64,000 nucleotides of DNA from Microbacteriaceae bacterium VKM Ac-2855 (lineage in GTDB: Bacteria; Actinomycetota; Actinomycetes; Actinomycetales; Microbacteriaceae), in the NCBI GenBank assembly GCA_013204985.1, contig JABMLG010000007.1, positions 171,458-235,457 on the forward strand, read 5' to 3'. The notes under the pieces were generated by a model. It was given only the letters and a program-made list of their open reading frames with translations, had not been told where the DNA came from and did no database searches. A program made the translations under genes and the position numbers. Of this stretch, positions 1 to 64,000 are shown piece by piece. Numbering within the stretch: the first letter of the stretch is position 1; the number at the start of each line of letters is the position of its first letter.

Positions 1-91
1 CGCCGAACCGAACGCCGCCGAACCGAACGCCGCCGAACCGAACGCCGCCGAACCGAACGCCGCCGAACCGAACGCCGCCGAACCGAACGCC
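1..91 (+). repeat. six exact copies of a 15-bp tandem repeat
   Basis: The 15-bp unit cgccgaaccgaacgc is repeated six times without mismatch, contiguous and without spacers, from the very edge of the window. Read in the frame of the downstream membrane protein it encodes the pentapeptide Ala-Glu-Pro-Asn-Ala six times. The array probably extends upstream of the window. Confidence 0.95.
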
Positions 92-616
92 GACCCGACT
101 CTCGCCGCCCGTCTCGTCGGGGCCACAGCCGCGCCGGTCGGTCGGGTGCTCGACACCTATCGCACCGAGCAGTCCATCTACGGGACCGTCCTCGTCAGCG
201 CGCTGATCGCGGTGGGCTGGAACGACGAGACCGACCTCGACGTTCTCGTCTTCATGCTGGGCACGGTCGGGGTCTTCTGGCTCGCGCACGTGTACGCCGG
301 TGCCGTCTCGCGGTTGCACGGCAAGGATGGCGCGGCGGGCACCCTCGCCGCGATCATCGAGGCGGCCCGGCACTCGCTCGGCATGGTGGTCTCGATGCTG
401 CTGCCGTCGCTCCTCCTGCTGCTCGCCGTGGTCGGCTGGGTCGACGAGTACGTCGCGTACTACCTGGCGCTCTGGTCGGGCGTCGTGATCCTCGCGGTGC
501 TGGGCTTCGTCAGCTCCACGATCCGTGGCCGCCCGCTCGCGATCCGCTTCCTCGGCGCGCTGACGACGGCGGCGCTCGGCCTCGGCATCATCTGGCTCAG
601 CGCGCTCGTGCACTGA
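2..616 (+). CDS. multi-pass membrane protein, 5' partial, with AEPNA pentapeptide repeat
   Basis: The reading frame is open from the window edge, so the start probably lies upstream. The visible product begins with six AEPNA repeats (residues 1-30 of the visible part), a short Ala/Arg linker, then about five hydrophobic segments ending near the C-terminus. A GTG at 146 could instead start a 156-residue protein, which would leave the repeat non-coding; I prefer the longer reading because the repeat keeps frame and has no stop. The repeat resembles a flexible Ala/Pro-rich linker. No family was recognised. A tiny membrane peptide gene follows after 31 bases. Confidence 0.6.
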   Translation, partial: AEPNAAEPNAAEPNAAEPNAAEPNAAEPNADPTLAARLVGATAAPVGRVLDTYRTEQSIYGTVLVSALIAVGWNDETDLDVLVFMLGTVGVFWLAHVYAGAVSRLHGKDGAAGTLAAIIEAARHSLGMVVSMLLPSLLLLLAVVGWVDEYVAYYLALWSGVVILAVLGFVSSTIRGRPLAIRFLGALTTAALGLGIIWLSALVH

Positions 617-647
617 ACCGCCCCCTGTCTCCGGGTACGCTCGACGG

Positions 648-785
648 ATGACCCAAGCCGACCCCGAGGCCGCCCGTCGTCGTCGACGCAATCTGCTCTG
701 GGTCGTGCCGCTGCTCGTGCTCGTGGTCGGCGCGCTGCTCGGCGTCACGGTTCTGCTGGCGAGCGTCGCTGCGCGTCAGCTCTGA
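648..785 (+). CDS. small single-pass membrane peptide (45 aa)
   Basis: A 45-codon frame starting with ATG encodes an N-terminal cluster of five arginines followed by one hydrophobic helix (about residues 17-42). A TACGCT -10-like box at 636-641 sits six bases before the ATG, the leaderless geometry seen elsewhere in this window. It ends 12 bases before the DsbA-like gene, so the two probably form one transcript. Function unknown; it could be a membrane partner of the thiol oxidoreductase, but only the position suggests that. Confidence 0.55.
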   Translation: MTQADPEAARRRRRNLLWVVPLLVLVVGALLGVTVLLASVAARQL

Positions 786-797
786 TCGAGGAGCCCC

Positions 798-1511
798 ATG
801 AGCGATTCGCCGCCGCGCCGTCTCGGCTGGAAACACCTGTACTGGATCCTCCCCGTCGCTCTGGTCATGCTGACGGCGTTCGCTGTCGTCGTGGCGCTGG
901 TAGCCGGCTCGATCGTGCAACGGGTCGCCGCATCGCGTACGGATCCGGTGCCGACGGAGGCGGCGGACGGCGGCTTCTCGATCGACCCGCTCGGCACCGC
1001 ACCCGTGCACATCACGGTCTACGTCGACTACCTGTGCCCCTACTGCGGTCAATTCGAGCAGACCAACGGCGAGACGATCGAGGAGTGGATCGAGGCCGGC
1101 GACGCGAGCCTCGTTGTGCATCCGATCGCCATCCTCACCTCTCGCTCGAACGGGACGAAGTACTCCGAGCGCGCCGCGAGCGCTGCAGCCTGTGTGGGTA
1201 CGCTCGCGCCCGGGTCCTTCTACGCCTTCCACACCGCCCTGTTCGCGAACCAGCCCGCCGAGGGCACGGATGGGCTGAGCGACGACGCGTTGGTCGAGCT
1301 CGCGGCGAACGCGGCGGCGGCCGGGGGAGACGACGTGGCCGCCTGCATCCGCGGCGGCGACTACCGCTCGTGGGTGCAGGATATGACGGAGCGCGCGATC
1401 AAGGACGACGGCGTGGTCGGCACGCCCACGATCCTGGTCAACGGTGAGCAGTACACCGGGTCGCTGACCGACACGGCCTCGTTCGCCGCCTTCGTCGCCC
1501 AGCAGCACTGA
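798..1511 (+). CDS. membrane-anchored DsbA-like thiol:disulfide oxidoreductase
   Basis: The product has 237 residues: a cytoplasmic basic N-terminus, one transmembrane anchor (about residues 15-38) and an extracytoplasmic thioredoxin-fold domain. The redox motif Cys80-Pro-Tyr-Cys83 and a later GTPTILVNG segment with the cis-proline loop are visible, as expected for the DsbA/FrnE-type family (Thioredoxin_4) common in actinobacteria. It likely catalyses disulfide formation or isomerisation in exported proteins. A gaggag ribosome site lies seven bases before the ATG. The preceding 45-codon gene probably shares its transcript. Confidence 0.85.
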   Translation: MSDSPPRRLGWKHLYWILPVALVMLTAFAVVVALVAGSIVQRVAASRTDPVPTEAADGGFSIDPLGTAPVHITVYVDYLCPYCGQFEQTNGETIEEWIEAGDASLVVHPIAILTSRSNGTKYSERAASAAACVGTLAPGSFYAFHTALFANQPAEGTDGLSDDALVELAANAAAAGGDDVAACIRGGDYRSWVQDMTERAIKDDGVVGTPTILVNGEQYTGSLTDTASFAAFVAQQH

Positions 1512-1526
1512 CCGCGAGCGCGCGCC

Positions 1527-1569
1527 GGCTCAGTCGCGCTAGCGCGTCGGCTCAGTCGCGCTGCGCGTC
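1527..1569. repeat. 21/22-bp tandem duplication spanning the mnhG stop codon
   Basis: Two adjacent copies (1527-1548 and 1549-1569) of ggctcagtcgcgct(a)gcgcgtc differ by a single inserted base. The second copy contains the complement of the last mnhG codons including its stop at 1552-1554; the first copy lies in the intergenic space. It is one of three tandem duplications in the window that include a stop codon. Confidence 0.9.
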
Positions 1570-1908
1570 GGCCTCGGTGACCACGTCGGCCAGTTCGTCG
1601 ACCACCAGCTCGCCCGGCGAGACGTTGGCGGCGCGGTAGCCGGCACGGCCGACCATGTGCGCCGACACCGGCACGGTGAGCAGTTGGAAGCCGAGAACCA
1701 GCAGGATCGTTGTCGCCGCGGCGAACCCGGGGTTGCGGATTCCTACCGCCAGCATCACGCAGATCAGGCCGAAGACCTGCGGTTTGGTGCCGGCGTGCAT
1801 CCGCGAGAGCAGATCGGAGAAACGTAGCAGGCCGATGCCGGCGACCAGGCACAGCAGCGCCCCCAGCACCAGCAGCACCGACGTCAGCACGTCGAGAAAG
1901 AGATCCAT
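1552..1908 (-). CDS. mnhG: Na+/H+ antiporter subunit MnhG/MrpG
   Basis: This 118-residue membrane protein has three hydrophobic segments and the LRFSDLLSRMHAGTKPQVFG stretch (residues about 30-49) typical of MnhG/PhaG. It is the last subunit of the Mrp cation/proton antiporter, which exports Na+ (or K+) in exchange for protons. Its ATG overlaps the mnhF stop by one base (TGATG), so translation is coupled. The 3' end is inside a tandem duplication. Confidence 0.93.
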   Translation of the reverse strand: MDLFLDVLTSVLLVLGALLCLVAGIGLLRFSDLLSRMHAGTKPQVFGLICVMLAVGIRNPGFAAATTILLVLGFQLLTVPVSAHMVGRAGYRAANVSPGELVVDELADVVTEADAQRD

Positions 1909-2174
1909 CAGTCCTCCTCCCGGTTGGCCATGAACTTGGCGACGCTGATCGAGCCGAAGACGGCGAACAGCGCGAGCACGAGAGCCACGGGCAACGACGC
2001 GGTGTGCCGGTTGACGGCCATCTCGGCGCCGAGACCGCACAGGATCGTCGACACCAGAACATCCGTCGCGACCACGCGGTCGAGCACCGACGGCCCGCGG
2101 ATGATGCGCACCACCGCGAAGATCGCGGCCACGCCGAAGATCGGCACCAGCACCCAGACCAGACCCTCGATCAT
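1908..2174 (-). CDS. mnhF: Na+/H+ antiporter subunit MnhF/MrpF
   Basis: The 88-residue product has three transmembrane helices and the conserved RGPSVLDRVVATDVL segment diagnostic of MnhF. It is a small integral subunit of the Mrp complex. The ATG overlaps the mnhE stop by four bases (ATGA) and the stop overlaps the mnhG start, placing it in a tightly coupled operon. Confidence 0.93.
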   Translation of the reverse strand: MIEGLVWVLVPIFGVAAIFAVVRIIRGPSVLDRVVATDVLVSTILCGLGAEMAVNRHTASLPVALVLALFAVFGSISVAKFMANREED

Positions 2175-2722
2175 GACGCCACCTCCTCGCCGCGTACCCG
2201 GGCGACATCGTCCTTCGAGCCGATCGCGCGCACGATCCGCGCCTCCGTGGCGAGCACGGTACGTCGCGTGTGCTCGAGCTGCTTCTCGGAGACGGAGCCG
2301 AGCACGTGCAGGTACAGCACGTTCTTCGAGGGGTCGACCTCGATCACGAGCGATCCCGGCACCAGTGAGACGGCCTCGGTCGTCCAGACCAGCATGCCCT
2401 CGGAGCGGCTGCGCAGCGGCACCGCGATGATCGCATTGCGCACCGGCACCGGAAGAGTGAGCACCTGCCACGACACCCGCAACGACGCAACCGCGATGTC
2501 CCACACGAGCCGCAGCACGAACAGCAGGACGTACCAGAGGTTGATCCGGTTCGAGAACTCGACCGGCGGCAGGTAGAACACCCGCGTCACGATGACGGCG
2601 ACCAGGAAACCCGATACGACCGAGAGCACCGAGAGGTCGTCCCAAAGCAGCACCCAGATGCCGACCAGGGTCACGAACATGGCGAACTGGTTCCAGAAGT
2701 CCACGCGGCGGCGCCGGCTCAT
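2171..2722 (-). CDS. mnhE: Na+/H+ antiporter subunit MnhE/MrpE
   Basis: The 183-residue protein has N-terminal membrane helices (about residues 10-80) and a soluble C-terminal domain containing SLVPGSLVIEVDPSKNVLYLH, shortened here, as in MnhE/PhaE. It is required for assembly of the Mrp antiporter. The start overlaps the mnhD stop by four bases. Confidence 0.92.
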   Translation of the reverse strand: MSRRRRVDFWNQFAMFVTLVGIWVLLWDDLSVLSVVSGFLVAVIVTRVFYLPPVEFSNRINLWYVLLFVLRLVWDIAVASLRVSWQVLTLPVPVRNAIIAVPLRSRSEGMLVWTTEAVSLVPGSLVIEVDPSKNVLYLHVLGSVSEKQLEHTRRTVLATEARIVRAIGSKDDVARVRGEEVAS

Positions 2723-4308
2723 CGCGGCCCCTCCTCACCGAAGGACGAATCGCGGTAGACCGTCGCGATGTAGGTCGACGGATCGGTGATCTCGCTCGCC
2801 GCCTCCTGGCTCGAGCCGTAGAGCGGGCCGGCGCCGAGGGTGAGCAGGAGGCTCACGCCGACCATGCCCGCGGTCGCCGCGATCATCAGGGCGGGCGTCG
2901 CCTGCGTCTTCACCGAACCGGTGTCGTGCGGCGCCTCCTGAAGCTGCTCGATCAGCGGCGACTCGTAGCCCGAGACCTCCTCGCGGCGGCGCCAGAACGC
3001 CATGTTCCACACGCGCGCGACCGCGTAGAGCGTCAGCAGCGAGGTGATGGCACCGGCCGCGATGACGGCCCAGACGACCCACGAGGGGTGCCCGCCGTTC
3101 GCCTCGGCGCCGGCCACGAACAGGCCGACCTTGCCGAGGAAGCCGGTGAAAGGTGGGATGCCGCCCAGGTTCATCGCCGGGATGAAGTACAGCACTCCGA
3201 GCAGCGGCGAGGCCTTGAGCAGGCCTCCGAGCCGGATGATCGAGGTCGTCCCGCCGATCCGCTCGATCAGACCGGTACCGAGGAACAGCGTCGTCTGCAC
3301 CGTGATGTGGTGGATCACGTAGAAGATCGTCGCGGCGTAGCCCGCTTCGGTGCCCAGTGCGATGCCGAACACCATGTAACCGATGTGCGAGACCAGCGTG
3401 AAGGAGAGCATCCGCTTGATGTCGGCCTGAGCCACCGCGCCGAGGATGCCCACGATCATGGTCAGCAGCGAGACCCAGAGCAGCAGATCGTTCAGCGCTC
3501 CGCCCGGGAACAGCAGCGTTTCGGTGCGGATGAGGGCGTACACACCGACCTTGGTCAGCAAGCCGGCGAACACGGCCGTGACCGGCGCGGGCGCCGTCGG
3601 GTACGAGTCGGGCAGCCAGAACGACAGCGGGAACACCGCGGCCTTGATCCCGAAGCCCAGCAGCAGCGCCACGTGCAGCACGAGCTGCACGTCGGCCGGC
3701 AGCTCGGCGATGCGGATGGACAGCTGCGCCATGTTGACCGTGCCCGTCGCTCCGTAGAGCAGACCGATCGCGGTGAGGAAGAAGATGCTCGAGACGAGCG
3801 AGACCACGACGTAGGTCGTGCCGGCACGGATGCGCGGCCCGGTGCCGCCGAGGGTGATCAGCACGTAGCTGGCCGCGAGCAGGATCTCGAAGCCGACGTA
3901 GAGGTTGAACAGGTCGCCCGCCACGAAGGCGTTCAGGATGCCCGCCGAGAGGATGAGGTAGGTCGGGTGGAAGATCGTGACCGGCGTCTCGCGGTTGCCG
4001 TCGGCGATGCCCTGCCCGATCGAGAAGAGCAGGACGCCCAGCAGCGTGATCGAGGTGATCACGAGCATCAGAGCGGCCAGCGGATCGACGACCAGCACGA
4101 TGCCCCACGGCGGCTCCCAGCCGCCGACGTAGACCGCTTCGCCACCCTGGGTATCGACGAGGACGAGCAGGATGCTGGAGATCACGAGCACCGTGCTCAG
4201 GGCGATCACGTTGACCAGGATCTGCGCGCGTCGGTGACGGCCCAGCACCAGAGCGACGGCGGCGCCGAGGAGGGGGATCGTGACGACGAGCGGGATCAGC
4301 ACGTTCAT
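2719..4308 (-). CDS. mnhD: Na+/H+ antiporter subunit MnhD/MrpD
   Basis: The 529-residue polytopic protein belongs to the NuoL/M/N-like proton-translocating family; it shows about 14 hydrophobic segments and the conserved KAAVFPLSFWLPDSYPTAP region with the essential lysine and proline-rich helix. In Mrp systems it forms one of the two proton or sodium pathways. A cytoplasmic linker near residues 440-470 precedes the last helix. The start overlaps the mnhC stop by four bases. Confidence 0.95.
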   Translation of the reverse strand: MNVLIPLVVTIPLLGAAVALVLGRHRRAQILVNVIALSTVLVISSILLVLVDTQGGEAVYVGGWEPPWGIVLVVDPLAALMLVITSITLLGVLLFSIGQGIADGNRETPVTIFHPTYLILSAGILNAFVAGDLFNLYVGFEILLAASYVLITLGGTGPRIRAGTTYVVVSLVSSIFFLTAIGLLYGATGTVNMAQLSIRIAELPADVQLVLHVALLLGFGIKAAVFPLSFWLPDSYPTAPAPVTAVFAGLLTKVGVYALIRTETLLFPGGALNDLLLWVSLLTMIVGILGAVAQADIKRMLSFTLVSHIGYMVFGIALGTEAGYAATIFYVIHHITVQTTLFLGTGLIERIGGTTSIIRLGGLLKASPLLGVLYFIPAMNLGGIPPFTGFLGKVGLFVAGAEANGGHPSWVVWAVIAAGAITSLLTLYAVARVWNMAFWRRREEVSGYESPLIEQLQEAPHDTGSVKTQATPALMIAATAGMVGVSLLLTLGAGPLYGSSQEAASEITDPSTYIATVYRDSSFGEEGPR

Positions 4309-4847
4309 ATCTCCTCCTCCTTCGGGGTCTTCGTCGTGGCGTTCGTCGTCGTGGCGCTGCTCGGTTCCGCCTCGGGTCGGTCGTCGGTCATCGCGGATTC
4401 ACCGTGCAAGGCGGCGGTGCCCTCGTCGCTGGCCTCGAGCACGGCGTCGAGCGCGAGGTCGTCCGAGCGGGTCTGCTCGGTGATGTCGGCGAGGTCCTCG
4501 CGCACCGAGACGTCCGAATCGTCGTCCTCGACCTGGTCGGCGTTGGCGAGGCGCCACTTGCGGTAGATCATCGCCAGCAAGAAGGCGGAGACGCCGAAGG
4601 TGATCACGATCGCGGTGAGGATCAGCGCCTGCGGCAGCGGGTCGGCCATCTCCTCGTAGCTGCGGTCACCGGTGACGAACGGCGCGAGCCCGGCCCGCCC
4701 GGCCATCAGCAGGATCAGCAGGTTCGTGGCGTTGCCCACCAGTAGGAAGCCGATCAGGATGCGGGTGAGGCTGCGCTCGAGCAGCTGGTAGACGCCGGCG
4801 GCGTACATGACCGCCATCACGACCACGAGCACGAGGGTGATGCTCAC
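4305..4847 (-). CDS. mnhC: Na+/H+ antiporter subunit MnhC/MrpC with long acidic C-terminal tail
   Basis: The first ~115 residues carry the three helices and the LIGFLLVGNATNLLIL motif of the NuoK-like MnhC. The remaining ~65 residues form a hydrophilic, Asp/Glu- and Thr-rich tail that is not part of the core family fold. The GTG start was chosen because it overlaps the mnhA stop by four bases (GTGA), the coupling used throughout this operon. The tail makes the protein about half again as long as a typical MnhC. Confidence 0.92.
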   Translation of the reverse strand: MSITLVLVVVMAVMYAAGVYQLLERSLTRILIGFLLVGNATNLLILLMAGRAGLAPFVTGDRSYEEMADPLPQALILTAIVITFGVSAFLLAMIYRKWRLANADQVEDDDSDVSVREDLADITEQTRSDDLALDAVLEASDEGTAALHGESAMTDDRPEAEPSSATTTNATTKTPKEEEI

Positions 4848-7800
4848 TCGTCGCCTCCCTCGATGCGTCCGTTCGCGGTGCGGCGCATCCGCCCGTCGCT
4901 GACGCTCGTGCCGGCCGGCAGTTCGGTCTCGAGGCCGTCCACGCTTCCGGAGGTGTCGGTGCTGTGCGTCACGCCGTCGCGGGAGGTCTCGCCGGTCTCG
5001 GCCTCTTCGCCGTGCCGGTCCACCTCGCCACCGAGGCTGCGCAGGATGTCGAGCGTGAGCCCGATCACGATGAGGTACACACCGATGTCGAAGAGCGTCG
5101 GGGTACCGAGGTGCAGCTCGCCCAGGATCGGCACCTCGAGGTCGATCCAGCTCGCCTGCAGCACCTCCAGGCCGAGGAACAGGGACGACACGGCGGTACC
5201 GACGGCGAAGAGCAGGCCCAGACCGAGCACCTTGCCGGCGTCGATCGGAGCGGCCTCGCCGAGTTCGAACCGCCCGCCGGCGAGGTAACGCGCGACCAGA
5301 GCGAGCCCCGCCAGGAGCCCTCCGGCGAAGCCGCCGCCCGGGGTGTTGTGGCCGGTGAAGAGCAGGTAGACCGAGACGATCATCGCGGGATGGAAGAGCA
5401 GGCGCACCAGCACTTCGAGCACGATGGAGCGGTTCTCGGGGCGAAGCGTGCGCCCGGCCACGAGCCACGAGCGGCGTTCGCCGTCGGAGTCGTCGTGCGC
5501 CGTGCGGGTGCGGCCGTCCGCATCCGCGGGCGATGCGCTGGTGAGATCGACCGGCTCGTCGCCCGAACCACGGGTGCGTCGCCCCGGGCGTTCGACGTTC
5601 TCGAGGCGGGGGGCACCGCCCGCGCGGCTCGAGAGGAAGATCAGGCTTGCGACTCCGGTGGCCACGACGACGAGGACCGAGATCTCGCCCATCGTGTCCC
5701 AGGCGCGGATGTCGACGAGCATCACGTTGACGATGTTGCGACCCTTGCCCTCCTCGTACGCGAGGCGGGGGAGTTCGATCGAGATCGGCGTCGCGGTGCG
5801 GGCGCCGAGCGCGAGCGTGGCGACGACCGCCATCGTGGCGCCGACGGCGATGCCGATCACGGCGCGCAGGCGCTTGCGCATCGGCGCGTGCGCCTTCGCG
5901 ATCCGGGTGGGCAGGCGGCGCAGCACGAGCACGAAGACGACGAGCGTGATCGTCTCGACCAGCGCCTGGGTGAGGGCCAGATCGGGCGCGCCCTGCATCG
6001 CGAAGAGGGCGACCATGCCGTAGCCGGTGACGCCGACGAGCAGCACCGCGGCGATCCGCTGCTTGGCGATCGCGGCCCAGACGGCGGCCATCGCCATCAC
6101 GGCTCCGATCGCGAGCTGCGCGGGGTAGTCCCACAGGGTGACCTCGTCGGTCCAGCTGCGGTTCAGTGCAGACGTGCCGCCGACACCCAGCACGAAGACG
6201 ACCAGGATCACGGTGAGGTACCGCGGCAGCGATCCGCGCTGCACGAACTCGGTTACCGCGCTGGCGAAGCGGTCGATCGCGCGCATCGTGGCCCAGTAGC
6301 CCTCGGCGGCGTCGATCCGGTTCGGCACCTTCGACTGCAGGCGGGCGACACGCTTGCGGTTGGCGAACAGCACCAGACCGATCGCGATCATGATGGCCGA
6401 GAGGCCCAGTGCCGGCTCGAAGCCGTGCCAGAGCGCGAGGTGGTACGTGCCGTGGTCGCTCTCGAGTGCGCCGGTCGCATCCGCGGCGGATTCGGGAACC
6501 GTGTCGGCGTGCAGGGCGAGCAGCGGGTCGAGCAGCTGCGGCGCCAGGCCGGCCACGACGGAGGCGACGGCGAGCGCAACGGGCGCGAGCGTGAAGTCCC
6601 ACGGCTCCGCGTGCAGGTGGCTCTTCTCGACGCCGCTCTTGCGGGCGAATGCACCCCAGAAGAACCGCGCGCTGTAGGCGACGGTGATGATGGAGCCGAT
6701 CCCCAAGCCGATCAGTGCGATCAGCGCCCAGACGGAGCCCTGCTCGATGGCGGTCAGCAGCCCGGTGAAGATCGCCTCTTTGGCGACGAAACCGAACAGC
6801 GGAGGAACGCCGGCCATCGACAGGATGCCCAGCAACGCGGCCACCGCGAGCACGGGGGCCTGTCGGCCGACACCGCTGAGTTTGCGCAGGTCGCGGGTGC
6901 CGGCGCGGTGATCGATGATGCCGACCACCAAGAAGAGCAGCGCCTTGAACAGTGCGTGACCGAGCAGCAGCGCGAGCCCGGCGAGCGCGGTGTCACGCGT
7001 GCCGAACCCCACGGCGACCGTGAGGAAGCCGAGCTGGCTCACGGTGCCGTAGGCGAGCACGAGTTTGAGGTCGTACTGGCGCAGTGAGCGCCAGCCGCCG
7101 ACGAGCATGGTCCAGACCCCGACGGACACGACGATCGGCAGCCAGACCGAGTCGTCGGCGAATCCCGGCGCGAGACGGGCGACGAGGTAGATGCCCGCCT
7201 TCACCATCGCCGCGGCGTGCAGATAGGCGCTGACGGGGGTGGGCGCGGCCATCGCGGCGGGCAGCCAGAAGTGGAAGGGCACCAGAGCCGACTTCGAGAA
7301 CGCGCCGGCGAGCACGAGCACGATCGCGGTCGAGATCAGGGGGCCGTTCGGGGCGGCCTCGACGATGCCGTGGATGCTCGTGGTGCCGACGGCGACCGCG
7401 AGGATGACGATACCGACCAGCATCGCCAGGCCGCCGAGGGTGGTGACGAGCAGCGCCTGCAGGCCCGCGCCGCGGCTCTCCTTGCGACCCGAGTAGTGCC
7501 CGATCAGCAGGTAGGAGAGAACGCTCGTGGCCTCCCAGAAGACGAACATCACGATGATGTCGTCGGCGGTGACGAGGCCGTACATCACACCGGCGAAAGC
7601 GAAGAGGAGGCTGGCGAATCGGCCGAGGCTCGGCTCGTCGCGGCGGAAGTACCTGGCGCAATAGAAGAGGACCAGCGCACCCACACCGGTCACGATCAAC
7701 GCGAGCACGAGTGAGAGCGCGTCGAGACGGAAGCTGAGTGAGATACCGAGCTGCGGGATCCAGTCGATGGATTCGGTGATGACGCCGCCGGAGAGGATCT

Positions 7801-7942
7801 CCGGGAGATATGCCGCGGTGGCTATGAACGCGCCGACCGGCACTGCGGCGAGAGCGTAGAAGCCCTTCGGTCCGGCATGTTTGATGAAGAGCGGCGTGAG
7901 CAGTGCCAGCAATCCGAAGAGAACGAGGATGAGAAGCATCAC
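4844..7942 (-). CDS. mnhA: Na+/H+ antiporter subunit A fused to subunit B (MrpA-MrpB)
   Basis: The 1032-residue protein starts with the NuoL-like antiporter core (about residues 1-500, with SALVPFHFWLPAAMAAPTPV), continues with the MrpA-specific helices and the GYGMVALFAMQGAPDLALTQ region (about 650-670), and ends with the MnhB-type domain (GHNTPGGGFAGGLLAGLALV, about residue 870 onward). The fusion explains why no separate mnhB exists; it is common in actinobacteria. A GGAGGG ribosome site lies six bases before the ATG. It is the first gene of the operon mnhA(B)-C-D-E-F-G. Confidence 0.95.
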   Translation of the reverse strand: MMLLILVLFGLLALLTPLFIKHAGPKGFYALAAVPVGAFIATAAYLPEILSGGVITESIDWIPQLGISLSFRLDALSLVLALIVTGVGALVLFYCARYFRRDEPSLGRFASLLFAFAGVMYGLVTADDIIVMFVFWEATSVLSYLLIGHYSGRKESRGAGLQALLVTTLGGLAMLVGIVILAVAVGTTSIHGIVEAAPNGPLISTAIVLVLAGAFSKSALVPFHFWLPAAMAAPTPVSAYLHAAAMVKAGIYLVARLAPGFADDSVWLPIVVSVGVWTMLVGGWRSLRQYDLKLVLAYGTVSQLGFLTVAVGFGTRDTALAGLALLLGHALFKALLFLVVGIIDHRAGTRDLRKLSGVGRQAPVLAVAALLGILSMAGVPPLFGFVAKEAIFTGLLTAIEQGSVWALIALIGLGIGSIITVAYSARFFWGAFARKSGVEKSHLHAEPWDFTLAPVALAVASVVAGLAPQLLDPLLALHADTVPESAADATGALESDHGTYHLALWHGFEPALGLSAIMIAIGLVLFANRKRVARLQSKVPNRIDAAEGYWATMRAIDRFASAVTEFVQRGSLPRYLTVILVVFVLGVGGTSALNRSWTDEVTLWDYPAQLAIGAVMAMAAVWAAIAKQRIAAVLLVGVTGYGMVALFAMQGAPDLALTQALVETITLVVFVLVLRRLPTRIAKAHAPMRKRLRAVIGIAVGATMAVVATLALGARTATPISIELPRLAYEEGKGRNIVNVMLVDIRAWDTMGEISVLVVVATGVASLIFLSSRAGGAPRLENVERPGRRTRGSGDEPVDLTSASPADADGRTRTAHDDSDGERRSWLVAGRTLRPENRSIVLEVLVRLLFHPAMIVSVYLLFTGHNTPGGGFAGGLLAGLALVARYLAGGRFELGEAAPIDAGKVLGLGLLFAVGTAVSSLFLGLEVLQASWIDLEVPILGELHLGTPTLFDIGVYLIVIGLTLDILRSLGGEVDRHGEEAETGETSRDGVTHSTDTSGSVDGLETELPAGTSVSDGRMRRTANGRIEGGDE

Positions 7943-8119
7943 AGTCCCTCCGGCGCTCGTACCCAGTCATCTGTCGAACACAGGGTACCGGACGGGGGTA
8001 CGCGGAAAGCTGAGTGGGCCGGGGCTTGCGGGCTCAGGACGGATTCTGATTCGAGGCGGTGGCGGCTGTGCGGCAGACGCGGGGCCGCATCCGCTGGTGG
8101 CTCGGGCTACGGTGGCGAC

Positions 8120-9031
8120 ATGCCTCGCATCCTCGCGCCCGGTCAGACCGCTCAGTTGTTCGTCTTCGACGTCGCGAGCGGAACCTCGTCTCTCGTGTTC
8201 GCCTCCGAGACGATGCTGTTCGAAGCGCCGAACTGGTCACCCGACGGATCCGCACTCGTCGTCAACGCGGATGGCGGCCTCTTCCGCATCCCCCTGGAGG
8301 CACCCGAGCTGCAGCCCATCGCGCTCGACGGGGTGCCGGCCGAGTTGAACAACGATCACGTGCTCGCGCCCGACGGTCTCGCCGCCTACGTCTCCGCCCG
8401 CGACGGTCACCTGTACTCCGTCGCGCTCGACGGCTCGCGCCCCGCGGAGCGTCTCACGACCCCGCGCGGCGAGCGGTTCAAGCACTACCTGCACGGCGTA
8501 TCGCCCGAAGGCGCCACGCTGGCGCTGATCGGCGGCGGGCCCGACGCGAGCGGCGACTGGGTCACGAACGTCTACACGATGCCCGCCAGCGGAGGTCCGC
8601 TGACGCAGCTGACCGACGATTCAGCACCCGACGACGGCGTCGAGTTCGACGCGACGGCGGAGTGGCTGCTGTTCAACTCCGAGCGCGAGACGCCCGGCAC
8701 GGCGCAGCTGTTCCGGATGCCGGCCGACGGATCCGCTGCTCCCTCGCGACTGCACGCATCCGCCACCGTGGACTGGTTCCCACACGCCTCGCCCGATGGC
8801 CGGTGGGTGCAGTACCTCGCGTACGAGGCGGGCACCGCCGGGCACCCCGCTGATCTGCCCGTGGCACTGCGGATGCTGGACACGAGCGACGGATCCACGC
8901 GCGAACTCGTCACGCTGTTCGGTGGCCAAGGCACCACGAACGTGAACGGCTGGGCGCCGGACTCGACGCGCTTCGCGTACGTCGCGTATCCGCTGCACCT
9001 CGATCTCTCCTCTGAGGTCGGGCGGGTCTGA
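8120..9031 (+). CDS. TolB-like beta-propeller (WD40-like) protein
   Basis: The 303-residue product consists of repeated units such as ENAPNWSPDG-like strands (FEAPNWSPDGSALVVNADGG, VDWFPHASPDGRWVQYL, VNGWAPDSTRFAYVAY), the hallmark of PD40/TolB propellers. No signal peptide or peptidase domain is present, so it is probably a cytoplasmic scaffold of unknown ligand. A TACGGT box at 8108-8113 stands exactly six bases before the ATG, suggesting a leaderless transcript. Its stop lies within a 16-bp tandem repeat. It is divergent from the Mrp operon. Confidence 0.8.
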   Translation: MPRILAPGQTAQLFVFDVASGTSSLVFASETMLFEAPNWSPDGSALVVNADGGLFRIPLEAPELQPIALDGVPAELNNDHVLAPDGLAAYVSARDGHLYSVALDGSRPAERLTTPRGERFKHYLHGVSPEGATLALIGGGPDASGDWVTNVYTMPASGGPLTQLTDDSAPDDGVEFDATAEWLLFNSERETPGTAQLFRMPADGSAAPSRLHASATVDWFPHASPDGRWVQYLAYEAGTAGHPADLPVALRMLDTSDGSTRELVTLFGGQGTTNVNGWAPDSTRFAYVAYPLHLDLSSEVGRV

Positions 9032-9054
9032 GCTCGGGCGGGTCTGAGCTCGGG
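9018..9054. repeat. 16-bp tandem repeat spanning the stop codon of the TolB-like gene
   Basis: The unit tcgggcgggtctgagc occurs twice exactly (9018-9033, 9034-9049) plus a partial third copy. The TGA at 9029-9031 is inside the first copy. Degenerate ctgagctcggg and ctgacatc variants continue to about 9095. Confidence 0.85.
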
Positions 9055-9187
9055 GGACGCTGAGCTCGGGCGTCACTGACATCGGAGGACGCTGACATCT
9101 TCCGCCGCAGTTGCCGGAGACCGGAATAGCTTCTGGCGCGCCTGGTTGTCGTTAGGCAGGACTTCAATCGACGCAGGAGGCACATCC

Positions 9188-10144
9188 GTGACCATCGACC
9201 AGCTCACTTCCCCTCGCACCACCCTCGGAACCTCGGATCTGTCCGTCTTCCCGCTCTCGCTGGGCGGCAACGTCTTCGGCTGGACGGCCGACCGGGAGAC
9301 CTCGTTCGCCGTGCTCGACGCCTACGTGGCGGGTGGCGGCAACTTCATCGACACCGCCGACGTCTACTCGGCGTGGGTGCCGGGCAACTCGGGCGGCGAG
9401 TCCGAGACCATCATCGGTGCGTGGATCGCTCAGCGCGGTCGCAGCGACGACCTCGTGATCGCCACCAAGGTGAGTCAGCACCCCGAGTTCTCGGGTCTGT
9501 CCGCCGACAACGTCCACGCGGCCGCGCAGGCGTCGCTCGCCCGCCTCGGCGTCGACAGCATCGACCTCTACTACGCGCACTTCGACTCCGCCGACGTGCC
9601 GCTCGCCGAGACCGTGGAGGCCTTCTCGAAGCTGGTCGACGCCGGCACGATCCGCGCGATCGGCGTCTCGAACTTCTCGGCCGCGCGGATCCAGGAGTGG
9701 CTCGACATCGCCGAGAAGGGCGGGTTCCACAAGCCGGTCGCGCTGCAGCCGCAGTACAACCTGGTCGAGCGCGGCATTGAGGCGGATGTGCTGCCGCTCG
9801 CGGTCGACGCCGGGCTCTCGGTCGTGCCGTACTACGCTCTCGCCTCCGGATTCCTCACGGGCAAGTACCGCGACGGCTCCGAGAACACCAGCCCGCGCGC
9901 GGAGGGCGCCGCGAAGTACCTCGACGACCGCGGCCGTGCCGTGCTCGCCGCACTCGACGAGATCGCGGCCGCCCACGACGCCGAGGTCGCCACCGTCGCC
10001 CTCGCCTGGCTGCGCTCGCAGCCCGGAGTGGCCGCACCGATCGCGAGTGCCCGCACCGTCGAGCAGCTGCCGGCCCTACTGGCCTCCGCGACCCTCGAGC
10101 TGTCGTCCGACGAGCTGGAGCGCCTGAGCGCCGCCTCCGCCTGA
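9188..10144 (+). CDS. aldo/keto reductase
   Basis: The 318-residue protein is a full-length NAD(P)H-dependent aldo/keto reductase with a TIM barrel. Catalytic residues are visible in order: Asp and Tyr in FIDTADVYS, Lys in VIATKVS, His in YYAHFDS; the cofactor-binding C-terminal part has PIASARTVEQL. It probably reduces carbonyl groups of aldehydes or sugars. The GTG start was chosen because AGGAGG lies seven bases upstream. A strong hairpin follows the stop. Confidence 0.9.
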   Translation: MTIDQLTSPRTTLGTSDLSVFPLSLGGNVFGWTADRETSFAVLDAYVAGGGNFIDTADVYSAWVPGNSGGESETIIGAWIAQRGRSDDLVIATKVSQHPEFSGLSADNVHAAAQASLARLGVDSIDLYYAHFDSADVPLAETVEAFSKLVDAGTIRAIGVSNFSAARIQEWLDIAEKGGFHKPVALQPQYNLVERGIEADVLPLAVDAGLSVVPYYALASGFLTGKYRDGSENTSPRAEGAAKYLDDRGRAVLAALDEIAAAHDAEVATVALAWLRSQPGVAAPIASARTVEQLPALLASATLELSSDELERLSAASA

Positions 10145-10157
10145 TCCCCTCCGAAAA

Positions 10158-10188
10158 GTTGCAGCTCTCGCCGGGCGAGAGCTGCAAC
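10158..10188 (+). terminator. hairpin terminator after aldo/keto reductase gene
   Basis: Arms gttgcagctctcgcc (10158-10172) and its exact complement (10174-10188) form a near-perfect stem beginning 14 bases after the stop, flanked by AAAA on the left and ATTTC on the right, so it could work in either direction. Confidence 0.8.
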
Positions 10189-10319
10189 ATTTCGTCAGTC
10201 GGGGGTCGGCGAACACACGCGCCCGGGGGCGGTCAGGCAGGGCTGCCCGGAGGTGCTATTGTCTAACGGTGCCAAAACGCGGGCGCGCTTCGGAAGAGGC
10301 GAGCACAGCCCGCGAGTGC

Positions 10320-10391
<72 letters not shown>

Positions 10392-10462
10392 CTCCTCTCT
10401 CTGAGTCGTCCGGCGTAACGAAGCAGCGGGAGTCCTCGGACCGGGCTAGCCTGGACCGATAC

Positions 10463-10536
10463 GGCGGGGTAGCTCAGGTGGTTAGAGCACACGGCTCATA
10501 ATCGTGGTGTCGCGGGTTCAAGTCCCGCTCCCGCTA
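10463..10536 (+). tRNA. tRNA-Met (anticodon CAT, elongator type)
   Basis: Acceptor GGCGGGG pairs with TCCCGCT, the anticodon stem CACGG/TCGTG encloses loop CTCATAA (anticodon CAT), and the T arm is GCGGG-TTCAAGT-CCCGC. It lacks the three G:C pairs at the base of the anticodon stem expected for an initiator tRNA. A TAGCCT box at 10447-10452 lies just upstream, a likely promoter -10. CCA is not encoded. Confidence 0.94.
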
Positions 10537-10551
10537 CAGAAGTACGACACG

Positions 10552-10581
10552 GAAGGCCCCGGCGGAGACGCCGGGGCCTTC
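10552..10581 (+). terminator. hairpin terminator after tRNA-Met
   Basis: A perfect 13-bp stem gaaggccccggcg / cgccggggccttc encloses a GAGA tetraloop 15 bases after the tRNA. There is only a short pyrimidine tail, so it may act mainly by RNA structure. Confidence 0.75.
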
Positions 10582-10631
10582 GTCGTTCCGGCATCGGCGT
10601 CGTTCCGGCATCGGCGTCGTTCCGGCATCAG
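10581..10631. repeat. three copies of a 17-bp tandem repeat
   Basis: The unit cgtcgttccggcatcgg occurs at 10581, 10598 and 10615; the third copy has one change (A for G). It lies between the tRNA terminator and the DUF817 gene. Confidence 0.9.
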
Positions 10632-10686
10632 CGCCTTTTCGACCCCGACGAACCGATGTTCAGCCGGTTTCCGTCATGATGGCTGG

Positions 10687-11547
10687 GTGCCACCGCGTTT
10701 CACTCCCGTCGAACGACGGATCGACGACGCCGCGCACCGTCTCCTCGAACGCACCCGGCTGAGGCCCGGATTCGTCGAGTTCCTGGTCTTCGGGGCGAAG
10801 CAGGCGTGGGCCTGCATCTTCGCCGCGCTGCTGCTGCTCGCGATCCTGGTGGCCCGGCTCTGGTACCCGGATGACGCGGCGCTCTCGAGGAACGACGCGC
10901 TCACGATCACGGCGGTCCTGATCCAGATCGGGATGCTCGCCGGTCGGCTCGAGACGTGGCGCGAACTGCGGGTGATCGTGATCTTCCACATCGTCGGTAC
11001 GGTGATGGAGCTGTTCAAGACCGATGTCGGGTCGTGGGCCTACGCGCCCGATGGGATTCTGCGCATCGCGGGCGTCCCGCTGTTCACCGGTTTCATGTAC
11101 GCCGCGATCGGCAGCTACATGGTGCGCGTGTACCGCCTCTTCGACCTGCGGTTCGTTCGGCATCCGCCGTTCTGGGCCACCGCGATCGTGGCGACGCTCG
11201 TGTACGCGAATTTCTTCACGCAGCACTTCATCGTCGACCTGCGATGGGTCCTACTGGCCGCGATCGTGCTGCTCTATGCGCGGTGCGTGATGGTGTTCCG
11301 GGTGTTCCGTCGCAGTCTTCGGATGCCGTTGCTGCTCGCATTCGCACTGGTCGCGGTGTTCATCTGGTTCGCCGAGAACCTCGGCACCCTGTCGGGCACG
11401 TGGCTCTACCCGAACCAGGCGTCCGGCTGGGAACCGGTCAGTCCGTTCAAGATCGTGAGCTGGTTCCTGCTGATGATCATCTCGGTCGTGCTCGTCACCT
11501 GGGTGTACCCGCCGCGCCGCCCAGACCCGCCGGCCCTGCGCGTCTGA
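10687..11547 (+). CDS. DUF817 family integral membrane protein
   Basis: The 286-residue protein has about eight transmembrane helices and the GTVMELFKTDVGSWAY motif (about residues 105-120) and GTWLYPNQASGWEPV stretch typical of DUF817. Its activity is not established. The GTG start follows a CATGAT box by six bases, matching the leaderless pattern of the window; longer in-frame extension would run back through the tRNA-Met gene and is rejected. It converges on glpX. Confidence 0.85.
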   Translation: MPPRFTPVERRIDDAAHRLLERTRLRPGFVEFLVFGAKQAWACIFAALLLLAILVARLWYPDDAALSRNDALTITAVLIQIGMLAGRLETWRELRVIVIFHIVGTVMELFKTDVGSWAYAPDGILRIAGVPLFTGFMYAAIGSYMVRVYRLFDLRFVRHPPFWATAIVATLVYANFFTQHFIVDLRWVLLAAIVLLYARCVMVFRVFRRSLRMPLLLAFALVAVFIWFAENLGTLSGTWLYPNQASGWEPVSPFKIVSWFLLMIISVVLVTWVYPPRRPDPPALRV

Positions 11548-11570
11548 CCCTCGGGCGCGCCACCGCCATC

Positions 11571-11608
11571 CTGCGAGCGACCCCGAACCGAGCGGGGGTC
11601 CCTCGCAG
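11571..11608. repeat. intergenic palindrome, TGCGAGGGACCC family (copy 1, short)
   Basis: Arms ctgcgagcgacccc and ggggtccctcgcag are inverted complements with one mismatch and lie between the convergent DUF817 and glpX genes. The outer arm is shared with longer palindromes at 23093, 31422 and 39563. Confidence 0.8.
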
Positions 11609-11631
11609 AGGTACCCGAGGCGCGGAACGGG

Positions 11632-12498
11632 TCAGACGGCGGCACCTGCGAAGAGCACGTCGTCGCTCGCGACCAGGTCCTCGAGCATGAGGATGCGGGT
11701 GAGGTCGTGGCCTGCCGCGATCGCCAGCGCGTGCTGCTCGGGAGTCTGCGGGGCGAGGCGCCCCTCGAGGAAGCCGCCGAACGCGCGCACGGCGCAGGCG
11801 GCGACGATTCCTTCGGGCGTGCCACCGACACCCATCACGAGGTCGACGTCGCCCAGCGGATCCGCGGCTTCGATCGCGACGGAGACGTCCCCTTCGCCGC
11901 GCAGCAGCAGGATGCATCCGCTCGCTCGCAGCTCGTCGACGAGCGCGGTGTGCCGGGGCTTGTCGAGCACCGCGACGCGCAGAGCGGCGACGGGTTTGCC
12001 CAGGGCGGCCGCCAGGCGGGTCACGTTCTCGGTCGGCGTCGCGTCGAGCTCGAGTACGCCGTGCCCCGCCGCCGAGGCCACCAGTTTCTGCATGTAGAAC
12101 ACATCCCGCGGGTCGAACATGCTGCCGCGCGGCGCGAGCGCGATCACGCACACCGAGCCGGGCACGCCCTCGGCCGTCAGCCGGGTTCCGTCGAGCGGGT
12201 CGACGGCGATATCGCATTCGATGCCGCCGCGACCGAGGCGCTCGCCGTTCGCGAGCATCGGCGCCTCGTCCTTCTCGCCCTCGCCGATCACGACGGTGCC
12301 GGCGAAGGGGGCGTCGAGCAGCACCGCACGCATCGCCGCGACCGAGGCTTCATCGGCCGCGTTCTTGTCGCCGCGGCCGTACCAGTCGCGTGCCGCGACC
12401 GCCGCCGCGCGCACGGATGCGGCGACCGCCTCGCGCAGCGCGTCGTCGTACCGTTCGCTCGCGATCATCCGCACGTCACTGCCCGCTGCATCCGTCAC
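11632..12498 (-). CDS. glpX: class II fructose-1,6-bisphosphatase GlpX, C-terminally short
   Basis: The 288-residue product carries the GlpX signatures GDKNAADEASV, GEGEKDEAPML, AVDPLDGT and GVGGTPEG, i.e. the metal-binding and catalytic Asp/Glu residues of the class II enzyme that dephosphorylates fructose 1,6-bisphosphate in gluconeogenesis. It ends at ...DDVLFAGAAV, about 40 residues before the usual end of the family, so the final strand/loop region is absent. The GTG start lies six bases after TAGGGT, a leaderless arrangement. It may be a divergent paralogue rather than the housekeeping copy. Confidence 0.85.
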   Translation of the reverse strand: MTDAAGSDVRMIASERYDDALREAVAASVRAAAVAARDWYGRGDKNAADEASVAAMRAVLLDAPFAGTVVIGEGEKDEAPMLANGERLGRGGIECDIAVDPLDGTRLTAEGVPGSVCVIALAPRGSMFDPRDVFYMQKLVASAAGHGVLELDATPTENVTRLAAALGKPVAALRVAVLDKPRHTALVDELRASGCILLLRGEGDVSVAIEAADPLGDVDLVMGVGGTPEGIVAACAVRAFGGFLEGRLAPQTPEQHALAIAAGHDLTRILMLEDLVASDDVLFAGAAV

Positions 12499-12560
12499 CC
12501 GCCCACCCTAGCGACGGGCGCTCACGCGGGGCGCCGGCTCGCGCGGCTGACCGCGGAGCG

Positions 12561-14450
12561 TCAGACCGAGGCGGGCTGCCGGGTGGCCGCGCGGACGAGT
12601 CGCTCGAGGGTGACCAGTCCGTCGGAGGAGAGCACCGACTCGAGGTGACCCTGCACCGACGCGACGCCGTCGCCGCGCAGGGCGTTGACGACCCCGGTCG
12701 ACCGATCGGCCGAGATCTCGAGCTCGAGGGCCGGGGTGACGAGTTGGTCGGCCGACGCGACCGAGGAGAACGTGTTGTAGAAGCCGATCGCCGCATCCGC
12801 ACCGAACACGTCGACCGCGAGGCGCACGCCCTGCCGAGGCGCGGGCAGCGGCTCGACCGGCAGCCCTGCCATCAGCGAGAGCATCTGGTGGCTGAGGCAC
12901 ACCGCCAGCAGCGGCCGCCGCGCCTCGAGACGCTCCGTCATCAGCTCGCGCAGGCGCAGCATCCGCGGGTCGGAGGCGTCGCGCGGGTCGCCAGGGCCGG
13001 GACCGAAGATCACGAGCTCGTCACTGACGACCTCCGCCACGTCCGACCAGCGCTCGACACGGGCATCCATACCGAGGTGGCGCAGCTGGTGCGCGAGCAT
13101 GATGGTGAACTGGTCCTCGTTGTCCACGATCAGGGCCCGGTGGCCGGCGAGACCCTCGATGTGCTCGGGCGCCTGCGGTCGCAGCCAGAACGCGGCGAGC
13201 CGATCGTTGCGCGCTTCGAGCGCCTCCGCGACGCCGGGCACCGCGTTCAGGTCGACCGCCGGAGGGATCTGCCGAGCGGGCAGCAGGCCGAGAGCCGAGA
13301 GAACGCCCGACGCCTTCGCCCGGGTCTCTGCGACTTCGCCCTCGGGCGTCGAGTGCCGCACCAATGTCGCGCCGGCGGGCACCGTGAGGCGGCCGCCCTC
13401 GTGCAGATAGGCGGTGCGGATGAGGATGGGCGCGTCGACCCCGTACCGCAGCTCGCCCTCGGTGCTCTCGGGCTCGAACAGGGCGAGCACGCCGGAGTAG
13501 TAGCCGCGCGGCTGCTTCTCGTACTCGGCGATCACGGTGCAGGCGTTCTCCATTGGGGAGCCGGTCACCGTCGGCGCGAACATCGTCAGCCGCAGCACCT
13601 CGCGCACGTCGAGTTCGGTGTGGCCTTCGAGAAGGTATTCGGTGTGGCTCAATCGCGACATCTGCTTGAGGTACGGGCCGAGGATGCGCCCGCCGCCGGG
13701 GCAGACGGCGCTCATCATCTTCATCTCCTCGTCGACCACCATGAAGAGCTCCTCGCTCTCCTTGATGTCGGCGAGGAAGGCCAGCACCTCCTCGCCGGTG
13801 GGGCCGGCGGCGGGGTGGCGGAAGGTGCCGCTGATCGGGTTCATCATGGCCACTCCGTCCGAGACGGAGACGTGCCGCTCGGGGGTCGCTCCCACGGCCG
13901 AGACCTGGGCGCCGGCGCCGGCGGGCGTGTGCACGGCGAAGGTCCAGTACGCCCCGGATTCGTCGGTCAGCAATCGCCGGAACCAGGCGAGCAATGCGCT
14001 GACGGGCGCCGCATCCGTGTGGGCGACGAAGGAGCGCGCGATCACGAAGTTCGCGCCCTGGCCGGTGCCGATCTCGTCGTCGATGACGCGGCGCACGATG
14101 TCGGCGTACTCCTCATCGGGCACGTCGAAGCCGCGCTCCTGCACCGGGATCTCCACGTCGGGCAGCAGCTCCAGCACCGTCGCGAGCGGCAGCGACTCGC
14201 GCTCGCGGACGATGATGCAGCGCAGTGGCGCGCCGTCGTCCTGGGCGTCGAAGCCGCGCTCGCGCACCTGGCGGTAGGGCACGAGGGTGAGCACGTCGGC
14301 GCCGTCGAGCGGGATGTCGGCCAGGCCCTCGACGTCGACGACGTCGCCGGTGAGCACGTCGACGTGACCGGAGGCCTGCGTCTGCCGGCGGATGACGGCG
14401 AACGGCATCGAGCCGTCGGAGGCGAGGATGCGGGTGAGGAGCGAGGTCAT
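12561..14450 (-). CDS. fused anthranilate-synthase-type enzyme (TrpEG/PhzE-like)
   Basis: The 629-residue protein joins a chorismate-binding TrpE-like domain (about residues 1-430, with NPISGTFRHP, MVVDEEMKMMSAVCPGGGRI and FAPTVTGSPMENAC) to a class I glutamine amidotransferase (about 435-629) with nucleophile Cys in LAVCLSHQML and the His/Glu pair in SVQGHLES. Such fusions make anthranilate or, in phenazine pathways, 2-amino-2-deoxyisochorismate. A Trp-rich leader peptide and terminator directly upstream argue for anthranilate and tryptophan control; no phenazine genes are present. AAGGA lies six bases before the ATG. Confidence 0.85.
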   Translation of the reverse strand: MTSLLTRILASDGSMPFAVIRRQTQASGHVDVLTGDVVDVEGLADIPLDGADVLTLVPYRQVRERGFDAQDDGAPLRCIIVRERESLPLATVLELLPDVEIPVQERGFDVPDEEYADIVRRVIDDEIGTGQGANFVIARSFVAHTDAAPVSALLAWFRRLLTDESGAYWTFAVHTPAGAGAQVSAVGATPERHVSVSDGVAMMNPISGTFRHPAAGPTGEEVLAFLADIKESEELFMVVDEEMKMMSAVCPGGGRILGPYLKQMSRLSHTEYLLEGHTELDVREVLRLTMFAPTVTGSPMENACTVIAEYEKQPRGYYSGVLALFEPESTEGELRYGVDAPILIRTAYLHEGGRLTVPAGATLVRHSTPEGEVAETRAKASGVLSALGLLPARQIPPAVDLNAVPGVAEALEARNDRLAAFWLRPQAPEHIEGLAGHRALIVDNEDQFTIMLAHQLRHLGMDARVERWSDVAEVVSDELVIFGPGPGDPRDASDPRMLRLRELMTERLEARRPLLAVCLSHQMLSLMAGLPVEPLPAPRQGVRLAVDVFGADAAIGFYNTFSSVASADQLVTPALELEISADRSTGVVNALRGDGVASVQGHLESVLSSDGLVTLERLVRAATRQPASV

Positions 14451-14489
14451 CGGTGGTCCTTGAATCTGGACTTCCTCACCCGAGGCCCT

Positions 14490-14523
14490 GACAAACAGAA
14501 CGACCGCCCGGTGAGGCGGTCGT
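14490..14523 (-). terminator. attenuator terminator of the trp-type leader
   Basis: On the minus strand the stem ACGACCGCC / GGCGGTCGT with a six-base loop is followed by TTCTGTTTGT, an intrinsic terminator placed between leader peptide and structural gene. An upstream GGCGG right after the leader stop codon can pair with the CCGCC of its 5' arm, giving the alternative antiterminator. Confidence 0.8.
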
Positions 14524-14549
14524 GTGCAGGGTTCTGCGCGTCGGTCCGC

Positions 14550-14591
14550 CTAGGAGGCGGGCCACCAGGAGAGGTGAGTCGACATGCGCAT
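14550..14591 (-). CDS. trpL: tryptophan leader peptide with tandem Trp codons (13 aa)
   Basis: The frame encodes MRMSTHLSWWPAS: two adjacent TGG codons precede the stop by three sense codons, as in classical trp attenuator peptides. It is followed by the pairing segments and terminator at 14490-14523 and then by the fused TrpEG-type gene. A second in-frame ATG at 14585 is possible. The ATG lies six bases after a TAGACT -10 box, so the leader mRNA would be leaderless. Confidence 0.8.
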   Translation of the reverse strand: MRMSTHLSWWPAS

Positions 14592-14597
14592 GCGGGG

Positions 14598-14627
14598 AGT
14601 CTAGCGCCGAGGCGGCGCGGCGGCCAA
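14598..14627 (-). promoter_or_regulatory. promoter of the trp-type leader; -10 box contains upstream stop codon
   Basis: On the minus strand TTGGCC (weak -35, 14622-14627) is followed after 18 bases by TAGACT (-10, 14598-14603). The TAG of the -10 hexamer is also the stop codon of the EI24-like gene. Six bases separate the -10 box from the leader ATG. Confidence 0.6.
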
Positions 14628-15398
14628 GTCGGATGCGCGGGCGACTCCGGTCTCTTCGCCGCGCAGCTCGCGAAGCAGCAGGGTCGCGCCGGCGGTGGCG
14701 GCGGGCGTGGTGACCACGGCGCCGCCGGGGATGAGGAAGGTGAGGTAGACCGCGATGCCGAAACCGAGGGACAGACCGCGACGCGACGCGAGCAGCCGGC
14801 GGCGCTCCCGCAGGCTCAGTCCCCGGGCGTCGCCCGCGAATCCGCTCAATTCGATCGCCAGCGTGCGCCCGCCGACCAGGGCGCCCGCGACGATGCCCGC
14901 GATCTGGCCGACGACGGGGACGAACCCGATCGCGAACACCAGGATCGCGATCAGCAGCGATGTCGCCACGAGCACGATCCCGTCTCGGACGGCTCGTCGG
15001 ACCCCGGGCCAGAACGCCGTCTCGACCTCGTCGGGCACGCCGCCCAGGTCGGTTTCGACGCGGCGCCAGATCCGCTCGTAGAAAGGGTCGCCCACGGCGA
15101 GGGTGACCGCGGCGAAAAGGGCTATGAGCAGCACTCCGGCGGCGGCGAGGAGGGCGATTCCGGCGAGGATCCGCGTCGTCTCGGCCCACGGCGGCGCCCA
15201 GTCGTCGGCGAACGGAGTGACGGCGGCGGCGAGCCCGGTGAGATTCGTGATCAGAACGACGAAACCGGCGACGAAGACCGCGCCGACCACGAGCGGCGGG
15301 ATCGCGCCCCACAGCATCAGCTTCGGCGACCGGCCCCACATCCGGAAACCGCGGCCGAACAGGCGGATGCCCAACGCCGCGTCACGCACGATTCTCAC
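14601..15398 (-). CDS. EI24/CysZ-like integral membrane protein
   Basis: The 265-residue protein has about five long hydrophobic segments and the GDPFYERIWRRVE and FVPVVGQIAGIVAGALVG regions characteristic of the EI24 (CysZ-related) family, whose CysZ members carry sulfate; the substrate here is unknown. The GTG at 15398 was preferred over an upstream GTG (15416) because CAGAAT stands six bases before it, the leaderless geometry repeated in this window. Its TAG stop is part of the promoter of the trp leader. Confidence 0.8.
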   Translation of the reverse strand: MRIVRDAALGIRLFGRGFRMWGRSPKLMLWGAIPPLVVGAVFVAGFVVLITNLTGLAAAVTPFADDWAPPWAETTRILAGIALLAAAGVLLIALFAAVTLAVGDPFYERIWRRVETDLGGVPDEVETAFWPGVRRAVRDGIVLVATSLLIAILVFAIGFVPVVGQIAGIVAGALVGGRTLAIELSGFAGDARGLSLRERRRLLASRRGLSLGFGIAVYLTFLIPGGAVVTTPAATAGATLLLRELRGEETGVARASDLAAAPPRR

Positions 15399-15443
15399 GG
15401 TTCGATTCTGTCGCACGGCTGGCCGCGTGGGGCGGGGTTGCGG

Positions 15444-15545
15444 CTCAGCTCGGGATGCGGCTCAGCTCGGGATGCGGCTCAGCTCGGGATGCGGCTCAGC
15501 TCGCATTGCGGCTCAGCTCGGGATGAGGCTCAGCTCGGGATGAGG
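15444..15545. repeat. six 17-bp tandem repeats running into the end of a lipoprotein gene
   Basis: The unit ctcagctcgggatgcgg occurs six times without spacers; copies 1-3 are identical, copy 4 has two changes, copies 5-6 end in gatgagg. The last copy contains the complement of the final codons and stop of the lipoprotein gene (stop at 15530-15532), so the array looks like repeated duplication of the gene's 3' tip. Confidence 0.95.
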
Positions 15546-16015
15546 ACGGCGTAGCCGCTCGTGACGCCTGACGCGGTCGGGGCGGAACTCAACGAGAACG
15601 GGCCCGACATGATCTCGCCGGTCGCGTACACCGCGGTGTGCTCCGTGCCGTCGCACGGGATGACCACGTCCATGCCGCCGCTGGCCGCCTCCACCGGCGT
15701 GAACGACATCTGTGCGATCGGTCCGTCCGGCGAAACGCAGGCGCCGACGACGCGCAGGCCCAGCACCTGCGACAGCTGGTGGCCGGCGGACGCCGAGACG
15801 GCGCCGTCGGCGACGGTGAGGCGGAAGAGCTCGGCATCGCCGGGTGCGGGGATGACGAGGCCGGGCGGCGGTGTCGGTTCCGGCGTCGGTTCCGGCGTCG
15901 CCGAGGCGGTCGGCGCGTCGGATCCGGCGCTCACCGGACCCGAGACATCGGCGGAGCAGCCGGCGAGGGCCAGCGCGGCGAGAGCCAGGGCGAGTCGTGC
16001 GGATGCGCGGTTCAT
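15530..16015 (-). CDS. small secreted lipoprotein
   Basis: The 161-residue protein begins with a lipoprotein signal peptide ending in LAGC (Cys20), then a Ser/Thr/Pro-rich linker (TPEPTPEPTPPP, encoded by a small internal repeat) and a domain of about 110 residues with two cysteines. No family recognised. It is the last gene of the transporter cluster, 49 bases after the ABC gene, and has AAAGGA before its ATG. Its position suggests an extracytoplasmic role with the exporter; this is inference. Confidence 0.75.
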   Translation of the reverse strand: MNRASARLALALAALALAGCSADVSGPVSAGSDAPTASATPEPTPEPTPPPGLVIPAPGDAELFRLTVADGAVSASAGHQLSQVLGLRVVGACVSPDGPIAQMSFTPVEAASGGMDVVIPCDGTEHTAVYATGEIMSGPFSLSSAPTASGVTSGYAVLIPS

Positions 16016-16064
16016 AGTCGGTCCTTTCGAGGGGCGTCGGTCGGATCAGCGGTAGTCGCGAGGC

Positions 16065-17987
16065 TCACGCGCGCACGGCCTCGGCCGGGTCGATGCTCGC
16101 GGCCCGGAGCGCCGGGGCGAGCGCGGCGAGGACGCCCGTGGTAGCGCCGGCGACGAGCCCCGTCGCGAGAGTGTCCGGCGAGATGACAGGGACCCAGCCC
16201 TGGTGCGCGCTGACGATCGTGATGACGGCGAGGCCCGTCGCGATGCCGGCGAGCCCGCCCGCGGTGCCGATGAGGAGTCCCTCGAGCACGAACATCGCGG
16301 TCGTGGCGGCGCGGCCGGAGCCGAGTGCGCGTCGCAGGCCGATCTCGGCGGTGCGGGCCTGGACGGCGAGGAACATGATCGCGGAGGCGCTGACGCACGA
16401 GAGACCGAGCAGCACCCAGGCGATGCCGGCGACGAACGAGGTCAGATCATCCGCGACCCCCTGGCGCAGGTGCCGGAGGTCGACGGCGGTGTTCACGGTC
16501 ACGGATCCCGGCGCGCCAGGATCGATCGCGGTCGGGATCACCTCGGCGAGCGCACTCGGGAAGCCGAGATCCGTGCGGGCGACGAGGGAGCGGTCGACGC
16601 CCGCGATCACGTCGGAAACGGCGTGCGAGACGAAGACGCTGTGCCGCAGTTCGGGGAGCCGGCCGGTCTCCGCGATCATCCCGATGACATCGACGGCGCG
16701 CCCGCCGATCCAGATCTGGCTGCCCGGCCCGATACGCGAGAGCCCGAGAGCTTCGGCCGCCTGATCGCCGACGAGGGCGTAGCGGCCAGTGCGGTCGGGC
16801 GCGAACCACTCCGCGGCACTGGTGGGCTCGGTCACCACGCCTGAGAGGGCGAGGTAGTGATCGTCTCCTCCGAGCATCGTCGTGGTGCTCTCGTCGTGCA
16901 GCTGCGCCGCTCCGGGGCGGAGCGTGGTCAGGTTGCCGTCCGCTGCGGCGATGCTGTCGCGCCGGCCGACGTCGATGATGTGGTCGATCGTTCGAACGCG
17001 CTCGATCGCCTGCGCCTGGGCCGCGGATCGCAGCGCCGGATCGGGTTCGGCCGGCAGCACGATGGAGAGTTCATCGAGAGCGGAGCGGGCCAGCCGCTGC
17101 GAAACCTGATTCGCCGTCGTCTCGCTGAGGCCGACCGCCGCGACGAGGCTCCCGGTGCCGACCAGGAACGCGAGCAGGAGGAACAGGACGCGCGCGGGCC
17201 GCAGAGTCAGCGCCGAGACGGCGTCGCCAACGATGCCGAGGGCGGCGCGCCCGGCGGATCCGCGGATGGTTTCGGTCGCGGCGGTCGCGGCGGCGGATCG
17301 TGTCACGGAGCCGGTATCGGCGGCGACGACGCCGTCATCGATGGTGACCTGCCGCTCGGCCGCAGCGGCCACTCGCGGATCGTGAGTGATGACGATGACG
17401 GTGGCGCCGTCGCGGTGCAGCGCGCTCAGGAGGCGGATGACCTCGTCGCTGTTGCCGCTGTCGAGGTTGCCCGTGGGCTCGTCGGCGAGGATGACGTCGG
17501 GTGCGGTGGCCACGGCGCGGGCGAGCGCGAGCCGCTGGCGCTCGCCGCCGGACAGCGATCGGCCGGAGGCGTTCGCGCGATGGCTCAGACCGAGACGGCC
17601 CAGAGCGTTCCCCACGGCGGACTCTTGCGCCGAACGGCCCACGCCGAGAATCCGTAGCCCGACAGCGGCGTTGCGGGCGACGGAGTCGTCCGGCAGCACA
17701 TGGCTCGACTGGAACACGAAGCCGAACGTCCGCGAGCGGAGCGAGTCGCGCTGCCGATCGCGAAGCGAGCCCGCATCCGTGCCATCGATCAGGTACGAGC
17801 CGGAAGTGGGAGCATCGAGCAGCCCGAGCACATTCAGCAGCGTCGATTTGCCGGCGCCGGAAGGGCCGACGATCGCGACGAATTCTCCGCGGTCTACGGA
17901 GAGATCGATGCCGGCGAGAGCCGCGGTCGTGCCGGGCCCGGTGCCGTAGACGCGCCGCGCACCGTGAAGCTCGAGCAGAGGGCTCAC
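16065..17987 (-). CDS. MacB-like ABC transporter, ATPase fused to permease
   Basis: The 640-residue protein has an N-terminal ATPase (Walker A GPSGAGKST, signature LSGGERQRLALA, Walker B VILADEPT, H-loop VITHD) and a C-terminal permease with one helix near residue 260, a large extracytoplasmic MacB_PCD-type domain, and three helices of FtsX type near the end (EIGLRRALGSGR between them). MacB-type transporters act as mechanotransmitters that drive export of peptides, lipoproteins or drugs from outside the membrane. The GTG start overlaps the adaptor stop by four bases. Confidence 0.9.
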   Translation of the reverse strand: MSPLLELHGARRVYGTGPGTTAALAGIDLSVDRGEFVAIVGPSGAGKSTLLNVLGLLDAPTSGSYLIDGTDAGSLRDRQRDSLRSRTFGFVFQSSHVLPDDSVARNAAVGLRILGVGRSAQESAVGNALGRLGLSHRANASGRSLSGGERQRLALARAVATAPDVILADEPTGNLDSGNSDEVIRLLSALHRDGATVIVITHDPRVAAAAERQVTIDDGVVAADTGSVTRSAAATAATETIRGSAGRAALGIVGDAVSALTLRPARVLFLLLAFLVGTGSLVAAVGLSETTANQVSQRLARSALDELSIVLPAEPDPALRSAAQAQAIERVRTIDHIIDVGRRDSIAAADGNLTTLRPGAAQLHDESTTTMLGGDDHYLALSGVVTEPTSAAEWFAPDRTGRYALVGDQAAEALGLSRIGPGSQIWIGGRAVDVIGMIAETGRLPELRHSVFVSHAVSDVIAGVDRSLVARTDLGFPSALAEVIPTAIDPGAPGSVTVNTAVDLRHLRQGVADDLTSFVAGIAWVLLGLSCVSASAIMFLAVQARTAEIGLRRALGSGRAATTAMFVLEGLLIGTAGGLAGIATGLAVITIVSAHQGWVPVISPDTLATGLVAGATTGVLAALAPALRAASIDPAEAVRA

Positions 17988-19252
17988 GGTCCGACCTCGA
18001 GCCGGGTGCCGACCGGAAGCGCGGCCGTCTCGACGATCGCAGCCCATCCGTCCGCCTGCTCCGTGATAGCGATCTTCACGGGCGGTGGTGGTGTCTCACC
18101 GTCCGCTGCGAACGGTTGTACCCAGGCCTCGCCCGCCTCCTGCCGGATGGCGACGATCGGGACCGCGGCGACGGCGCCGCCGCCCGCGGCAGCGGTCACG
18201 GTGACCGACTGGCCGACCGTGAGAGCGGCCTGATGCTCATCCGGAATCGTGAGCGTGATGTCGTAGCCGCCGCCCGTTGTGGTGTCGGCGGTGAACTCGC
18301 CGATCTCGGCGACCGTGGCGGCGATATCGATTCCGTCGGAACCCCGAACCGTGACGCTACCGCCGACGGGGAGGGCGTCGACCTGGAGAACGTTCGAGCG
18401 TGCGAGGATCGTGTTCGGCCGCACCTGCAGGGTCGCCAGTACTTCGCCGGTGGACGATCCCGGAGCGCGGGGTGTGCTGTCGTCGGCGCTGGGCGCCCCC
18501 GTCGATGTGGGGTCGCTGCCTGTGTCCGTTCCCGGGGCTGACATGGGCGCCGTCGAGGAGCCGTGGGATGAGACGGCGGCGGTGCCGCCGAGGATGCTGC
18601 CCGCGTCGACGATGTCGGTCACGACTGCAGTGTCGCCCGGGATCTGCACGAGCTCTTGCAGGTCGATGGTGGTCTTCACGCCGAATCCGCCGGGCGGGTC
18701 GAAGCCGGCCTCGTCGTAGAGGTCGCGGATCGCCTCCTGCGTCTCCCCGTCGACGACGCCCGTGTCGGTCACCTCGAAGCCCGCCTTCGCGAGCGCCGTC
18801 TGCAACCGGATCACGTCGGCGCCCTCATCGCCCGTCGCGAGATCGCGGTAGAGCGGGATCGCGAGCGGGAGCACGATCATCGGTCGCGCCGAAACGACCG
18901 CGAGCACGCTCCGGGCCGAGACCGTGGTGCCGACGGGCGACAGTACCTGCTCCACAACCGCTCGAGACGCGTCAGCGGGTCGGATGGCTTCGACGTCGAT
19001 CGAGAGCCCGGCGCGAACGGCGCCCTGCAGGGTGGTCGTCTCGCCCACGACGCGCGATTCGACGGCGACGTCGATCGGGATGCGTTCGTCGCCGGCGTCG
19101 ATCGCGACCTGCTCGGGAGAGGTGACGGTGCCGCCCAGCCAGAGCGCGCCCCCGGCCACGAGGGCGACGATGACGACGAACCAGATGACGCGCCACGGTC
19201 GGGCGATCAACCCGATCCGGGGTGGGTCGGGCGTCGTTCTGGTCGTCTCCAT
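17984..19252 (-). CDS. membrane-fusion adaptor with peptidoglycan-binding domain
   Basis: The 422-residue protein has one N-terminal transmembrane anchor (about residues 20-40), a PG_binding_1-type repeat (GDEGADVIRLQTALAKAGF), and C-terminal beta-barrel segments seen in HlyD/MacA-like adaptors. It is probably the extracytoplasmic partner of the MacB-like transporter, anchored to the cell wall. A Ser/Thr/Pro linker of about 50 residues interrupts the adaptor. I chose the ATG at 19252; an in-frame ATG at 19276 would overlap the upstream gene and has no ribosome site either. Confidence 0.85.
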   Translation of the reverse strand: METTRTTPDPPRIGLIARPWRVIWFVVIVALVAGGALWLGGTVTSPEQVAIDAGDERIPIDVAVESRVVGETTTLQGAVRAGLSIDVEAIRPADASRAVVEQVLSPVGTTVSARSVLAVVSARPMIVLPLAIPLYRDLATGDEGADVIRLQTALAKAGFEVTDTGVVDGETQEAIRDLYDEAGFDPPGGFGVKTTIDLQELVQIPGDTAVVTDIVDAGSILGGTAAVSSHGSSTAPMSAPGTDTGSDPTSTGAPSADDSTPRAPGSSTGEVLATLQVRPNTILARSNVLQVDALPVGGSVTVRGSDGIDIAATVAEIGEFTADTTTGGGYDITLTIPDEHQAALTVGQSVTVTAAAGGGAVAAVPIVAIRQEAGEAWVQPFAADGETPPPPVKIAITEQADGWAAIVETAALPVGTRLEVGP

Positions 19253-19265
19253 GAATGGCGTCCCG

Positions 19266-20195
19266 TCAGCCGCCATGAGTGGCGATGTAGTCGCGGGCGG
19301 CGGTGACGATGGCGTCCTTCTTCTCCTTCGCCGCCGCGAGCTCGGACTCGTGGGCTTCGATGTAGGCGGCCTCGTACTGCGCGCGGAGGTCGTACATACC
19401 TTGGACGGCGCCGGTCTCCTGGTGGCACTTCGCGTCCTGCACGATGACCGTGGTCGCAGCCTCCGGGTCGTTGGGCGTGACTACTCCCCATGGCCCGGTC
19501 TCATCCGACGTCGTCAGACCGTGCTCGGCGTAACACTTCGCGAGAGCTCGGCCGTACTCGACGTAAGCAGGGGTGCGACCGGCGTAGATCCCCGCGGCTT
19601 GGGAGCCGGCGTAGACGATCGCCATGGAGGACGACATGATCTCCTCGGTGGATCCGTACGTGTGGATGGCGTCGAAGAACTCGGTCGCCTGCAGGCACGA
19701 GTCTTGGGCTTGGAGCCACTCGGGAGTGCTGGTTGCCGCCGGCGAGATTGCTTCGGCGGCGATGTCGCGTTCGGTGCGCGGGACGGAGCGCCCCCACTCG
19801 GCGGCGCGGGACACGCTCCAAACGCCGTACTCGCGATCGAACGCGACCGGCTCGAGGTCCCAGGGCAACTGGGCCTCCGGGTACGGCTCGCCGTATCCGG
19901 CCATGCACCCTTGCATCGCCAGGTCGTTGGCGTGGCTGATGGCCATGATCTCGCGGCCCGACATGTAGTACGTCGAAAGCGGTGTGGTGATCGCTTCCGC
20001 CTTCTCGTCGAGCTGTGCGGTCACGTCGGCGAAGGCGGCCGTATCGAGTTCCTCGATCGCAATCTGAGGCGGAATCGCTGACGGATCAGGCGAGGCGAAT
20101 CCGCTGCCGGTCGAAGCCGTGCACCCGGCGACGATCACGGTCAGTGACAGAAGGCCGACAACCGCGCCGAGGTGCCGCGCTGCACCACCGATCAA
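19266..20195 (-). CDS. lipoprotein coupled to crystallin-like gene (TTG start)
   Basis: The 309-residue product has a signal peptide with lipobox VAGC (Cys25), then a helical domain with several cysteines (GCMAGYGEPYP, DSCLQATEFF, KCYAEHGL, AKCHQETG) and a Lys/Glu-rich C-terminal helix. The family was not recognised. The start is inferred to be TTG because it overlaps the upstream stop in the string TTGA and yields a proper signal peptide; no ATG/GTG fits. Overlap implies translational coupling to the secreted crystallin-like protein. Confidence 0.7.
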   Translation of the reverse strand: MIGGAARHLGAVVGLLSLTVIVAGCTASTGSGFASPDPSAIPPQIAIEELDTAAFADVTAQLDEKAEAITTPLSTYYMSGREIMAISHANDLAMQGCMAGYGEPYPEAQLPWDLEPVAFDREYGVWSVSRAAEWGRSVPRTERDIAAEAISPAATSTPEWLQAQDSCLQATEFFDAIHTYGSTEEIMSSSMAIVYAGSQAAGIYAGRTPAYVEYGRALAKCYAEHGLTTSDETGPWGVVTPNDPEAATTVIVQDAKCHQETGAVQGMYDLRAQYEAAYIEAHESELAAAKEKKDAIVTAARDYIATHGG

Positions 20196-20581
20196 TTCCA
20201 GACCCAACTCGTGATCTGATCGTTCATTGTCGTCGAACCGTCGCAGGAGCGGACTCGGAGGTCGACGAGGTTCTGATAAGCCGGGAGGTAAACGCCGCAG
20301 CCGGTGTAGCCCTCGTGCTGGAACGCTGTGATGGCTTTGCTCTTGGCATACAAGCCCGTGAACGAATCGTTGAATGGGTGCCCGGCTCCCAGGCTGTACA
20401 TCGGTGCGGTGCCGGTCATCGCGTAGGTTCCGCCGGAGAACCCGATATCGCGGTACCCGCAACCGGCGCTTCCCGAGCACGACGGTGTCACCGCTGCCTG
20501 CGCGGGAGCCGCGACGACCACCGATCCGGCCACGATTCCCAGCACGACGGCGGCGTTGAGCAACTTCTTCGACGTTCGCAT
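20192..20581 (-). CDS. secreted beta/gamma-crystallin-like protein
   Basis: The 129-residue precursor has a Sec signal peptide with cleavage after AQA (residue 29). The mature part shows two Greek-key signatures of the form [FYW]-x4-[FY]-x-G: Tyr43...Phe48-x-Gly50 and Phe87...Tyr92-x-Gly94, each followed by an Asn-Asp corner (residues 71-72 and 120-121; the second reads NDQITS). Four cysteines may form disulfides. Relatives include protease inhibitors (I36-like), Ca2+-binding proteins and some toxins. It is the first gene of the cluster, with GGAGATC before ATG. Confidence 0.7.
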   Translation of the reverse strand: MRTSKKLLNAAVVLGIVAGSVVVAAPAQAAVTPSCSGSAGCGYRDIGFSGGTYAMTGTAPMYSLGAGHPFNDSFTGLYAKSKAITAFQHEGYTGCGVYLPAYQNLVDLRVRSCDGSTTMNDQITSWVWN

Positions 20582-20932
20582 GATGCGATCTCCACTGATC
20601 CCTCGGACAGCGCCGGATCTGTTCCGACATCGGCGTTTCGAAGAACATACAGGTATGGGTCTTTTATGGAAACCAGTCGGCTCGAAGCAGAACCGTTCGT
20701 TATGTGATCGTGATGAATCGCCGACTTCACTTCTCCGTGCATGACAGGAGGGTTCGTACAAGAGGACGGCCGCGATCTTGTCGTCGGGAAAGGGAACCCG
20801 CAACTGGAATCCGTTCGTTATCGGAACGGTGATGCGCTGACGACGCGATCGGATAGACCTGTCTCAGGTGCTTCCGGGGGGAACCGGGGTCGGCACCACC
20901 TCACCGTTCATCTCTTTCGAGAAAGTACAGCC
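20582..20932. promoter_or_regulatory. 351-bp divergent intergenic region with repeated CCGTTCGTTAT
   Basis: The region separates the crystallin/ABC cluster from the surface-protein gene. The string ccgttcgttat occurs at 20694-20704 and 20811-20821; the second copy is part of an inverted repeat CCGTTC-N7-GAACGG (20811-20829). These are candidate operator sites for shared control. No convincing gene was found here. Confidence 0.4.
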
Positions 20933-22264
20933 ATGACTGTTCAGGGGGCTTCTCGCCTTCGTCTCGGACGCGTTCTCGCGTCCGTCCTCTCCGTCGCCGC
21001 CATCGCGTTCGCCGGCCTCGCGGTCGCGCCGAGCGCATCCGCGGATCTCGTCGACATCCCGTGTTCGGAGCCGGGAGATCCGATCACCTTCACCGATCCG
21101 CAGCTCGTGACCGGTGTGGAGGACTTCAGCCTCACCTTCTCGTCGATCGACGTGAAGCCGTGCTACGACGGCGGCATCGTGAGCATCGGGGTCGCCGGCG
21201 CGACCGGGTACACCACCATCGACTCGATCGATGTGCCGGCCGGCCATTCCGACGATCTCACCGCCGGTCCTTACGCCACCGAATCGGGTCCGATCTCGGT
21301 GGCATACAGCGGGCAGGGCACGCTCGGTGATGACGTGACCCTGATCGCGGGCGGCGGCACGCTCGACGGCATCGTCGACCGGGCGGACTGCCCCGTGGAT
21401 CCGACGGTCGACGGAATCGTCTTCGACGAGGACGCGATCGGCTACGACTGGTCGGTGCCCGGAGAGCTCAGCGTCACGCTGCCTCCGGCCACCGCCGTGG
21501 CGTGCGCCGACTCGGCCTTCTTCCTCGTCGCGCTGCAGACGCCGTCGACCACTCCCGGCGGTCCGAGCGACTCGCCGCACGGCATCGATGTGGCGATCCC
21601 CGCCACCGGTTACGCGGGAGGCGTCGTCACGCTCGACATCCCGTTCTCGGCCGAGTGGGAGGCGTACGTCAGCGCTCGCGTCATCACGGACGCCGAGGTC
21701 AGCTGGTATCACGACACTCCGGCGGAGCGACGGTACGCCTACGCCGATGCCTTCGAAGCGTGTGTCGCCGGTCTGGCGAGCACTCCGTTGGTGGTCACCG
21801 CCGCGGGTGGTGCAGGGATGATCGGCTTCAGTGTCGCCCCATTCGATGTCCCGGACTGCGCGGATTCAGCGACCCTGACCGTGACGGCGCTGGCCATCCT
21901 GGACGAGTTCGCACCGGGTTACGAGCCGGCCGTGCTGTTCACGGGCGACGCGAAGGACTTCGCGGGGATCGACGCGACCGTTCTGTCGGAGCCGGGGAGC
22001 TACTTCGTGTACGCCGACCTCAGCGTGACCGTGGACGGAGAGACCCGTGCCACCGGCTCGGCGTCCGCGAACAACGGCCACCGGATCACGGTGACCGAGG
22101 CCGCAGGCCCGTCGCCGAGCAGACCGGCCGCGGTGACCTCCACGGGTACGAGGACCCTGGCGTCCACCGGCTCAGACCCGCTCACGCCGATCGCGCTGGG
22201 CTCCGTTCTGCTCGCGCTGGGCTCCGCGGCGATGTTCGTCGCCCGCCGCCGCCGTAGCGCGTAG
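20933..22264 (+). CDS. LAxTG-anchored cell-surface protein
   Basis: The 443-residue precursor has a long signal peptide ending near ASA (about residue 37), an extracellular region of beta-rich repeats with paired cysteines, a Thr/Ser-rich stem and a sorting signal: LASTG (residues 409-413), hydrophobic helix, RRRR tail. LAxTG is the substrate motif of class E sortases in high-GC Gram-positives. No ligand domain recognised. The ATG follows a weak GAGAAAG site. It is divergent from the crystallin/ABC cluster and followed by a structured hairpin. Confidence 0.85.
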   Translation: MTVQGASRLRLGRVLASVLSVAAIAFAGLAVAPSASADLVDIPCSEPGDPITFTDPQLVTGVEDFSLTFSSIDVKPCYDGGIVSIGVAGATGYTTIDSIDVPAGHSDDLTAGPYATESGPISVAYSGQGTLGDDVTLIAGGGTLDGIVDRADCPVDPTVDGIVFDEDAIGYDWSVPGELSVTLPPATAVACADSAFFLVALQTPSTTPGGPSDSPHGIDVAIPATGYAGGVVTLDIPFSAEWEAYVSARVITDAEVSWYHDTPAERRYAYADAFEACVAGLASTPLVVTAAGGAGMIGFSVAPFDVPDCADSATLTVTALAILDEFAPGYEPAVLFTGDAKDFAGIDATVLSEPGSYFVYADLSVTVDGETRATGSASANNGHRITVTEAAGPSPSRPAAVTSTGTRTLASTGSDPLTPIALGSVLLALGSAAMFVARRRRSA

Positions 22265-22276
22265 AGACGGAAAGAA

Positions 22277-22324
22277 GGGGGTTGTCATTCCATCCCGCGG
22301 AACGCGGGAAGCGGTGACAGCCCC
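22277..22324 (+). terminator. two-part hairpin terminator after LAxTG gene
   Basis: Outer arms ggggttgtca / tgacagcccc (one G:T) enclose an inner stem CCCGCG-GAA-CGCGGG. It sits between convergent genes, starting 13 bases after the stop. Confidence 0.7.
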
Positions 22325-22329
22325 TGCTT

Positions 22330-23070
22330 CTATGCGCGGGCGAGGGTGAACGGCGCGAGCAGCCCGTCCATCGTCTTGGCCGGCGGCCGCGCGAACTCGT
22401 CGCGGCGAGAGGTGGTGAGGCCGAGCGAGACCAGGCTCTCGACGAGCTTCACGCCCGCGCTCACCCCGTCGATCACGGGCACGCCCAATTGAGCGGAGAT
22501 GTCGCGGCAGAAGTCGGCCATTCCGGCGCAGCCGAGCACGATCGAATCGGAGCCGTCGACGGCGAGCGCTTCGGCGCAGAGCGCGGTGACGACGCGGCGT
22601 GCATCCGAATCGGGGTCGTCGAGCTCGAGCACCGGGATGTCGCAGGCACGCACCGAACGCAGCGCCTCACCGAAGCCGGACCGGCGGGCGATGTCCCACG
22701 CGCGACCGCTGGTGCGCGACAGCGTCGTGACGACGCTGAAGCTCCGGCCCACGAGGGTCGCCATGTGGAAGGCCGCTTCGGCGATGCCGATGACCGGCCC
22801 GGCCGCGACCTCTCGGGCCGCGTCCACTCCGGGGTCGCCGAAGCAGGCGATCACGTAGCCCTGGCTGCCGGCGGTGTCTCCGAGCGCGATCTCGTGCAGG
22901 ATGCCCGGCACGGCGAGCGCCTCGTCGTAGTGGCTCTCGATCGAGGCGGGCCCCATCGGCGGGTTCAGGGCCACGATCTCGGTCCCGACACCGGCGACCT
23001 GCCGGGCGGCCTCGCCGATCGTGCGGGTCATCCCCGCGCTGGTGTTCGGGTTGATCACCGTGATCTTCAT
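22330..23070 (-). CDS. Asp/Glu/hydantoin racemase family protein
   Basis: The 246-residue product starts MKITVINPNTS and contains IACFGDPGVDAARE and IVLGCAGMADF, the two cysteine-containing motifs of the Asp/Glu/hydantoin racemase superfamily. It probably racemises hydantoins or a related ureide. The ATG at 23070 was preferred to the one nine bases upstream because GAAGG is better spaced. It follows the NCS1 permease on the same strand, separated by a palindromic element. Its catalytic partner (hydantoinase/allantoinase) is not in the window. Confidence 0.85.
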   Translation of the reverse strand: MKITVINPNTSAGMTRTIGEAARQVAGVGTEIVALNPPMGPASIESHYDEALAVPGILHEIALGDTAGSQGYVIACFGDPGVDAAREVAAGPVIGIAEAAFHMATLVGRSFSVVTTLSRTSGRAWDIARRSGFGEALRSVRACDIPVLELDDPDSDARRVVTALCAEALAVDGSDSIVLGCAGMADFCRDISAQLGVPVIDGVSAGVKLVESLVSLGLTTSRRDEFARPPAKTMDGLLAPFTLARA

Positions 23071-23092
23071 GCCGTGCATCCTTCGTGTGATC

Positions 23093-23166
23093 CCGCGAGG
23101 GACCCCTCCTGTGCGCGTCGGACCCCCGCTGGGCGGGTCCGACGCGCACGGAAGGGGTCCGTCGCA
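23093..23166. repeat. intergenic palindrome, TGCGAGGGACCC family (copy 2)
   Basis: Two ~33-base arms (starting cgcgagggacccctcc and ending in gtccgtcgcag) pair with a few mismatches around GGGTCC/GGACCC cores; the inner part gtgcgcgtcggaccc is identical to that of copy 4 at 39563. It lies between two genes on the same (minus) strand. Confidence 0.9.
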
Positions 23167-23176
23167 GAGGGGAGTG

Positions 23177-24730
23177 TTACTTGTTCGTGCCGTCGGTCGC
23201 GAGGGCGAGTTCTTCGTCGAGGCGGCCGATCATCGGGCGCGAGCGTTCCAGGAGGAACATCGAGAGGTAGCCGACACCGCAACCGATGAACCAGCTGAAG
23301 TTGCCGATCCACATCACCGCCTCGCCACCGGGGATCCAGTGCGGCAGCAGCACGGCGGCGAGCGACGGCACGCCTCCGATGATGACCGACCAGACGGCGT
23401 TCGGGTTGTAGCCCTTGCTGAACCAGTAGCGGCCCTTCTCGCTCATCGTGTACATGTCGTCGACCCAGACACGCTGCTTGCTGGCCTGGTAGTAGCCGGC
23501 GATCAGGATTCCGAACAGCGGGCCGATCAGAGCGCCGAGGATTCCCAGCGTGTACATGATCGCGGTGTCGTTGTTGTACCAGTTCCACGGGGTGAGGAGC
23601 ACGGAGCCGACTGCAGCGATCATGCCGCCCATCCGCCACGAGATCTTCTTCGGGTTGACGTTCGAGAAGTCGAACGCCGGCGAGATGAAGTTCGCCACGA
23701 TGTTGATACCGACGGTCGCGATCACGAAGGTGAGGCCACCCAGGATGATCGCGAAGGGCGTGTCGATCCGCTCGACCGTTTCGATCGGGTCGGTGATCAG
23801 CTCGCCGAACACGGGAACCGTCGCGGATGCGGTGATGACCACGAGCAGGGCGAAGAAGAGGAAGTTGAGCGGCAGGCCGAGCATGTTGCCCTTGCGCACC
23901 GCCTTGAACGACTTGCCGTAGCGGGCGAAGTCGCCGAAGTTGAGCATCGGGCCGGAGAAGTAGGAGACCACCAGCGCGATCGCCGAGATCATCAGCGGCA
24001 GGCCGGCGATGAAGTCCATCGGCTCACCCTCCGAGAGGTTGAGCGAGACGTTCTCCCAACCGGCCTGGGTGACCAGGTAGATCGCGAGCACGACCATCAC
24101 GACGTACACGGCGGGGCCGGCCCAGTCGATGAACTTCTTGATGGCCTCCATGCCGCGCCAGAACAGCGCCGCCTGAGCGACCCAGAGGATCGCGTACGAG
24201 ATGTAACCCAGCGCCGAGAGGCCGAGGAAGGAGGTCGCGTTCAGGTCGGTCGCGGCCGGCCAGAACTTGAGGAAGATGATGTTCAGCGACTGCGCGGCCA
24301 GGTAGGTCTGCACGCCGTACCAGGCGATGGCGATCAGACCGCGGATGATCGCTGGGATGTTCGCGCCCTTCACACCGAAGATCGCCCGGTTGATCACCGG
24401 ATACGGCACACCGGTCACCTGGCTGGGCTTCGCGACCAGGTTGCAGAAGACCTGCACGATCAGGATGCCGACCACAAGAGCGATCAGCACCTGCCAGCCG
24501 GCGAGGCCGAGAGCGAAGAGAGATCCGGCCGTCAGGTAGCCGCCTACGCTGTGCACGTCGGACATCCAGAAGGCGAAGATGTTGTAGCTCGTCCACTTCT
24601 GCTTCTTCAGCGGAGCGAGATCGTCGTTGGCGAGGCGGTCGTCGTAGCCGGGCTTGATCAGTCCGGCGCCCGCGGGCGCGTCGGGATCGACGAGGAAATC
24701 GGTATGCGGAGCGGTGACACTGTCGGTCAT
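23177..24730 (-). CDS. NCS1 family nucleobase/hydantoin-type permease
   Basis: The 517-residue protein has about 12 transmembrane helices and the NCS1 signatures PLKKQKWTSYNIFAFWMSD and GVPYPVINRAIFGVKGANIP. Family members import cytosine, allantoin, hydantoins or related compounds with Na+ or H+. Beside a hydantoin-racemase-type gene, a hydantoin or allantoin substrate is likely. The ATG at 24730 is used; AGAGG lies upstream. Divergent from an XRE-cupin regulator that probably controls it. Confidence 0.9.
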   Translation of the reverse strand: MTDSVTAPHTDFLVDPDAPAGAGLIKPGYDDRLANDDLAPLKKQKWTSYNIFAFWMSDVHSVGGYLTAGSLFALGLAGWQVLIALVVGILIVQVFCNLVAKPSQVTGVPYPVINRAIFGVKGANIPAIIRGLIAIAWYGVQTYLAAQSLNIIFLKFWPAATDLNATSFLGLSALGYISYAILWVAQAALFWRGMEAIKKFIDWAGPAVYVVMVVLAIYLVTQAGWENVSLNLSEGEPMDFIAGLPLMISAIALVVSYFSGPMLNFGDFARYGKSFKAVRKGNMLGLPLNFLFFALLVVITASATVPVFGELITDPIETVERIDTPFAIILGGLTFVIATVGINIVANFISPAFDFSNVNPKKISWRMGGMIAAVGSVLLTPWNWYNNDTAIMYTLGILGALIGPLFGILIAGYYQASKQRVWVDDMYTMSEKGRYWFSKGYNPNAVWSVIIGGVPSLAAVLLPHWIPGGEAVMWIGNFSWFIGCGVGYLSMFLLERSRPMIGRLDEELALATDGTNK

Positions 24731-24880
24731 GGGAAGATCCACCTCTCGGGGGCGGTCGTCGTCGGGGAAACGGTCGAAGTGTTGTGTCAGGGTGGTCGTG
24801 GCGGGCGACCAGGAACCGCGATCCCGAACCTCTCGGGCTCGGTCCGACGCCGTCGCCCCGCGTCCGAGGGTCCAGCTGTC

Positions 24881-24892
24881 AAGTGATCGCTT
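24881..24892. promoter_or_regulatory. candidate operator aagtgatcgctt
   Basis: A near-perfect inverted repeat (aag-y-gatc-r-ctt) lies between the divergent permease and XRE-cupin genes, a plausible regulator site. Weak evidence on its own. Confidence 0.35.
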
Positions 24893-24986
24893 AACTCTTG
24901 GCGCAAAGCTATTGCTTCACACGACGTGCTCGGTTTCGTGGCTGTTACGGCCAGATGACAATTGCTGAAGGGAGGTCCGACGCACC

Positions 24987-25652
24987 ATGCTCTCCGAATC
25001 CGCCGGGGCCGCGTCTGCGACCTCGGCCTCGACGGCATCAGCGGAGTCGGTTGCCGTCGACGCCGTCCAGGCCCTGTCCACGCCGGGGATGGATCGCCAG
25101 CGTCTTGGTGCCCGGCTCCGCGAGCTGCGCCACGCGTCCGGTATGTCGTTGCGGGCTCTTGCTCGTGAACTCGGGATCTCCGCCTCTGCGGTGTCGCAGA
25201 TCGAGCGCGGCAGCATGCAGCCGTCGGTGGGTCGGTTGATCGCGATCGTCGGTGCGCTCGGTGTGCCGCTCGCGGCGGTCTTCGAGGAGCAGGTGCCCGA
25301 GGAGGTCGCGTTCGAATACGCGGTCGCGCGCGCCGGATCCGTCGCCACGGTGGAACTCGACGGCGGTGTGCTCTTCCGCCGACTCTCGCCGCGCAAGCAG
25401 GAGGAGTTCGAGTTCTTCGAGTCGACCTACCCGCCGGGCGCGACGTCGACCGCGCACCGCGAGTTCCTCCGTCACGACGGTTACGAGGTCGGCACCGTAA
25501 CGGCCGGCACTCTCACGATCGAATTCGAGGAGGAGCTCGTCTCGCTCGGTGTCGGCGACTCGATCACCTTCCCGTGCGAGCGTCCGCACCTGATGTACAA
25601 CGCGGATGCGACCGTCACCGCTGTCGCGACGTGGCTCATCGTGCATCGCTGA
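24987..25652 (+). CDS. XRE-family regulator with C-terminal cupin domain
   Basis: The 221-residue protein has an Ala/Ser-rich N-terminal tail, an HTH_3 domain (about residues 40-95; LRALARELGISASAVSQIER) and a cupin domain with DGYEVGTVTAGTLTIEFEEE. This architecture (PuuR/HipB-cupin type) senses small ligands and usually represses neighbouring catabolic genes; here the divergent NCS1 permease and racemase are the obvious targets. GGGAGG precedes the ATG by ten bases. Confidence 0.88.
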   Translation: MLSESAGAASATSASTASAESVAVDAVQALSTPGMDRQRLGARLRELRHASGMSLRALARELGISASAVSQIERGSMQPSVGRLIAIVGALGVPLAAVFEEQVPEEVAFEYAVARAGSVATVELDGGVLFRRLSPRKQEEFEFFESTYPPGATSTAHREFLRHDGYEVGTVTAGTLTIEFEEELVSLGVGDSITFPCERPHLMYNADATVTAVATWLIVHR

Positions 25653-26007
25653 GCGTCGCGTCGTGCGGCCGGGCGGCCGCGGCGGAACGACGTCGGCCGT
25701 CGGAGTGACGTCGCGATCCTCCTTCGGGAAGGTCAGTCCGGCCGGTGCAGGAAGAAACGGGCCTGAGCCTCCTCGTTCGGCACGATCTTCCTCCGGCGAG
25801 GACGTCCTCGAGCCGGCTCGCTCCCCATCCCGATCCCCTTTGCGGTTGCGCACCGATGGCGGTGTTCGCAACATTCGCTCCTCGCTGCGTGACTCCGTGC
25901 AACGATCCGACGCGTCGCCGTTGTCATGACGGTCATTCGCGTGCGACCCGTCGTTGGGCATACTGGTGCAACTCGCGCCACGGAGGCGCGCCTTTCGAGA
26001 GGAAGAC
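25653..26007. other. 355-bp intergenic region before APC permease
   Basis: No gene or riboswitch was recognised. A CATACT box at 25959-25964 could be a -10 element for the permease, whose ribosome site GAGAGGAAG is at the right end. A perfect octamer palindrome gtcatgac lies at 25923-25930. Confidence 0.4.
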
Positions 26008-27456
26008 ATGAGCGCCACATCCACCCCGTCGGGGCTTCGTTCTCAGCTCCTCCGACGTAAACCCATCACCGCTCCTTCGGAAGGCGGCCATGGCGGACTG
26101 CCGCGCACCATCGGCGTCTTCCAGCTGACGATGTTCGGGGTCGGCGCGACCATCGGCACCGGAATCTTCTTCGTGATGTCGCTCGCGGTGCCCGAGGCGG
26201 GCCCTTCGGTCATCGTCTCGTTCATCGTCGCGGGCATCGCGGCCGGCCTCGCCGCTCTCTGCTACGCGGAGATGGCCAGTGCGGTGCCGGTCTCGGGCAG
26301 CACGTACTCGTACGCCTACGCCACTCTGGGTGAGATCGTCGCCATGGGTGTGGCCGCGTGCCTCCTCCTCGAGTACGGCGTCTCGACCGCGGCGGTCGCG
26401 GTCGGATGGAGCGGCTACCTCAACGAGGCGCTCAACAACATCTTCGGCATCGCCATCCCGCACGCTCTGACCGCAGCCCCCTGGGATTCCGACCCCGGCA
26501 TCATCAACCTGCCGGCCGTCGTGCTGGTCGCGATGTGCGCCCTGCTCCTCATCCGCGGTGCCAGCGAATCCGCTCGACTGAACGCGATCATGGTCGTGAT
26601 CAAGCTGACCGTGCTCGCCATGTTCATCGTGATCGCCTTCACCGCTTTCAATGGCGACAACTTCGCCGACTTCGCTCCGATGGGCGTCAGCGGCATCGGC
26701 CTCGCGGCCGGAACGATCTTCTTCTCCTTCATCGGTCTCGACGCCGTCTCGACGGCGGGCGACGAGGTCAAGGACCCTCAGCGCACCATGCCGCGCGCCC
26801 TGATCGCCGCCCTGTTGATCGTCGTCGCCTTCTACGTACTCGTCGCCACGGCAGCCCTCGGCACCCAGCCGTGGCAGGACTTCGAGGGTCAGTCCGAGGC
26901 GGGTCTCGCGAAGATCCTCGAGATCGTGACCGGCGCGAGCATCTGGGGCACGATCTTGGCGCTCGGAGCGGTGATCTCGATCTTCTCGGTGACTCTGGTC
27001 ACTATGTACGGCCAGACCCGCATCCTGTTCGCGATGGGCCGCGACGGGATGCTGCCGAAGATGTTCGCCACGGTGAACCCGCGCACGCAGACGCCGGTGA
27101 ACAACACCATCGTCGTCGCCATCGTCGTCGGGATCCTTGCGGCGATCGTGCCGCTGGACTATCTCGCCGACCTGGTCTCGATCGGCACCTTGACCGCGTT
27201 CATCGTGGTGTCGGTCGGAGTCATGATCCTCCGGCGCACCCGCCCCGATCTCCCGCGCGGCTTCAAGGTTCCGCTGTTCCCCGTGACGCCGATCCTGTCG
27301 ATCCTCGCCTGCCTATACATCCTTTCGAGCCTGCGGTGGTACACCTGGGCCTGGTTCGCCGTGTGGGTGGCCGTGGTGCTGACCTTCTACATGCTGTGGG
27401 GCCGAAAGCACTCCGCGCTCGCGAAGGCGGGTCTGACGAGTGGGGGTGTGAAGTGA
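26008..27456 (+). CDS. APC superfamily amino acid permease
   Basis: The 482-residue protein has 12 hydrophobic segments and the APC signatures GVGATIGTGIFFVMSL (helix 1) and FFSFIGLDAVSTAGDEVKDP (helix 6), as in cationic amino acid or polyamine transporters. The ATG follows GAGAGGAAG. It is translationally coupled (GTGA) to a universal stress protein, a pairing often seen for actinobacterial permeases. Substrate not determined from sequence. Confidence 0.9.
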   Translation: MSATSTPSGLRSQLLRRKPITAPSEGGHGGLPRTIGVFQLTMFGVGATIGTGIFFVMSLAVPEAGPSVIVSFIVAGIAAGLAALCYAEMASAVPVSGSTYSYAYATLGEIVAMGVAACLLLEYGVSTAAVAVGWSGYLNEALNNIFGIAIPHALTAAPWDSDPGIINLPAVVLVAMCALLLIRGASESARLNAIMVVIKLTVLAMFIVIAFTAFNGDNFADFAPMGVSGIGLAAGTIFFSFIGLDAVSTAGDEVKDPQRTMPRALIAALLIVVAFYVLVATAALGTQPWQDFEGQSEAGLAKILEIVTGASIWGTILALGAVISIFSVTLVTMYGQTRILFAMGRDGMLPKMFATVNPRTQTPVNNTIVVAIVVGILAAIVPLDYLADLVSIGTLTAFIVVSVGVMILRRTRPDLPRGFKVPLFPVTPILSILACLYILSSLRWYTWAWFAVWVAVVLTFYMLWGRKHSALAKAGLTSGGVK

Positions 27457-28343
27457 CGATCATGGTCGGCTACCTGCCGGACAAGGGCGGCCGCGGGGCG
27501 CTCGATCTCGCGCTGCAGCTGGCGCGTTCCACGGCTGACGATCTCCGTATCGCCACGGTCGTGCCGAGGCAATGGAGCACCCCGTCGCTGGCGAAGGTGG
27601 ACGCGGAGTACGCCGCCTACGCGAAGCAGGTGGGGGAGGACGCGGAGCGCCGCGGACGCGAGTACCTCACGGCCGTCGCCCCGGAGATCGAGGCGAGCTT
27701 CGTCTCGGTAACCGGACGCTCGGTGTCGGCCGCGCTGATCGCGGCCGCCGAGGATGCGGGTGCCGCGGCCCTCGTGCTGGGCTCGTCCGCGGACGGCCAC
27801 CTGGGGCAGGTCGTCGTCGGTTCCACGGCCGATCGACTGCTGCACTCGTCGCCCGTTCCCCTCGCGGTCTCGACGCGCGGCTACCATCCGCCGCGCGGCC
27901 AGCGCATCACTCGGATCACCTGCGCGTTCTCGGACGCGGCCTCCTCGACGGGGGTGGTTCAGCGTGCCCGCGAACTGGCCGAACGCGCCGCTGTGGAGCT
28001 GCGTGTAGTGACCTTCGGCATCCGCTCGGCGACGATGTACCCGCCCGAGGTCGGGCTGCACGCGGAGGACGGTGTGCTCGCTTCGTGGGCCGAGCAGGCG
28101 CGCGCGGCGCAGGCCGAACTACTCGGATCGGGCGTGGTCGCGGAGGGAACGGCGATGTCGGTCGCGACGGGTTCGGGGTGGCGCGAGGCGGTCGAGTCGG
28201 TGGAGTGGGAGCAGGGCGAGCTGCTCGTGCTCGGCTCGTCCTCGATCGGCCCGCTGGCGCGGGTGTTCCTGGGTTCGCGGGCCACCAAACTCGTGCGGCA
28301 TTCTCCGGTGCCCGTGCTCGTCGTAGCGGGCGATCCGGAGTAG
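27453..28343 (+). CDS. tandem universal stress protein (UspA x2)
   Basis: The 296-residue product contains two Usp domains; each ends with an ATP-loop type segment (LVLGSSADGHLGQVVVGSTA, shortened motif G-2x-G-9x-G-[ST], and LVLGSSSIGPLARVFLGSRA) followed by a SSPVPLAV/HSPVPVLVV strand. The GTG overlaps the permease stop (GTGA). It likely regulates or responds with the transporter. Confidence 0.9.
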   Translation: MTIMVGYLPDKGGRGALDLALQLARSTADDLRIATVVPRQWSTPSLAKVDAEYAAYAKQVGEDAERRGREYLTAVAPEIEASFVSVTGRSVSAALIAAAEDAGAAALVLGSSADGHLGQVVVGSTADRLLHSSPVPLAVSTRGYHPPRGQRITRITCAFSDAASSTGVVQRARELAERAAVELRVVTFGIRSATMYPPEVGLHAEDGVLASWAEQARAAQAELLGSGVVAEGTAMSVATGSGWREAVESVEWEQGELLVLGSSSIGPLARVFLGSRATKLVRHSPVPVLVVAGDPE

Positions 28344-28554
28344 CGCTCCGACGACCGTCGCCGTGATCCGGACGCCGCGTGATCCGGACGCTTCGTGGGC
28401 CGACTCGCGCTGAGCAATACTCGTATGGGATACTGGCACCACTCCTCAACAGGCCAGAGATGACACCGGATCGTCCACATCAGGTCGTCCGAACGCCGGT
28501 GCGCGGGTTCGGATGTCGGTGCTCCCTGGTGTGCTGTTCACATCGGAGTGATTG

Positions 28555-28881
28555 GTGCGGAACGTGGACGAAACGACGAAGAAGAACGCGAGTGGATGCC
28601 CCGGCTGGTGCGTGCAGGAGCATCCGGCCGACGAGCATCCGGAGGACCGCTGGCACCGCTCGCGGGTGTCGAGCCCGCCGGTCGTCGGCTGGTTCCAGGG
28701 CGCGGCGGAGGCGGCGGCGGCCGTGGTGCACGTCGGCCTGGTGCAGCCGCGCGATGGCGGAGAACTCCGCGTCCGCCTGGAGTCGGACGTCGTGGGCGTG
28801 GTCGATCTCGATCCGTGCTCGGCGGCGCGGCTCGCCTCGGCGACGCGCGAGGCGCTACGGCTGCTCGAGGGGGCGAGATGA
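28555..28881 (+). CDS. DUF6907-type small protein
   Basis: The 108-residue protein has CPGWCVQEHPADEHPEDRWH near its N-terminus, a Cys/His pattern of the DUF6907 family found in actinobacteria, followed by a small alpha/beta domain. Function unknown. The GTG at 28555 was chosen because GGAG lies six bases upstream. Its last 27 bases overlap the convergent XRE gene. Codon use is similar to neighbours. Confidence 0.7.
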   Translation: MRNVDETTKKNASGCPGWCVQEHPADEHPEDRWHRSRVSSPPVVGWFQGAAEAAAAVVHVGLVQPRDGGELRVRLESDVVGVVDLDPCSAARLASATREALRLLEGAR

Positions 28882-29154
28882 CGCCTTCGGCGGATCCGCC
28901 GGCAGCAGGTCGGTCAGTTCGACGTCGAGCACCTCGCAGAGCGCGAGCAGCGTGCGCAGCGTCGGGTTCGCCGGAGAGCCGGGCTTCGACTCGCCCTTCT
29001 CGAACTTCTGGTAGGTGTAGCCCGCAAGGCCGGCCGCGTGCGCGATGCGCTCCTGGCTCAATCCCTTCGCGATGCGAGCACGATGCAGGTTCGTGCCGAG
29101 TTCGCGGGCGTAGCCTGCCCAGTCGCGCTGCGGTTCGGGGGTACTCGTTGACAT
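28855..29154 (-). CDS. small XRE-family transcriptional regulator
   Basis: The 99-residue protein is a single helix-turn-helix of the HTH_3 family (LHRARIAKGLSQERIAHAAG, then YTYQKFEKGESKPG). AGAGG precedes the ATG. It converges and overlaps with the DUF6907 gene by 27 bases and is divergent from the MaoC-like genes. It could regulate either neighbour. Confidence 0.85.
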   Translation of the reverse strand: MSTSTPEPQRDWAGYARELGTNLHRARIAKGLSQERIAHAAGLAGYTYQKFEKGESKPGSPANPTLRTLLALCEVLDVELTDLLPADPPKASSRPLEQP

Positions 29155-29327
29155 GCTCGCCAGCCTCTGAGAGTCGGGTGCGTTCGTCACGAATACGCGT
29201 ATGGGAAATTGCTCGTGGCAATACCCGTGTCGGGATGCGTGGCGTTCTGGACGGAGTGGATCCCGCGCTGCGACGGAGTCGTGCCGTCCCGGGAGTCCCG
29301 GGCCGCCGTGCGCGCGTCCCACACGCA

Positions 29328-29333
29328 TAGTAT
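29328..29333 (+). promoter_or_regulatory. -10 box for leaderless MaoC operon
   Basis: TAGTAT stands exactly six bases before the GTG at 29340 and there is no ribosome site, so transcription probably starts at or next to the start codon. Confidence 0.6.
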
Positions 29334-29339
29334 GGCCGG

Positions 29340-29786
29340 GTGTCAGTGAACCCAGAACTCGTCGGGCGGATTTTCTCGCCGACGCAGCCGTATCAGGTCG
29401 GGCGCGAGAAGGTCCGCGAGTTCGCTCGCGCCGTCTTCGCCACCTCTCCGCTGAGCCTCGACGTGGCGGCGGCGCAGGCCGCGGGCTACGCGGATCTCGT
29501 CGCACCGCCCACGTTCGCGGTGGTCGTGCAGGAGCAGACGCTCGCCCAGCTGCTCGCCGAACCGGATGCGGGCATCGACTTCAGCCGCGTCGTGCACGGT
29601 GACCAGCGCTTCCGCTTCACCCGGCCGATCGTTGCAGGGGACGAGCTCACCGCCACCCTCAGCGTCGCCTCCGTGAAGCAGCTCGGCGCCCATTCCATGG
29701 TCACCGCCGAATCGAACATCGTCGATGCCGAGGGCGAGCACGTCGTCACCGCCATCTCCACCCTCGTCGTCAGGGGAGACGAATGA
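29340..29786 (+). CDS. MaoC-like (FAS1-type) dehydratase, HadA-like
   Basis: The 148-residue hot-dog fold protein resembles HadA/HadC, the N-terminal half of (3R)-hydroxyacyl-ACP dehydratases: LVAPPTFAVVVQEQT and VVHGDQRFRFTRPIVAGDEL are typical. It likely pairs with the next gene to form a heterodimer, and lies upstream of murB as in many actinobacteria. Probably leaderless from GTG. Confidence 0.88.
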   Translation: MSVNPELVGRIFSPTQPYQVGREKVREFARAVFATSPLSLDVAAAQAAGYADLVAPPTFAVVVQEQTLAQLLAEPDAGIDFSRVVHGDQRFRFTRPIVAGDELTATLSVASVKQLGAHSMVTAESNIVDAEGEHVVTAISTLVVRGDE

Positions 29787-30187
29787 CCGAGCTGACCGTG
29801 GGCGACGTCGTCGCCGAGCGCACCTTCCCGTTCAGCCGCGACTCGCTCGTGCGCTACGCCGGTGCATCCGGTGACTTCAACCCCATCCACTACCGCGACG
29901 ACGTCGCCGCCTCCGTGGGGCTTCCCGGCGTGCTCGCGCACGGCATGCTCACGATGGGCACGGCCGTCCAGGTCGTCGTCGACTGGATCGGCGATCCCGG
30001 CGGGGTGCTCGACTACCAGGTGCGCTTCACGCGCCCGGTGCTCGTGGACCCGGCCGACGGCGCCGAGATCACCGTGACCGCGAAGGTCGGCCAGCTCGAG
30101 GCCGGCGTGGCGCGGATCGATCTCACGGTCACCTTCGGCGGACAGGCCGTGCTGGGCAAGGCGCAGGCGCGCGTCGCGTTGAGCTGA
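29783..30187 (+). CDS. MaoC-like dehydratase, HadB-like catalytic subunit
   Basis: The 134-residue hydratase 2 domain contains GDFNPIHYRDDVAASVGLPG with the catalytic Asp/His dyad, followed by LAHGMLTMG. It is the catalytic partner of the preceding protein in fatty-acyl dehydration. ATG overlaps the upstream stop (ATGA) and its own stop overlaps murB (TGATG). Confidence 0.9.
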   Translation: MTELTVGDVVAERTFPFSRDSLVRYAGASGDFNPIHYRDDVAASVGLPGVLAHGMLTMGTAVQVVVDWIGDPGGVLDYQVRFTRPVLVDPADGAEITVTAKVGQLEAGVARIDLTVTFGGQAVLGKAQARVALS

Positions 30188-31380
30188 TGACCGGAACCCT
30201 GTTGCGCGAACTCACCACGATGCGGGTCGGCGGCCCGGCCGCGCGACTCGTCGAGCCGACCACCGAGTCCGAACTCGTCGACGTCGTGCGGGCGCTCTGG
30301 GCCGACGACGAGCCGTGGCTCCTCCTCGGTGGCGGCTCGAACACGATCGTGGCGGATGCCGGCTTCGAGGGCACCGTCGTCCGCATCGGCACGCGCGGCA
30401 TCGAACGCATCCCGCGCCCGGCCGACACCTCCGGCGTCGCGGTCGTCGGGGCGGATGCGGGTACCGCCACCCGCTCGGTGCGGTTGCGAGTGCAAGCGGG
30501 TGAGTCGTGGGACGAGCTGGTGGAGTACACCGTCGCTCACGGTCTGGCCGGCATCGAGGCACTCAGCGGCATCCCCGGTTCGTGCGGCGCAGCACCGATC
30601 CAGAACATCGGCGCCTACGGCCAGGAGCTCTCGTCGAGCCTGGTCGCCGTCACCTTTCTCGACTTCGGTACCGGCGAGCTCGAGCGGCTGCCCGCCGCCG
30701 AACTCGAACTCGGCTACCGCAGTTCGGTCTTCAAGCACGGCCGCGCAGGCGTCGTCACGGCGATCGAGATCGACCTCTTCGGCGACGAATCCGGCCCTGG
30801 GCAGAACGCGCCGGTAGCGCGCAGCCAGCCGATCGCGTACGGGCAGCTGGCGAACGCCCTCGGCGTCGGCATCGGCGACCGCGTGCCGTTGCGCGAGCTG
30901 CGCGAGGCCGTGCTGTCGTTGCGCGCGTCGAAGGGGATGGTGCTGGACGCATCCGATCTCGATTCGGTCAGCGCCGGTTCGTTCTTCACGAATCCGATCG
31001 TGAGCGAGGACTTCGCCCGAGCGCTACCGGCGGATGCGCCGCGCTGGCCCACCGCTGTCGTCGACGAGTCGTCGCGCGTCACTCCGATCGAGGCCGTGCG
31101 GGCCGGTTACCCGGTCGCCGTGCCGCCGCGTGCGCCGGCCGGACGACGGGTGAAGCTCAGCGCGGCCTGGCTGATCGAGCACGCCGGCATCGGTCGAGGC
31201 TTCCGGCTGCCGGGCTCGGCCGCCGCGATCTCGAGCAAGCACACTCTCGCACTGACCAACCGCGGCGACGCGACCGCCGAGCAGATCGCCGAGCTTGCCC
31301 GCTACGTGCAGGGCCGGGTGCTCGCGGAGTTCGGTGTGCTGCTGCAGCCCGAACCGGTCCTGGTCGGCGTCTCCCTCTAA
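30187..31380 (+). CDS. murB: UDP-N-acetylenolpyruvoylglucosamine reductase
   Basis: The 397-residue protein is MurB, the FAD/NADPH enzyme that makes UDP-N-acetylmuramate for peptidoglycan. FAD-binding motifs WLLLGGGSNTIVADAGF and GIPGSCGAAPIQNIGAYGQE, the catalytic serine in SAGSFFTNPIV and the SAAWLIEHAG segment are all present. It is coupled to the two dehydratase genes and followed by a long palindrome. Confidence 0.95.
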   Translation: MTGTLLRELTTMRVGGPAARLVEPTTESELVDVVRALWADDEPWLLLGGGSNTIVADAGFEGTVVRIGTRGIERIPRPADTSGVAVVGADAGTATRSVRLRVQAGESWDELVEYTVAHGLAGIEALSGIPGSCGAAPIQNIGAYGQELSSSLVAVTFLDFGTGELERLPAAELELGYRSSVFKHGRAGVVTAIEIDLFGDESGPGQNAPVARSQPIAYGQLANALGVGIGDRVPLRELREAVLSLRASKGMVLDASDLDSVSAGSFFTNPIVSEDFARALPADAPRWPTAVVDESSRVTPIEAVRAGYPVAVPPRAPAGRRVKLSAAWLIEHAGIGRGFRLPGSAAAISSKHTLALTNRGDATAEQIAELARYVQGRVLAEFGVLLQPEPVLVGVSL

Positions 31381-31421
31381 CGTCGCGCCCCGCGCCCGCG
31401 CCCGCCCCCGCCCCCGGCACC

Positions 31422-31494
31422 TGCGAGGGACCCCACCTCGGTTCGAGGGACCCTCCAAGCGGGGGTCCGTCGAACCGAGGTGGGGTCCCTCGCA
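31422..31494. repeat. intergenic palindrome, TGCGAGGGACCC family (copy 3)
   Basis: Outer arms tgcgagggaccccacctcg and its complement at the right end are exact, continuing with gttcga/tcgaac and a nearly matching gggaccc core. The arms are over 30 bases long. It lies between convergent murB and a membrane protein gene, where it could terminate both. Confidence 0.92.
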
Positions 31495-31513
31495 AGGCGG
31501 TGCGCGCGGCCGG

Positions 31514-31894
31514 TCAGCGTTTGCGTGCGGCCGCCGCGATGCCCACCACAACGAGCGCAGCGCCGCCCAGGATGAGTGCCCCCGTGAGCCAGGTCACCGG
31601 ATTCGGTGCCGCGCCGCCGAGCGCGATCACGCCGGTGTAGGCGCAGAATCCCAGTAGCAGGATGCCCCAGACGATCGTGCCCACGCGGGCCGGGAGCCTC
31701 GTCTCGACGGGCGGTGGGGCGTAGGCGGCAGGCGCCGCAGCGGATGCGGTCGGCTCGGCCGCGGTGGGCGTCAGGGGTTCCGCAACAGACGCGTCCGGCA
31801 GGACGAGCGTGGGCTGCGCCTCCGGGACCACCTCCGGAACCACCTCCGTGGGCTGCTCGTCCGGGAGGATCGGCTTGGTCTGGTCGTCGTTCAT
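31514..31894 (-). CDS. small membrane protein with Pro/Ala-rich N-terminus
   Basis: The 126-residue protein has an acidic Pro/Val/Ala-rich cytoplasmic tail (about 1-70) and two transmembrane helices (about 72-92 and 100-120). It overlaps the PspC-domain gene (ATGA), so it probably belongs to the same envelope-stress unit. No family recognised. Confidence 0.75.
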   Translation of the reverse strand: MNDDQTKPILPDEQPTEVVPEVVPEAQPTLVLPDASVAEPLTPTAAEPTASAAAPAAYAPPPVETRLPARVGTIVWGILLLGFCAYTGVIALGGAAPNPVTWLTGALILGGAALVVVGIAAAARKR

Positions 31895-33441
31895 CGGGAC
31901 ACCTCATTCACATCGATGCTGCCGACGAGGGTGTGCACGTTCACGAGCACGTCCGCCTCGCCGTCCGCTCCGTCCAGGCCGCCGACGGCGTCCTGCAGAT
32001 CATGCGGACCGACCGCCTGCGTGTTCGAGAACAGCACACCGCGCTCACCCGCGCCGCCCGTGTCGCCGCTGTAGTTCACGCTCCCGGCTCCGACGCCGCT
32101 GTCGACGACGACCGAGAGCCCCTCCGGGACGAGGACGACGGCTTGGCCGAAACCGAGCCAGACGTCGAACACGGCCGGCTCACCCGACGAGTTCGTCGCG
32201 GGCAACGCGCTCAGGTCGAGCACGGGCTCGCCGGCGAGCACCGAATAGCGGTGCTCGTCGGAGGAGTAACTGGTCGGCTGCCAGGTGGGGGAGGTCCCGA
32301 AGACGGTCAGCTCGGAATCGCGAGGAGCGATCGAGCCGAGCGCGATGAGCACAACGAGCAGGAACGCGAATCCGCTGAGCGCGCCGCCGACCTTGCCGCG
32401 CACGCCGCTGATGATCATGCCGATGGCCAAGACGGCCAGGGCCGCGATACCACCGACCAGGAGCACGTCCGTCGAGTTCTCGCCCCAGGCCTGCGCTGCG
32501 AGCAGGGCCGCGACTCCGCCGATCACCGCCGCGAGACCGAGGAAGATCACTACGAACCCGCCTCCGGGTCGCTTACGTCGCCACTGGGCGGCGTGCGCCT
32601 CGGCGGCGAGTGCCTCCCCGTGGTGTCGGATGCGTCGGGCTTCGGCCTTCGCCGCCGCGGCCTCCTGTCGCTGCTGCGCTGCTGCATCCGCTGTGCCGCG
32701 CTGGTCACGCGCCTCGCGGCGCACCTGCTCGGCTTCGGCGCGCAGGCGGGCGGCGTTCGCGCGGGCTTCAGCGGCCGCCGCGTTCGGGTCGGTGGAGGGG
32801 GCGAACGCACGGCTCGCCGATTCGGGGGAACCGAACTCCGGCACCGGCTGAGCTGGCGAAGCATTCGCAGCCGCTGCTGAGGCGGCCGCCGCGGCATCCG
32901 CGGTCGTGCGCGCATCCGTCGCCGTGCGTTCGCCCGCCGTCTCTCGTGCCCGGCGTCGATCCGCTCTATTCATCCGGATCAGCCACAGCGTGAACCACAC
33001 GATGGCTCCGATGATCACGAGGGTCCAGCCGGTGCCGAACGTGTTCTGCAGCCAGTCGGGCACTCCCCACACGCCCGGGGCGCCGTCCCACCAGAAGCCG
33101 CGGTTGAAGACGCTGACCGCGGCGACGATGAGGATGGCGATCGAGGGCGCCTCCCAGTTTCCGCGGGTCACCTGTTCGGCGTGGATCTTGCCGGCGGTGT
33201 CCGGCAGCAGCGCCCACCCGACGGTGTAGGCGACGACCGCGAGGCCGCCGCTCAGCAGGCCGACGACGACGAAGATGCCGCGCACGATCAGCGGATCCAG
33301 GCCCGTGCGCACCGCGACCGCGCTGCACACACCGCCGATCCAGCTGTCGGGTCCGCGGACGACGCCGAGTCCGCGCAGCCAGTCGAAGAAGGTGTCCGAC
33401 CGGCTGCCGTTGGGCGGCGGGGGAGTGGAGGTCTCGTTCAT
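31891..33441 (-). CDS. PspC-domain membrane protein with C-terminal LiaF/DUF2154-like domain
   Basis: The 516-residue product starts with a PspC domain (about residues 20-80; WIGGVCSAVAVRTGLDPLIV), has several helices, a long Ala/Arg/Glu coiled-coil-like segment (about 190-290) and a C-terminal region with beta-rich repeats (SSGEPAVFDVWLGFGQAVV) as in LiaF-type regulators. It is divergent from a PspC histidine kinase, a standard actinobacterial envelope-stress layout in which it likely modulates the kinase. Start ATG with GGAG upstream. Confidence 0.85.
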   Translation of the reverse strand: MNETSTPPPPNGSRSDTFFDWLRGLGVVRGPDSWIGGVCSAVAVRTGLDPLIVRGIFVVVGLLSGGLAVVAYTVGWALLPDTAGKIHAEQVTRGNWEAPSIAILIVAAVSVFNRGFWWDGAPGVWGVPDWLQNTFGTGWTLVIIGAIVWFTLWLIRMNRADRRRARETAGERTATDARTTADAAAAASAAAANASPAQPVPEFGSPESASRAFAPSTDPNAAAAEARANAARLRAEAEQVRREARDQRGTADAAAQQRQEAAAAKAEARRIRHHGEALAAEAHAAQWRRKRPGGGFVVIFLGLAAVIGGVAALLAAQAWGENSTDVLLVGGIAALAVLAIGMIISGVRGKVGGALSGFAFLLVVLIALGSIAPRDSELTVFGTSPTWQPTSYSSDEHRYSVLAGEPVLDLSALPATNSSGEPAVFDVWLGFGQAVVLVPEGLSVVVDSGVGAGSVNYSGDTGGAGERGVLFSNTQAVGPHDLQDAVGGLDGADGEADVLVNVHTLVGSIDVNEVSR

Positions 33442-33577
33442 GACTCCGATCCTCTCGCCGCGCACAGCGCGCGACCATGAGGTATCGCCCTGACCGGACC
33501 CTGATCCTGGGCTCGGACGACCCTGATCGCGGCCCGCGGATCGGCCCTGAGGCGCCGGTACGTGCTTGGATCGGAGT

Positions 33578-34870
33578 ATGCGCACGCCGACGATGAACCG
33601 GCCGCGCACGCGCCTGATCGGGGGAGTGTGCGCCGGCCTGGCCGAACACCTCGACCGACCGGTGTCGACGGTGCGCGCGGCGCTGCTGCTGCTCACGATC
33701 GCGGGCGGAGCCGGTCCGCTCTTCTACCTCTGGTTGTGGGCCACGGTGCCGGCGGAGGTCGGCGAGGTGCAGCGATCGCTGCCGAAGGATGTGCTGGTCA
33801 GAGCGAGCACGATCGAGCCCGTTGCGGAGTCGGTACGGCAGCGGCCGATCACCGAAGTCCTGCTCGGCCTGGCGCTGCTCGCCGCCGGCGTCGGGCTCGT
33901 GCTCGGGCAGATGGGCGTGGGGGTCTCGCTGAACTTCGCGATCCCGGCGATCGTGGTGCTCGCCGGAGCAGGCCTGGCGTGGTGGCAGTTCGCCGATCTG
34001 CGCCGCCGCGGTTCGAGTTCGTCGACGGTGATCCGCGTCCTAGGCGCCCTGGTACTGGTCGCCCTGGGCATCGTGCTCTTCTTCGTGACCAGCAGTCGAC
34101 CGGATGTGTGGACGGTCGCGATCGCCTCCGTGTCGGTGCTGCTAGGCGTCGGCATCGTCGCGGCACCGTGGGCGATCCGTTTCTCGCGTGATCTGGTCGA
34201 GGAGCGAGCGGCGCGCGAGCGCGAGGCCGAGCGGGCCGAGATCGCTGCTCACCTGCACGATTCCGTGCTGCAGACCCTGGCTCTCATCCAGCAGAAGGCC
34301 GGACCGCACAGCGAGGCGGCGCGGCTCGCGCGGGCGCAGGAGCGCGAGCTGCGCGGTTGGTTGTTCGCCGGTGAGACGAGCGTCGCGCTCGACCTCGCCG
34401 AGGAGTTGCGCCGCATCGCCGCGAGCATCGAGGCCGACTACCCGGTGCAGGTCGAGGTGGTCACGGCGGGACGCGCCGATGGCCCCTCGCCGGAGCCGCT
34501 GATCGCAGCCGCGCGCGAGGCGATGTTGAACGCTGCCCGGCACGCGGGTGGCACGGTGACCGTGTACCTCGAGCGAGGCCGCGACGCCGTTCTCGTCGAC
34601 ATCGGAGACCGCGGGCCCGGCATCGACCTCGACGAGATCCCCGACGACCGCTTCGGCGTGCGCGAATCGATCATCGGGCGGATGCGCCGAGCCGGCGGCA
34701 CCGCGACGCTGCAGCGCGGGCCGGGCGGCATCGGCACCGAGGTCCGGCTGCGGATGCCGGTGGAATCGGCGTCCGAACCGCCTCCGGCGGAGAGCCCCGC
34801 CGACCCCCTGCCCGCTTCATCGAACCCCACCTCATCGAACCCCACCTCATCGAACGGAGCCGCGTTATGA
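33578..34870 (+). CDS. sensor histidine kinase with PspC domain (LuxR-type two-component system)
   Basis: The 430-residue protein has a PspC domain (residues about 5-60; RLIGGVCAGLAEHLDRPVST), further helices to about residue 200, a HisKA_3-like box AAHLHDSVLQTLALIQQKA with the phosphoacceptor His, and an HATPase_c domain (EAMLNAARHAGG, DRGPGIDLDEI). The C-terminus has a short SSNPT repeat. A second ATG at 33593 is possible. It shares an ATGA overlap with its response regulator. Confidence 0.9.
   Translation: MRTPTMNRPRTRLIGGVCAGLAEHLDRPVSTVRAALLLLTIAGGAGPLFYLWLWATVPAEVGEVQRSLPKDVLVRASTIEPVAESVRQRPITEVLLGLALLAAGVGLVLGQMGVGVSLNFAIPAIVVLAGAGLAWWQFADLRRRGSSSSTVIRVLGALVLVALGIVLFFVTSSRPDVWTVAIASVSVLLGVGIVAAPWAIRFSRDLVEERAAREREAERAEIAAHLHDSVLQTLALIQQKAGPHSEAARLARAQERELRGWLFAGETSVALDLAEELRRIAASIEADYPVQVEVVTAGRADGPSPEPLIAAAREAMLNAARHAGGTVTVYLERGRDAVLVDIGDRGPGIDLDEIPDDRFGVRESIIGRMRRAGGTATLQRGPGGIGTEVRLRMPVESASEPPPAESPADPLPASSNPTSSNPTSSNGAAL
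34817..34855. repeat. 15-bp tandem repeat near kinase 3' end
   Basis: The unit tcatcgaaccccacc occurs twice exactly plus nine bases of a third copy, encoding Ser-Ser-Asn-Pro-Thr in the kinase C-terminal tail. Confidence 0.9.
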
Positions 34871-35529
34871 GCGATCGCACCGACACCGCCCTCACCGTCG
34901 TGATCGTCGACGACCACTCCATCTTCCGTTCAGGACTCCGCTCCGAACTCGACGCGTCGATCGAGGTCGTCGGCGAGGCCGCGAACGTCGAGGAGGCGGT
35001 CGCGGTGATCCGGGCGACGACGCCGCGGGTCGTGCTGCTGGACGTGCATCTGCCCGGCGGTCGGGGCGGTGGTGGAGCGGAGGTGATCACGACGGCGTCC
35101 GATGCCAAGAGTGTGTTCCTCGCCCTCTCGGTGTCGGATGCGGCCGACGACGTGGTGCGGGTGATCAGGGCCGGTGCGCGCGGCTACATCACGAAGAGCT
35201 CCTCGGGCGCTGAAGTCTCGGATGCGGCGCGCCGGGTCGCCGACGGTGACGCCGTGTTCTCGCCTCGTCTCGCCGGTTTCGTGCTCGATGCCTTCGGCGC
35301 GGTTCAGGGTGAGACCGCCGCCGAACCGAGCGAGCTCGACCGCCTCTCGGCCCGTGAGCAGGAGGTGATGCGCCTGATCGCGCGCGGATACTCGTACAAG
35401 GAGGTCGCGACCACGCTCTTCATCTCGCTGAAGACCGTCGAGAGCCATGTCTCCGCCGTGCTGCGCAAGCTCCAGCTCTCGAGTCGCCACGAACTCACCG
35501 CCTGGGCCTTGGAACGCAAACTGCTGTGA
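34867..35529 (+). CDS. LuxR-family response regulator
   Basis: The 220-residue protein has a receiver domain (VVIVDDHSIFRSGL; phospho-Asp in RVVLLDVHLPGG) and a LuxR HTH (LSAREQEVMRLIARGYSYKE, then SLKTVESHVSAVLRKL). It is the partner of the PspC kinase. A Gly-rich insert follows the phospho-Asp loop. Its 3' end resembles that of the convergent response regulator gene. Confidence 0.93.
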   Translation: MSDRTDTALTVVIVDDHSIFRSGLRSELDASIEVVGEAANVEEAVAVIRATTPRVVLLDVHLPGGRGGGGAEVITTASDAKSVFLALSVSDAADDVVRVIRAGARGYITKSSSGAEVSDAARRVADGDAVFSPRLAGFVLDAFGAVQGETAAEPSELDRLSAREQEVMRLIARGYSYKEVATTLFISLKTVESHVSAVLRKLQLSSRHELTAWALERKLL

Positions 35530-35905
35530 TATTCGGCGCGTCTCCTCGTTCCTCGTCGACGCGCGGCGGTCGGCAGGGTGGGCGATTGCGCTCCTGAGAG
35601 CCGGTTGCGGCGCGCTGCAAAGAATCCGCTGAACGCGGATTTTTGTCGCGGCGCTTCGCGCGCGACAGCGGGGAGGAGAAGCCCGGAGGAGGGTTGCGTC
35701 ATGACCTGGCGAAGCGTGAAGAAGACGGTCACGACTCGCGCGACCGTGGGCGGGAGAGCGTCTCGGTTCGTGAGAGCCGGCCATCTCGTACGCGAACGCG
35801 ACCGGCTCTGCGGTACCGGCACCGAAGCCGACCCGACTGCCGCGCCGCGACGAGGAACGAGGAGCGGCGCCAAGAAAATCACAGCAGCCGGAGTTCCATC
35901 GCGAG
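35510..35905. repeat. large imperfect inverted repeat joining two convergent response-regulator genes
   Basis: The left side (35510-35615) and the complement of the right side (35790-35905) match well: both read CTGCTGTGAT-(A/T)-TTC at the gene ends, then share ctcctcgttcctcgtcg exactly (35542-35558 against 35848-35864), a GCGCGGC stretch, and further in a gagccggt-(t/c)-gcg block. The spacer holds an intrinsic terminator and a possible small gene. Confidence 0.85.
35623..35644 (+). terminator. intrinsic terminator after first response regulator
   Basis: Stem AATCCGC / GCGGATT with loop TGAAC is followed by TTTT, about 95 bases after the response-regulator stop. Confidence 0.75.
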
Positions 35906-35910
35906 AGTGA
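35701..35910 (+). CDS. possible small basic protein (69 aa)
   Basis: An ATG preceded by GGAGGAGGG opens a 70-codon frame rich in Arg, Thr and Lys (starts MTWRSVKKTVTTR). It lies inside the inverted-repeat region and overlaps the last 32 bases of the convergent response regulator. The strong ribosome site supports translation, but the composition is unlike a folded protein and the repeat context makes chance likely. Confidence 0.25.
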   Translation: MTWRSVKKTVTTRATVGGRASRFVRAGHLVRERDRLCGTGTEADPTAAPRRGTRSGAKKITAAGVPSRE

Positions 35911-36496
35911 CCGCGCGGGTGCGGTCGTTGACGCCGAGCTTCTCGAAGATGTGCACGAGGTGGGTCTTCACCGTCGCGGCACCGATGAAAAGCTCGCCCG
36001 CGATCTGCTGGTTGCTGCGGCCCGCGGCGACGAGCCGCAGGACCTCCAGCTCCCGGGCCGACAACTCCGGCGCTTTGTTGCGCACGGTGCGCACGAGCAT
36101 CGCCGCGATCGACGGCGCCAGCACCGTCTCGCCACCCACCACAGCGCGGATTCCCGCGACGATCTCCCCCTGGGGCGCCGCCTTGAGCAGGTAACCGCTC
36201 GCGCCGGCCTCGATCGCGCCGAGGATGTGGTCATCGCTCTCGTACGTCGTCAGCACCAGCACCCGCACGGTCGGATGCGCGGCGACGATCCGAGCGGTCG
36301 CGCCCGCACCGTCGAGCACGGGCATCCGCAGATCCATCAGCACGATGTCGGGCAGCAGCTCCTGCGCCAGCCGCACCGCCTCCGCTCCGTCGGCCGCCTC
36401 GCCGACGACCGCGAAGTCGGGCGTCGCAGCCAGCAAGCCCGCGATCCCGGCGCGCACGATGGGGTGATCATCGGCTACGAGGATCCGGATGCTCAA
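35879..36496 (-). CDS. LuxR-family response regulator
   Basis: The 205-residue protein has a receiver domain (ILVADDHPIVRAGI; phospho-Asp in DIVLMDLRMPVLDG) and a C-terminal LuxR HTH (LSARELEVLRLVAAGRSNQQ, then AATVKTHLVHIFEKLGV). It pairs with the upstream kinase by a four-base overlap and probably controls the adjacent ABC-2 exporter, the usual arrangement. Confidence 0.93.
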   Translation of the reverse strand: MSIRILVADDHPIVRAGIAGLLAATPDFAVVGEAADGAEAVRLAQELLPDIVLMDLRMPVLDGAGATARIVAAHPTVRVLVLTTYESDDHILGAIEAGASGYLLKAAPQGEIVAGIRAVVGGETVLAPSIAAMLVRTVRNKAPELSARELEVLRLVAAGRSNQQIAGELFIGAATVKTHLVHIFEKLGVNDRTRAVTLAMELRLL

Positions 36497-37695
36497 CGCG
36501 CCACCTCCGCCTCGTGCTGCACCGGCACGCGCACGCGCAGCCGAGCGCCACCGCCGTCGCGGTAACCGAGCTCCACGCTACCGCCGACGAGTCCGACACG
36601 GTCGCGCATTCCGGCGATGCCGAAGCCGCTCTCCGCGTCTTCGGTGAAGCCCACCGGACCCGTGCCGTCGTCTTCCACGACCAGTTCGATCGACTCCGCG
36701 GCGCCAGGCCCGTTCGACCCGCCGACGACGATCGCCACCGTTCCGGCGCCGGAGTGCTTACGGACGTTGGCCAGGCCCTCCTGCGCCGCGCGCAGCAGAA
36801 GCACCTGCACGTCGCGGGGCGCATCCGCCTCGACCCGGACCGTCACGGTGACGCCGGTCTCGCGGGTGAAGCGTGTCGCCAGGCGGCGCAGCACCTCGGC
36901 CAGACCGCCGTCGCCCATCGCGACCGGAGCCGACGTGGCCACCAGCGCGCGCGCCTCGCCGAGCGTCTCACGGGCGGTGGTCTCGATGAGCTCGATCGTC
37001 TCGGCCGCTCGCACGGGATCGACATCGAGTTCGGCCTTGCCGCGCTGAGCCAGCAGCACCACGCTCGTCAGACTCTGCGCGATGGTGTCGTGGATCTCGC
37101 GGGCGATCCGCTCGCGTTCGGCGGTCGCGCCCGCATCCCGGCTCGCGATCTCGAGCGCCCCCTGCGCGCCCTGCAACTCGGTGAGCAGACGCGCGCGCTC
37201 CTCGCCCCACTCGCCGATCCCCGTGATCCACAGGCCCAGCGCGATGCTGAACACCATCGCCAGCGTCTCGAACGAGAGGGCCTGGAAGAACGCTCCGACG
37301 TCCCATCCCGCTCCGGCGGTGTACCCGACGATCACCGATCCGCCGATCGCGAGGGTGCCGGCCACGCCGCGTCGGCGCCCGTCGATCAGCCACCAGATCG
37401 TGGGGATCGCGATCGCTTGCGCATTGGCCAGATTCGGCACGAACGCTGTCGCAGCGCCGCAGCCGATCACGAGCGCGACGGCGAAGGGCAGCGGATTCGC
37501 GCGGCGGCCGGATCCGCTCGCCAGCGCCGAACGGCCGAGCAGCGCGTACGCGGCGCCGATCGCGAGCACGGTGATGACACCGCCGATACGATCGGCCTCG
37601 ACGCGGACCTCGGAGATCAGGGTGAAGCCGACCAGAAGGACGACGGCTGCGGCGTAGGCCGTGTCCCACCAGTTCCAGCGTGGAGTGCTGCTCAT
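36493..37695 (-). CDS. sensor histidine kinase (HisKA_3 type)
   Basis: The 400-residue protein has five to six N-terminal helices forming a membrane sensor (to about residue 160), the dimerisation box ERERIAREIHDTIAQSLTSV with phospho-His, and an HATPase_c domain (AAQEGLANVRKHSGA, DDGTGPVGF). It resembles DesK/LiaS-type kinases. The ATG stands six bases after TAGCCT, a leaderless promoter. It lies 29 bases beyond the end of the ABC-2 permease gene on the same strand. Confidence 0.92.
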   Translation of the reverse strand: MSSTPRWNWWDTAYAAAVVLLVGFTLISEVRVEADRIGGVITVLAIGAAYALLGRSALASGSGRRANPLPFAVALVIGCGAATAFVPNLANAQAIAIPTIWWLIDGRRRGVAGTLAIGGSVIVGYTAGAGWDVGAFFQALSFETLAMVFSIALGLWITGIGEWGEERARLLTELQGAQGALEIASRDAGATAERERIAREIHDTIAQSLTSVVLLAQRGKAELDVDPVRAAETIELIETTARETLGEARALVATSAPVAMGDGGLAEVLRRLATRFTRETGVTVTVRVEADAPRDVQVLLLRAAQEGLANVRKHSGAGTVAIVVGGSNGPGAAESIELVVEDDGTGPVGFTEDAESGFGIAGMRDRVGLVGGSVELGYRDGGGARLRVRVPVQHEAEVAR

Positions 37696-37724
37696 GCGCC
37701 GAGGCTACGCGGCCCGCGCTCCCC

Positions 37725-38594
37725 TCACGTGTCCTTGCGGATCCAGCGGAACGTCATCCGGCTGAGTACGAGGCCCAGCACCAGCCAGATCGCGAGCGCG
37801 ATGGCTACGCCTGCGAGGTCCCAGGTGCCTCCGACTTCGCTGCTCTCGAAGGAGGAGGGCAGGAAGACCGAGCGCATCCCCTGCGCGATCCATTTGAGCG
37901 GGAAGATGCTCGCGACGTTCTGCAACCAGTCGGGCAGTGTCGTGAACGAGAGGTAGGAGCCCGAGATGAACTGCAGCACGAGAAGCGGCGGCACGATCAC
38001 CGCGGTGGCGCTCTTACCCGTGCGCGGCAGACGCGACACCGCGATTCCGAGGATGGCCGAGGTCGCCACTCCGATCAGGTAGACCCAGGTGAACGTCGCC
38101 CAGAGCTGCGGATCGTCGGGTAGTGACACCCCGAAGGCGAGCGCCGCCACCACGAGCAGCAGGGCCGTCTGGGCGATGCTCGTCACCAACACCTGACCGA
38201 ACTTGCCGAGGAAGTAACTCAGCACCGGGAACGGCGTGCCGGCCAGCCGCTTGAGCGTGCCGTCGCTTCGTTCGACGGCGATGTCGACGCCGAGATTCTG
38301 CACACCCGAGAGCAGGATGCCCGCCGCCACCAGTCCGGGGACGTAGTAGGCGGCCATGGTGATGCCTTCGTCGGTCTCGCTGGCCCCCATCCGCGCATCC
38401 TCGCCGAACGCGACCGAGAAGATCGTGAGCAGCAGCACCGGGAAGAGGAAGGTGAAGAACACTTGGTCGGGAGCGCGGAAGTACGAGCGGATCTCGTAGC
38501 CGGCGCGACCGAGCCCCAAGCGGAGGGTGCGACCGGCGCCGAAAGCGGCGGGCGGTGCGATCGTGGTGACGGGAGCGGGGGCGAGGCGGGTCAC
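37725..38594 (-). CDS. ABC-2 type transporter permease
   Basis: The 289-residue protein has six hydrophobic segments and typical ABC-2 features (RSDGTLKRLAGTPFPVLSYF; LVLQFISGSYLSF; SIFPLKWIAQGMRSVF). With the coupled ATPase it exports drugs, lipids or polysaccharides. GTG overlaps the ATPase stop (GTGA). It is followed on the same strand by a two-component system. Confidence 0.92.
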   Translation of the reverse strand: MTRLAPAPVTTIAPPAAFGAGRTLRLGLGRAGYEIRSYFRAPDQVFFTFLFPVLLLTIFSVAFGEDARMGASETDEGITMAAYYVPGLVAAGILLSGVQNLGVDIAVERSDGTLKRLAGTPFPVLSYFLGKFGQVLVTSIAQTALLLVVAALAFGVSLPDDPQLWATFTWVYLIGVATSAILGIAVSRLPRTGKSATAVIVPPLLVLQFISGSYLSFTTLPDWLQNVASIFPLKWIAQGMRSVFLPSSFESSEVGGTWDLAGVAIALAIWLVLGLVLSRMTFRWIRKDT

Positions 38595-39460
38595 GCCGAC
38601 TCACCGACCGTCGTCGTCTCGGTCGCGTGGATGAGGTCGAGATAGATGTCCTCGAGGCTCGGACGAACCACCTCGAGGCCGATCGGTTCACCGAGTCGCT
38701 CGCGCAGCGACCCCACCAGTGCCGCGGGCTCGGTGGTGCGCACCGAGCGCTGCTCGCCACGTTCCTCCCACCGCACGACCGGCACGCGCGCATCCGCCCC
38801 GCCGATCTCGTCGATCCGGCCGATGTCGAGGAGGCTGCCGCCCGCGATGACGGCGGCCCGATCGCCGAGCTGCGCCGCCTCGTCGAGGTAGTGCGTGGTG
38901 AGCAGGATGGTGGTGCCTTCCGATTTGAGCTGGCGGATGAGCTCCCAGAACTGGTGCCGCGCCTCGGGATCGAATCCGGTGGTCGGCTCGTCGAGGAAGA
39001 GCAGCTCGGGCCTGCCGATGATGCCGAGCGCCACGTCGACTCGACGCTTCTGCCCGCCCGAGAGCTTGCCGATGCGAGAGCCGGCCTTCGCCGTCAGGCC
39101 GACGGCGTCGATCGTCTCGTCGACACCGCGTGGATGCGGGTAGAAGCTCGCGAAGTGCGAGATCTGCTCGCGGACCGTCGCGTTGCCCGACTCGCCGCTG
39201 GACTGCAGCACGATGCCGAGGCGGGCCTTCCAGTCGAGGCCGCCGCGCTGCGGATCGACGCCGAGCACGGTCGCCGTGCCTCCGCTGCGATCGCGATAGC
39301 CCTCGAGGATCTCGATCGTGGTCGATTTGCCGGCGCCGTTCGGGCCGAGCAACGCGAACGTCTCGCCCCGCTCGATGTCGAACGAGACACCGCGCAGGGC
39401 CTGAGCGTCGCCGTAGCTCTTCGCGAGATCGCGGACCTGCACCGCAGAGGAATTCGTCAT
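38591..39460 (-). CDS. ABC transporter ATP-binding protein (drug-exporter type)
   Basis: The 289-residue ATPase shows Walker A LLGPNGAGKST, signature LSGGQKRRVDVALG, Walker B LLFLDEPTTGFDPEAR and H-loop LTTHYLDEA, plus a C-terminal extension as in DrrA/CcmA-type exporters. The ATG lies six bases after CACGAT, so it may be leaderless, although CGGAGG abuts the start. It forms an operon with the ABC-2 permease. Confidence 0.92.
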   Translation of the reverse strand: MTNSSAVQVRDLAKSYGDAQALRGVSFDIERGETFALLGPNGAGKSTTIEILEGYRDRSGGTATVLGVDPQRGGLDWKARLGIVLQSSGESGNATVREQISHFASFYPHPRGVDETIDAVGLTAKAGSRIGKLSGGQKRRVDVALGIIGRPELLFLDEPTTGFDPEARHQFWELIRQLKSEGTTILLTTHYLDEAAQLGDRAAVIAGGSLLDIGRIDEIGGADARVPVVRWEERGEQRSVRTTEPAALVGSLRERLGEPIGLEVVRPSLEDIYLDLIHATETTTVGESA

Positions 39461-39562
39461 CCTCCGATCGTGCCGGATGCATCCCACCGCCGACAGGTCC
39501 CGGCGGACGACACGGGCGTCCACCGATGGGTGGATGCGCCCCCGCTCCCCCCGAACCCATCC

Positions 39563-39635
39563 TGCGAGGGACCCCTCCTGTGCGCGTCGGACCCGCCCTG
39601 GGCGGGTCCGACGCGCACAGGGCGGGTCCCTCGCA
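39563..39635. repeat. intergenic palindrome, TGCGAGGGACCC family (copy 4)
   Basis: A near-perfect palindrome: outer tgcgagggaccc with its complement, inner gtgcgcgtcggacccgcc with its complement, centre CTG. It lies between divergent genes, so it is not simply a terminator. Confidence 0.93.
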
Positions 39636-39743
39636 AGACCGGTCGGGCGTGATCGTCACCGTCGCACGCGATGACGCCGGATCCTGCCGCGCGAATGCCT
39701 CGCTTCAACTCGCCTAGACTCCGGGAGGATCGGGGGGAGAGGG

Positions 39744-40649
39744 ATGGACACCGAGCCACTGCCTGAGCGCGAGCGCGATGTGATGGCTTACCTGAAGGGG
39801 TGGGCGCCGAATCCCGGCGATTCCGCTGAGCCGATCCCCCCGACGGTGTCGGACCCGACTCCGGCGGTCGAACCGGATCGGCCCGCGCTCCCTCCCACCC
39901 CCGACGTCCGTCCTGACCTCCGGCCCCGCCGGGCTGCTCGTGCCGAGGTGGCCGTTCCGGCCGAGACCCGGTACGTGCAGAACGCGCGCCGCGTCATCGT
40001 GGCAGTCGTCGTCGTCCTCATGGCCGTGATCGCGTTCACTCTCGCTCGCGCCGAGACGTCGCCGGGCACCGGGGAACGCACTGTGGCGATCCCGGTGTCA
40101 TCGCCCGCACTGGAGCCGTCGTCCGAGGTACCTGTCCCTCCCGACGCCGACCCCGCCCCCGCCGCAGACTCGGCCGTCGTCGTGGGGCTCGACCGCGATG
40201 CCGTGTTCGAGCCCGGTTCCCCTTTTCTTCGGCTGATCTCCTCCGCCGACTGGGCGGTCGACGCGGACGACGCCCGCACTCTCCGTCAGACGACGAGCGG
40301 ATGCGCCCTGCGCACGACGCGGATGTCCTTGGAGCCTGATGCGCAGACGCGCCACGACGACGTGGCGACGACCGAGGCGATCGACGCGGTCGCGGCGCGG
40401 TACAGGGCCGAGGTGGTCACCCCGCTCGAGCCGGTGGCGATCGGCGGCGTCGCCTTCGCCGTGACGCGGCTGGAAGAGGTCGACGTGCCCAGCGCGAGCG
40501 TGCCGTCCTCCGTCGTCGTCATCGCCCGCGGGATGCCCGGGGCGGCCACGCGACTCGTCGCCGAACTCGTCTGTCCGACCGAGGCATCTGGTCAGGAATC
40601 GACGTCTATCGCCGGGGCGGCTGCGTCACTCCAGCTCGGCACGGTCTGA
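39744..40649 (+). CDS. hypothetical single-pass membrane protein
   Basis: The 301-residue protein has a Pro-rich cytoplasmic N-terminus, one transmembrane helix (about residues 83-102) and an extracytoplasmic part with a Pro/Ser/Ala linker and a domain with two cysteines. GGGGAGAGGG lies just before the ATG. No family recognised. A hairpin separates it from the convergent aminotransferase gene. Confidence 0.75.
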   Translation: MDTEPLPERERDVMAYLKGWAPNPGDSAEPIPPTVSDPTPAVEPDRPALPPTPDVRPDLRPRRAARAEVAVPAETRYVQNARRVIVAVVVVLMAVIAFTLARAETSPGTGERTVAIPVSSPALEPSSEVPVPPDADPAPAADSAVVVGLDRDAVFEPGSPFLRLISSADWAVDADDARTLRQTTSGCALRTTRMSLEPDAQTRHDDVATTEAIDAVAARYRAEVVTPLEPVAIGGVAFAVTRLEEVDVPSASVPSSVVVIARGMPGAATRLVAELVCPTEASGQESTSIAGAAASLQLGTV

Positions 40650-40671
40650 GCATCCGGCCCGCAGAACGCCG

Positions 40672-40708
40672 TTCGGCTCGCCGGATCACGCGGATCCGAC
40701 GAGCCGAA
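40672..40708. terminator. bidirectional hairpin between membrane protein and aminotransferase
   Basis: Arms ttcggctcg-c-cggatc and ggatccg-a-cgagccgaa pair except for one C/A mismatch, in the gap between convergent genes. Confidence 0.65.
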
Positions 40709-40734
40709 GCGCGTTCGACGTGCCGAGCGCGGGC

Positions 40735-41931
40735 CTACGCGAACAGCTTCTGCAGGCGCTGCACGCCCTCGAGGAGCTGCTCGTCGCCGAGCGCGTACGA
40801 CAGGCGCAGGTAGCCGGAGGGGCCGAACGCCTCACCCGGAACGGTCGCGACCTCGGCCTGCTCGAGGATGAGGTCGGCGAGCTCGAGCGAGGTGGTCGGC
40901 GTCACGCCGCCCCATTCGCGACCGAGCAGACCCTGCACATCCGGGTACACGTAGAACGCGCCCTCGGGGGTCGGGCAGTGGATGCCGTCGATCTTGTTGA
41001 GCTCGGCGACGATCACCGTGCGGCGGCGATCGAAGGCCTGACGCATCTCCTCGGCCGCGTCCTGCGGGCCGGTGAGCGCGGCGATCGCGGCCCGCTGCGA
41101 GATGTTCGAGACGTTGCTCGAAAGGTGCGACTGCAGGTTGGCGGCGCCCTTGATCGCATCCGCGGGGCCCACCATCCACCCCACGCGCCAACCCGTCATC
41201 GCGTACGTCTTCGCGACGCCGTTGACCAGGATCGTGCGGTCCTGCAGCGCGGGCACGGCCTCGACGATCGAGAGCGCCTTCACACCGTCGTAGGTGAGGT
41301 TCTGGTAGATCTCGTCGGCGATCACCCAGAGGCCGTTCGCCGCGGCCCACTCGCCGATGGCCGTCGTCTGCTCGGGGGAGTAGACCGCGCCCGTGGGGTT
41401 CGACGGCGACACGAACAGCAGCACCTTGGTCTTCTCGGTGCGCGCGGCTTCGAGTTGCTCGACGGTGACCAGGTAGTTCTGCTCCGAGCCCGCGAATACG
41501 TCGACCTGCACCCCGCCGGCCAGTTTGATCGCTTCGGGATAGGTGGTCCAGTAGGGCGTGGGTACGAGCACCTCGTCGCCGTCGTCGAGCAGCGTCTGGA
41601 ACGCCTGGTAGACGGCCTGCTTGCCGCCGTTGGTCACGATCACCTGCGAGGGGTCGACGGCCCAGCCGCTGTCGCGCGCCGTCTTGTCGGCGATCGCCTT
41701 CTTCAACTCCGGCAGGCCCGCAGCCGGGGTGTAGCGGTAGTTCTTCGGGTCGAGCACGGCAGCGGATGCGGCCTCGACGATGTGCGCGGGCGTCGCGAAA
41801 TCGGGTTCACCGGCCGCATAGGAGATCACCGGCCGCCCCTGGGCCTGCAGGGCCTTCGCCTTCGCGTCGACCTTCAGGGTCGCGGATTCGGCGATGGCGG
41901 CGATACGAGCGGAGATACGGCGTTCAGACAC
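40735..41931 (-). CDS. pyridoxal-phosphate aspartate/aromatic aminotransferase (class I)
   Basis: The 398-residue protein matches AspB-type aminotransferases: [33 protein letters not shown] (phosphate cup), [13 protein letters not shown] and the PLP-lysine in [16 protein letters not shown]. It converts aspartate and 2-oxoglutarate to oxaloacetate and glutamate, possibly also prephenate. GTG start six bases after TATGGT, a leaderless pattern. Confidence 0.93.
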
Positions 41932-42000
41932 CGTTCAACCATATCCGCGCGCGGATGCCGCTCGCAGGATGCAGCGTGCTTTCGAGCCGGTCGTCGCCGG

Positions 42001-42030
42001 TTGGACACGGCCGCGGGGCTCACGTACACT
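42001..42030 (+). promoter_or_regulatory. promoter of tRNA-Trp/secE/nusG
   Basis: TTGGAC (42001-42006) and TACACT (42025-42030) with an 18-base spacer form a good sigma70-type promoter about 95 bases before the tRNA. Confidence 0.6.
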
Positions 42031-42125
42031 CTTCCGAGGTAGTTGAATCTGCCAGTATTTCCCGCGCCTCGGCGCATCCGGAAACTGGCTCGACTACTGC
42101 CCGGGCATCCGCAACAGATGCTCGT

Positions 42126-42198
42126 AGGGCGGTGGCTCAATTGGTAGAGCAGCGGTCTCCAAAACCGCAGGTTGCAGGTTCGAGTCCTGTCCGCCCTG
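42126..42198 (+). tRNA. tRNA-Trp (anticodon CCA)
   Basis: Acceptor AGGGCGG/CCGCCCT with discriminator G, anticodon stem GCGGT/ACCGC around loop CTCCAAA (anticodon CCA), T arm GCAGG-TTCGAGT-CCTGT. tRNA-Trp before secE is the normal actinobacterial order. Confidence 0.96.
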
Positions 42199-42293
42199 CA
42201 CATCGATTCCCGTCGCATTCGGTTCCTCCGCAGTGCGGCGGTATCGGTTCCGACAGGCGTGACAGCGTCGGTCAGCCAACACTGGAGATTCCG

Positions 42294-42587
42294 GTGCGGG
42301 AAAGGTGCGTGCAGGTGGCCGGGAAAGCAATCGACGAGCCGAGCGAGGACGTCGTCGCGATCGCGCGGCAGCAACGCGCCACGCGCCGTAATCCGTTCGC
42401 GCGCATAGCGCTCTTCATCCGGCAGGTCATCGCCGAACTGAAGAAGGTCGTCACCCCGACCCGCAAAGAGCTGGTCAACTACACGTTGGTCGTCCTGGTG
42501 TTCGTCGTCGTGATGATGGCACTCGTGTCGTTCCTCGACTGGGTGTTCGCGTTCGTCGTGACGTACGTGTTCGGCACCCCGGCCTGA
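42294..42587 (+). CDS. secE: preprotein translocase subunit SecE
   Basis: The C-terminal region (ALFIRQVIAELKKVVTPTRK followed by one transmembrane helix ending VTYVFGTPA) is diagnostic of the single-TM SecE, which clamps SecY. The GTG at 42294 was chosen because GGAG lies six bases upstream; GTG codons at 42309 and 42315 are alternatives. Length 97 residues. Between tRNA-Trp and nusG. Confidence 0.88.
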   Translation: MRERCVQVAGKAIDEPSEDVVAIARQQRATRRNPFARIALFIRQVIAELKKVVTPTRKELVNYTLVVLVFVVVMMALVSFLDWVFAFVVTYVFGTPA

Positions 42588-42665
42588 TCCGCTACCGCTT
42601 TGCGGTGAGTCGCGCCCACCGGCGCCGACCGCCGCACCACCACAGATTCAGAAAGAGTGTGACGA

Positions 42666-43643
42666 GTGTCTGACAGAAACCGCGACGACGTCGACTGGGC
42701 CACGGCTGCTGAGCAGTCGTCCGAGGAGGACGAGGCGCAGGAGGGCAACACGCTCGCCCAGGCTGAGGACGCCATCCACGCCGCCGAAGAGAGCGCGCTG
42801 AGCGTCATCGACGAGAACGAGTCCGAGGAAGACCTCGAGGCCGACCTCGAAGCGGCGCTGGACGCCATCGGTGAGGTCGACGACCCCGAGGCCGACGCCA
42901 TCGTCGACGAGGCGTCGCACATCGACTCCGTCGAGGAGGCCGAAGCGGCTCTCGAGGCCGTCGAGGACGAGGAAGAAGTCGCCGAAGAGGACGCCGCCGC
43001 AGAGAACGAGGACGAGGTCGAGATCGACCCGTACGAGGCCTTCCGCCAGGAGCTGCGCGGCAAGTTCGGCAAGTGGTACGTCATCCACTCCTACGCGGGC
43101 TTCGAGAAGCGCGTGAAGAGCAACATCGAGAACCGCAAGGTCTCGCTCGAGGCCGAGGACTACATCTTCGAGGTCCAGGTCCCGATGGAGGACGTGGTCG
43201 AGATCAAGAACGGCCAGCGCAAGATGGTCACCCGCGTGCGCATCCCGGGCTACGTGCTCGTGCGCATGGATCTCAACGAGGACTCGTGGTCGGTCGTTCG
43301 ACACACCCCGGGCGTCACCGGCTTCGTCGGCAACGCGCACAACCCCACGCCTCTGCGTTTCGAGGAGGCCTTCAACATGTTGAAGAGCCTCGTCGAGATC
43401 AAGGACGTCGCTCCCTCGAAGGCGGGTGGCGCGAAGGGCTCGAAGACCCAGGCCCGCACCATCACGGCCGAGGTCGACTTCGAGATCGGGGAGACCATCA
43501 CGATCAAGGAGGGTTCGTTCGCGGGTCTGCCCGGTTCGATCTCCGAGATCAAGCCCGAGAGCGGAAAGCTCACGGTCCTCGTCTCGCTCTTCGAGCGCGA
43601 GACCCCCGTCGAGCTCTCGTTCGACCAGGTCACCAAGCTCTAA
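42666..43643 (+). CDS. nusG: transcription termination/antitermination factor NusG with acidic N-terminal extension
   Basis: The 325-residue protein has a normal NGN domain (from about residue 135, KWYVIHSYAGFEKRVK) and C-terminal KOW domain (FEIGETITIKEGSFAGLPGS). The first ~125 residues are a highly acidic Asp/Glu/Ala extension. NusG links RNA polymerase to Rho or the ribosome. GTG start; the extension begins directly there. An intrinsic terminator follows. Confidence 0.95.
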   Translation: MSDRNRDDVDWATAAEQSSEEDEAQEGNTLAQAEDAIHAAEESALSVIDENESEEDLEADLEAALDAIGEVDDPEADAIVDEASHIDSVEEAEAALEAVEDEEEVAEEDAAAENEDEVEIDPYEAFRQELRGKFGKWYVIHSYAGFEKRVKSNIENRKVSLEAEDYIFEVQVPMEDVVEIKNGQRKMVTRVRIPGYVLVRMDLNEDSWSVVRHTPGVTGFVGNAHNPTPLRFEEAFNMLKSLVEIKDVAPSKAGGAKGSKTQARTITAEVDFEIGETITIKEGSFAGLPGSISEIKPESGKLTVLVSLFERETPVELSFDQVTKL

Positions 43644-43669
43644 CGCTTCCCGCGCAGCGCAACGGAATC

Positions 43670-43695
43670 GCCCCGGCCTTCGCGCCGGGGCTTTT
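43670..43695 (+). terminator. intrinsic terminator after nusG
   Basis: Stem GCCCCGGC / GCCGGGGC with loop CTTCGC followed by TTTT, 27 bases after the nusG stop. Confidence 0.9.
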
Positions 43696-43842
43696 CTGAT
43701 GTAAGCTTTCGTGGGTTTGCTGCGCCCGCGCATCCGCGTGGTGTGTGCGGCGATCCACTCCACCGCGATCCGGATCCGTCCGGGTGTGCGGGAGAGCGTC
43801 CGGGAGCCCCTGGATGCTCGAACACCTAAAGAAGGAATCACA

Positions 43843-44274
43843 ATGGCACCCAAGAAGAAGGTCACCGGCCTGATCAAGCTTCAGATCAAGGCCGGCGCGG
43901 CCAACCCCGCCCCGCCCATCGGTCCGGCGCTGGGTCAGCACGGCGTCAACATCATGGAGTTCTGCAAGGCGTACAACGCTCAGACGGAATCCCAGCGCGG
44001 CAACGTCATCCCCGTCGAGATCACCGTGTACGAGGACCGCTCGTTCACCTTCGTTCTGAAGACCCCGCCCGCCGCGGAGCTCATCAAGAAGGCCGCCGGC
44101 GTCGCCAAGGGCTCGGCGACTCCGCACACCGTCAAGGTCGCGAAGCTCACCCGCGCCCAGGTCCGCGAGATCGCGGAGCAGAAGCAGGTCGACCTCAACG
44201 CCAACGACATCGAGGCCGCCGAGAAGATCATCGCGGGCACCGCTCGCAGCATGGGCATCACGGTCGAGGCCTAA
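43843..44274 (+). CDS. rplK: 50S ribosomal protein L11
   Basis: The 143-residue protein is full-length L11: [40 protein letters not shown] and the C-terminal 23S rRNA-binding domain. AAGGAATCACA precedes the ATG. The ~150-base leader after the nusG terminator probably contains its promoter and the L1 target site, not resolved here. Confidence 0.97.
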
Positions 44275-44372
44275 CAGCCTCTCGTGGCGCTTCGGCGCCG
44301 CATCCAGAACTTCAACTCGTGGGAGAGCCCGCCAGGCTCAACAACCACATTCTCGTTTCAAGGAGAAACAAC

Positions 44373-45065
44373 ATGGCACAGAAGTCGAAGGCCTACCGGG
44401 CCGCCGCAGCCAAGCTCGAAGAGGGCAAGTACTACACCTCGGACGAGGCCGTTGCCCTCGCCAAGGAGACCGGTTCCGCCAAGTTCAACTCGACCGTCGA
44501 GGTCGCGCTGAAGCTGGGTGTCGACCCGCGTAAGGCCGACCAGATGGTGCGCGGCACCGTCATCCTCCCGCACGGCACCGGCAAGACCGCTCGCGTCATC
44601 GTCTTCGCGACGGGCGCTGCGGCGGAGGCCGCCATCGCCGCGGGTGCCGACGAGGTCGGTGGCGCCGAGCTCATCGCGAAGGTGGCCGAGGGCTACGTCG
44701 CGTTCGACTCCGCCGTCTCGACCCCGGAGCTCATGGGCCAGGTCGGTCGTCTCGGTAAGGTGCTCGGCCCCCGCGGTCTTATGCCGAACCCGAAGACCGG
44801 CACCGTGACCCCGGACGTGGCCAAGGCCGTGACCGAGATCAAGGGTGGCAAGATCGAGTTCCGCGTCGACAAGCACGCCAACGTCCACCTGGTGGTCGGC
44901 AAGGCGTCGTTCACGCAGGAGCAGCTGCAGGAGAACTTCGACGCCGCCGTCGGCGAGGTCATCCGCCTCAAGCCGTCCGCGTCGAAGGGCCGCTACGTGC
45001 AGAAGGCCGCCGTCTCGACGACCTTCGGCCCCGGCATCCCGCTGGACGTCAACGTCCTGGTCTAA
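44373..45065 (+). CDS. rplA: 50S ribosomal protein L1
   Basis: The 230-residue protein is full-length L1 ([40 protein letters not shown]). It binds 23S rRNA and, in bacteria studied, represses its own operon. AAGGAG lies nine bases before the ATG. A hairpin follows. Confidence 0.97.
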
Positions 45066-45096
45066 CCACGGCGCCGTCCTCGGATGGATCGTTCGC

Positions 45097-45126
45097 AAGG
45101 CCCTCGTGCTCCGGCACGGGGGCCTT
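45097..45126 (+). terminator. hairpin terminator after rplA
   Basis: Arms aaggccctcgtgc / gcacgggggcctt pair over 13 positions with one imperfect pair, loop TCCG, tail TT, about 30 bases after the stop. Confidence 0.8.
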
Positions 45127-45184
45127 TCGCGTTCCACGGAGCCGCCGCGTCGCTGGGCCCGGCGCGATCGGGTAGTTTCGGCGG

Positions 45185-45658
45185 ATGCAGCGCGCCCGGG
45201 AGTCCGACATCGACGACTGCGTCGCTTTGTGGCTGGAGGCCGTTCGTGCCCGCGAGGGGCGCGAGCCGGCCGAGGGCACGGCCGAGCGCGCTCGAGCGAA
45301 GTTCGCGCTGCCACGCGTCTCCTGGCGCGTCGCGCGAGCGGATGCACGCCTCCGTGGCTTCGCGCTGGTCACCGGGCCCGGCACCGGAGTTCCCTCCGAC
45401 CCGGCGGGTGCCGGCTACCTCGGCCTTCTCGCGGTCGACCCGCGTGACGAAGGCGCTGGCATCGGTCGGGCGCTCCTCGACACCGTCACTGCGGATGCCC
45501 GCGCGGCGAAGCTCCCGGCGCTCGTTCTGCACGTGCTGGTCGACAACGAGCGGGCTCTGCGCCTGTACGACTCGGCGGGGTGGCGGGTGCAGGGTGAGCG
45601 GCGGCCGCATCCGCTCACCGGGGCGCCTTTCGCGACGCTGATTCGTGAATTGATCTGA
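45185..45658 (+). CDS. GNAT family N-acetyltransferase
   Basis: The 157-residue protein has the GNAT acetyl-CoA loop (LAVDPRDEGAGIGRALLDTV) and C-terminal NERALRLYDSAGWRV, as in RimI-like enzymes. Substrate unknown. ATG lies six bases after TAGTTT, a leaderless pattern. Confidence 0.88.
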   Translation: MQRARESDIDDCVALWLEAVRAREGREPAEGTAERARAKFALPRVSWRVARADARLRGFALVTGPGTGVPSDPAGAGYLGLLAVDPRDEGAGIGRALLDTVTADARAAKLPALVLHVLVDNERALRLYDSAGWRVQGERRPHPLTGAPFATLIRELI

Positions 45659-45735
45659 AATTCATCGCGAATCTCCCGAATCGGTCGGAATCGCCGATTT
45701 TCCGCGCCGAGTGGAGGGCCGCCGTGCGCCCGAGG

Positions 45736-45756
45736 CCACTGCGCCTACCGCAGTGG
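45736..45756. other. 8-bp hairpin between acetyltransferase and phosphate transporter
   Basis: CCACTGCG-CCTAC-CGCAGTGG is a perfect inverted repeat within a 201-base gap that otherwise shows no gene. It may be a terminator without a T tract or part of the transporter leader. Confidence 0.45.
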
Positions 45757-45859
45757 AGGAAACGGACGAAAGACGCCACCTCGAAGTGAGATGAACGATC
45801 GAGGAACAGGCCGTGCAACGGGGTACATCGACTTGTGACCGGTGCTCGCGCCCCACAGA

Positions 45860-47047
45860 ATGATCGACGTGGAAGAGCTCTTCGTTCTCATCCTGGTCAT
45901 CTCCACGGCGCTCGCCTTCGATTTCACCAACGGATTTCATGACACCGGCAACGCGATGGCGACCTCGATCGCGACGGGCGCACTCAAACCTCAGCGCGCC
46001 GTCGCACTCGCGGCCGTCCTCAATCTCATCGGCGCGTTCCTCTCGATCGAGGTCGCCAAGACGGTCGGCGGCGACGTCGTCGACCTGAGCGCGGCGCAGG
46101 GCGAGCAGTTGATGCTGATCGTCTTCGCCGGTCTCGTCGGCGGCATCATCTGGAACCTCGCGACCTGGCTGTTCGGTCTGCCCTCGAGTTCGTCGCACGC
46201 GCTCTTCGGCGGCCTCATCGGCGCGGCACTCGTCTGGGGCCTCGTCTACGGAGCCAACGGCGTGAAGTGGGACGGGGTGCTCGCGAAGGTCATCGTGCCG
46301 GCTCTGCTCGCGCCCGTGATCGCTGCGGTCGTCGCGACCGTCGGTACGCGGATCATCCTGCGCATCACGCGCGCCGTGCCTGTCGAGAAGTCGGAGCGCG
46401 GCTTCCGCTGGGGCCAGGTGGGCTCCGCCTCGCTGATCTCGCTCGCGCACGGCACGAACGATGCGCAGAAGACCATGGGCGTGATCTTCCTCGCCCTGAT
46501 CGCCTACGGCGCCGCCACCCCGCAGAGCGATGTGCCGTTCTGGGTCAAGTTCGCCTGCGCCGTCGCCATCGCACTCGGTACCTACCTCGGCGGCTGGCGG
46601 ATCATCCGCACCCTCGGTAGGGGCATCGTCGATATCACCGCGCCGCAGGGGATGGCGGCCGACACCTCCTCCGCCGCGATCATCCTCACTTCGAGCCACC
46701 TGGGCCTGCCGCTTTCCACGACGCACGTCGCGACCGGCTCGATCCTCGGTTCGGGCCTCGGACGCACCGGTGCGACCGTGCGCTGGGGCGTCGCCGGTCG
46801 GATGGTGATCGCCTGGGTGATCACCCTGCCCTCCGCGGCGGCCGTCGGAGCGCTCTGCTGGGGGCTCGGCAACGCGATCGGCGGGCTCGCGGGGGTCGTC
46901 GTCGTCTTCGCCCTCCTGGTGGCCCTGTCGGCGTTGATGTGGTGGCGCTCACGTCGCCAGCCGATCACCGCGGGCAACGTCACCGACGCCTGGGACGGCA
47001 CGGTCGCCGCCCCCGAACTGCCCGCACCGGCTCGCGCCACCGTCTGA
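45860..47047 (+). CDS. PiT family inorganic phosphate transporter
   Basis: The 395-residue protein has about ten helices and both PiT signatures GFHDTGNAMATSIATGAL and SLAHGTNDAQKTMGVI; LGLPLSTTHVATGSILG is the C-terminal repeat. It imports phosphate (or metal phosphate) with protons. The ATG at 45860 has no clear ribosome site; GTG at 45869 is possible. The next small membrane gene follows at 20 bases. Confidence 0.92.
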   Translation: MIDVEELFVLILVISTALAFDFTNGFHDTGNAMATSIATGALKPQRAVALAAVLNLIGAFLSIEVAKTVGGDVVDLSAAQGEQLMLIVFAGLVGGIIWNLATWLFGLPSSSSHALFGGLIGAALVWGLVYGANGVKWDGVLAKVIVPALLAPVIAAVVATVGTRIILRITRAVPVEKSERGFRWGQVGSASLISLAHGTNDAQKTMGVIFLALIAYGAATPQSDVPFWVKFACAVAIALGTYLGGWRIIRTLGRGIVDITAPQGMAADTSSAAIILTSSHLGLPLSTTHVATGSILGSGLGRTGATVRWGVAGRMVIAWVITLPSAAAVGALCWGLGNAIGGLAGVVVVFALLVALSALMWWRSRRQPITAGNVTDAWDGTVAAPELPAPARATV

Positions 47048-47066
47048 AACCGCTGAGAAGGATCTC

Positions 47067-47315
47067 GTGACTCTCGACCTCGCCGGCATCGCCGCATCCG
47101 TCGTCCAGGTGCTACTGGTCGGGCTGCTGCTCGGAGCCGGGCTGCCCGCACTCTTCGCGCTCGGCGTCCGCCAGCTCGCCGTCGCCGAGGGCGACCTCGA
47201 CGGGCGTCGCGGCTCGGCTCGGGCGGTCGCCGTGGGTTGCTTCGTCGCCGCGATCGTCGTCGCGCTGCTCGGCGTCGTCGTGATCGTGTTCGGCAAGCAG
47301 ATCTTCGGCACCTGA
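47067..47315 (+). CDS. small two-helix membrane protein downstream of PiT
   Basis: The 82-residue protein has two transmembrane helices separated by a short charged loop. GAAGGA before GTG. Its position 19 bases after the phosphate transporter suggests a functional link, e.g. an accessory peptide; family not recognised. Confidence 0.75.
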   Translation: MTLDLAGIAASVVQVLLVGLLLGAGLPALFALGVRQLAVAEGDLDGRRGSARAVAVGCFVAAIVVALLGVVVIVFGKQIFGT

Positions 47316-47353
47316 GCAGCAGCGCACAAAACGGCGTCGCTACCATTGCCTCC

Positions 47354-47902
47354 GTGACGATTCGACGCGCCGTTCCGGCCGATGCCTCAGCCCTCGCCGT
47401 GCTCGCGGCGGCAACGTTCCCTCTCGCGTGCCCGCCGCACACGACCGACGAGGCGAAGGCGGAGTTCATCCGCACCGTGCTCTCTCGGGAGCGCTTCGCC
47501 GAGTATCTGGCTGATCCGCGCCGATCGCTCCTCGTCGACGACGACGGCTCGGGGCACCTGCGCGGGTACACCATGCTGATCCACGGCGAGCCGAGCGATC
47601 CGGATGCGGCGGCCTCGATCACGCTGCGGCCCACGGTCGAGCTGAGCAAGTGCTACGTCTTGGCCAGAGAGCAGGGCTACGGCACGTCGGGGATGCTCAT
47701 GGCCGCGTCCCTCGCGGTAGCGGACGAGTGGGGCGCGGCGGGCATCTGGCTCGGCGTCAACGAGGAGAACGCACGCGCGATTCGCTTCTACGAGAAGAGC
47801 GGATTCACGAAGGTCGGCCGCAAGAGCTTCCTCGTCGGCGACCGCTACGAATCAGACTTCGTCCTCGAGCGTGCACTCACCATCTCGGCGCCGATCGGGT
47901 AA
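47354..47902 (+). CDS. GNAT family N-acetyltransferase
   Basis: The 182-residue protein has the GNAT fold motifs CYVLAREQGYGTSGMLMAAS and WLGVNEENARAIRFYEKSGF. GTG start; a TACCAT box seven bases upstream suggests a leaderless start. The longer upstream frame overlaps the previous gene and is rejected. A 38-bp repeat array follows the stop. Confidence 0.88.
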   Translation: MTIRRAVPADASALAVLAAATFPLACPPHTTDEAKAEFIRTVLSRERFAEYLADPRRSLLVDDDGSGHLRGYTMLIHGEPSDPDAAASITLRPTVELSKCYVLAREQGYGTSGMLMAASLAVADEWGAAGIWLGVNEENARAIRFYEKSGFTKVGRKSFLVGDRYESDFVLERALTISAPIG

Positions 47903-47912
47903 GTGCTGCTGC

Positions 47913-48046
47913 GGGTTGCCGTTTCTTTGACGTCGGTCGTCCGGCCTTGCGGGTTGCCGTTTCTTTGACGTTGGTCGTCCGGCCTTGTGGGTTGCCGTTT
48001 CTTTGACGTTGGTCGTCCGGCCTTGTGGGTTGCCGTTTCTTTGACG
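47913..48046. repeat. 3.5 copies of a 38-bp tandem repeat
   Basis: Unit begins gggttgccgtttctttgacg and ends gtcgtccggccttgt; copies start at 47913, 47951, 47989, and a 20-base partial at 48027. Copies 2 and 3 are identical and copy 1 differs at two bases. There are no spacers. Confidence 0.95.
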
Positions 48047-48108
48047 GCTTGGAGTCGTGCGGGCGGGGTGGGGTCAGCGACACGGCGCTGCGCGCGTGTC
48101 GCTTGCTG

Positions 48109-48176
48109 GCACTGGCGCAGGGTTGTCAATTCTGTGCTCGCAAGCTCGCAAAGAATGGACAACCCTGCGCCAGTGC
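48109..48176. terminator. long hairpin between convergent genes
   Basis: Arms gcactggcgcagggttgtc (48109-48127) and its exact complement (48158-48176) form a 19-bp stem with a 30-base loop that contains a further ATTCT/AGAAT pairing. It could terminate both flanking genes. Confidence 0.75.
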
Positions 48177-48180
48177 GAGC

Positions 48181-49212
48181 TCAGCCCTCGCAGACCTTTA
48201 ACACGAGCTTGCCGCGGGTGTGGCCCTTCTCGAGGGCCTCGTGCGCGGCGGCGGCTTCGGCGAGGTCGTAGATGCCGTCGATGAAGACCTTCACATCGCC
48301 CGACTCGAGCAGCCGCGAGATCACAGCCAGCGTCGCTCCGTCCGGCGCGACCTTGTAGCCGGTGGCGCGGACGCCCGCAGCCGCGGCCTCTTCGAAGAAG
48401 GTCGGCCAGCTCCCGGTCGGCGCGTTCACGATCAGACCGCCGGGTCGCAGCACCGAGAGGGAGCGACTGCCGGTGTCGTCGTGCACGTTCCCGACCAGGT
48501 CGATGACGACGTCGACCTCGCCGACAACGTCCTCGAACCGTTCGCTCGTGTGGTCGACCACGGTCGTGGCGCCGAGCTCGCGCAGCCACTGCAGATTGCG
48601 TGGCGAGCCGGTCGCTGCGACGCGAGCGCCGAAGTACGCCGCGAACTGCACCGCGAAGTGACCGACACCGCCGGAACCGGCGTGGATGAGGATCCGCTGC
48701 CCTTCGTGCGCCTTCGCCACCTCCACGACCATGCCCCAGGCGGTCAGAGCGGCCAGAGGCACCCCAGCCGCTTCGATGTGCGAGAGCGTGCTGGGCTTGC
48801 GGGCGAGGGAGATGCTCGGCACGGTGACGTACTCGGCGTAGGAGCCCGACATCCGCGGCACCATCACGAAACCGTAGACCTCGTCGCCGGGGCGGATCGC
48901 GTGTCCTTCATACGGCGAAGTCACCACGACGCCCGAGAAGTCATGGCCCAGCACGGCCGGGTAGCTGCCGATCTGAGATGCCACGCCGCGACCGGCGCGC
49001 GTTTTGGCGTCAAGCGGATTCACGCCGGCCGCAACGACCTTGACCGTGAATTCGGCGTTGATGCTGCCGGGCGTCGCGACCGTCGCGAGGTGCAGCACGG
49101 AGGGGTCGCCGGGCGACTGGATCACTGCCGCCGTCATCGTCTCCGGCACCTCGATCCTCTCCGGGATGTTCCCCACGATCAGTCCGTGTCCGAGCGCGCT
49201 GTTGTGCATCAT
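48181..49212 (-). CDS. zinc-independent NADPH:quinone oxidoreductase (MDR family)
   Basis: The 343-residue protein is an MDR-superfamily quinone/enoyl reductase: GroES-like domain with YPAVLGHDFSGVVV, Rossmann domain with HAGSGGVGHFAVQFAAYFGA. No structural zinc cysteines. GGGAAGGG precedes two adjacent ATGs. Convergent with the acetyltransferase gene across a long hairpin. Confidence 0.9.
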   Translation of the reverse strand: MMHNSALGHGLIVGNIPERIEVPETMTAAVIQSPGDPSVLHLATVATPGSINAEFTVKVVAAGVNPLDAKTRAGRGVASQIGSYPAVLGHDFSGVVVTSPYEGHAIRPGDEVYGFVMVPRMSGSYAEYVTVPSISLARKPSTLSHIEAAGVPLAALTAWGMVVEVAKAHEGQRILIHAGSGGVGHFAVQFAAYFGARVAATGSPRNLQWLRELGATTVVDHTSERFEDVVGEVDVVIDLVGNVHDDTGSRSLSVLRPGGLIVNAPTGSWPTFFEEAAAAGVRATGYKVAPDGATLAVISRLLESGDVKVFIDGIYDLAEAAAAHEALEKGHTRGKLVLKVCEG

Positions 49213-49404
49213 TGCCCTTCCCGTGCTCCAGCAGGCTGCATCGGATCCCCCATGGTGTTCGTAGAAACGCGTGCGCCTGAACGCATTCACCATCCAACCC
49301 AGCCAATGAGTCGGCGCTGTTACGGAAAGGTCACCGCACCGAGAAGATTGCGCTCCCCGCATTACGCCCACGTGCGCGTCCCCGGTCTCGCTGGTTCTGG
49401 CACG

Positions 49405-50181
49405 ATGGGTGTTGTGCCTCCGACGTCGCCGCCACCCCGTCTCGCGACGCCGATCCTCCGCCGACGGATCCTCCTCCGAAGCGGTGCGGTGATCGTTCTG
49501 GCGGGGCTCGTCGTGCTGCTGGTAGCGCGGTCGACCCTGCGGCAGGCGGTCTACGTCAGCGAGATGGGCGCGGCCGGGATGCCGACGTCGACGGCCTTCT
49601 CGGCGGCGTTGCTGCTCGTGGCTGCGGGAGGGGCGATGGTCGCCGTCGCGAGCCGAGCGGTGCGCTCCCGTCTGCGTCTGCTGTCGCGGTGGCTGCCGTC
49701 GACGTCGATCCTCGTCGCCAGCCTCTGCTTCGCTTTCTCGTCGCAGGTCACCTGCACCGCCGGCTGCCCGCTGCCGGTCGGAGCGAGCTTCACTTGGCAG
49801 GACCTGCTGCACACCAGCGCCGCCGTGATCGGTTTCGCCGCCGCCTGCGTGGCGATGCTGCAGGTCGCTACCGCCGAGGCGCAGCCGCGGGTCGCCCGAC
49901 TCTCGCTGGCGGCGGGCGTGCTCGTCGCGGTGATCGCGGGGGCCGGCGCGATCCTCTCGCTGCTGCGGATGTCGATGGGCGTCGGCGGCACGCTCGAGTT
50001 CGTGGCGACGGGCATCGCGATCCTGTGGCTCGCGGCCTACGGCCTCTCACTCTCGGGTGTCGACGAGCCGATCACTGCGCCAGCCAGGTCGACAGTGCAG
50101 CGCGGGTCGCCTCATGCTGCCGGACGAGACCCAGGTCGCGCGCCGGCACCCGCGCCGATGCTGCGCCCGGAAGAGCCTTAG
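49405..50181 (+). CDS. four-to-six-helix membrane protein (DUF998-like)
   Basis: The 258-residue protein has six hydrophobic segments and the TCTAGCPLPVG / DLLHTSAAVIGFAAA stretches that recall DUF998. A GTG at 49414, seven bases after CACGAT, is an alternative start. The last 110 bases overlap the convergent hydrolase gene, encoding a Pro/Ala-rich tail; a large overlap for this genome. Confidence 0.7.
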   Translation: MGVVPPTSPPPRLATPILRRRILLRSGAVIVLAGLVVLLVARSTLRQAVYVSEMGAAGMPTSTAFSAALLLVAAGGAMVAVASRAVRSRLRLLSRWLPSTSILVASLCFAFSSQVTCTAGCPLPVGASFTWQDLLHTSAAVIGFAAACVAMLQVATAEAQPRVARLSLAAGVLVAVIAGAGAILSLLRMSMGVGGTLEFVATGIAILWLAAYGLSLSGVDEPITAPARSTVQRGSPHAAGRDPGRAPAPAPMLRPEEP

Positions 50182-50824
50182 CCCACTGGTCGGCGACGGC
50201 CAGCGGATGCACGGGGTCACCCTCCGCACCGATCACGATCGTCCGCGCCGTCACAGCGGCGAGTTCGGCGTCGTCGGTGTAAGCGGCGTTGCGCGGTACC
50301 TCGACGAGTCGGATCGCCCGCTCGAGGGCGAGGGGAGCGCGGAACTGCTGCGCCAACGCCTCCGCGGCGACGGGCGATTGCGCGTGGACGTCGTGGAACG
50401 GACCGGAAGCGCGGAACATCCGCTCGCCGCGGGCGACGCCGTGATCGTGCAGCAGCTGCGCGATGACGGGGAAGACCGCGAGATTCGCCGGAAGTGCCTG
50501 CGTGGTGAACGACGGCCGCACGAACGCTGCGCGATCGATCGGCAGCACGCCGCGGATCGTCAGCCGCAGCGCTATCGCCGCACCGAGTGAGATCCCGAGC
50601 ACGGTCAGCGGCTTATGCGCCGAGCCGGCGCGGATAAGGAACTCCGTGACCTCGTCCGCGAGCGCATCGAGGGTGAAATCGTCGGGCACGCCGATCTCGG
50701 TCGACGCCCCGTGCGCACGGAGGTCCGGCGCGAGGATCTCCGCATCGGCGGGGAACAGGGCGCGGAAGAGGCCGAGCGGGCCGGAGCGATCGCTGCCCAG
50801 ACCGTGCAGGAGCAGGACCGTCAT
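50072..50824 (-). CDS. alpha/beta hydrolase
   Basis: The 250-residue protein has the hydrolase fold: oxyanion strand LLLHGLGSDRSG, nucleophile elbow GISLGAA (Ser), acidic residue in VIGAEGDPVHPL and His near the C-terminus (RQHEATRAAL). Ester or related substrate unknown. It overlaps the YqaJ gene by four bases (ATGA). Confidence 0.88.
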   Translation of the reverse strand: MTVLLLHGLGSDRSGPLGLFRALFPADAEILAPDLRAHGASTEIGVPDDFTLDALADEVTEFLIRAGSAHKPLTVLGISLGAAIALRLTIRGVLPIDRAAFVRPSFTTQALPANLAVFPVIAQLLHDHGVARGERMFRASGPFHDVHAQSPVAAEALAQQFRAPLALERAIRLVEVPRNAAYTDDAELAAVTARTIVIGAEGDPVHPLAVADQWAKALPGAASARVPARDLGLVRQHEATRAALSTWLAQ

Positions 50825-51462
50825 CGGGCGCGGGTCTCGCGGTGCAGGGTCGCCATCAGTGCTCCGGCGAGGCGCAACAGGGCGGCGATCTCCCTCTCGT
50901 CGCGGTCGATCCAGCGGTAGAGCGGTTCGGGGTCGATCGGCACGAAGTCGGTGTGCTGCTCCCAGACCAGCAGAGTGCGTTCGGCGCCGAGAACGTATTG
51001 CTGCCAGAAGATCTGCCGCAGGTAGCTGCGCGGGACGCTCCGCCAGGCCTTCGTGGTGGTCTTGATCTCGCAGAGCTCGAGTCGGCCGTCGTCGCGCACG
51101 GCGAGACCGTCGGGCGTGGCGAGATGGCGCCGTTCGATCTCGGCGTGGAACAGTGTGCTGCTGGGTTCGATCGCGAACTCGCGCCGCACCCACGAGGCGA
51201 TCTCGGGCTCGCGCGCCCGGCCGTGCTCGGTGAAGGCGTTCCCGCCGAAGCCGGTGCCGTAGAGCTTCTCCTGGGCCGCCTTCTCGACGGATGCGGGGGT
51301 GGAGAGTTTGGCGACGTCGGTGGCGGTGATGCCGCGAGCGCGCGCACGCAGCCAGGCGACGCGATCAGTGGAATCGGCGACGACGCGTTTCAGGTGCGGC
51401 GGCTCGGCGTCCACGAAGGTGGGCAGCGAATCCCAGGAGAACGAGAGCTGCTGACCGACCAC
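50821..51462 (-). CDS. YqaJ-family (lambda exonuclease-like) nuclease domain protein
   Basis: The 213-residue protein has YqaJ landmarks: ITATDVAKL, FTEHGRAREPEIA, ATPDGLAV and the catalytic CEIKTTTK, then a tyrosine/tryptophan-rich strand (IFWQQYVLGAERTLLVWEQH). Related proteins resect double-stranded DNA in phage recombination. The GTG at 51462 lies six bases after CAGAAT; a longer GTG at 51477 has a ribosome site too close. It is outside any visible prophage. Confidence 0.85.
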   Translation of the reverse strand: MVGQQLSFSWDSLPTFVDAEPPHLKRVVADSTDRVAWLRARARGITATDVAKLSTPASVEKAAQEKLYGTGFGGNAFTEHGRAREPEIASWVRREFAIEPSSTLFHAEIERRHLATPDGLAVRDDGRLELCEIKTTTKAWRSVPRSYLRQIFWQQYVLGAERTLLVWEQHTDFVPIDPEPLYRWIDRDEREIAALLRLAGALMATLHRETRAR

Positions 51463-51549
51463 CGATCCATTCTGCACTCCTCCGCCGACATCATCCGCTC
51501 GTGCGCGGGTGTGTCCGGCGCCGCCGCTGCCGGGAAATGCCGGCTGCCG

Positions 51550-51629
51550 GGAAATGCAGGAGATTGCAGGAAGTGCCGACGGCGACGCGCGGACGAGGCG
51601 GCCTCGGCCGGCCGATCTCCTGCATTTCC
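51550..51629. terminator. 15-bp inverted repeat after the ROK gene
   Basis: ggaaatgcaggagat (51550-51564) and its exact complement (51615-51629) enclose 50 bases and directly follow the ROK-gene stop on the minus strand. A ccgggaaatgc direct repeat overlaps the left arm. Confidence 0.65.
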
Positions 51630-51630
51630 G

Positions 51631-52773
51631 TCAGGCGCCGGCGAGCAGGACGTCGATGTTGCCCGGCGCGAAGAGGTGCCGGCGCACCATCAGGGCCGCT
51701 CCGCGTACGCCGCCGGCCGGGTCGCCCGACGCCTGCACGATGTCGAGCGCCTGCGTGGCCAGGGGGAGTGAGCGGCGGTAGACGACCTCGCGCACCCCGG
51801 CGAGCACCTCCTGCCCGGCCTCCGCGATGCTGCCGCCGATGACGATCACGGAGGGATTGAGCAGGTTCACACAGGTCGCCAGCACTTCGCCGATGTCGCG
51901 CCCGGCGGCTCGCGTCGCCGCGACCGCGTCGCCGTCACCGGTGCGCAGCCGGGCGACGAAGGCGGAGGTGCTCGCGGCTCCCAGTCGCGCCGCGATCGCC
52001 GCTCCGCTCGCGATCGACTCCAGATCGGCCTCACCGTGTTCACTTGGCACCTGCACGTGACCGAGATCCCCGGCGGCGCCGAGAGCGCCGCGCTGCAGGG
52101 ATCCGCCGCTGATGATGCCGGCGCCGATGCCGGTCGAGACCTTGACGAAGATCAGATCATCGATCTCCGGATAGCGTCGCGCGTGTTCGCCGAGGGCCAG
52201 CAGGTTCACGTCGTTGTCGACCAGTGCCGGCACCGGGATGCGGTCGCGGAGGAAGGCCGGGATGTCGAAGCGGTCCCAACCGGGCATGATCGGAGGCTTC
52301 ACCGGGCGTCCGCTCGCGTGCTCGACCGGGCCGGGCACCCCGATACCGACCCCGGCGACGCGGACGTCGTGCAGGCCGGCGCCGAGCTCGTCGACCACAT
52401 CGAGGGCGTGTCCCAGCACGGCTTCCGGGCCGTCGGCGATGCGGATGCTCTCGCGACGCTCCGCAAGCACGTCGCCGTCGAGGTCGGTGATGGCGATCGT
52501 GGCGTGGGATGCGCCGAGGTCGATGGCCGCGATACCGCGTGAGCTCGAATTGAAGGCGATCCGGGAGGCGGGTCGGCCTCCGGAGGAGGGGAGGTCCTCC
52601 GAGCGCACGAGCCAGCCCGCGGCGGTCAGTTCGTCCAAACGGGCCGAGACCGCGGAGCGCGGCAGGCCCGTTTCCTCGACCAGCAGACCGCGACTTCGGG
52701 GCCGCCCGTCGCTGAGCAATCGCAGCAGGTCACCGGTCGTCTGGGTGACCCGGCGTGCGTGCGGCATGGCCAC
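51631..52773 (-). CDS. ROK-family transcriptional regulator
   Basis: The 380-residue protein has an N-terminal winged HTH (LLVEETGLPRSAVSARLDEL) and a ROK kinase-like domain (AAIDLGASHATIAITD, GVGIGVPGPV, DNDVNLLALGEH, STGIGAGIISGG). The usual CxCGxxGCxE zinc motif is missing; a shorter loop without cysteines (VPSEHGEADLES) takes its place. It likely represses the divergent dehydrogenase-isomerase genes in response to a sugar. GTG at 52773 or ATG at 52767. Confidence 0.9.
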   Translation of the reverse strand: MAMPHARRVTQTTGDLLRLLSDGRPRSRGLLVEETGLPRSAVSARLDELTAAGWLVRSEDLPSSGGRPASRIAFNSSSRGIAAIDLGASHATIAITDLDGDVLAERRESIRIADGPEAVLGHALDVVDELGAGLHDVRVAGVGIGVPGPVEHASGRPVKPPIMPGWDRFDIPAFLRDRIPVPALVDNDVNLLALGEHARRYPEIDDLIFVKVSTGIGAGIISGGSLQRGALGAAGDLGHVQVPSEHGEADLESIASGAAIAARLGAASTSAFVARLRTGDGDAVAATRAAGRDIGEVLATCVNLLNPSVIVIGGSIAEAGQEVLAGVREVVYRRSLPLATQALDIVQASGDPAGGVRGAALMVRRHLFAPGNIDVLLAGA

Positions 52774-52842
52774 GAGTCAACCACAGCCGTCGCTTCCGCC
52801 CGACTCCGCCATACCTTTTTTGTGAATCGTGCAGAGTTTTGC

Positions 52843-52871
52843 TTGTAAAAGTGCAGAAGTGTCCGTAACGT
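52843..52871 (+). promoter_or_regulatory. promoter of the ROK-adjacent dehydrogenase module
   Basis: TTGTAA (52843-52848) and TAACGT (52866-52871) are separated by 17 bases. AT-rich runs just upstream (52815-52840) may hold the ROK operator. Confidence 0.5.
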
Positions 52872-52929
52872 ACAGGCAGCCCCGATCCGCGGGGCGGCAC
52901 TGTCCGTTCGACTCGATGAGGAGCCTCAG

Positions 52930-53034
52930 GTGGCCACGCCCCGATTCCCGCATTCCGTTCCGATCCGCCGCCGCGCCGTCGCGGTGAGGCCGGAGCATCC
53001 GCAGCCGTCCGTCGTCGCCCACCGGGTCGTCTGA
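52930..53034 (+). CDS. possible 34-aa leader peptide coupled to Gfo/Idh gene
   Basis: GTG preceded by GAGGAGCCTCA opens a 34-codon frame (Arg/Pro/Val-rich) ending in TGATG, so its stop overlaps the dehydrogenase ATG. The dehydrogenase has no ribosome site of its own, suggesting reinitiation. The peptide sequence has no recognised family. Confidence 0.45.
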   Translation: MATPRFPHSVPIRRRAVAVRPEHPQPSVVAHRVV

Positions 53035-54167
53035 TGGGCAGCATCGAAGACGGCGTGCGCGGCACGGCGGTCAGTGGCCTGCGCATCGGCGTGCTCGGCG
53101 GCGGATTCATGGCCACGGTGCATAGCCGAGCGGCCCGCAGTGCGGGAGCGGTGCTCGCCGGCATCGCCTCGTCCACACCCGAGAAGAGCGCTGCTGCGGC
53201 GGCTTCACTGGGCTTCGAGCGCGGCTACGTCTCCGCCGAGGAGCTGATCGGTGACCCGTCCATCGATGTGGTTCACGTCTGCACCCCCAACGCGACGCAT
53301 GCCGCGCTCGCTCTGGCCGCGATTGCGGCGGGTAAACACGTGGTGTGCGAGAAGCCGCTCGCCGGCACCGTCGACGAGGCGACGGAACTCGTCGAGGCGG
53401 CTCGGCGTGCGGGTGTGGTGAACACCGTGCCGTTCGCTTACCGCTTCCACCCGATGGTGCGTGAGGCGCGCGCTCGGGTGGCCCGCGGAGACACCGGCCG
53501 ACTGGTGCAGGTGCGCGGCACCTACTTGCAGGATTGGATGCTCGGGGCCGACGACGACAACTGGCGCGTCGACTCGGCGGCAGGCGGTGCCTCGCGCGCC
53601 TTCGGTGACGTCGGGTCGCACCTCGTCGACCTGCTCGAGTTCATCGCCGGCGAGCGCATCGTCTCGCTGACGGCCCTGACCTCGACGATCTACCCCGAGC
53701 GCGGCGGAAGACCGGTCCACACGGAGGACCTGGTCGGCGCGATCGTGAGGCTCGCGGGCGGTGCGATCGGTACATTGCTCGTCTCCCAGGTCGCAGCGGG
53801 GCATCGCAACGAACTCGTGCTCGAGCTCTCGGGAGTCGATGAGAGCGTGCGCTTCGAGCAGGAGAACCCCGAGACGCTGTGGATCGGTCGCCGCGACAGC
53901 GCGGTGACGATCCCGCGTGATGCGGGCATCCTCACCCCTGATGCATCGCGCCTGTCGATCGTGCCGAGCGGGCATCCGATGGGCTACCAGGATGCCTTCA
54001 ACGCCTTCGCACGCGACACCTACGCCGCAGTGGTGGGTTCGCCACCCGACGGCGTGCCCGTGTTCGCCGACGGACTCCGCGCGGCCACGATCACCCGTGC
54101 GGTGCTCGACGCGGCCGAGAGCAAGGCGTGGGTCGACGTGCCGGCGACGAGCGAGGTCTCTGCATGA
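53034..54167 (+). CDS. Gfo/Idh/MocA family oxidoreductase (module A)
   Basis: The 377-residue protein has an N-terminal Rossmann fold ([15 protein letters not shown]), the EKPLA motif with catalytic lysine ([14 protein letters not shown]) and a C-terminal alpha/beta domain ([16 protein letters not shown]). Members oxidise sugars or inositols with NAD(P). It overlaps the next isomerase (ATGA) and sits beside a divergent ROK regulator. Confidence 0.92.
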
Positions 54168-55189
54168 GCGACACGAGCTATGCCGCCACGCATCCGGTGA
54201 CGCTGTTCACCGGTCAATGGGCCGATCTGCCGTTCGAGGAGGTCGCACGGTTCGCTGCCGAGGCCGGTTACGACGGGCTCGAGATCGCCGCGTCCGGTGA
54301 CCACCTCGATCTCAAGCGGGCCGATGAGGACGACGCGTACGTGCGCGGCAAGTTGGAGCTGCTCGACTCGTACGGGCTGGAGGTGTTCGCGATCTCGAAC
54401 CACCTGGGTGGCCAGGCGGTGTGTGATGACCCGATCGATTTCCGGCATCAGGCGATCCTGCGCGACTACGTCTGGGGCGACGGCGACGAGGAGGGCGTGC
54501 GTCGCCGTGCGGCGGACGATATGAAGCGCTCGGCGCGTGTGGCCCGCAAGCTCGGTGTCGATGTCGTGGTCGGCTTCACGGGATCGAAGATCTGGCCGTA
54601 CGTGGCGCAGTTCCCGCCCGTGCCCGCAGCGGTGATCGAGGCCGGGTACGAGGATTTCGCGATGCGCTGGAACCCCATCCTCGACGTCTTCGACGCGGAG
54701 GGCGTGGTGTTCGCCCACGAGGTGCATCCGAGTGAGATCGCGTACGACTACTGGTCGTCGGTGCGCTCGTTGGTGGCGATCGAGCACCGGAAGGCGTTCG
54801 GCTTCAACTGGGACCCGTCGCACATGATGTGGCAGAACATCGATCCGGTCGGCTTCATCTGGGACTTCAAGGACCGGATCTACCACGTCGACTGCAAGGA
54901 CACGCGGATGCGACCGCAGAACGGCCGCGCGGGCGTGCTCGGCTCGCACCTGCCGTGGGGTGACCCTCGCCGCGGCTGGGACTTCGTCTCGACCGGTCAC
55001 GGCGACGTGCCCTGGGAGGACTCCTTCCGCGCGCTGGAATCGATCGGCTACACCGGCCCCATCTCCATCGAGTGGGAGGACGCGGGCACGGACCGCCTGC
55101 ACGGCGCGCGGGAGGCCGTGGACTACATCCGCTCGCTGTTGTGGCGGCTGCCCGAGCAGTCCTTCGACGCGGCGTTCAGTAACCAGTAG
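54164..55189 (+). CDS. sugar phosphate isomerase/epimerase-like TIM barrel protein (module A)
   Basis: The 341-residue protein is an AP_endonuc_2-type barrel with metal ligands in [30 protein letters not shown] and SIEWEDAG. Such enzymes isomerise or epimerise keto-sugars produced by Gfo/Idh dehydrogenases. Coupled to the preceding gene. A strong hairpin follows. Confidence 0.9.
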
Positions 55190-55195
55190 TCCGGC

Positions 55196-55256
55196 GCGCT
55201 GTCGTTTTCGCCGCGCGCGGGTGGCATGCCTGCAGCGCGCGGCGAAACGACAGCGC
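55196..55256. terminator. 22-bp hairpin between convergent genes
   Basis: gcgctgtcgttttcgc... and its complement ...gcgaaacgacagcgc pair over 22 bases with one bulged T (arms 55196-55218 and 55235-55256). TTTT and AAA runs in the arms suit bidirectional termination. Confidence 0.8.
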
Positions 55257-55263
55257 GGGGCGG

Positions 55264-55644
55264 TCAGAGGGCCTGCTTGGCCTTCTTCTCGGCCTTCAGG
55301 CGGGCCTGGTCGCGGCGCACCTCGGCGTAGCGGTTGCGCTCCTGACGCAGCCATTCGGGCAGCTCCTCCAGCAGCGCGTCGATCTGCTCGGTCGTCAGGG
55401 CCTCGTCGATGCCGCCGCGGGAGAGGCCCGAGATCGACACGTTCAGGCGCGACGCGACGACGGAGCGCGGGTGCGGTCCGTTCGCACGCAGCTCGGTGAG
55501 CCAGGCGGGCGGGTTGGCGACGAGCTCGTTGTACTCGTCGCGGGTGACCGCCGCCTCCTGGAACTCGGCTGGAGCCGCGGGGAGATAGATCTCGAGCTTC
55601 TTCGCCGCCGTCGCGGCCTTCATGGTCTGGGTCGCCTTGGTCAC
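55264..55644 (-). CDS. DUF5997 family protein
   Basis: The 126-residue protein (starts MTKATQTMKAATAAKKLEIY) matches the actinobacterial DUF5997 family in character: Lys/Ala-rich N-terminus, SVVASRLNVSISGLSRGG, charged C-terminus. Function unknown. GTG lies six bases after TACTCT. Divergent from a LysR-effector-type gene, its usual neighbour. Confidence 0.75.
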   Translation of the reverse strand: MTKATQTMKAATAAKKLEIYLPAAPAEFQEAAVTRDEYNELVANPPAWLTELRANGPHPRSVVASRLNVSISGLSRGGIDEALTTEQIDALLEELPEWLRQERNRYAEVRRDQARLKAEKKAKQAL

Positions 55645-55722
55645 CCCGTAAGAGTAGTGCGGTTCGGCCCCCGGCAGCGCCCCGCGAGACGGCCACCGCG
55701 GGGGAAGGCCTACCCTGAGGGG

Positions 55723-56544
55723 ATGAGCGAGCAGACCGAGCCGGATCCGATCGAGCCGGCCGACACGGCGCAGTCGCGGCCCACGTTCCGCCTCGCGCTG
55801 GTGCCCGGGGTCACGCCCACCACGTGGACGCGGGTGTGGGCGCAACGCCGCCCCGAGTTGCCGCTCGCCGTCACTCCGATCGCGGAGGCGGAGCAGGAGC
55901 GGTCGCTGCTCGAGGGATCCGCCGACGTCGCGTTCATCCGCGGGCCGCTGACGGACGAGCACCTCAGCGCGATCGCCCTGTACGACGAGCAGCCGGTCGT
56001 CGTCGTGGCCCGCGACCACGCTCTGGCCGAGGCGGCCGGAGTCGATGTGGCCGATCTGGCGCAGGAGCACCTGCTGCAGGACCCGAGCGCCGTCCCGGAG
56101 TGGGCCGCCGTCGCCGCGGAGCTCGCGGACGGATCGCGGCGGGCGCTGCCCCGGATGCGCGACCTCGACGACGCGGCCGAGCAGGTCGCGGCGGGGGTCG
56201 GCATCCTGATCCTGCCGCAGTCGCTCGCGCGGGTGCACGGCCGGAAGGACACGAGGACCGTCGCACTGACGGGCGTCGCCGAGACGAGGATCTCACTCGC
56301 CTGGGTCACGGCGGCCAAGACGGATGACGTCGAGGACTTCATCGGCGTGGTGCGCGGTCGCAGTGCGAACAGCACGCGAGGCCGCGATCTCGAGGCCGAA
56401 GCGGCGGAGGCGAAGGCCGTGCAGAAGGCGGCCAAGGCCAAGAAGGTCGCCGCCAAGCGCGCCGCCGACCGCGCGAAACGCCCGGCGGCGCCGAGCAAGC
56501 CGGTCGCCCAGCGGTACCAGCCCCGCAAGCCGAAGCGGAAATAG
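55723..56544 (+). CDS. LysR substrate-binding-domain protein without HTH
   Basis: The 273-residue protein has two periplasmic-binding-type lobes like a LysR effector domain (FRLALVPGVTPTTWTRVW, VGILILPQSLARV) but no helix-turn-helix, and a Lys/Ala-rich basic tail. ATG is six bases after TACCCT (leaderless). Commonly paired with DUF5997; role unknown. Confidence 0.8.
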   Translation: MSEQTEPDPIEPADTAQSRPTFRLALVPGVTPTTWTRVWAQRRPELPLAVTPIAEAEQERSLLEGSADVAFIRGPLTDEHLSAIALYDEQPVVVVARDHALAEAAGVDVADLAQEHLLQDPSAVPEWAAVAAELADGSRRALPRMRDLDDAAEQVAAGVGILILPQSLARVHGRKDTRTVALTGVAETRISLAWVTAAKTDDVEDFIGVVRGRSANSTRGRDLEAEAAEAKAVQKAAKAKKVAAKRAADRAKRPAAPSKPVAQRYQPRKPKRK

Positions 56545-56656
56545 CGACCGCTCCGCGCCGGCGAGCGGATCCGCATCGGCCCCTGTCTCTTCGCGTCCAG
56601 TCGCGACAGAATGACGTCGTGCCCCTCATCGGCGAGGTGGCGGAGCGGAGCAGGAC

Positions 56657-57058
56657 ATGACTGACATCACCCTCGACCAGGCACGCGCCGTCGTTGCGGC
56701 GGCGAGCGAGGCCGCGGCCGGAAACGGCACTCTGATGAACATCGCGGTGGTCGATGCGGGCGGCAACCTGAAGGCGTTCGAGCGGATGGACGGCGCCTGG
56801 CTGGGCAGCATCGACATCGCGATCCGCAAGGCGCGCACCGCGAGGTTCTTCGACATGGAGTCGGGCGCGATCGGCACCCTCTCGCAGCCGGGCGGGTCGC
56901 TCTACCAGATCGAGGTCTCCAACGGAGGGCTGATCAGCTTCCCCGGCGGGATCCCGCTGCGCGTCGACGGCGAGATCGTCGGCGCGATCGGCGTGAGCGG
57001 CAGCACCGTGGAGGACGACCGGGACGTCGCCCAGGCGGGTGTCGACGCGCTGAGCTGA
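56657..57058 (+). CDS. GlcG/HbpS family heme-binding-like protein
   Basis: The 133-residue protein has the GlcG/HbpS (DUF336) motifs [20 protein letters not shown] and [19 protein letters not shown]. Relatives bind heme or cobalamin or sit near glycolate and sugar catabolic genes. GGAGCAGG precedes the ATG. Convergent with the LacI regulator. Confidence 0.88.
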
Positions 57059-57065
57059 TGCGAGG

Positions 57066-58049
57066 TCAGCGCGGCGGCGCTGTGGAGGATCGCAGCACCA
57101 GCCCGGGTTGGATCAGCGTGCTCGTCGGCTCGCGATCGGGCTCGTTCAGTCGGGCCAGCATCTCCCGGGCCACGGCGCGGCCCACCTCCGCGTTGCGCCC
57201 GTCGATGGTGGTGATGGCGAGGTAGCGCGAGTGGGCGAGCGGTGAATCGTCGTAACCGATCACGGAGACGTCGCGCGGAACGCTGAGCCCGCGTTCCGCG
57301 ATCGCGGCGAAGGCGCCGAGTGCCATCGTGTCGTTGGCGGCGAAGAGCGCAGTCGTCTGCGGATGCGCGGCGAGCAGCGCGCGGGCGGCCGCGTAACCGT
57401 CTTCTTCGGTCGTCGCGCTGCCGTCGCCGTAGACCGGCACGGTCAGGCCCGCCTCGCGCATCCGCTGCTCGAACCCGCGACGACGCAGCGCTGCCGCCCC
57501 GCCCGCCCCGGTGAGGTGGCCGACCGCCGTGTGCCCGAGTCCGATCAGGTGCGCGGCCGCGAGCCCGGCGCCGTGCGCGTCGTCGTTGGCGACGCGATCC
57601 GCTCCTGCGACCGTACCGTCGCGGCTCCCGGCCACGACGGTCGGCACCGGGAGGGAGCGCATGGACTCGTCCGGTTCCGCAGCGATCACCAGGCCGTCCA
57701 CACGCATCGAGAGGAAGGCGTCGACCGGATGCGGGCCGAGATGCCGGTCGGCGACGCTGAGTTGGTAGCCGGCCGCGTCGAGCTGCTCCTGCATCCCGCG
57801 CAGAAGTTCGACGAACCAGAGGTTGCGGTAGTCGTCGATGACGACGCCGATGCTGCGGGTGCGATTGCCGGCCAGGTGCGCGGCGGCGCGGCTGGGCCGG
57901 TAGTCGAGTTCGTCGATGGCCTGCAGCACGGCGGCCCGGCGCTTCTCGCTCACGCGCGGCGAGCCGGTCAGCACGAGCGAGACGAGCGACTTCGAGACGC
58001 CGGCGCGCGCCGCGACGTCGTAGATCGTGGGGGATCCGCTCGTGACCAT
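57066..58049 (-). CDS. LacI-family transcriptional regulator
   Basis: The 327-residue protein has a LacI HTH (TIYDVAARAGVSKSLVSLVL) and a ligand-binding domain (IGVVIDDYRNLWFVELLRG, FAANDTMALGAFAAI). GGAGG precedes the ATG. It is divergent from dehydrogenase/isomerase module B and probably represses it through the palindrome at 58152. Confidence 0.93.
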   Translation of the reverse strand: MVTSGSPTIYDVAARAGVSKSLVSLVLTGSPRVSEKRRAAVLQAIDELDYRPSRAAAHLAGNRTRSIGVVIDDYRNLWFVELLRGMQEQLDAAGYQLSVADRHLGPHPVDAFLSMRVDGLVIAAEPDESMRSLPVPTVVAGSRDGTVAGADRVANDDAHGAGLAAAHLIGLGHTAVGHLTGAGGAAALRRRGFEQRMREAGLTVPVYGDGSATTEEDGYAAARALLAAHPQTTALFAANDTMALGAFAAIAERGLSVPRDVSVIGYDDSPLAHSRYLAITTIDGRNAEVGRAVAREMLARLNEPDREPTSTLIQPGLVLRSSTAPPR

Positions 58050-58103
58050 CGTGCCTCCGTCCGCTCGGTGAACACTATGCCCGCAATCACGCAGAAAGTT
58101 CCT

Positions 58104-58132
58104 TTGACAGGACATATGAGATGGCGTACTGT
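58104..58132 (+). promoter_or_regulatory. promoter of module B
   Basis: TTGACA (58104-58109) and TACTGT (58127-58132), spaced 17 bases: one of the clearest sigma70-type promoters in the window. Confidence 0.8.
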
Positions 58133-58151
58133 CGAGCGCGGCACTCCTGAT

Positions 58152-58163
58152 TGGAGCGCTCCA
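58152..58163. promoter_or_regulatory. candidate LacI operator tggagcgctcca
   Basis: A perfect 12-bp palindrome with central CG lies 19 bases after the -10 box, where LacI-family repressors typically bind. Confidence 0.65.
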
Positions 58164-58212
58164 TTCTCCTGGACTTTCAGGAGAACACCCGTGGCCCTTC
58201 AAAGGAGAGAAC

Positions 58213-59418
58213 ATGCCAGAGTCCCTCGGCGTCGCCGTCATCGGCGCCGGAATGGCGGGTAAGGCGCACGCCGCGGCGTATCGCACCGCGTCCGCCGTGT
58301 ACGAACCCACGCTTCCGCCCATCCGGCTCGTCTCCATCGGCGACGTCGACGCCGGGTTCGGCAGCGCCGCGGCGAAGCGCTTCGGCTATGAGCGCAACGA
58401 CACGTCGTGGCAGGCCATCGCCGAAGCCGACGACATCGACGTCGTCAGCATCGTCATCGCCAACTCCCTGCACCGCGAGGCGGTCGAGGGACTGCTGGCC
58501 GCAGGCAAGCACGTGCTCTGCGAGAAGCCACTCTCGGACACGATCGAGGATGCGCGGGCGATGGCCGAGGCCGAGCGCGCGGCGTCCGGCATCGGACGCA
58601 TCGGTTTCACCTACCGTCGCAATCCCGGCGTGGCCTACATCCGCGACCTCATCCGCGGTGGCACGCTCGGCAGGATGCGCCACTTCAGCGGACGCTACTG
58701 GACCGACTACGCCGCCGACCCGCGGATCCCGATCAGCTGGCGCTTCGCCGGCGGCCCCGGATCGGGTGCGCTGGCGGATGTCGGCAGCCACCTCTCGTAC
58801 ATCGCCGAATTCCTCGCCGGTGACGTCGAATCCGTCAGCGGAGGTCGCCTCTCGACGGTGATCGCCGAGCGCCCCAAGCCGCTCGGCGCGATCTCGGGTC
58901 GAGGACAGGTCGCCGTGTCGGACGAGCTCGTCACCGTCGAGAACGACGACTACGCCGCATTCTCGGCGACGTTCGCCCAGGGCGTCGGTGCCTTCGAGGT
59001 CTCGCGCGTGGCCCCCGGGCACGCGAACACTCTGACCTTCGAGGTGTTCTGCGAGAACGGTGCCGCGACGTACGACTTCCGCCGTCCATCCGAGATCGGG
59101 CTGTTCCTCGATGAGGGGCCGACGGCTCAGCGCGGCTATCGCCGGATCATCCTCGGACCCGAGCACCCTTACCTCCGCAACGGCCTCGCGATGGATGCCG
59201 CGAGCGTCGGTTTCGGCCAGAACGACGGCTTCGTCTACCAGGCGCGCGCGTTCCTCGAGGAGGTCGCGGGGATCCCCGAAGCCGACTCGCTGCCGCGCTG
59301 CGCCACGTTCGACGAGGGCGTGCACAACATGGAACTGCTCGGCGCGGTCACGGAGTCGGCGCTCGCCGGCGGCGCGACCGTAGCCGTGCCGGCGCAGAAG
59401 GTCTCGGTGAACGCGTGA
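58213..59418 (+). CDS. Gfo/Idh/MocA family oxidoreductase (module B)
   Basis: The 401-residue protein has GVAVIGAGMAGKAHAAAY (Rossmann), VLCEKPLSDTIEDA (catalytic Lys) and SGALADVGSHLSYIAEFL. AAAGGAG is placed well before ATG. It oxidises an unidentified sugar or polyol and overlaps the following isomerase (GTGA). Confidence 0.93.
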   Translation: MPESLGVAVIGAGMAGKAHAAAYRTASAVYEPTLPPIRLVSIGDVDAGFGSAAAKRFGYERNDTSWQAIAEADDIDVVSIVIANSLHREAVEGLLAAGKHVLCEKPLSDTIEDARAMAEAERAASGIGRIGFTYRRNPGVAYIRDLIRGGTLGRMRHFSGRYWTDYAADPRIPISWRFAGGPGSGALADVGSHLSYIAEFLAGDVESVSGGRLSTVIAERPKPLGAISGRGQVAVSDELVTVENDDYAAFSATFAQGVGAFEVSRVAPGHANTLTFEVFCENGAATYDFRRPSEIGLFLDEGPTAQRGYRRIILGPEHPYLRNGLAMDAASVGFGQNDGFVYQARAFLEEVAGIPEADSLPRCATFDEGVHNMELLGAVTESALAGGATVAVPAQKVSVNA

Positions 59419-60422
59419 AGCTCGGTCTGTACAACGCGATCCTGCACGACCGGCCGCTGCCGGACGCGCTGAAGGTCATCGCCGATCTCGGTCTGACCGG
59501 TATCGAACTCAATTCGGGCGGCTTCCTGCCGGCCGTTCACATCCCCACCTTCGACGACATCCTGGTGTCGGATGCGGCCCGAGACGACTTCCTCGGAATC
59601 TTCGATGGCACCGGCGTCGAGATCGCGGGGCTGAACTGCAACGGCAATCCGCTGCATCCCACTCGCGCGATCGGCGACAAGCACGCGGAGGACATCCGTC
59701 GCTCCATCCGTCTCGCCGGCCGCCTCGGCCAGAAGCGCGTCGTGACGATGTCGGGCCTGCCCGGGGGTGAGCCCGGCGCGACTCGCGTGAACTGGGTCGT
59801 CAACGCGTGGAACTCCGCGGCTCTCGAGGTGCTCGACTACCAGTGGAGCATCGCCGCCGCCTTCTGGAGCGAGATCGATCAGCTCGCGGTCGACAGCGAC
59901 GTGAAGGTGGCGCTGGAGTTGCACCCGCAGAACATCGTGTTCAACACGGCGGACGTGCGCAAGCTCATCGAGCTGACCGGCGCTACGAACGTGGGCGTCG
60001 AACTCGACGCCTCGCACCTCTTCTGGCAGCAGATGGACCCGGTCGCGGTCATCCGCGAACTGGGCCCGCTGATCTTCCACGCCGCCGCGAAAGATGTCCG
60101 TATCAACCCGGCCACCGCATCGCTCAACGGCGTGCTCGACAACTCGTTCCGCCGCCTCGGGCCGGATGAGGACCGCACGAACCTCGGTGGCGACGAGTGG
60201 GCGAACGAGTGGCCCAAGCCCGCCGCGTGGGACTTCGTCGCGCTCGGCAAGGGGCACGACACCGCGTACTGGACCGAGTTCCTCCGTGCACTGCACGCAG
60301 TCGATCCCGACATGCTCGTCAACATCGAGCACGAGGACGTCGAGCTCGGCCGCATCGAGGGCATCGAGGTCGCCGCGAAGGTGCTCAGGCAGGCGGACGC
60401 GAACCTCTTCGGGAACGCGTAG
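59415..60422 (+). CDS. sugar phosphate isomerase/epimerase-like TIM barrel protein (module B)
   Basis: The 335-residue barrel protein has metal-binding motifs VALELHPQNIVFN, GVELDASHLFWQQ, FHAAAKDVRI and VNIEHEDVEL. It differs from the module A isomerase but has the same family and gene order. GTG start. Confidence 0.9.
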   Translation: MKLGLYNAILHDRPLPDALKVIADLGLTGIELNSGGFLPAVHIPTFDDILVSDAARDDFLGIFDGTGVEIAGLNCNGNPLHPTRAIGDKHAEDIRRSIRLAGRLGQKRVVTMSGLPGGEPGATRVNWVVNAWNSAALEVLDYQWSIAAAFWSEIDQLAVDSDVKVALELHPQNIVFNTADVRKLIELTGATNVGVELDASHLFWQQMDPVAVIRELGPLIFHAAAKDVRINPATASLNGVLDNSFRRLGPDEDRTNLGGDEWANEWPKPAAWDFVALGKGHDTAYWTEFLRALHAVDPDMLVNIEHEDVELGRIEGIEVAAKVLRQADANLFGNA

Positions 60423-60468
60423 ACGCCCCGGTGAGGGGTCGGCCGTCAGGTCGGCCCCGTCTCCGGGC

Positions 60469-61008
60469 TCACAGGTGCGCGAGCACCGCCGGCAGTGTCG
60501 TGAAGCCCTGCGACGCCAAGAAGTGACCGCCGCCCGGAACCACGGTGACCGGTGCGCCGAGGCGCGCGGCGAACGCATCCGTCAGCTCGATCGGAACGTA
60601 GCCGTCGTCGTCCGAGCGGATCACCTGCACGCGGTCGATCCGGTCGGTGACGGCGGCCAGATCCGCGCCGTCGCCGATGAACGCGTCCAGCTGCGGCAGA
60701 GGCGGCAGCTTGTCGGCGAAGCCCGAGACGAAGACCGCCGCGCCGAGGCGACCGGGCAGCGCGGCGAGGGCGCGGATGCTGGTGAGGCAGCCGAGACTGT
60801 GCGCGACCACGACCGTCTCCTCGTCGATCTCGCCGAATGCCGCCGTCGTCGCCGAATGCCAGGCTGCCGGATCCGGAGCGCTCGAATCGGGCAGGTGCAC
60901 ACGGTGCACCGCGTATCCGCCGGCGCGTGCCTCGCCGGCGAGCCACGGGAACCAGTGCGAGTCGATGCCGGCCGTGAAGCCGTGCACGATCAGGAGGCGG
61001 TGGGTCAC
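60469..61008 (-). CDS. RBBP9/YdeN-like serine hydrolase
   Basis: The 179-residue protein has LLIVHGFTAGIDSHWFPWL, nucleophile VVAHSLGCL and C-terminal VVPGGGHFLASQGF, as in the small RBBP9/YdeN hydrolases. Coupled to the TetR gene by GTGA. Confidence 0.88.
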   Translation of the reverse strand: MTHRLLIVHGFTAGIDSHWFPWLAGEARAGGYAVHRVHLPDSSAPDPAAWHSATTAAFGEIDEETVVVAHSLGCLTSIRALAALPGRLGAAVFVSGFADKLPPLPQLDAFIGDGADLAAVTDRIDRVQVIRSDDDGYVPIELTDAFAARLGAPVTVVPGGGHFLASQGFTTLPAVLAHL

Positions 61009-61637
61009 CCTTCCGGCACCGCCGGCCGTCGTGCCGCGATTCCGGCGACGATCGTGTCGACCGCCCACGCGAACGCCTCGTCGGGCGGGCTCAGGAACGC
61101 GTCGTTCGCCGCGTCCGTGAGCGGGAAGCGCGCGACGTCGATGCGTCGGTGCCGCAGAGCGGCCGCATAGCGTTCCGGCGTCGCCGCGCGATGCTGCTCC
61201 TCGATGACGTGGCCGATCACGAAGGCGTACAGCGTCTGGAACGCCCGGAGCGCGTCCGTCACCGGGAAGCCCGCGCGCGTCAGCACCCGCAGCGGCACCT
61301 CCATCGAGCCGATCGCGTCGTCGTCGGTGAGATACGTGCCCGAGAACAGCTTCGCTCCGTCTCGGTAGCGCAGCAGTACCGAGCGGATGCGGTCGGCCGT
61401 GTCGCGCAGGAACACCTGCCAGTCGGTCTCGGTCGTCTCGCCGACGACCAGCTCGCGCATGATCGCGGTCGCCATCTCGTCGCTCAGAGCCGCCATGTCG
61501 GGCACGTGGTAGTACAGCGCTCCGGCGCGGACGCCGAGGCGCTCCGCGAGGGCGCGCGCGGTGATCGCGGCCGTACCTCCCTCGGCCAGCAGCTCGAACG
61601 CGGCGTCGACGATAGCGGCCCGACTCAGCTTCGCCAT
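61005..61637 (-). CDS. TetR-family regulator with TetR_C domain
   Basis: The 210-residue protein has an HTH (ITARALAERLGVRAGALYYH) and a TetR_C-type ligand domain. AAGGAGG precedes the ATG. It is divergent from an MDR oxidoreductase with two palindromic operators between, so autoregulation and repression of both directions are likely. Confidence 0.92.
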   Translation of the reverse strand: MAKLSRAAIVDAAFELLAEGGTAAITARALAERLGVRAGALYYHVPDMAALSDEMATAIMRELVVGETTETDWQVFLRDTADRIRSVLLRYRDGAKLFSGTYLTDDDAIGSMEVPLRVLTRAGFPVTDALRAFQTLYAFVIGHVIEEQHRAATPERYAAALRHRRIDVARFPLTDAANDAFLSPPDEAFAWAVDTIVAGIAARRPAVPEG

Positions 61638-61654
61638 GCACCCTCCTTGACTTT

Positions 61655-61667
61655 TGAACGACGTTCA
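61655..61667. promoter_or_regulatory. TetR operator 1, TGAACGACGTTCA
   Basis: Inverted repeat TGAACG-A-CGTTCA, 18 bases upstream of the TetR start. Confidence 0.75.
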
Positions 61668-61691
61668 GCCAGTGTAGCCGTGCGTTCACTT

Positions 61692-61704
61692 TGAACGATG
61701 TTCA
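61692..61704. promoter_or_regulatory. TetR operator 2, TTTGAACGATGTTCAAA
   Basis: The core TGAACGATGTTCA extends to a 17-base palindrome TTTGAAC-GAT-GTTCAAA, 16 bases before the oxidoreductase ATG. Centres of the two sites are 37 bases apart. Confidence 0.8.
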
Positions 61705-61720
61705 AATGATTGGAGCCGCC

Positions 61721-62662
61721 ATGAAGGCCGCCGTTGTCACAGATTTCTCCCACAGCCCGAGCTACGCCGACTTCCGCGAACCGGAGGCGCCGGCCGGCTT
61801 CGTGCCGGTGCGGATGCTGGCGGCGGGGGTGCACCGGATCGTCCGCTCCCTGGCGGCCGGGGCCCACTACGGCTCGGGCGACGAGTTGCCGTTCGTGCCG
61901 GGCGTCGACGGCGTCGGCGAGCTCGCCGACGGTACCCGGGTCTACACGGGGGGATCGCCGGATCCGTTCGGCACGCTCGCCGAGCGCACGGTCGTGCCCG
62001 AGGGATTCGCCGTACCGGTGCCCGCCGAACTCGACAGCGCGACCGCGGCCGGCATCGTGAATCCGGCGATGTCGTCGTGGCTTCCGCTCGCCGGCCGTGC
62101 GCAGCTGCGGCCGGGTCAGACGGTGTTGGTGCTCGGCGCGACCGGTGCCTCCGGCTCGCTCGCCGTGCAGATCGCGTTGCACCTGGGTGCCGGCCGGGTG
62201 ATCGCCGCCGGCCGCAACGCCGAAGTGCTGACGGGCCTCGCCGACGACCCGCGCGTCGTGAGCGTGACCGTCGACGAACAGCTGACCGCGAGAATCCGCG
62301 CGGCCGCGCCGGAGGGGATCGACGTGGTGCTCGACTACCTCTGGGGCCCGGTGGCGGAGGCGGCGCTGGAGGCGCTGCGTCGCAACGGCTTGAGCCATAC
62401 CGCCGCGCGCACCAGCTACGTGCAGATCGGAGCCCTCGCGGGTGCACGGGTGGGGCTGGACGCGGCGCTGCTGCGCTCCTCCAACGTCACCGTCTTCGGC
62501 AGCGGAGCGGGATCGATCGAACCCAGGCTGCTGCTCGCGGAGGTGCCGAAGATCCTGGCGCTCGCCGCATCCGGAGGCATCCGCCTCGACGTGCGCGCAG
62601 TGCCGCTCGCGGAGGTGGCGACGCAGTGGGCGTCCACCGACCGGCTCGTCTTCGTGCCCTGA
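61721..62662 (+). CDS. MDR-family zinc-independent oxidoreductase
   Basis: The 313-residue protein has an MDR fold with LVLGATGASGSLAVQIALHL (nucleotide loop) and no zinc ligands. ATG at 61721 has GGAG upstream; an in-frame ATG at 61706 overlaps the operator. Likely induced with an inducer of the TetR protein. A short hairpin (62663-62682) follows. Confidence 0.88.
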   Translation: MKAAVVTDFSHSPSYADFREPEAPAGFVPVRMLAAGVHRIVRSLAAGAHYGSGDELPFVPGVDGVGELADGTRVYTGGSPDPFGTLAERTVVPEGFAVPVPAELDSATAAGIVNPAMSSWLPLAGRAQLRPGQTVLVLGATGASGSLAVQIALHLGAGRVIAAGRNAEVLTGLADDPRVVSVTVDEQLTARIRAAAPEGIDVVLDYLWGPVAEAALEALRRNGLSHTAARTSYVQIGALAGARVGLDAALLRSSNVTVFGSGAGSIEPRLLLAEVPKILALAASGGIRLDVRAVPLAEVATQWASTDRLVFVP

Positions 62663-62765
62663 CTCCCGTACTTCCCCGGGAGTAGGGCCGAACCATCCGC
62701 CTGGCCGACGACCCCACGGCCCGCGTCGACCAGTCTGGAAGCGTCCCCAAACCCGAGGAGCAATC

Positions 62766-63473
62766 GTGCCCGCACCCGTTCTGGCCGCCCGCGACGTCAC
62801 CAAGACGTACGGCCGCGGCAGCAACCGCTTGGACGCCCTCAAGGGCGTCTCGTTCGAGATCGGAGCGGGGGAGTCGCTGGCGATCGTCGGCAAGAGCGGA
62901 TCCGGCAAGTCGACGCTGATGCATCTGCTGGCGCTGCTGGACGAGCCCTCGACCGGCACCATCGAACTGCACGGCCGCGACACCGCCACCCTGCGCGCGA
63001 CCGAGCTGAACCGCACCCGCAACGCGACCTTCGGCTTCGTGTTCCAGCAGTTCTTCCTCACCCCGAACGCGAGCGTGCTCGAGAACGTCACCCTGCCGCT
63101 GATGATCGCGGGTGTGCCGGCGCGCGAGCGCCGAAAGCGGGGGATGGCGGCGCTGGAGCAGTTGCAGCTGGCCGACAAGGCGAAGAACACCGCCACGGCC
63201 CTCAGCGGGGGTCAGAAGCAGCGCGCGGTGATCGCGCGTGCCCTCGTGAACGATCCATCGGTGATCTTCGCGGACGAGCCGACGGGCAACCTCGACACCA
63301 CCACGGGCCGGGTCGTCGAAGACATCCTCTTCGGCCTCCAGCGCGAGCACGGGATCACTCTCGTCGTGGTCACCCACGATCCCGATCTCGCGGCGCGCTG
63401 CGACCGTGAGCTGCACGTCCGCGACGGGCTCGAGGATGTACGCGCCGGCCGCCACGCGGTGGTGACCGCGTGA
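62766..63473 (+). CDS. MacB-like ABC transporter ATP-binding protein
   Basis: The 235-residue ATPase has Walker A VGKSGSGKST, the FGFVFQQFFL Q-loop, signature LSGGQKQRAVIARAL, Walker B VIFADEPTGNLD and H-loop VVTHD of the LolD/MacB family. GAGGAG precedes GTG. Coupled to the permease (GTGA). Confidence 0.93.
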   Translation: MPAPVLAARDVTKTYGRGSNRLDALKGVSFEIGAGESLAIVGKSGSGKSTLMHLLALLDEPSTGTIELHGRDTATLRATELNRTRNATFGFVFQQFFLTPNASVLENVTLPLMIAGVPARERRKRGMAALEQLQLADKAKNTATALSGGQKQRAVIARALVNDPSVIFADEPTGNLDTTTGRVVEDILFGLQREHGITLVVVTHDPDLAARCDRELHVRDGLEDVRAGRHAVVTA

Positions 63474-64000
63474 GCGCCACCACCATGCGGGCCGTCGACA
63501 TCGTCCGCAGTGCGGTCGCGAACACGTTCCGCAGCAGGCTGCGCACCACGCTCACCGTGCTGGCGATCTTCATCGGCGCGTTCACCCTCACCATCACCAG
63601 CGCGATCGGCGCGGGCGTCTCGAACTACATCGACACCCAGGTGGCGGCCGTCGGTGAGAGCGGCATGATCACGGTGACCAAGGCCAGCACCGCGACGTCG
63701 ACCGATGGCGGACCAGCCGAATACGATGCCTCCTCCGCCACGACCACCGCCGTCGGCGGCCCGAACGGAGGCGGAGCCCCCGGGGCCACGGTCTCGGCGC
63801 TGACGGATGCGGACATCGCCACGATCGAGGCCCTGCCCGGTGTCGAGAGCGTCGAGGCGTCGGCTCGGATCAGCCCGCAGTACATCCAGGCGGAGGGCAG
63901 CAAGCAGTTCGTGCTCTCGCTCAACGCCTTCGCCGGCTTCTCGAAGGCCGACCTCGCCGCGGGAGCGCAGCTCTCCGACGCGGCCGATCCGCAGATCCTG
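63470..64000 (+). CDS. MacB/FtsX-like ABC transporter permease (3' partial)
   Basis: The first 177 residues are in the window: a helix (TTLTVLAIFIGAFTLTITSA, about residues 25-44) and the start of the extracytoplasmic MacB_PCD-type domain with a Gly/Thr/Ser-rich insert (about 80-105). It continues past the window edge. Confidence 0.9.
   Translation, partial: MSATTMRAVDIVRSAVANTFRSRLRTTLTVLAIFIGAFTLTITSAIGAGVSNYIDTQVAAVGESGMITVTKASTATSTDGGPAEYDASSATTTAVGGPNGGGAPGATVSALTDADIATIEALPGVESVEASARISPQYIQAEGSKQFVLSLNAFAGFSKADLAAGAQLSDAADPQIL

Follow-up and report, generated by a model that had tools for sequence, protein, structure and literature searches.

Among the closest described systems is the trpL1 leader of Streptomyces lividans, in which, according to excerpts of PMC8079986, a leaderless leader peptide (MFAHSTRNWWWTAHPAAH) and a terminator stand ahead of a monocistronic trpE (SLIV_27122/27120). 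The available passages of PMC1262725 describe tryptophan attenuators studied experimentally in Corynebacterium glutamicum and Streptomyces venezuelae, with others predicted in Corynebacterium and Streptomyces. As described there, the Corynebacterium attenuators share repeated UGG leader codons, a terminator and an antiterminator with the locus reported here, although they precede trp operons and not a single fused gene, whilst the S. venezuelae attenuator (Lin et al. 1998, cited in PMC1262725) likewise stands before an anthranilate synthase gene but belongs to another family. In the open-licence literature no paper on the present leader in Microbacteriaceae was found among the matches listed. 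Leifsonia xyli is a member of the Microbacteriaceae. It is named among the genomes surveyed in the same excerpts of PMC1262725.

The locus lies on the minus strand of a stretch of 64,000 nucleotides from Microbacteriaceae bacterium VKM Ac-2855 (the window; Table 1). A sequence-only reading of this DNA had proposed a 13-codon frame with tandem TGG codons, a GGCGG segment, an intrinsic terminator and a fused TrpE-TrpG-type gene, and inspection of the sequence found every element in its place. The locus has two features of a trpL-type leader, a short frame with adjacent Trp codons shortly before a trp gene and an intrinsic terminator between the two. As trpL1 of S. lividans has been mapped as leaderless before trpE (PMC8079986, in excerpt), a leaderless Trp leader in this position is already known and the device in the window is of the same kind, with a predicted leaderless Trp leader peptide, a terminator and then the probable anthranilate synthase gene. 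By the excerpts of that paper, trpL1 is the longer of the two leaders and has three Trp codons, whereas the leader in the window has two and ends in WWPAS before its stop, and in the window, unlike in trpL1, the G of the leader stop codon begins segment 2. It is very likely that the locus is a ribosome-mediated (Yanofsky-type) attenuator with a leaderless peptide, controlling what is probably the only anthranilate synthase of the cell.

Table 1. Elements of the leader locus and its neighbours, in window coordinates
Feature	Position	Strand	Basis or remark
-35-like element TTGGCC	14622..14627	-	TTGGCCGC runs on to 14620; inside EI24-like CDS
Spacer, -35-like TTGGCC to -10 box	18 nt	-	sequence
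-10 box TAGACT	14598..14603	-	its TAG (14603..14601) doubles as EI24-like stop codon
CCCCGC (6 nt) between TAGACT and leader ATG 14591		-	sequence
Leader peptide ORF MRMSTHLSWWPAS plus stop, 13 codons	14550..14591	-	predicted leaderless, start = predicted +1
Leader stop TAG	14552..14550	-	sequence
Tandem UGG control codons	14562..14567	-	sequence; alignment
Segment 1 CCCGCC	14556..14561	-	partner is segment 2; fold and covariation
Segment 2 GGCGG	14546..14550	-	first G is last base of leader stop; partner is segment 1 or 3
Segment 3 CCGCC, terminator 5' arm	14515..14519	-	partner is segment 2 or 4
Intrinsic terminator stem-loop (segments 3:4), 10 pairs	14500..14523	-	T-rich tail to 14490
Fused TrpE-TrpG-type (PhzE-like) gene, 629 aa	12561..14450	-	PF00425 and PF00117; ATG at 14450
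EI24/CysZ-like membrane protein, 271 aa (PF07264)	14601..15416	-	outside control device
GlpX-type fructose bisphosphatase gene	11632..12498	-	62 nt downstream of fused gene

For comparison, loci were taken from 199 Microbacteriaceae genomes (sampled from more, 24 with the fused gene) and from the best 80 of 138 relatives, and as these relatives were sought via patterns from the window protein the distant ones are under-represented. Of the resulting 104 loci, 8 duplicate upstream regions were merged to leave 96 distinct regions, and 95 were usable since one (L109) begins inside the gene and was left out of the counts. Other genera share the leader with its box and its stems. On a protein tree of 94 rows, built by a quick method without L017 and L109 (both too short), the leader label needs 3 changes compared with 21.5 when labels are shuffled. 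In L017 (genome G148) an in-frame TAG interrupts the fused gene, and canonical TrpE is retained.

The fused protein carries a chorismate-binding domain and a glutamine amidotransferase domain, and its closest solved structure is PhzE, an ADIC synthase (PDB 3r74; 532 bits over residues 7-624) of the phenazine pathway. This homology over almost the whole length and both domains places it in the family of PhzE and fused anthranilate synthases, and it scores only 102.7 bits with the canonical TrpE model NF010086 (more than 693 bits required). Excerpts of PMC5958127 state that the sequence gives no hint as to why PhzE stops at ADIC, and sequence alone cannot tell an anthranilate synthase from an ADIC synthase. 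The enzyme could be an ADIC synthase of the PhzE type, serving a secondary pathway and only incidentally regulated by tryptophan, as the nearest structure might suggest, and among the best 25 of 41 NCBIfam families no model, those for anthranilate synthase included, reached its cut-off for the fused protein. Against this, the gene is not part of a phz cluster, its direct neighbours being those for EI24 and GlpX, and excerpts of PMC5897657 regard the fused enzyme of S. venezuelae as an anthranilate synthase. A profile search of the genome for PhzA/B (PF03284) found nothing, which is uninformative because its control was likewise silent everywhere.

The Streptomyces relatives also bear on the product. 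The sequence-only reading had taken it as known that such leaders precede fused anthranilate synthases in Streptomyces, and 12 of the 18 Streptomyces loci have a WWW leader before the fused gene. The remaining 6 have no leader, and in each of them an isochorismatase gene adjoins the fused gene on its upstream side, which is what phenazine-like clusters would show; the 12 leader-bearing loci form another clade. These homologues beside an isochorismatase are without the leader, whereas the gene in the window has one. Absence of the leader need not by itself imply a phenazine enzyme, and 17 loci of Ornithinimicrobium, Serinicoccus, Ornithinicoccus and Kytococcus are also without one.

The gene content of the genome also speaks for an anthranilate synthase. 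A PF00425 profile search of the same genome returned three genes only, namely PabB (333 bits, cut-off 328), isochorismate synthase (272 bits, cut-off 225) and the fused gene, and searches with NF010086 and PF00425 found no canonical TrpE. The genes trpB, trpD, trpC and trpA are all present, with trpD away from a his-trp operon that runs hisF, hisI, Trp_oprn_chp, trpC, trpB and trpA and is missing trpE. In a relative (G123) trpE stands between hisI and the Trp_oprn_chp homologue, the place where in this genome 7 nt separate the hisI stop from the likely ATG of the next gene. Across the sampled genomes, with canonical TrpE counted as present when the best NF010086 E-value was below 1e-100, it is missing from 11 of the 24 with the fused gene as against 12 of the 175 others (Fisher p 4e-6, uncorrected for kinship). 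Those 11 genomes span 5 genera, and the other 13 of the 24 keep canonical TrpE alongside the fused gene; among the 12 with neither enzyme, four (G009, G061, G114, G170) are at most 90% complete. Genus g48 is itself divided: one of its genomes carries the fused gene and lacks canonical TrpE, and the reverse is true of two others.

As canonical TrpE was not found whilst the other trp genes are present, and given the 11 of 24 against 12 of 175, tryptophan synthesis in this genome most likely depends on the fused enzyme as its anthranilate synthase, a product assigned by elimination on a background of plain homology to PhzE, and it is probably the only one in the cell. The ADIC synthase alternative is accordingly very improbable, and the sequence-only reading is supported, as far as these genes tell, in favouring anthranilate over a phenazine precursor.

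The RNA of the leader region is strongly structured, with a fold of -52.6 kcal/mol (z -4.1 against shuffles), and one terminator-like site lies in the 351 bases scanned where 0.1 would be expected. Both conformations of an attenuator were obtained on folding pieces of the leader. The RNA 14554..14508, which would be free under a stalled ribosome, has the 2:3 antiterminator helix as its minimum free energy structure (-16.2 kcal/mol), and the RNA 14566..14490 folds into 1:2 plus the terminator (-38.8 kcal/mol). When segment 1 is hidden with the terminator 3' arm present (14554..14490) the terminator is preferred, so antitermination must be decided during transcription, before the 3' arm is made.

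Covariation was examined in an alignment of 54 leaders, that is 71 leaders minus 6 identical copies and minus the 11 remaining Streptomyces leaders; TGGTGG is present in all 54, the leaders having been cut to begin there. Over stems 1:2 and 3:4 together, 92.7% of cells hold standard pairs, compared with 89.8% in shuffled alignments and at most 59.6% when the pairing is slid. Five pairs, with 17 cells, show two-sided changes, a figure matched by none of 500 shuffles, with further pair types matched by 11 of 500. In the 1:2 stem the covarying pairs are 7-23 (CG/AU/UA), which is unpaired in 32 of the 54 leaders, and 8-22 (CG/UA). Both stems of the putative terminator state thus covary in the alignment. 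The 2:3 antiterminator is complementary in 92.9% of cells (at most 63.3% slid) and had 0 two-sided changes, with 206 of 500 shuffles pairing equally well; the helix shows no covariation because it is almost invariant.

A covariance model built from the 54 leaders has a single match at E <= 0.01 in the 4.7-Mb genome, at the site in the window (E 4e-13), a sequence which is itself among those used to build the model. Of the 24 sampled Microbacteriaceae genomes that carry the fused gene, 23 gave a match in the proposed search, and these matches show uniqueness and not independent recovery because they are training sequences or identical copies. The exception, G027, is a genome of 1.4 Mb with a divergent fused gene (L024), in which neither leader nor canonical TrpE was found. 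An Rfam search of 12000..17000 returned no described family at the leader, the only hit being mir-598, which lay off the leader and far below its gathering score.

From these elements and their observed complementarity we infer ribosome stalling, termination and read-through. RNA polymerase would start at or beside the leader ATG, and a ribosome would initiate on the 5' AUG. With ample Trp-tRNA it would clear both UGG codons and run on past the stop, letting 1:2 pair and the 3:4 terminator form ahead of the gene. Under a shortage of Trp-tRNA it would instead stall on UGG UGG and mask segment 1, so that 2:3 could pair before segment 4 is made, no terminator would form and trpEG would be transcribed, its enzyme making anthranilate for tryptophan. 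The identification as a tryptophan attenuator made from the single locus is supported by the WW leaders of the relatives, by the covarying stems of the terminator state and by the gene content of the genomes.

It might instead be assumed that control is mainly translational or Rho-dependent, and not exerted through the intrinsic terminator. The T-tract is interrupted at the terminator in the window and in many relatives, and a scan for a hairpin plus T-tract gave no result for many leader loci, though that scan required 5 T in 9 and overlooked many terminators, so that no count was taken from it. The 3:4 stem is, however, the better kept helix, with 96.1% of its cells paired, and it ends 50 nt short of the gene start, off the ribosome site; we therefore give translational or Rho-dependent control very little chance, and attenuation at the 3:4 terminator stays the preferred reading. 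In one locus (L019, genome G003) the leader is retained and the terminator 3' arm is degenerate.

The start of the transcript is predicted from the spacing between a TANNNT box and the leader start codon. Of the 95 usable distinct upstream regions, the window included, 72 have a short frame in which Trp codons stand side by side, and 71 of these frames have a start codon 6-7 nt past a TANNNT box (6 nt in 37 loci, 7 nt in 34); the one WW frame without a box (L074) was counted as without a leader. In the same loci such a box precedes only 130 of 22,329 start codons (0.6%). As leader starts were picked with the box in view, a control on TGGTGG frames takes into account how many starts were available, and there 83 of 85 frames have the box against 1.2 expected, a count that includes some leaders twice and is uncorrected for kinship. 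In the nearest relative (L034) the leader reads MRTSTHLSWWPAS, so it is the first ATG and not the second that is the conserved leader start. In the window and its 9 nearest distinct relatives CTAGACT is invariant (10 of 10), as is TGGCCGC (10 of 10), with TTGGCC kept in 8 of 10 and the flanks and spacer variable.

An ordinary 5' UTR, with transcription beginning further upstream and a coincidental box spacing, would fit a strict sigma-70 scan that found 0 promoter sites at the leader and a start that is itself predicted, but it is hardly credible beside 71 boxes in 72 WW-frame regions, the promoter footprint conserved in 10 loci and the reports in excerpts of PMC8079986 that both trpL1 and trpL2 of S. 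lividans are leaderless. The predicted leaderless leader peptide is supported by the geometry of its relatives. The device mapped in Streptomyces is found also in Microbacteriaceae, Promicromonosporaceae, Cellulomonadaceae, Micrococcaceae and Brevibacteriaceae, with its promoter spacing in those families fixed at the leaderless geometry.

The sequence-only reading had further observed that the -10 box contains the codon at which the EI24-like gene ends, placing the promoter inside that gene. This is so in the window, but it does not stand as a general feature and is an accident of the strain. Among the same 10 loci the box takes in the EI24 stop in 3 (L004, which is the window, L007 and L060); in 5 (L005, L006, L036, L039, L064) the stop comes 15-34 nt before the box, and in the other 2 (L034, L058) EI24 is further away and no direct neighbour. 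A coupling device made of stop codon and box was therefore rejected, the promoter footprint being kept regardless, and the overlap is no part of the mechanism. Downstream, the GlpX gene follows the fused gene in 10 distinct loci, the window included, all of them from the Rathayibacter group, and within flanks of 1.5-3 kb was seen in no other locus; it may be cotranscribed with trpEG.

It seems that an attenuator-controlled enzyme of the PhzE type has replaced canonical TrpE in several Microbacteriaceae. The LLES motif, which we take to be the Trp feedback site of canonical TrpE, occurs in none of the 95 usable fused enzymes and in 13 of 13 canonical TrpE. It is conceivable, and put forward tentatively as a suggestion that may well prove wrong, that the lineage of the window, like some further Microbacteriaceae, dropped the canonical TrpE with LLES from its his-trp operon and came to use in its place a PhzE-type fused enzyme without LLES, under a leaderless attenuator. 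If so, control of entry to the trp pathway would have passed from end-product inhibition largely to the sensing of Trp-tRNA, and the leader would serve to mark off anthranilate synthases from ADIC synthases where the protein sequence fails to separate the two. The fused enzyme of S. venezuelae is reportedly still inhibited by tryptophan, which speaks against a complete loss of feedback. The leader also suggests a way of guessing what PhzE-like fused enzymes make, something that their protein sequence alone leaves hidden.

The covariance model also matched in 8 of the 175 sampled genomes without a full-length fused gene, 3 times before trpB, once before a methyltransferase, twice before mraZ, once at a site without Trp codons and once in G173. 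Those before mraZ and the one without Trp codons are probably chance. The 3 before trpB (L176, L177 and L179, in genomes G096, G158 and G136) have WW leaders and a hairpin, with a TANNNT box at 6-7 nt by eye and TrpB proteins downstream scoring 547-574 bits with TIGR00263 (cut-off 392). Other trp genes in Microbacteriaceae are therefore probably, to judge from these leaders, under leaderless Trp attenuators as well. In L175 (genome G089) a leader reading MHMTTAWWPTFSVG, a hairpin and a T-run stand ahead of a gene for a 234-aa Methyltransf_11 protein, and it is possible, from this arrangement, that the methyltransferase is Trp-attenuated.
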